Of a DNA stretch of 10,113 nt, positions 1-10,113 are shown one piece after another; position 1 is the stretch's first letter, and every line of letters begins with the position of its first letter. Both the position numbers and the translations under genes were made by a program. The stretch is from positions 1 through 10,113 of the forward strand of contig MERZ01000348.1 of the NCBI GenBank assembly GCA_001770785.1, read 5' to 3'. The notes below the pieces were generated by a model that saw only the letters and a list, made by a program, of their open reading frames with translations, did no database searches and was not told where the DNA came from. The DNA comes from Burkholderiales bacterium RIFCSPHIGHO2_12_FULL_61_11. Its GTDB lineage: Bacteria; Pseudomonadota; Gammaproteobacteria; Burkholderiales; Burkholderiaceae_C.

Positions 1-4
1 AAGC

Positions 5-703
5 ATGAACCTCTACGTCGGCACCAGCGGCTACGCCTACAAGGCGTGGAAAGGCAGCTTCTACCCCGCAGACCTGTCCGCGAAGCGCATGCTGCGCTTT
101 TACGGCGAGCATTTCCGCACCGTCGAAATCAACACTACCTTCTATCGCATGCCCACGGTGGCGCTGCTGCAGGCGTGGGCGGACGAGGTCCCGGCCGATT
201 TCAGATTCGTGCTGAAGGCGTCGCAGCGAATCACGCACCTGCAGCGGCTGCAGGACTCAGGCGATTCGGTGGCGTACCTGCTCGATGTCGCCAGGACGCT
301 GCGGCAGCGACTGGGCGCGCTGCTGTTCCAGTTGCCACCGAACCTGAAAAGGGATGTGCCGCGGCTGCGCGCATTCCTGGCGCTGCTGCCGCCGCAGCCC
401 CGTGCGGCATTCGAGTTTCGCCATCCATCGTGGTTCGACGACGAGGTGTTCGCGCTGCTGCACGCGCATCAGTCGGCACTGTGCATCGCCGATGCCGAGA
501 GTGATCTCGATGTGGCTGTCGTGGCGACTGCGGACTGGGGCTACCTGCGACTGCGGCGGCCTGACTATGACGATGCGGCGTTGAAGGCGTGGGCGAAGCG
601 GGTGCGCCAGCAGAGTTGGCGGGAAGCCTTCGTGTTCTTCAAGCACGAGGAAGCGGGCAGGGGGCCGCAGCTGGCGCAGAGATTTATCGAGCTGGCCGCG
701 TAG
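5..703 (+). CDS. DUF72 family protein (YecE-like)
   Basis: Encodes 232 residues of the DUF72/YecE family, a TIM-barrel-like fold of unknown biochemical role. Visible family marks are the N-terminal YVGTSGYAYKAWKGSFYP, then VEINTTFYRMP near residue 41, FRFVLKASQRITH near 67, LGALLFQLPPN near 104, FEFRHPSWF near 137, and the C-terminal YLRLRR and FVFFKHEEAG stretches. The order and spacing fit a complete member of about 230-250 residues. The ATG at base 5 gives the usual family N-terminus, but only four bases precede it, so neither ribosome site nor promoter can be judged. The gene ends in TAG, ten bases before a REP-like palindrome. Its neighbours give no hint of function. The family assignment is firm; any activity would be a guess. 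Confidence 0.93.
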   Translation: MNLYVGTSGYAYKAWKGSFYPADLSAKRMLRFYGEHFRTVEINTTFYRMPTVALLQAWADEVPADFRFVLKASQRITHLQRLQDSGDSVAYLLDVARTLRQRLGALLFQLPPNLKRDVPRLRAFLALLPPQPRAAFEFRHPSWFDDEVFALLHAHQSALCIADAESDLDVAVVATADWGYLRLRRPDYDDAALKAWAKRVRQQSWREAFVFFKHEEAGRGPQLAQRFIELAA

Positions 704-710
704 GCCTTGT

Positions 711-785
711 CCGCAGGAGCGCCTTCCAAGGCGCGATCATTCTTGCATGGCCACCGCAGATCGCGGCACGGACCCCTGCTCCTGC
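711..785. repeat. REP/REPIN-like palindromic element
   Basis: An outer inverted repeat GCAGGAGC (713-720) / GCTCCTGC (778-785) frames an inner perfect hairpin GCGCCTT-CC-AAGGCGC (719-734). The layout, a GGAGCG-headed hairpin with a mirror-image tail about 65 bp away, matches extragenic palindromes (REP, REPIN or BIME-type) seen downstream of genes in many proteobacteria. It lies just after the DUF72 stop and could also slow or end transcription, although no U-tract follows. Only one copy is in this window, so membership of a dispersed family is inferred from form alone. Confidence 0.55.
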
Positions 786-799
786 AACTTAACATCGTG

Positions 800-958
800 A
801 CCGAACAGCCCCGCGGCCGCGATCTGAGGAAAGGGCGTCATTGCCGACCGGGCAAATCTATTGCGGGCGACGCCGATCCGCGCCGCGGCTGCGGCAACTT
901 GCTGCTCGGCTACGGCAATATCCGGCCGGCGCCGCAATAGATTTTCCGGCGAGCCGAT
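800..958 (-). pseudogene. Remnant of RND-type outer-membrane efflux factor (NodT/OprM/CusC-like)
   Basis: Reading the minus strand from 958 down to 800 gives IGSPENLLRRRPDIAVAEQQ followed by VAAAAARIGVA, then a decayed stretch ending FPQIAAAGLFGHD. This is the signature of the second half of TolC-like outer-membrane factors of RND and heavy-metal efflux systems, whose consensus is roughly G-x-P-x-x-L-L-x-R-R-P-D-I-x-x-A-E followed by A-x-A-x-I-G-V-A. A full member has about 450-480 residues; only about 50 are recognisable. A valine-alanine-leucine stretch just upstream lies in another frame, consistent with a frameshift. No start or beta-barrel remains and no inner-membrane pump or adaptor gene is nearby. 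It is a fossil and should not be annotated as a functional gene. Confidence 0.6.
854..944. repeat. 13-bp perfect inverted repeat inside efflux remnant
   Basis: AAATCTATTGCGG at 854-866 is exactly matched in reverse complement at 932-944, with 65 bp between the arms. Extending each arm outward by five bases keeps most positions paired. The arms lie inside the recognisable part of the efflux-factor remnant, so they may be chance or a trace of a rearrangement. No transposase or other element is associated. Confidence 0.5.
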
Positions 959-1050
959 GCGCTCAGCGCCACGGGCTTGAGCCCCTGAGGTGGGTATTGA
1001 ATCGCCCGCACTTTGAGCGAGGCAGCCGTGCCTGCAAGGGAATACCGCCG

Positions 1051-2784
1051 TCAAACCCCTGCGACGATCCACTGCGCCGCCATCTCGGCAATCATCAGCG
1101 TGGGTGAATTGGTGTTGCCGCTGGTAATCAGGGGCATGACGCCGGCATCGACCACGCGCAGCCCGCGCACGCCGCGCACGCGCAGGTGCGAGTCCACCAC
1201 GGCCAGCGCATCATCGCTGGCACCCATTTTGGTGGTGCCCACCGGGTGGAAGATGGTGGTGGCAATGTCGCCGGCCAGCCTGGCGAGTTCTTCGTCGGAT
1301 TGAAACTGCACGCCAGGCTTGTATTCCTCGGGCTGGTACTTGGCCAGCGCGCTCTGGCTGACGATGTGGCGCGTCAAGCGCAGCGAGTCGGCCGCCACCT
1401 GGCGGTCTTCTGGCGTGCTCAGGTAATTGGGGGCAATCGCGGGGGCGTCTTCAAAACGGCCACTTTTTATCTGAACGCTGCCGCGGCTGCTTGGGTAGAG
1501 GTTGCAGACGCTGGCGGTAAAAGCATTGAAATTATGCAGAGGCTCGCCGAAAGCCTCCAGTGACAGCGGCTGGACGTGATACTCAATATTCGGATAAGGT
1601 TGCCCGGCTGAGCTGCGCGTGAAGGCGCCCAGCTGCGACGGCGCCATGCTCATGGGGCCGGTGCGGCGAAAGGCGTATTCGAGCCCGATGCGCGCCTTGC
1701 CCCACCAGGAATTGGCCATGGTGTTGAGCGACAGGCCCCAGTGCTTCGTTGCCTGGTCAGCCTGCACCTTGTAGATGGTGCGAATTTGCAGGTGGTCCTG
1801 CAGGTTGGCGCCCACGCCTGGCAGGTCTTGCAGCACCGCAATGCCGTGCTGCCGCAGCAGCGTGGCCGGGCCAATGCCCGAGAGCTGCAAAATCTGCGGC
1901 GAGCCGATGCTGCCAGCGCTCAAGATCACCTCGCCCTGCGCGGCCGCAACTTTCACCGTCAGCCGCTGGCCGTTGCGCACCACCTCGGCGCCGGTGCAGC
2001 GCAGCGACTCCCCGGATGGCTTGTCAAAGAGCAGGCGCACGACCTGAGTGGAAGTCCACACCGTCAGGTTGGGGCGCTGATCGCACGCCGGGCGCAAAAA
2101 AGCCTTGGCGGTGTTCCAGCGCCAGCCGCTTTTCTGGTTCACTTCAAAGTAGCCAACGCCTTCGTTGTCGCCGCGGTTGAAGTCGGCGGTCGCCGGAATG
2201 CCGGCTTGCTGGGCCGCCTCGGCAAATGCATCCAGAATGTCCCAGCGCAGGCGCTGCTTTTCCACGCGCCACTCGCCGCCCGCCTTGTTCTGGCGCAGTA
2301 ATTCCTGGTAGGCGTTGAGCGGGTCCTGCATCAACTCTGGGGCCTCGCCGCGCGCGCCGTGCATCGCGTCCGCGCCCTTGTAGTGGTCTTCATGCAGCTT
2401 GAAATGGGGCAGCACGTTGTCCCAGCGCCAGGCGCTATCGCCCGTCAGCTGCGCCCACTGGTCATAGTTGCGGGCCTGGCCGCGCATGTAGATCATGCCG
2501 TTGATGCTGGAGCAGCCGCCCAGCGTTTTGCCGCGCGGGTAGCGCAGCGAGCGGCCATTGAGGCCCGCATCCGGCTCGGTGTTGTAGAGCCAGTCGGTGC
2601 GCGGGTTGCCAATGCAGTAAAGGTAGCCCACTGGAATGTGAATCCAGTGGTAGTCGTCCTTGCGGCCCGCCTCAATCAGCAGCACGCGCTTGGACGGGTC
2701 GGCGCTCAGGCGGTTGGCCAGCAGGCAACCGGCGCTGCCCGCGCCAATGATGATGGTGTCAAAAACTAGAGTTTCGTTTTCCAT
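1051..2784 (-). CDS. GMC-family FAD-dependent oxidoreductase (choline/alcohol dehydrogenase-like)
   Basis: Glucose-methanol-choline oxidoreductase of 577 residues; the family oxidises alcohols with FAD. The N-terminal FDTIIIGAGSAGCLLANRL holds the GxGxxG dinucleotide-binding loop (Gly14, Gly16, Gly19) and LLIEAG supplies the ribose-binding Glu38. The GMC signature YPRGKTLGGCSSINGMIYMR follows near residue 95, and a second signature, AGSIGSPQILQLSGIG, near 290. The C-terminal HPVGTTKMG (catalytic His about 513) and GNTNSPTLMIAE (catalytic Asn about 557) form the usual His/Asn pair. All key residues are present, so it should be active. I chose ATG at 2784, preceded by AAGAGAC, because it puts the FAD motif at the customary distance from the start; an in-frame ATG at 2817 would add eleven residues. 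Close relatives are often labelled choline dehydrogenase, but no betaine genes are nearby and the substrate is unknown. It is divergent from the lipid-transport operon. Confidence 0.93.
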   Translation of the reverse strand: MENETLVFDTIIIGAGSAGCLLANRLSADPSKRVLLIEAGRKDDYHWIHIPVGYLYCIGNPRTDWLYNTEPDAGLNGRSLRYPRGKTLGGCSSINGMIYMRGQARNYDQWAQLTGDSAWRWDNVLPHFKLHEDHYKGADAMHGARGEAPELMQDPLNAYQELLRQNKAGGEWRVEKQRLRWDILDAFAEAAQQAGIPATADFNRGDNEGVGYFEVNQKSGWRWNTAKAFLRPACDQRPNLTVWTSTQVVRLLFDKPSGESLRCTGAEVVRNGQRLTVKVAAAQGEVILSAGSIGSPQILQLSGIGPATLLRQHGIAVLQDLPGVGANLQDHLQIRTIYKVQADQATKHWGLSLNTMANSWWGKARIGLEYAFRRTGPMSMAPSQLGAFTRSSAGQPYPNIEYHVQPLSLEAFGEPLHNFNAFTASVCNLYPSSRGSVQIKSGRFEDAPAIAPNYLSTPEDRQVAADSLRLTRHIVSQSALAKYQPEEYKPGVQFQSDEELARLAGDIATTIFHPVGTTKMGASDDALAVVDSHLRVRGVRGLRVVDAGVMPLITSGNTNSPTLMIAEMAAQWIVAGV

Positions 2785-3156
2785 AAGTGTCTCTTGTCTG
2801 GCGGTTTTCGGCGGCATCTTTTCACTCTGGCCGGTTCACGGTAGTATCGTTCCATCGTGCCGTTGCTGTCCAACGCCCGACAGGCTCCTGGCACATTCAC
2901 CCAGTTCAATTTGTGGCAAAAACTGATCATTCACACGACGGGGATGACCCGCTTGCCATTGCAGCGCCTGGCCGCCGCAGCCCGCTCCGACTCGGCGCAG
3001 CCGGGGCGTTGCTGGCGTCGGTCGACTGTAGGACCAGGTCGATAGAGCGCTGGGGCCTGTCGGCAATTGTGTGTTCAGCAGTTACCATGGCTGTTTTTAA
3101 CTGAACGCTGCGGCTGCTTTTGCAGGACCGACTCACGCCTTTGCTCGCTCCTATTC
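2785..3156. other. Divergent intergenic region, no gene supported
   Basis: This spacer lies between the minus-strand oxidoreductase and the plus-strand transport operon. It must hold both promoters, but I find no convincing pair of -35 and -10 boxes and no clear operator palindrome. The reading frames that cross it show no family motifs and no coding-like composition. There is no strong Shine-Dalgarno sequence before the ATG at 3157. If the oxidoreductase starts at 2817, its first 33 bases fall here. Confidence 0.5.
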
Positions 3157-4284
3157 ATGGAAGACGCCATCCCCCGAATTGAACTGCAGGACACGCCCGA
3201 CGGCCGGGTGGTGGCCGTGCGCGGGGCGTGGACGGCGGCGGATATGACGAGCAAGCCGGCGTGGGATGCGCTGACGGCGCAGTTGCAGAGCCTGCGCCGT
3301 CAGGATCACGCGGTCCGGTGGAATCTGGCCGCGATGGGAAAACTCGATTACCTCGGCGCCCAGGTGCTGTGGAACCACTGGGGCCGCCATTGGCCAACTC
3401 AGCTGCAGATTGAGCCGAGTCAGCGTGCGATGCTCGAAACCGTCGCCAAATTCACGGCCAGTCCGCCAAAGGCAGCCCCATCGGACTGGACAGAACCCAT
3501 CGCCCTGCTGGGCCGCCGGGCGCTTGGGCTGGTCGACCACGCCAAAGGCCTGGTGCGGATGGTCGGTCAGTTGCTGCTCGACATCCTCCGACTGGCCCGG
3601 CATCCGCAAGAAGGCCCCTGGCGCGATTTCTCCGGCCACCTGTATCACATCGGCGCCACCGCGCTGCCCATCACGGCGCTGGTGGGGTTTTTGATTGGCG
3701 TGGTGCTGGCCTACCTGACCTCGCAGCAGCTGCGCAAGTTCGGTGCCGACGCCTTCATCGTCAATATTCTGGGCATTTCGCTGATCCGGGAACTGGGACC
3801 GGTGCTGGCCGCCATCCTGATCGCCGGGCGCAGCGGTTCGGCCATTACGGCGCAGATTGGCGTGATGCGGGTCACCGAAGAGCTCGATGCCATGCGCGTC
3901 ATGGGCATTGCGCGGGGTTTCCGGCTGGTCTTGCCGCGCGCGCTGGCGCTGGCGCTGGTGATGCCGCTGATCAGCCTCTGGACCACACTTGCGGCATTGC
4001 TGGGTGGCATGCTGGCCGCCGATATTTCAATGGACGTGACGCCCTCGTTTTTCATCCAGTCGCTGCCGGCTGCCGTCAAGGTCGCCAACCTGACGCTGGC
4101 CACCGGCAAGTCCATCGTGTTCGGCTTGCTGATTGCGCTGGTGGCCTGCCACTATGGCTTGCGCGTCGAGCCCAATACCGAGAGCCTCGGGCAGGGCACC
4201 ACGGCCTCGGTGGTCACGTCGATCACCGTGGTGATTCTGGTCGATGCACTTTTTGCCGTGCTGTTCAAGAACGTGGGCATCTGA
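3157..4284 (+). CDS. mlaE: MlaE-family lipid ABC transporter permease with N-terminal STAS-like domain
   Basis: Inner-membrane permease (375 residues) of an MCE-type lipid transporter. Residues 1 to about 105 look like a STAS domain: a beta-rich start (IELQDTPDGRVVAVRGAW), then VRWNLAAMGKLDYLGAQVLW, which resembles the STAS serine/threonine switch region, then a helix. From about residue 166 comes the MlaE permease domain with five or six hydrophobic helices. It includes the conserved coupling region RELGPVLAAILIAGRSGSA, then AQIGVMRVTEELDAMRVMGI, and a final hydrophobic helix ending FKNVGI. In E. coli the STAS protein MlaB is separate; here it appears fused, which explains why no mlaB gene is seen. 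I chose ATG 3157 because the preceding in-frame codons (from 3067) have cysteine-rich, non-family sequence. The gene ends one base before mlaF, so translation is probably coupled. Confidence 0.9.
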   Translation: MEDAIPRIELQDTPDGRVVAVRGAWTAADMTSKPAWDALTAQLQSLRRQDHAVRWNLAAMGKLDYLGAQVLWNHWGRHWPTQLQIEPSQRAMLETVAKFTASPPKAAPSDWTEPIALLGRRALGLVDHAKGLVRMVGQLLLDILRLARHPQEGPWRDFSGHLYHIGATALPITALVGFLIGVVLAYLTSQQLRKFGADAFIVNILGISLIRELGPVLAAILIAGRSGSAITAQIGVMRVTEELDAMRVMGIARGFRLVLPRALALALVMPLISLWTTLAALLGGMLAADISMDVTPSFFIQSLPAAVKVANLTLATGKSIVFGLLIALVACHYGLRVEPNTESLGQGTTASVVTSITVVILVDALFAVLFKNVGI

Positions 4285-4285
4285 T

Positions 4286-5074
4286 ATGGCCGATCCTGTC
4301 GTTGAAATCCGCAAGCTGTGGACCATTTTCCAGAGCGGCGACACGAAATCGGTCGTGCACAAGGAGCTGGACCTGACGGTCGAGCGCGGCGAGGTGTTGT
4401 CGCTGGTGGGTGGCTCGGGCACCGGCAAGACGGTGCTGCTGCGCCAGATGCTGGGACTTGAAACGCCGACCCAGGGCGAGATTACCGTACTGGGGAAACC
4501 GGCCGCCGAGTTGGGCAAGCGCGGCGCGGCGCGGCGGGTCGGCATGCTGTTTCAGCACGGCGCCTTGTTTTCAGCCTTCACCGTGCTGGAAAACATTGCC
4601 TTCCCGCTGCGTGAGCTCCGGACCTTGCCGGGCGAGTTAAGCCGTGATGCCGCCATGGTCAAGCTGCAAATGGTGGGCCTGGGCCCGGAAGTGGCCGATA
4701 AGATGCCGAGCGACTTGTCGGGTGGCATGATCAAGCGGGTGGCGCTGGCGCGCGCCCTGATCATGGATCCGCCGCTGCTGCTGCTCGACGAACCCACGTC
4801 CGGGCTGGATCCGGAAAGCGCTGATGGTTTTTGCACGCTGCTGCGTTCACTGCACAAGGACATGGCGCTCACGGTGGTGATGGTCACGCACGATCTGGAC
4901 ACCTTGTTTGAACTCAGCACCCGCATTGCCGTGCTGGCCGAACAGAAGGTCATCATCAACGATGTGCCTGAAAAAGTGGTGGCCTTTTCCCATCCTTTTA
5001 TCCAGGCATTTTTCCTCGGCGAAAGGGGTCAACGCGCCATGGCGCTGTTGAAACATTCCCCTGGCCCGAATTAG
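4286..5074 (+). CDS. mlaF: MlaF-family lipid ABC transporter ATP-binding protein
   Basis: Cytoplasmic ATPase of 262 residues that powers the MlaE permease. All ABC motifs are intact: Walker A GGSGTGKT (residues 42-49, Lys48), Q-loop in GMLFQHGALF, signature LSGGMIKRVALARAL (from 144), Walker B LLLLDEPTSGLDP with Asp168-Glu169, and H-loop His202 in VMVTHD. The phrase FQHGALFSAFTVLENIAFPL is typical of the MlaF branch. ATG 4286 lies one base after the mlaE stop; an upstream in-frame ATG at 4244 would sit inside mlaE and adds residues unlike the family. The signature and C-terminus differ from the decayed mlaF at 8212-8496, so the two belong to different sub-branches and are not recent copies of each other. 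The closest paralogues are ATPases of toluene-tolerance (Ttg2A) systems, which are the same family. Confidence 0.95.
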   Translation: MADPVVEIRKLWTIFQSGDTKSVVHKELDLTVERGEVLSLVGGSGTGKTVLLRQMLGLETPTQGEITVLGKPAAELGKRGAARRVGMLFQHGALFSAFTVLENIAFPLRELRTLPGELSRDAAMVKLQMVGLGPEVADKMPSDLSGGMIKRVALARALIMDPPLLLLDEPTSGLDPESADGFCTLLRSLHKDMALTVVMVTHDLDTLFELSTRIAVLAEQKVIINDVPEKVVAFSHPFIQAFFLGERGQRAMALLKHSPGPN

Positions 5075-5087
5075 AAAGGTCTTAAAC

Positions 5088-6020
5088 ATGGAAAATAAAG
5101 CTCATGCCCTGGTCGCCGGTGCATTTGTGCTGCTGGTCTCCGCCTTGCTGGCCCTGCTGGCAGTCTGGCTGACGCGCGACAGTAGTCAGCGCGACCTGTA
5201 TGAAATAAGCACCAGCGAAACTGTTTCGGGGCTGCAGCCGCAGGCCGCCGTGCGCTATCGCGGTGTGCCTGTCGGCAAGGTCGAACTCATTGGCTTTGAT
5301 ACCAAGGTCAAGGGCAACGTACTGATTCGAGTCTCGATAGACCGCAGCGCGCCAGTGACCCAATCGACCTTTGCCACCGTGGCTTACCAGGGCGTGACAG
5401 GGCTGGGCTTTATACAGCTCGATAACGATGACGAATCCGCAGCACGCCTGGTACCCAACGACGACGATCCGCCGCGCATACCGCTCAAGCCGGGCACGCT
5501 CGACAAATTGCTCAAGCAAAGTGAAGTCATTTTCAACCAGGCCGAGCAGGCCAGCATCCGGCTGAACAAGCTGCTTTCCGACGAGAACCAGCAAGCCGTC
5601 AGCGTGGCCGTGACGCAGCTCAGCGAAGCGGCAGGCAGCCTCAACCGCGTCGCCAAAGGGCTGGAGCCCACGGTTGCTGCCTTGCCGGCGCTGTCGCGCG
5701 AGACCAGCGTGACCCTGAAATCGGTAAAAGCCGCCAGCGACAAGGTCGGCGCCACCGCACAGCAGCTGAATGAAAAAGGCGGGCCGCTCGACAAGCTCTC
5801 GCAAGGCGGCACGGCGCTGGCAGCAGGAGTGGAAACTTTCAGTGCGGGCACGCTGCCCAAGCTGGGCGAGGTAGCCGATGAAACCGCACGCGCCATGCGC
5901 CAGCTGCGGCGCACCGTGAATGCGGTGGACGACAACCCGCAGTCGCTGATTTTTGGCAATGGCCCGCCAGTTCCCGGCCCGGGCGAGGCCGGTTTTTCCG
6001 CAACTGGAGTTAAAGAATGA
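5088..6020 (+). CDS. mlaD: MCE-domain protein, MlaD-family lipid-binding subunit
   Basis: Periplasmic, membrane-anchored substrate-binding subunit of the lipid transporter, 310 residues. A single transmembrane helix occupies about residues 7-27 (LVAGAFVLLVSALLALLAVW). The MCE domain runs from about 38 to 116, with VSGLQPQAAVRYRGVPVGKV at its start and VAYQGVTGLGFIQLDN containing the central pore-loop region. Beyond the domain, about residues 140-280 are predicted alpha-helical and rich in Ala, Leu, Lys and Glu, with VTQLSEAAGSLNRVAKGLEP and other heptad-like spacing. This makes it longer than E. coli MlaD (about 180 residues) and more like single-MCE proteins that build a helical tube. AGAAAGG lies a few bases before ATG 5088. 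The gene starts 13 bp after mlaF and overlaps the next gene by four bases. Confidence 0.92.
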   Translation: MENKAHALVAGAFVLLVSALLALLAVWLTRDSSQRDLYEISTSETVSGLQPQAAVRYRGVPVGKVELIGFDTKVKGNVLIRVSIDRSAPVTQSTFATVAYQGVTGLGFIQLDNDDESAARLVPNDDDPPRIPLKPGTLDKLLKQSEVIFNQAEQASIRLNKLLSDENQQAVSVAVTQLSEAAGSLNRVAKGLEPTVAALPALSRETSVTLKSVKAASDKVGATAQQLNEKGGPLDKLSQGGTALAAGVETFSAGTLPKLGEVADETARAMRQLRRTVNAVDDNPQSLIFGNGPPVPGPGEAGFSATGVKE

Positions 6021-6736
6021 CGCTAGGTTTTTCGAAATTCACCCAGATTGCTGCTAATGCAGCAGCTGTTTACGCCCGTAGCTATTGGGTTTTGGCGATT
6101 GTTTACTTGGTAATTTCTGCGGGCGCACTGAGTGGCTGCGCGCTGCCCGACAAGCCGACGCGCGCCACCATGTACGACTTCGGGCCAGGCCCCTGGCTCA
6201 CCCAGTCAGCCACGCATCCGGCGAGCCTGCCCTCCTTGCCGCCGCTGGCCATTGACAACATCGCCACCTCGGGCGGCGCGCTGGACAACATGGCGGTGCT
6301 GTACCGGCTCGGCTACGCCGACGCGCAGCAGTTGCGTCCCTATTCGAAGGCGCGCTGGAGCATGCCGCCCGCGCAACTGGTGCGCCAGCGATTGCGTGAG
6401 CGGCTGAGCCAGCGCCGCGCGGTGTTCAACGCGCGGGAAAGCGTGGCGCTCAACCGCAGCCAGAACGCCGTGCTGCCATGGCTGCTGCGGCTGGAGCTTG
6501 AAGAGTTCAGCCAGCTGTTTTCTGCGCCCGATGCCAGCGTGGGCCTGATTCGCCTGCGCGCCACGCTGGTGGAAATCACACCCGCCGGTGAAAGACTGCT
6601 GGGTCAACGCAATGTGGTGGTGCAGCGGCCCGCCACCAGCGCCGATGCGCCCGGCGGCGTTCGCGCGTTGACGGCGGCGACCGACGCCGCGATTGAAGAG
6701 CTGGACCAGTGGCTGCAGCAGGTGCCTGCGCGCTAA
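6017..6736 (+). CDS. ABC-type transport auxiliary lipoprotein (PqiC-like, ABC_trans_aux)
   Basis: Probable outer-membrane lipoprotein of 239 residues that would receive or pass on lipid from the MCE tube, as PqiC does for PqiB. The N-terminus has a hydrophobic signal segment (about residues 24-37) ending in a lipobox, ALSGC, with the acylated Cys at 41. The next residues, ALPDKPTRATMYDFGP, carry the start of the ABC_trans_aux fold. Further family-like stretches are NMAVLYRLGYADAQQLRPYS and a LRLELEEFSQLF-type strand region near 155-166. Residues after the Cys are Ala-Leu, without the Asp that would retain it in the inner membrane. The ATG overlaps the mlaD stop in ATGA, so translation is coupled. 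Its TAA stop is part of the CTAA repeat that borders the palindromic element downstream. The 40-residue signal is long; an internal start is not obvious. Confidence 0.85.
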   Translation: MTLGFSKFTQIAANAAAVYARSYWVLAIVYLVISAGALSGCALPDKPTRATMYDFGPGPWLTQSATHPASLPSLPPLAIDNIATSGGALDNMAVLYRLGYADAQQLRPYSKARWSMPPAQLVRQRLRERLSQRRAVFNARESVALNRSQNAVLPWLLRLELEEFSQLFSAPDASVGLIRLRATLVEITPAGERLLGQRNVVVQRPATSADAPGGVRALTAATDAAIEELDQWLQQVPAR

Positions 6737-6899
6737 GGAACCTCTGCAGGACTCGGCACGAGGCGCGCGCCGCAGGTCGGGATGGGATGCAAGGCGCAAT
6801 TGGCAGCCAATAGCCGGGCTATTGGCAAGAATTGCAACGCCGCAGACCGCCCGAACCTGCGGATGCACGAGCCGGGGCGAGTCCTGCAGAGGTTCCTAA
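6733..6899. mobile_element. MITE-like palindromic element with 20-bp perfect terminal inverted repeats
   Basis: AGGAACCTCTGCAGGACTCG at 6736-6755 is matched without error in reverse complement at 6878-6897. Inside, CCGCAGGTCGGG (6770-6781) pairs with CCCGAACCTGCGG (6850-6862) apart from one bulged base, GCAATT (6796-6801) pairs with AATTGC (6830-6835), and GCCAATAGC (6806-6814) forms a perfect hairpin with GCTATTGGC (6818-6826) over a three-base loop. CTAA stands at both edges (6733-6736 and 6896-6899), like a 4-bp target duplication; the right copy overlaps the inverted repeat by two bases. The element holds no gene. Its size, termini and CTAA ends suggest a non-autonomous element, perhaps mobilised by an IS5-type transposase (inference). 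Placed between convergent genes, it may also end transcription from both sides. Confidence 0.7.
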
Positions 6900-6902
6900 T
6901 CG

Positions 6903-7535
6903 CTATCCGCGAAGGAGCGGAAACAGCTTGCCCAGGCCCCCGGCCATCACTTCAACCGCCAGCGCTGCCAGAATCAGGCCCATCAAACGGGTCATGACAT
7001 TGATGCCGGTTTTCCCGAGCACGCGGGAAATCGGTTCGGCCAGCGAAAAACACAGCGCCGTCGCCAGGCCAATCACCACGCCGTAACCCACCAGCGTGCC
7101 GAGCTGGAAAAACGTCTTCGCTTTTTCAGCGTAAATCACCACCGTGGACATGGTGGCCGGCCCGGTGAGCAGCGGAATGGTCAGCGGCACCACGGCAATG
7201 CTCGCGCCCATGGCCGCCTTTTCCGCGCCGTCTTCGAGTTCGTGTGTGTTGGGCTTGGCCTCGGCCGGCTGGGCATTAAGCATGTTCATGGAACTGATCA
7301 GCAACAGCATGCCGCCACCGACCTGGAAACTCGCCAGAGAAATGTTGAAGAACGCCAGAATATGCAGCCCCATCAAGGCGCTGGTGGCAATCACCACAAA
7401 CGCGCTGAACGAGGCAACGACGATGGTGCGCCGCCGCTGCGCCTTTGAAAAATCCTGCGTGTAGTGGATAAAGAAAGGCACGATCGCCAGCGGGTTGACG
7501 ATGGCCAGCAGCGTGACAAGGGGTTTGAAATCCAT
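6903..7535 (-). CDS. MarC family integral membrane protein (UPF0056)
   Basis: Inner-membrane protein of 210 residues in the MarC/UPF0056 family; members usually have six membrane helices and no firmly established substrate. Key stretches are LLAIVNPLAIVPFFIHYT near the N-terminus (the NP-x-x-x-x-P-F motif), FQVGGGMLLLISSMNML near 70-86, the hydrophilic loop AEAKPNTHELED, then VVPLTIPLLTGPATMSTVVI near 115-134 and the repeat-like GINVMTRLMGLILAALAVE near 178-196. The length is usual for the family. ATG 7535 is preceded by a weak purine-rich GAAAGAAC. The TAG stop is only six bases from the palindromic element, so the gene converges with the lipid operon. Relatives are often mislabelled as antibiotic-resistance proteins; no such role is shown. 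Confidence 0.9.
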   Translation of the reverse strand: MDFKPLVTLLAIVNPLAIVPFFIHYTQDFSKAQRRRTIVVASFSAFVVIATSALMGLHILAFFNISLASFQVGGGMLLLISSMNMLNAQPAEAKPNTHELEDGAEKAAMGASIAVVPLTIPLLTGPATMSTVVIYAEKAKTFFQLGTLVGYGVVIGLATALCFSLAEPISRVLGKTGINVMTRLMGLILAALAVEVMAGGLGKLFPLLRG

Positions 7536-7793
7536 GGAAGTTCTTTCGCGGGTCGTTCGTCAAATGGAGGGTTTAACGGCGGCGGGCAAGGGCGGCATTT
7601 GACCTGGGTTTGACCAGTATCGGCGCAAAGTGGTCATCCGCGCAAAGTTTGATCCTGGCCCCTGATTCAAGCCTCGGACGGGGAGCCAGAAAAAATCGAA
7701 TGGGAACAGGCAATTGCGAAAAATCTCAGGTGCTTTTTTCTTGCCTGCGCAGTTTCTGTATTGGGGCTGCATCAGTTCGGCGGTCACCCCCCT
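7536..7793. other. Gene-free spacer between marC-like gene and ssb-like gene
   Basis: No reading frame here looks coding. The stretch includes the short direct repeats described separately (7598-7648). It also has A/T-rich runs near 7690-7740 (AAAAAATC, CTTTTTTCTTG) that contrast with the flanking GC-rich genes. The run of T around 7733-7739 is not preceded by a clear stem, so I do not call a terminator. The region should contain the promoter of the marC-like gene. Confidence 0.45.
7598..7648. repeat. Tandem-spaced short direct repeats, possible IS21-type end
   Basis: ATCGGCGCAAAGT at 7619-7631 recurs as ATCCGCGCAAAGT at 7636-7648 (12 of 13 identical, period 17). TTTGACC occurs twice at 7598-7604 and 7609-7615. 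TGACCA (7611-7616) and TGGTCA (7631-7636) form a small inverted pair around the first repeat. Ends of IS21-family elements carry several short repeats with a similar GGTCA...TTTGCGCCGAT flavour on the opposite strand, so this could be the tip of a lost element. No istA or istB coding remains, so the family call is only a guess from form. Confidence 0.3.
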
Positions 7794-8105
7794 TTACTCG
7801 TCGGCCCTGTGTGGGTGCACCGCAAGGACACGTTGCGCAACCAAATCAAGCGCCGGTCGTGCATTGCCTTGCTTGTCGGTCCAGACCTTTGGCGTGAGGC
7901 TTCCCGCTATTGCCACAGCGTCACCCTCGCGCATTTCAAGCAATGCTGCCATGGGGGCGTCATCGAACGTGATCACGTTGACCATCAGCGTCTCACCATC
8001 GCTGGTTTGGGCCCGGACCTTGGCGACCACAAACGGCTTGTCGCCCTTGCCCATGCGCCGCTCCGGGTCACCAAACACCTTACCTGCTATCAATCCATCA
8101 ATCAT
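7794..8105 (-). CDS. Small single-stranded DNA-binding (OB-fold) protein, plasmid/ICE type
   Basis: Encodes 103 residues with the look of a short SSB found on plasmids, integrative elements and phages. The start MIDGLIAGKVFGDPERR and then KPFVVAKVRA, ETLMVNVITF, LLEMREGDAVAIAGSLTPKV and ALDLVAQRVLAVH follow the five-strand OB-fold pattern. It lacks the long acidic C-terminal tail of housekeeping SSB (about 160-180 residues, ending DDDIPF), so it may bind ssDNA without recruiting the usual partner proteins. ATG 8105 has TGGAG seven bases upstream; the adjoining GTG codon is an alternative, and an open frame continues further upstream but with non-family sequence. It stands alone, divergent from a decayed mlaF, with no conjugation or replication gene nearby, which suggests a stranded piece of a mobile element. 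Confidence 0.75.
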   Translation of the reverse strand: MIDGLIAGKVFGDPERRMGKGDKPFVVAKVRAQTSDGETLMVNVITFDDAPMAALLEMREGDAVAIAGSLTPKVWTDKQGNARPALDLVAQRVLAVHPHRADE

Positions 8106-8211
8106 CACGGCTCCACTTGGTAAATGGCAATCATGCCATCCGTCCGCTGCCCGCAATACGGAGCATCGAAAGACTTTCAGGGTTTGGGCAACTTCCTGTC
8201 CTGGATCCCCT

Positions 8212-8496
8212 ATCATTTGAGTGCCGGGCGGGATGGCCAAGCGCATTGGAATAGCGCGTGCGATTGCACTGGACCCGGAATGGCTGATGTACGACGAACC
8301 TTTTTCCGGTCTCGAATCGATCCGATTTCGCTTCGTGTCGCGGGAAGAGGTACGCAAAAGCACCGATCCGCTGGTGTTCCAGTATGTGAATGAACGCCCG
8401 AATGGCCCGGTGTGGTTTCATTACCCGGCCGTCGCTATTGATGAAGATTTTGGTATCTCCAGCCATTCCAAACCAGCGCCTGGTGTTTCCCGATGA
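8212..8496 (+). pseudogene. Decayed, internally deleted mlaF (lipid ABC transporter ATPase)
   Basis: An open stretch of about 91 codons from 8221 reads [20 protein letters not shown] then [13 protein letters not shown], the ABC signature and Walker B of MlaF. It jumps straight to [20 protein letters not shown] and [10 protein letters not shown], the typical betaproteobacterial MlaF C-terminus, which ends at about 8430. The segment that should lie between, with the D-loop end and the catalytic His of the H-loop (about 50 residues), is missing. So is the whole N-terminal half with Walker A. Just before, TTGAGTGCCGGGCGG (8217-8231) looks like the Leu-Ser-Gly-Gly codons with a one-base shift. The remaining ORF then runs on in unrelated sequence to 8496. 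It cannot bind or hydrolyse ATP. It is not a copy of the intact mlaF in this window, whose signature and tail differ. Confidence 0.72.
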
Positions 8497-8811
8497 GTTG
8501 GGACAAAGCGTCAAATTAGTCGATTCGGGGGCCTTGTGCCGATCCCTGAATGAGCGCCCGGCTTTGTCGGTCAAGGTTGCTGGACATGGGCGATCGAAGC
8601 GCTGGGCCTGGTCACTGGAGCATCGGCAGAGCCGGTCAATTTTTGGCCTGGCCCAACACCCCGGCGCGGTGGCTCCCACCCACCCCGCGCGTGGCCTCTC
8701 CCCAAGTTAGGGATGGACGGGTTGTAACAATACGCATACGATGTGCTCCTTTGTATTTATCGCCCCCGTGTTGCTTGAACGGGAAAGAGTCATAAATGTG
8801 GGTGGACATTA
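8497..8811. other. Intergenic stretch between mlaF remnant and AT-rich gene
   Basis: About 315 bases with no gene I can support. The reading frames crossing it resemble no family. Composition changes from GC-rich to AT-richer after about 8720, which probably marks the left edge of the foreign segment that carries the next gene. No palindromic terminator or tRNA-like attachment site is visible. Confidence 0.4.
8714..8742 (+). promoter_or_regulatory. Possible sigma-70 promoter of the HEPN-like gene
   Basis: TGGACG (8714-8719) and TACGAT (8737-8742) each match four of six consensus bases and are separated by 17 bp, the ideal spacing. They lie about 70 bp before the ATG at 8812 and near the change to AT-rich DNA. 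Matches at this level are common by chance. Confidence 0.22.
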
Positions 8812-9903
8812 ATGAAATTCTGCTATTCGCCGCAAAGATCTAGTAACTCACGAACGCAATACTATTTTGACCTAGAAGGTCAGAGGCTAGTGGTCGTGTA
8901 CAGGCAAGGAATAGAAGGTTTTGAAAGGAAAGGCGGCGAGTACGTCGATACCTTTATAGTACGAGAAGAAAAATGCTACGATATTGACCTCCGTTCATTA
9001 GCAAATGGCCTACCTAAAACACCGATCAACTTCGTTGTGGAATGCTTTATCGATGCTGACTCGGTCGTCAACCTTAAACTTCTAAAGCAATACGGTGCAG
9101 ATGAGAATGACGATTTTGCAATAACATTTCCTTCTTGGAATACCATTTCAGTCAGCGGATACGACTACGAAATCGACAAGACGACTTCCTTAACCAAATT
9201 TGAAGAACTGGTCGCTGTCTGGCGCATACAGCTAAGCGAAATATTGGCACAAACTTATAACGTGTGCTGGAATTTAAACGAAGAATATAAAAAACTTGCT
9301 AGCCAATCGCCCCCCGTTGGATCGCTAATCTCCATACGCTCACTTAAAACCTCGACGCTTCAGAACACAATCCTGTATGTTGAGGCTGTTGCAAATTTTC
9401 TTGTTTCGATCGCTATCGCCGTTAACGTCCAGTTAGAAGGAGCTCCTCTGAAAAAAACAGAGCTAACCGAGAATGAAACTGCAGAATTGTTAGAAAAAAA
9501 ATATATGGCGCTTGAAAAAAAGCTCGTCTACGCCATTGACAGAATTAATGCCATTTCAGGCATAACGTCAAAAATCGACAAGAACAGTCCCAATTGGGCC
9601 AGGTTCAAAAAACTAAAAAAAATCAGAGACTCATTAACTCACGTAAAAATTAAAAATGTTTCCGAATACGTTGGCCCAACGTTGGATAGTATGCTGTCAT
9701 CGGTACGAATTTTGGATGAAAATTTACTTGATTGTGTCAGAGTTGTACATTGGCTAAACTGTTTTATGGACGATTTTTTCGGTTCGTTAGTCACTAAACA
9801 GTCGTCCTTTGCACGATCATTCAACGACACGGTGGCATTACTTTTGATTGAACTAGGTTCTTCAATTAACGGCACCACAGTCGAGGAAGTACTCAGTAAA
9901 TAG
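8812..9903 (+). CDS. Hypothetical protein with HEPN-like R-x4-H motif, foreign composition
   Basis: A 363-residue protein I do not recognise as a named family. Residues 1 to about 120 look beta-rich (TQYYFDLEGQRLVVVYRQGI, FVVECFIDADSVVNLKLL). Residues from about 125 onward look mostly helical, with LEKKYMALEKKLVYAIDRI near 225 as a possible coiled coil. At 272-277 stands RDSLTH inside WARFKKLKKIRDSLTHVKIK. This R-x4-H arrangement at the end of a helix, with an acidic residue after the Arg, is the active-site motif of many HEPN ribonucleases, found in toxin-antitoxin, abortive-infection and CRISPR-linked proteins. No signal peptide or membrane helix is evident. GGTGGA lies seven bases before ATG 8812. 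The gene is far richer in A and T than all others here (several A7-A8 runs), a sign of horizontal transfer. No antitoxin partner is seen. The ORF is solid; the HEPN call is tentative. Confidence 0.8.
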   Translation: MKFCYSPQRSSNSRTQYYFDLEGQRLVVVYRQGIEGFERKGGEYVDTFIVREEKCYDIDLRSLANGLPKTPINFVVECFIDADSVVNLKLLKQYGADENDDFAITFPSWNTISVSGYDYEIDKTTSLTKFEELVAVWRIQLSEILAQTYNVCWNLNEEYKKLASQSPPVGSLISIRSLKTSTLQNTILYVEAVANFLVSIAIAVNVQLEGAPLKKTELTENETAELLEKKYMALEKKLVYAIDRINAISGITSKIDKNSPNWARFKKLKKIRDSLTHVKIKNVSEYVGPTLDSMLSSVRILDENLLDCVRVVHWLNCFMDDFFGSLVTKQSSFARSFNDTVALLLIELGSSINGTTVEEVLSK

Positions 9904-10113
9904 GGAGTAGAACAGGGCGAAATCTTTGCTGTCGATGGCGAAGTGCGTTCCTCGAGTCGATTCCTGTCTCTCAAAGCAGGGGAAGGATAGCGATCCATTG
10001 CCCAGAATCGCCTAAGTTTGGGAGCCAACTGGAACTCGAACCTGCGCAGGATTGCGTTCCCGAAAAAGCAGTCAGGGCAGGACGATAACGCGCCTATATT
10101 CATCGGTTGCTCG
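9904..10113. other. Right-edge region, no gene supported
   Basis: The 210 bases after the AT-rich gene return to higher GC. After the TAG stop the same frame continues open for 29 codons (EQGEIFAVDGEVRSSSRFLS in part) to another TAG, and the opposite strand also has an open frame. Neither shows a start with a ribosome site nor a known motif. I see no terminator hairpin. The composition break at about 9900 may mark the right edge of the acquired segment. Confidence 0.4.

Follow-up and report, generated by a model that had tools for sequence, protein, structure and literature searches.

The 363-residue protein encoded towards the end of the window, by which we mean the whole 10,113-nucleotide stretch analyzed here, has a C-terminal region predicted by structural modeling to be a HEPN ribonuclease domain. 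The protein belongs to a rare family with nine relatives that no scanned family model names, yet the active site, as read from the alignment, appears fully kept. On balance we favor a HEPN ribonuclease that acts alone. It would likely stay off until its N-terminal domain senses a phage signal, and would then cut RNA and stop growth. In the mechanism that we infer, the C-terminal domains, each a predicted helical bundle, would come together to form a composite RNase site. The beta-rich N-terminal domain would keep this site off until a phage-derived signal appears, and the activated protein would then cut cellular RNA, so that growth would stop before the phage multiplies. The features on which this reading is built are collected in Table 1.

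Table 1. Features of the candidate HEPN ribonuclease, of its genomic surroundings and of the integron of its L004 relative
Feature	Position	Strand	Basis or remark
Candidate HEPN ribonuclease ORF, 363 aa	8812-9903	+	Start codon same as in P0003, P0004 and P0008
Beta-rich N-terminal domain, residues 1-128, fold without confident match	8812-9195	+	Model; weak PriB/SSB resemblance
Core helix 1 of the predicted HEPN bundle, residues 129-163	9196-9300	+	Structure model
Core helix 2, residues 172-205, with invariant E191 (9382-9384) and N195	9325-9426	+	Model, alignment
Insert between helices 2 and 3, residues 206-259	9427-9588	+	Model
Core helix 3, residues 260-277, ending in R272-x4-H277 (9625-9642)	9589-9642	+	Model, alignment
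Core helix 4, residues 302-326	9715-9789	+	Model
SSB-like ORF	7794-8363	-	PF00436
mlaF-like ABC gene remnant	8220-8496	+	Whole copies: L094:1335-2177 (G047) and L016:956-1951 (contig C174, own genome)
36-bp repeat containing a short inverted repeat; its end coincides exactly with the left slot edge	8748-8783
Cargo slot, no counterpart in G047	8784-10019		In G047, these flanks enclose two different ORFs
Strong attC, end of HamB	L004:7068-7124
Strong attC, end of weakly MtlR-like gene	L004:7617-7685
Strong attC, after UPF0167 gene	L004:8230-8334

The original prediction had described the gene as sharply richer in A/T than its neighbors, and its GC content (0.408) and GC3 (0.423) indeed lie below those of all eight other genes measured in the window (0.575-0.657 and 0.611-0.828, respectively). 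The protein had also been called unrecognised, and no Pfam, PADLOC or NCBIfam family reaches its cut-off; the only row in these libraries is Pfam CdiA_helical, with an E-value of 0.1 over 13 residues. The same holds for all family members scanned, namely the window protein, P0002-P0008 and the L004 protein in Pfam, the window protein, P0003-P0008 and the L004 protein in NCBIfam, and the window protein only in PADLOC. Among these members, the best sub-threshold Pfam row links P0002 to Gln-synt_N_2 (E 5.7e-4), and such rows are untrustworthy. None of the members scanned has a Pfam row to the HEPN families Cthe_2314, LA2681 or MAE_28990. A search of the PDB by sequence with the window protein returned one chance row (E 1.5), and no RNA families or tRNAs were found near the gene. 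The profile match extends 4 to 7 codons beyond the TAG stop codon (window positions 9901-9924) and the C-terminal end is at least six residues longer in most relatives, so that the window copy has a slightly shortened tail; P0006 stops near the same point, and the tail is variable among the relatives.

We collected relatives at the protein and at the genome level. A protein search with the window protein retrieved its own entry (P0001) and six others, all with E-values of 1e-55 or better. A second search, run with an alignment and scoring only the 7991 candidates with most shared words, added P0008 and P0009. Scanning genome contigs returned one further relative with 42% identity, in Oceanospirillales bacterium strain Hp36 (locus L004), which brings the total to nine. 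Profile searches of whole genomes, in sampled and overlapping sets, found clear members only in the genome of the window and in that of L004. The genome of the window was the only one with a match among 87 genomes of the genus; it was accompanied by one weak match each among 101 genomes of relatives, 399 of the family and 398 of the phylum, while the 390 genomes of the L004 order returned the L004 genome and two weak matches. Searching plasmids and phages by tblastn with the window protein gave one chance-level row each, plasmids gave no match with the L004 protein or P0008, phages gave none with P0007, and the viral contigs scanned held no relatives. The other identified genes of the window are ordinary, as would befit an RNA-processing or regulatory protein of normal host physiology. 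We judge this explanation very improbable, as the deviant composition, the presence in one of 87 genomes of the genus and the mere nine relatives are those of an accessory gene.

The structure model bears out the proposed two-part architecture, with strands at residues 2-59, 75-80 and 86-94 followed by helices up to residue 326 (129-163, 172-205, 234-249, 260-276 and 302-326). According to the survey of the HEPN superfamily, its members share an Rx4-6H motif that ends helix 3 and has N, D or H after the arginine. Helices 2 and 3 are separated by an insert, and helix 2 carries an acidic residue that is often part of Ex3[KR] (PMC3710099). The window protein has all of these features except the K/R of Ex3[KR], and the model predicts the four-helix bundle, the insert and the placement of the motif where helix 3 ends. 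Here the acid lies in an ExxxN context, in which N195 is invariant, and Ex3[KR] is typical rather than universal.

To assess conservation we aligned nine sequences, without P0001, the window's own entry, and P0009, a fragment. There are 49 invariant positions. RDSLTH, which the original prediction had correctly placed at residues 272-277, contains the only invariant one of two histidines (H277) and, together with R176, the only invariant ones of 15 arginines (R272). This selective invariance indicates that the motif is more than chance. It reads RDxLTH in eight of the nine sequences and RNSITH in the L004 relative, and the residue right after R272 is thus D in eight and N in one. E191, within helix 172-205, is invariant in all nine, and E also occupies the matching column of the five bridging proteins described below. 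The HEPN reading is supported by these data: in the model the helical bundle is present and helix 3 ends in the motif, R272 and H277 are retained in nine out of nine sequences, and the one homologue with readable surroundings lies beside Hachiman in an integron array rather than in a housekeeping context.

We then compared sequence profiles with those of known HEPN proteins. Direct comparison of the C-terminal domain with 14 HepT sequences (18 were picked from 30 loci and four were too short) gave a P-value of 0.9, and with 42 ApeA sequences (40 of 120 listed proteins, from 993 found, plus two loci) a P-value of 0.17; in both cases shuffles scored higher, and the single best segment was the motif, with R on R and H on H. 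Five weak profile matches (G010, G148, G846, G1417 and G1218) all place an R[DN]xxxH motif on R272 and H277, as RDRLTH, RDRIIH, RNNVTH, RNNLTH and RDSLIH. They are not independent of the motif, because they were found through resemblance to the family. One of them, L061, has a HEPN_Apea row below the cut-off (E 0.0017). A joint profile with these five bridging proteins scored 25.4 over 48 columns against ApeA (P-value 0.016; the 99 shuffles reached at most 21.9) and 11.5 against HepT, where shuffles reached up to 16.3; in both of these runs, 99 of 100 column shuffles yielded a score.

These comparisons bear on the alternative that the protein is not a working HEPN enzyme but a helical nucleic-acid-binding or scaffold protein, in which RDSLTH is coincidental or no longer catalytic. 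The lack of any family model at cut-off and the non-significant profile comparisons without the bridging proteins would be compatible with it, as would the designed and receptor-like helical bundles that score just behind HepT. However, HepT ranks first in both structural match lists, the joint profile exceeds 99 of 99 shuffles against ApeA, and the invariant R and H, the polar residue after R, the invariant helix-2 E and the motif ending helix 3 are all in place. We consider this alternative improbable.

In G148, the interval L007:6967-8663 encodes a HEPN-like protein of 243 residues (RDRIIH, no Pfam family) next to a TIR-like one of 295 residues with a PADLOC effector row (E 1e-5); both are read in one direction, and the two genes are a candidate two-gene defence pair. 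A protein similar to that of G148 is encoded in G1218 (L062:1348-2094). Three further proteins (L003:1354-2028, L059:670-1491 and L061:116-685) look related to each other, carry R[DN]xxTHPK and have no Pfam family above cut-off; they are possibly another unmodelled HEPN family.

The N-terminal domain is modeled with strands at residues 2-9, 13-20, 25-40, 43-59, 75-80 and 86-94 and a short helix at 60-65. Among the best 50 of 555 Foldseek matches in the PDB (E up to 10), 18 are PriB or SSB, the best with an E-value of 0.013 and a probability of 0.89, but with TM-scores of at most 0.28 and rmsd values of 11.5-15.1. In the viral Foldseek search, 10 of the 50 matches listed are named single-strand-binding proteins, and the 50 matches listed by VIA-align include no PriB or SSB. 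For this domain, an earlier model had matched trypanosome MRP1 and MRP2 (probabilities 0.69 and 0.66, rmsd approximately 4.5 over 67-68 columns). Because of the low TM-scores, the high rmsd and the lack of PriB or SSB among the VIA-align matches listed, we treat the OB-like resemblance as a lead only. As such, an OB-like N-terminal domain would suit the sensing of single-stranded nucleic acid; the earlier proposal that this half is the sensing part is a guess. Keyword searches of the literature found no description of an OB-like domain fused to HEPN in one protein; the CoCoNuT systems have OB-folds and HEPN domains within one system (PMC11090510). A more daring version of our reading, which we put forward as doubtful, is a one-protein immune system in which an OB-like domain binding single-stranded DNA or RNA is fused to the HEPN RNase. 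It would watch for single-stranded phage nucleic acid during infection and switch on RNA cleavage, and it would travel as mobile cargo, for one lineage in the form of an integron cassette next to other defence cassettes.

Among tested proteins, the closest analogue is Tha. Tha-1 and Tha-2 are tail-activated HEPN anti-phage proteins of Staphylococcus prophages; Tha has 301 residues, cells that merely express it grow no more slowly, and its trigger is a phage tail protein (PMC11087260). Tha is prophage-borne and accompanied by a control gene, and both its trigger and its RNase activity have been shown, whereas those of the window protein are putative. The N-terminus of Tha is of low confidence (pLDDT < 50), whereas that of the window protein is ordered and beta-rich in the model; these two were compared by description rather than by sequence. 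Like the window protein, ApeA combines a beta-rich N-terminal domain with a C-terminal HEPN domain, and its RNYLTH is in register with RDSLTH. However, the ApeA proteins compared have approximately 460 residues with, as given in the survey, an N-terminal domain of approximately 300, against approximately 128 in the window protein, where no alignment to that of ApeA was obtained. We rejected membership in ApeA, as the window protein has no HEPN_Apea row and P0003 remains below the cut-off (17.2 bits versus 24.4). Likewise, ApeA_NTD1 gives no Pfam row, and the best segment of the N-terminal domain lands in the C-terminal part of ApeA (P-value 0.2). HepT (SO_3166) has approximately 132 residues, no N-terminal domain and, in the pair described, always an MNT partner gene, and its sequence profile does not significantly match that of the window protein. 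The closest described architecture by size is the MAE_18760 HEPN with MAE_18760-NTD1, a beta-rich N-terminal domain of approximately 121 residues on HEPN, a likeness drawn from the survey's description only (PMC3710099). Vpc_cass2 (PDB 3jrt), an integron cassette HEPN protein, is a HEPN domain alone with 166 residues as listed; it has no sequence match to the window protein and is absent among the 50 matches of the second structural list.

The surroundings of the gene point to an exchangeable site. The other window proteins scanned are DUF72, a GMC oxidoreductase, an MlaE-MlaF-MlaD-auxiliary set, MarC, an SSB-like protein and an ABC fragment. Two neighbors named in the original prediction were recovered: the ssb on the minus strand is SSB-like (PF00436, E 1.6e-7), and the decayed gene is an mlaF-like ABC remnant with an intact counterpart in the genus relative G047. 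An assembly gap (Ns) closes the window, and beyond it the contig continues with a broken short-chain dehydrogenase gene and ORFs that we take to resemble a DsbA-type isomerase, dienelactone hydrolase, CorA and HemB. We compared the site in ten of the 61 genus genomes with a marC match. In all ten, marC is followed by a DsbA-like gene and the gene of interest is absent. The distance between marC and the DsbA-like gene is 0.2-1.1 kb in nine of them, 4.1 kb in G047 and 3.0 kb in the window. The SSB-like gene is also present in G047, whose DNA matches that of the window piecewise, at 90-93% identity, as far as position 8783 and then from 10020 onwards. Between these flanks G047 encodes a 145-residue protein with repeated DVYGN-type units and a 202-residue protein (L094:2462-3567). 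Since the flanks are common and the ORFs between them differ, the site holds alternative cargo. The 36-bp repeat at the left edge of this slot recurs clearly once in the same genome, on contig C347 (92%; L015:2526-2561), where it stops at the same base, and in a diverged form in G047 (approximately L094:2431-2464); it may act in recombination or as a terminator. Seven short two-copy repeat families and four inverted pairs also lie around the gene, and the repeat region 8700-8811 has no match in plasmids. We rejected the window gene as an integron cassette, as it has no matching end pair and no hairpin beyond shuffle level; the best integrase row of its genome reaches 116 bits, as ordinary recombinases do, and the cut-off is 265.

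The L004 homologue, in contrast, is an integron cassette. GTTACAT (1233) before its ORF matches ATGTAAC (2418), which starts 12 bases after the stop codon ends, and the preceding cassette has GTTATGC (219) and GCATAAC (1148). Shuffled flanks yield such pairs in 5% and 8% of cases, so that by themselves the pairs are modest evidence. The attC that separates the two cassettes folds on the bottom strand with a z of -6.1, and an attC scan of L004 returned eight sites, four strong and four weaker, against none and one weak site in two shuffles. The strong ones are this attC between the two cassettes and three more at gene ends on the same strand (Table 1). The genome has two integron integrase rows (286.7 and 273.8 bits versus a cut-off of 265). 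The homologue cassette's own attC seems incomplete (fold of 2418-2520, z -0.4), and an IS110-family transposase gene lies downstream of the cassette (L004:2896-3942). A neighboring cassette (L004:7139-7639) encodes a weakly MtlR-/DUF4145-like protein with RNEFSH, perhaps a second HEPN protein in the array, which the profile of the family did not pick up. The array also carries HamA and HamB, the pair that makes up Hachiman, which is an established system of phage defence, and according to a review chromosomal integrons serve as reservoirs of defence systems (PMC12409362). L004 is the one homologue with readable surroundings, and its setting is not a housekeeping one.

Since the cassette encloses a single ORF, the L004 protein probably works alone. 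We found no antitoxin or MNT partner among the ten window proteins scanned, and the stretch after position 10113 was scanned in part; a HEPN-MNT pair was accordingly rejected. These observations also weigh on the explanation that the protein is a toxin-like or stress-related HEPN RNase, encoded by a mobile cassette gene that would slow growth or stabilise its carrier without responding specifically to phages. The toxin HepT, which gave the best structural match, inhibits growth, and changes of its R or H abolish toxicity (PMC4621449). For HEPN proteins carried by integrons, the HEPN survey proposes a role in inducing dormancy under stress (PMC3710099), and the L004 relative is an integron cassette. 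However, with neither a nucleotidyltransferase partner in the window nor a second ORF in the cassette, an uncontrolled free toxin would hardly be maintainable, and we regard this explanation as possible but rather unlikely. Of the original interpretation, the HEPN domain is supported, as is the single-gene system for the L004 relative, and the phage-defence role of the favored stand-alone ribonuclease is plausible, as suggested by the one L004 context and by analogy.

Phage defence repeatedly employs HEPN RNases as effectors, and to our knowledge the switch of single-gene HEPN RNases is rarely known. The ordered N-terminal domain gives a concrete handle on the possible trigger, and the cassette-borne L004 relative is a self-contained unit that is transferable into a laboratory strain.
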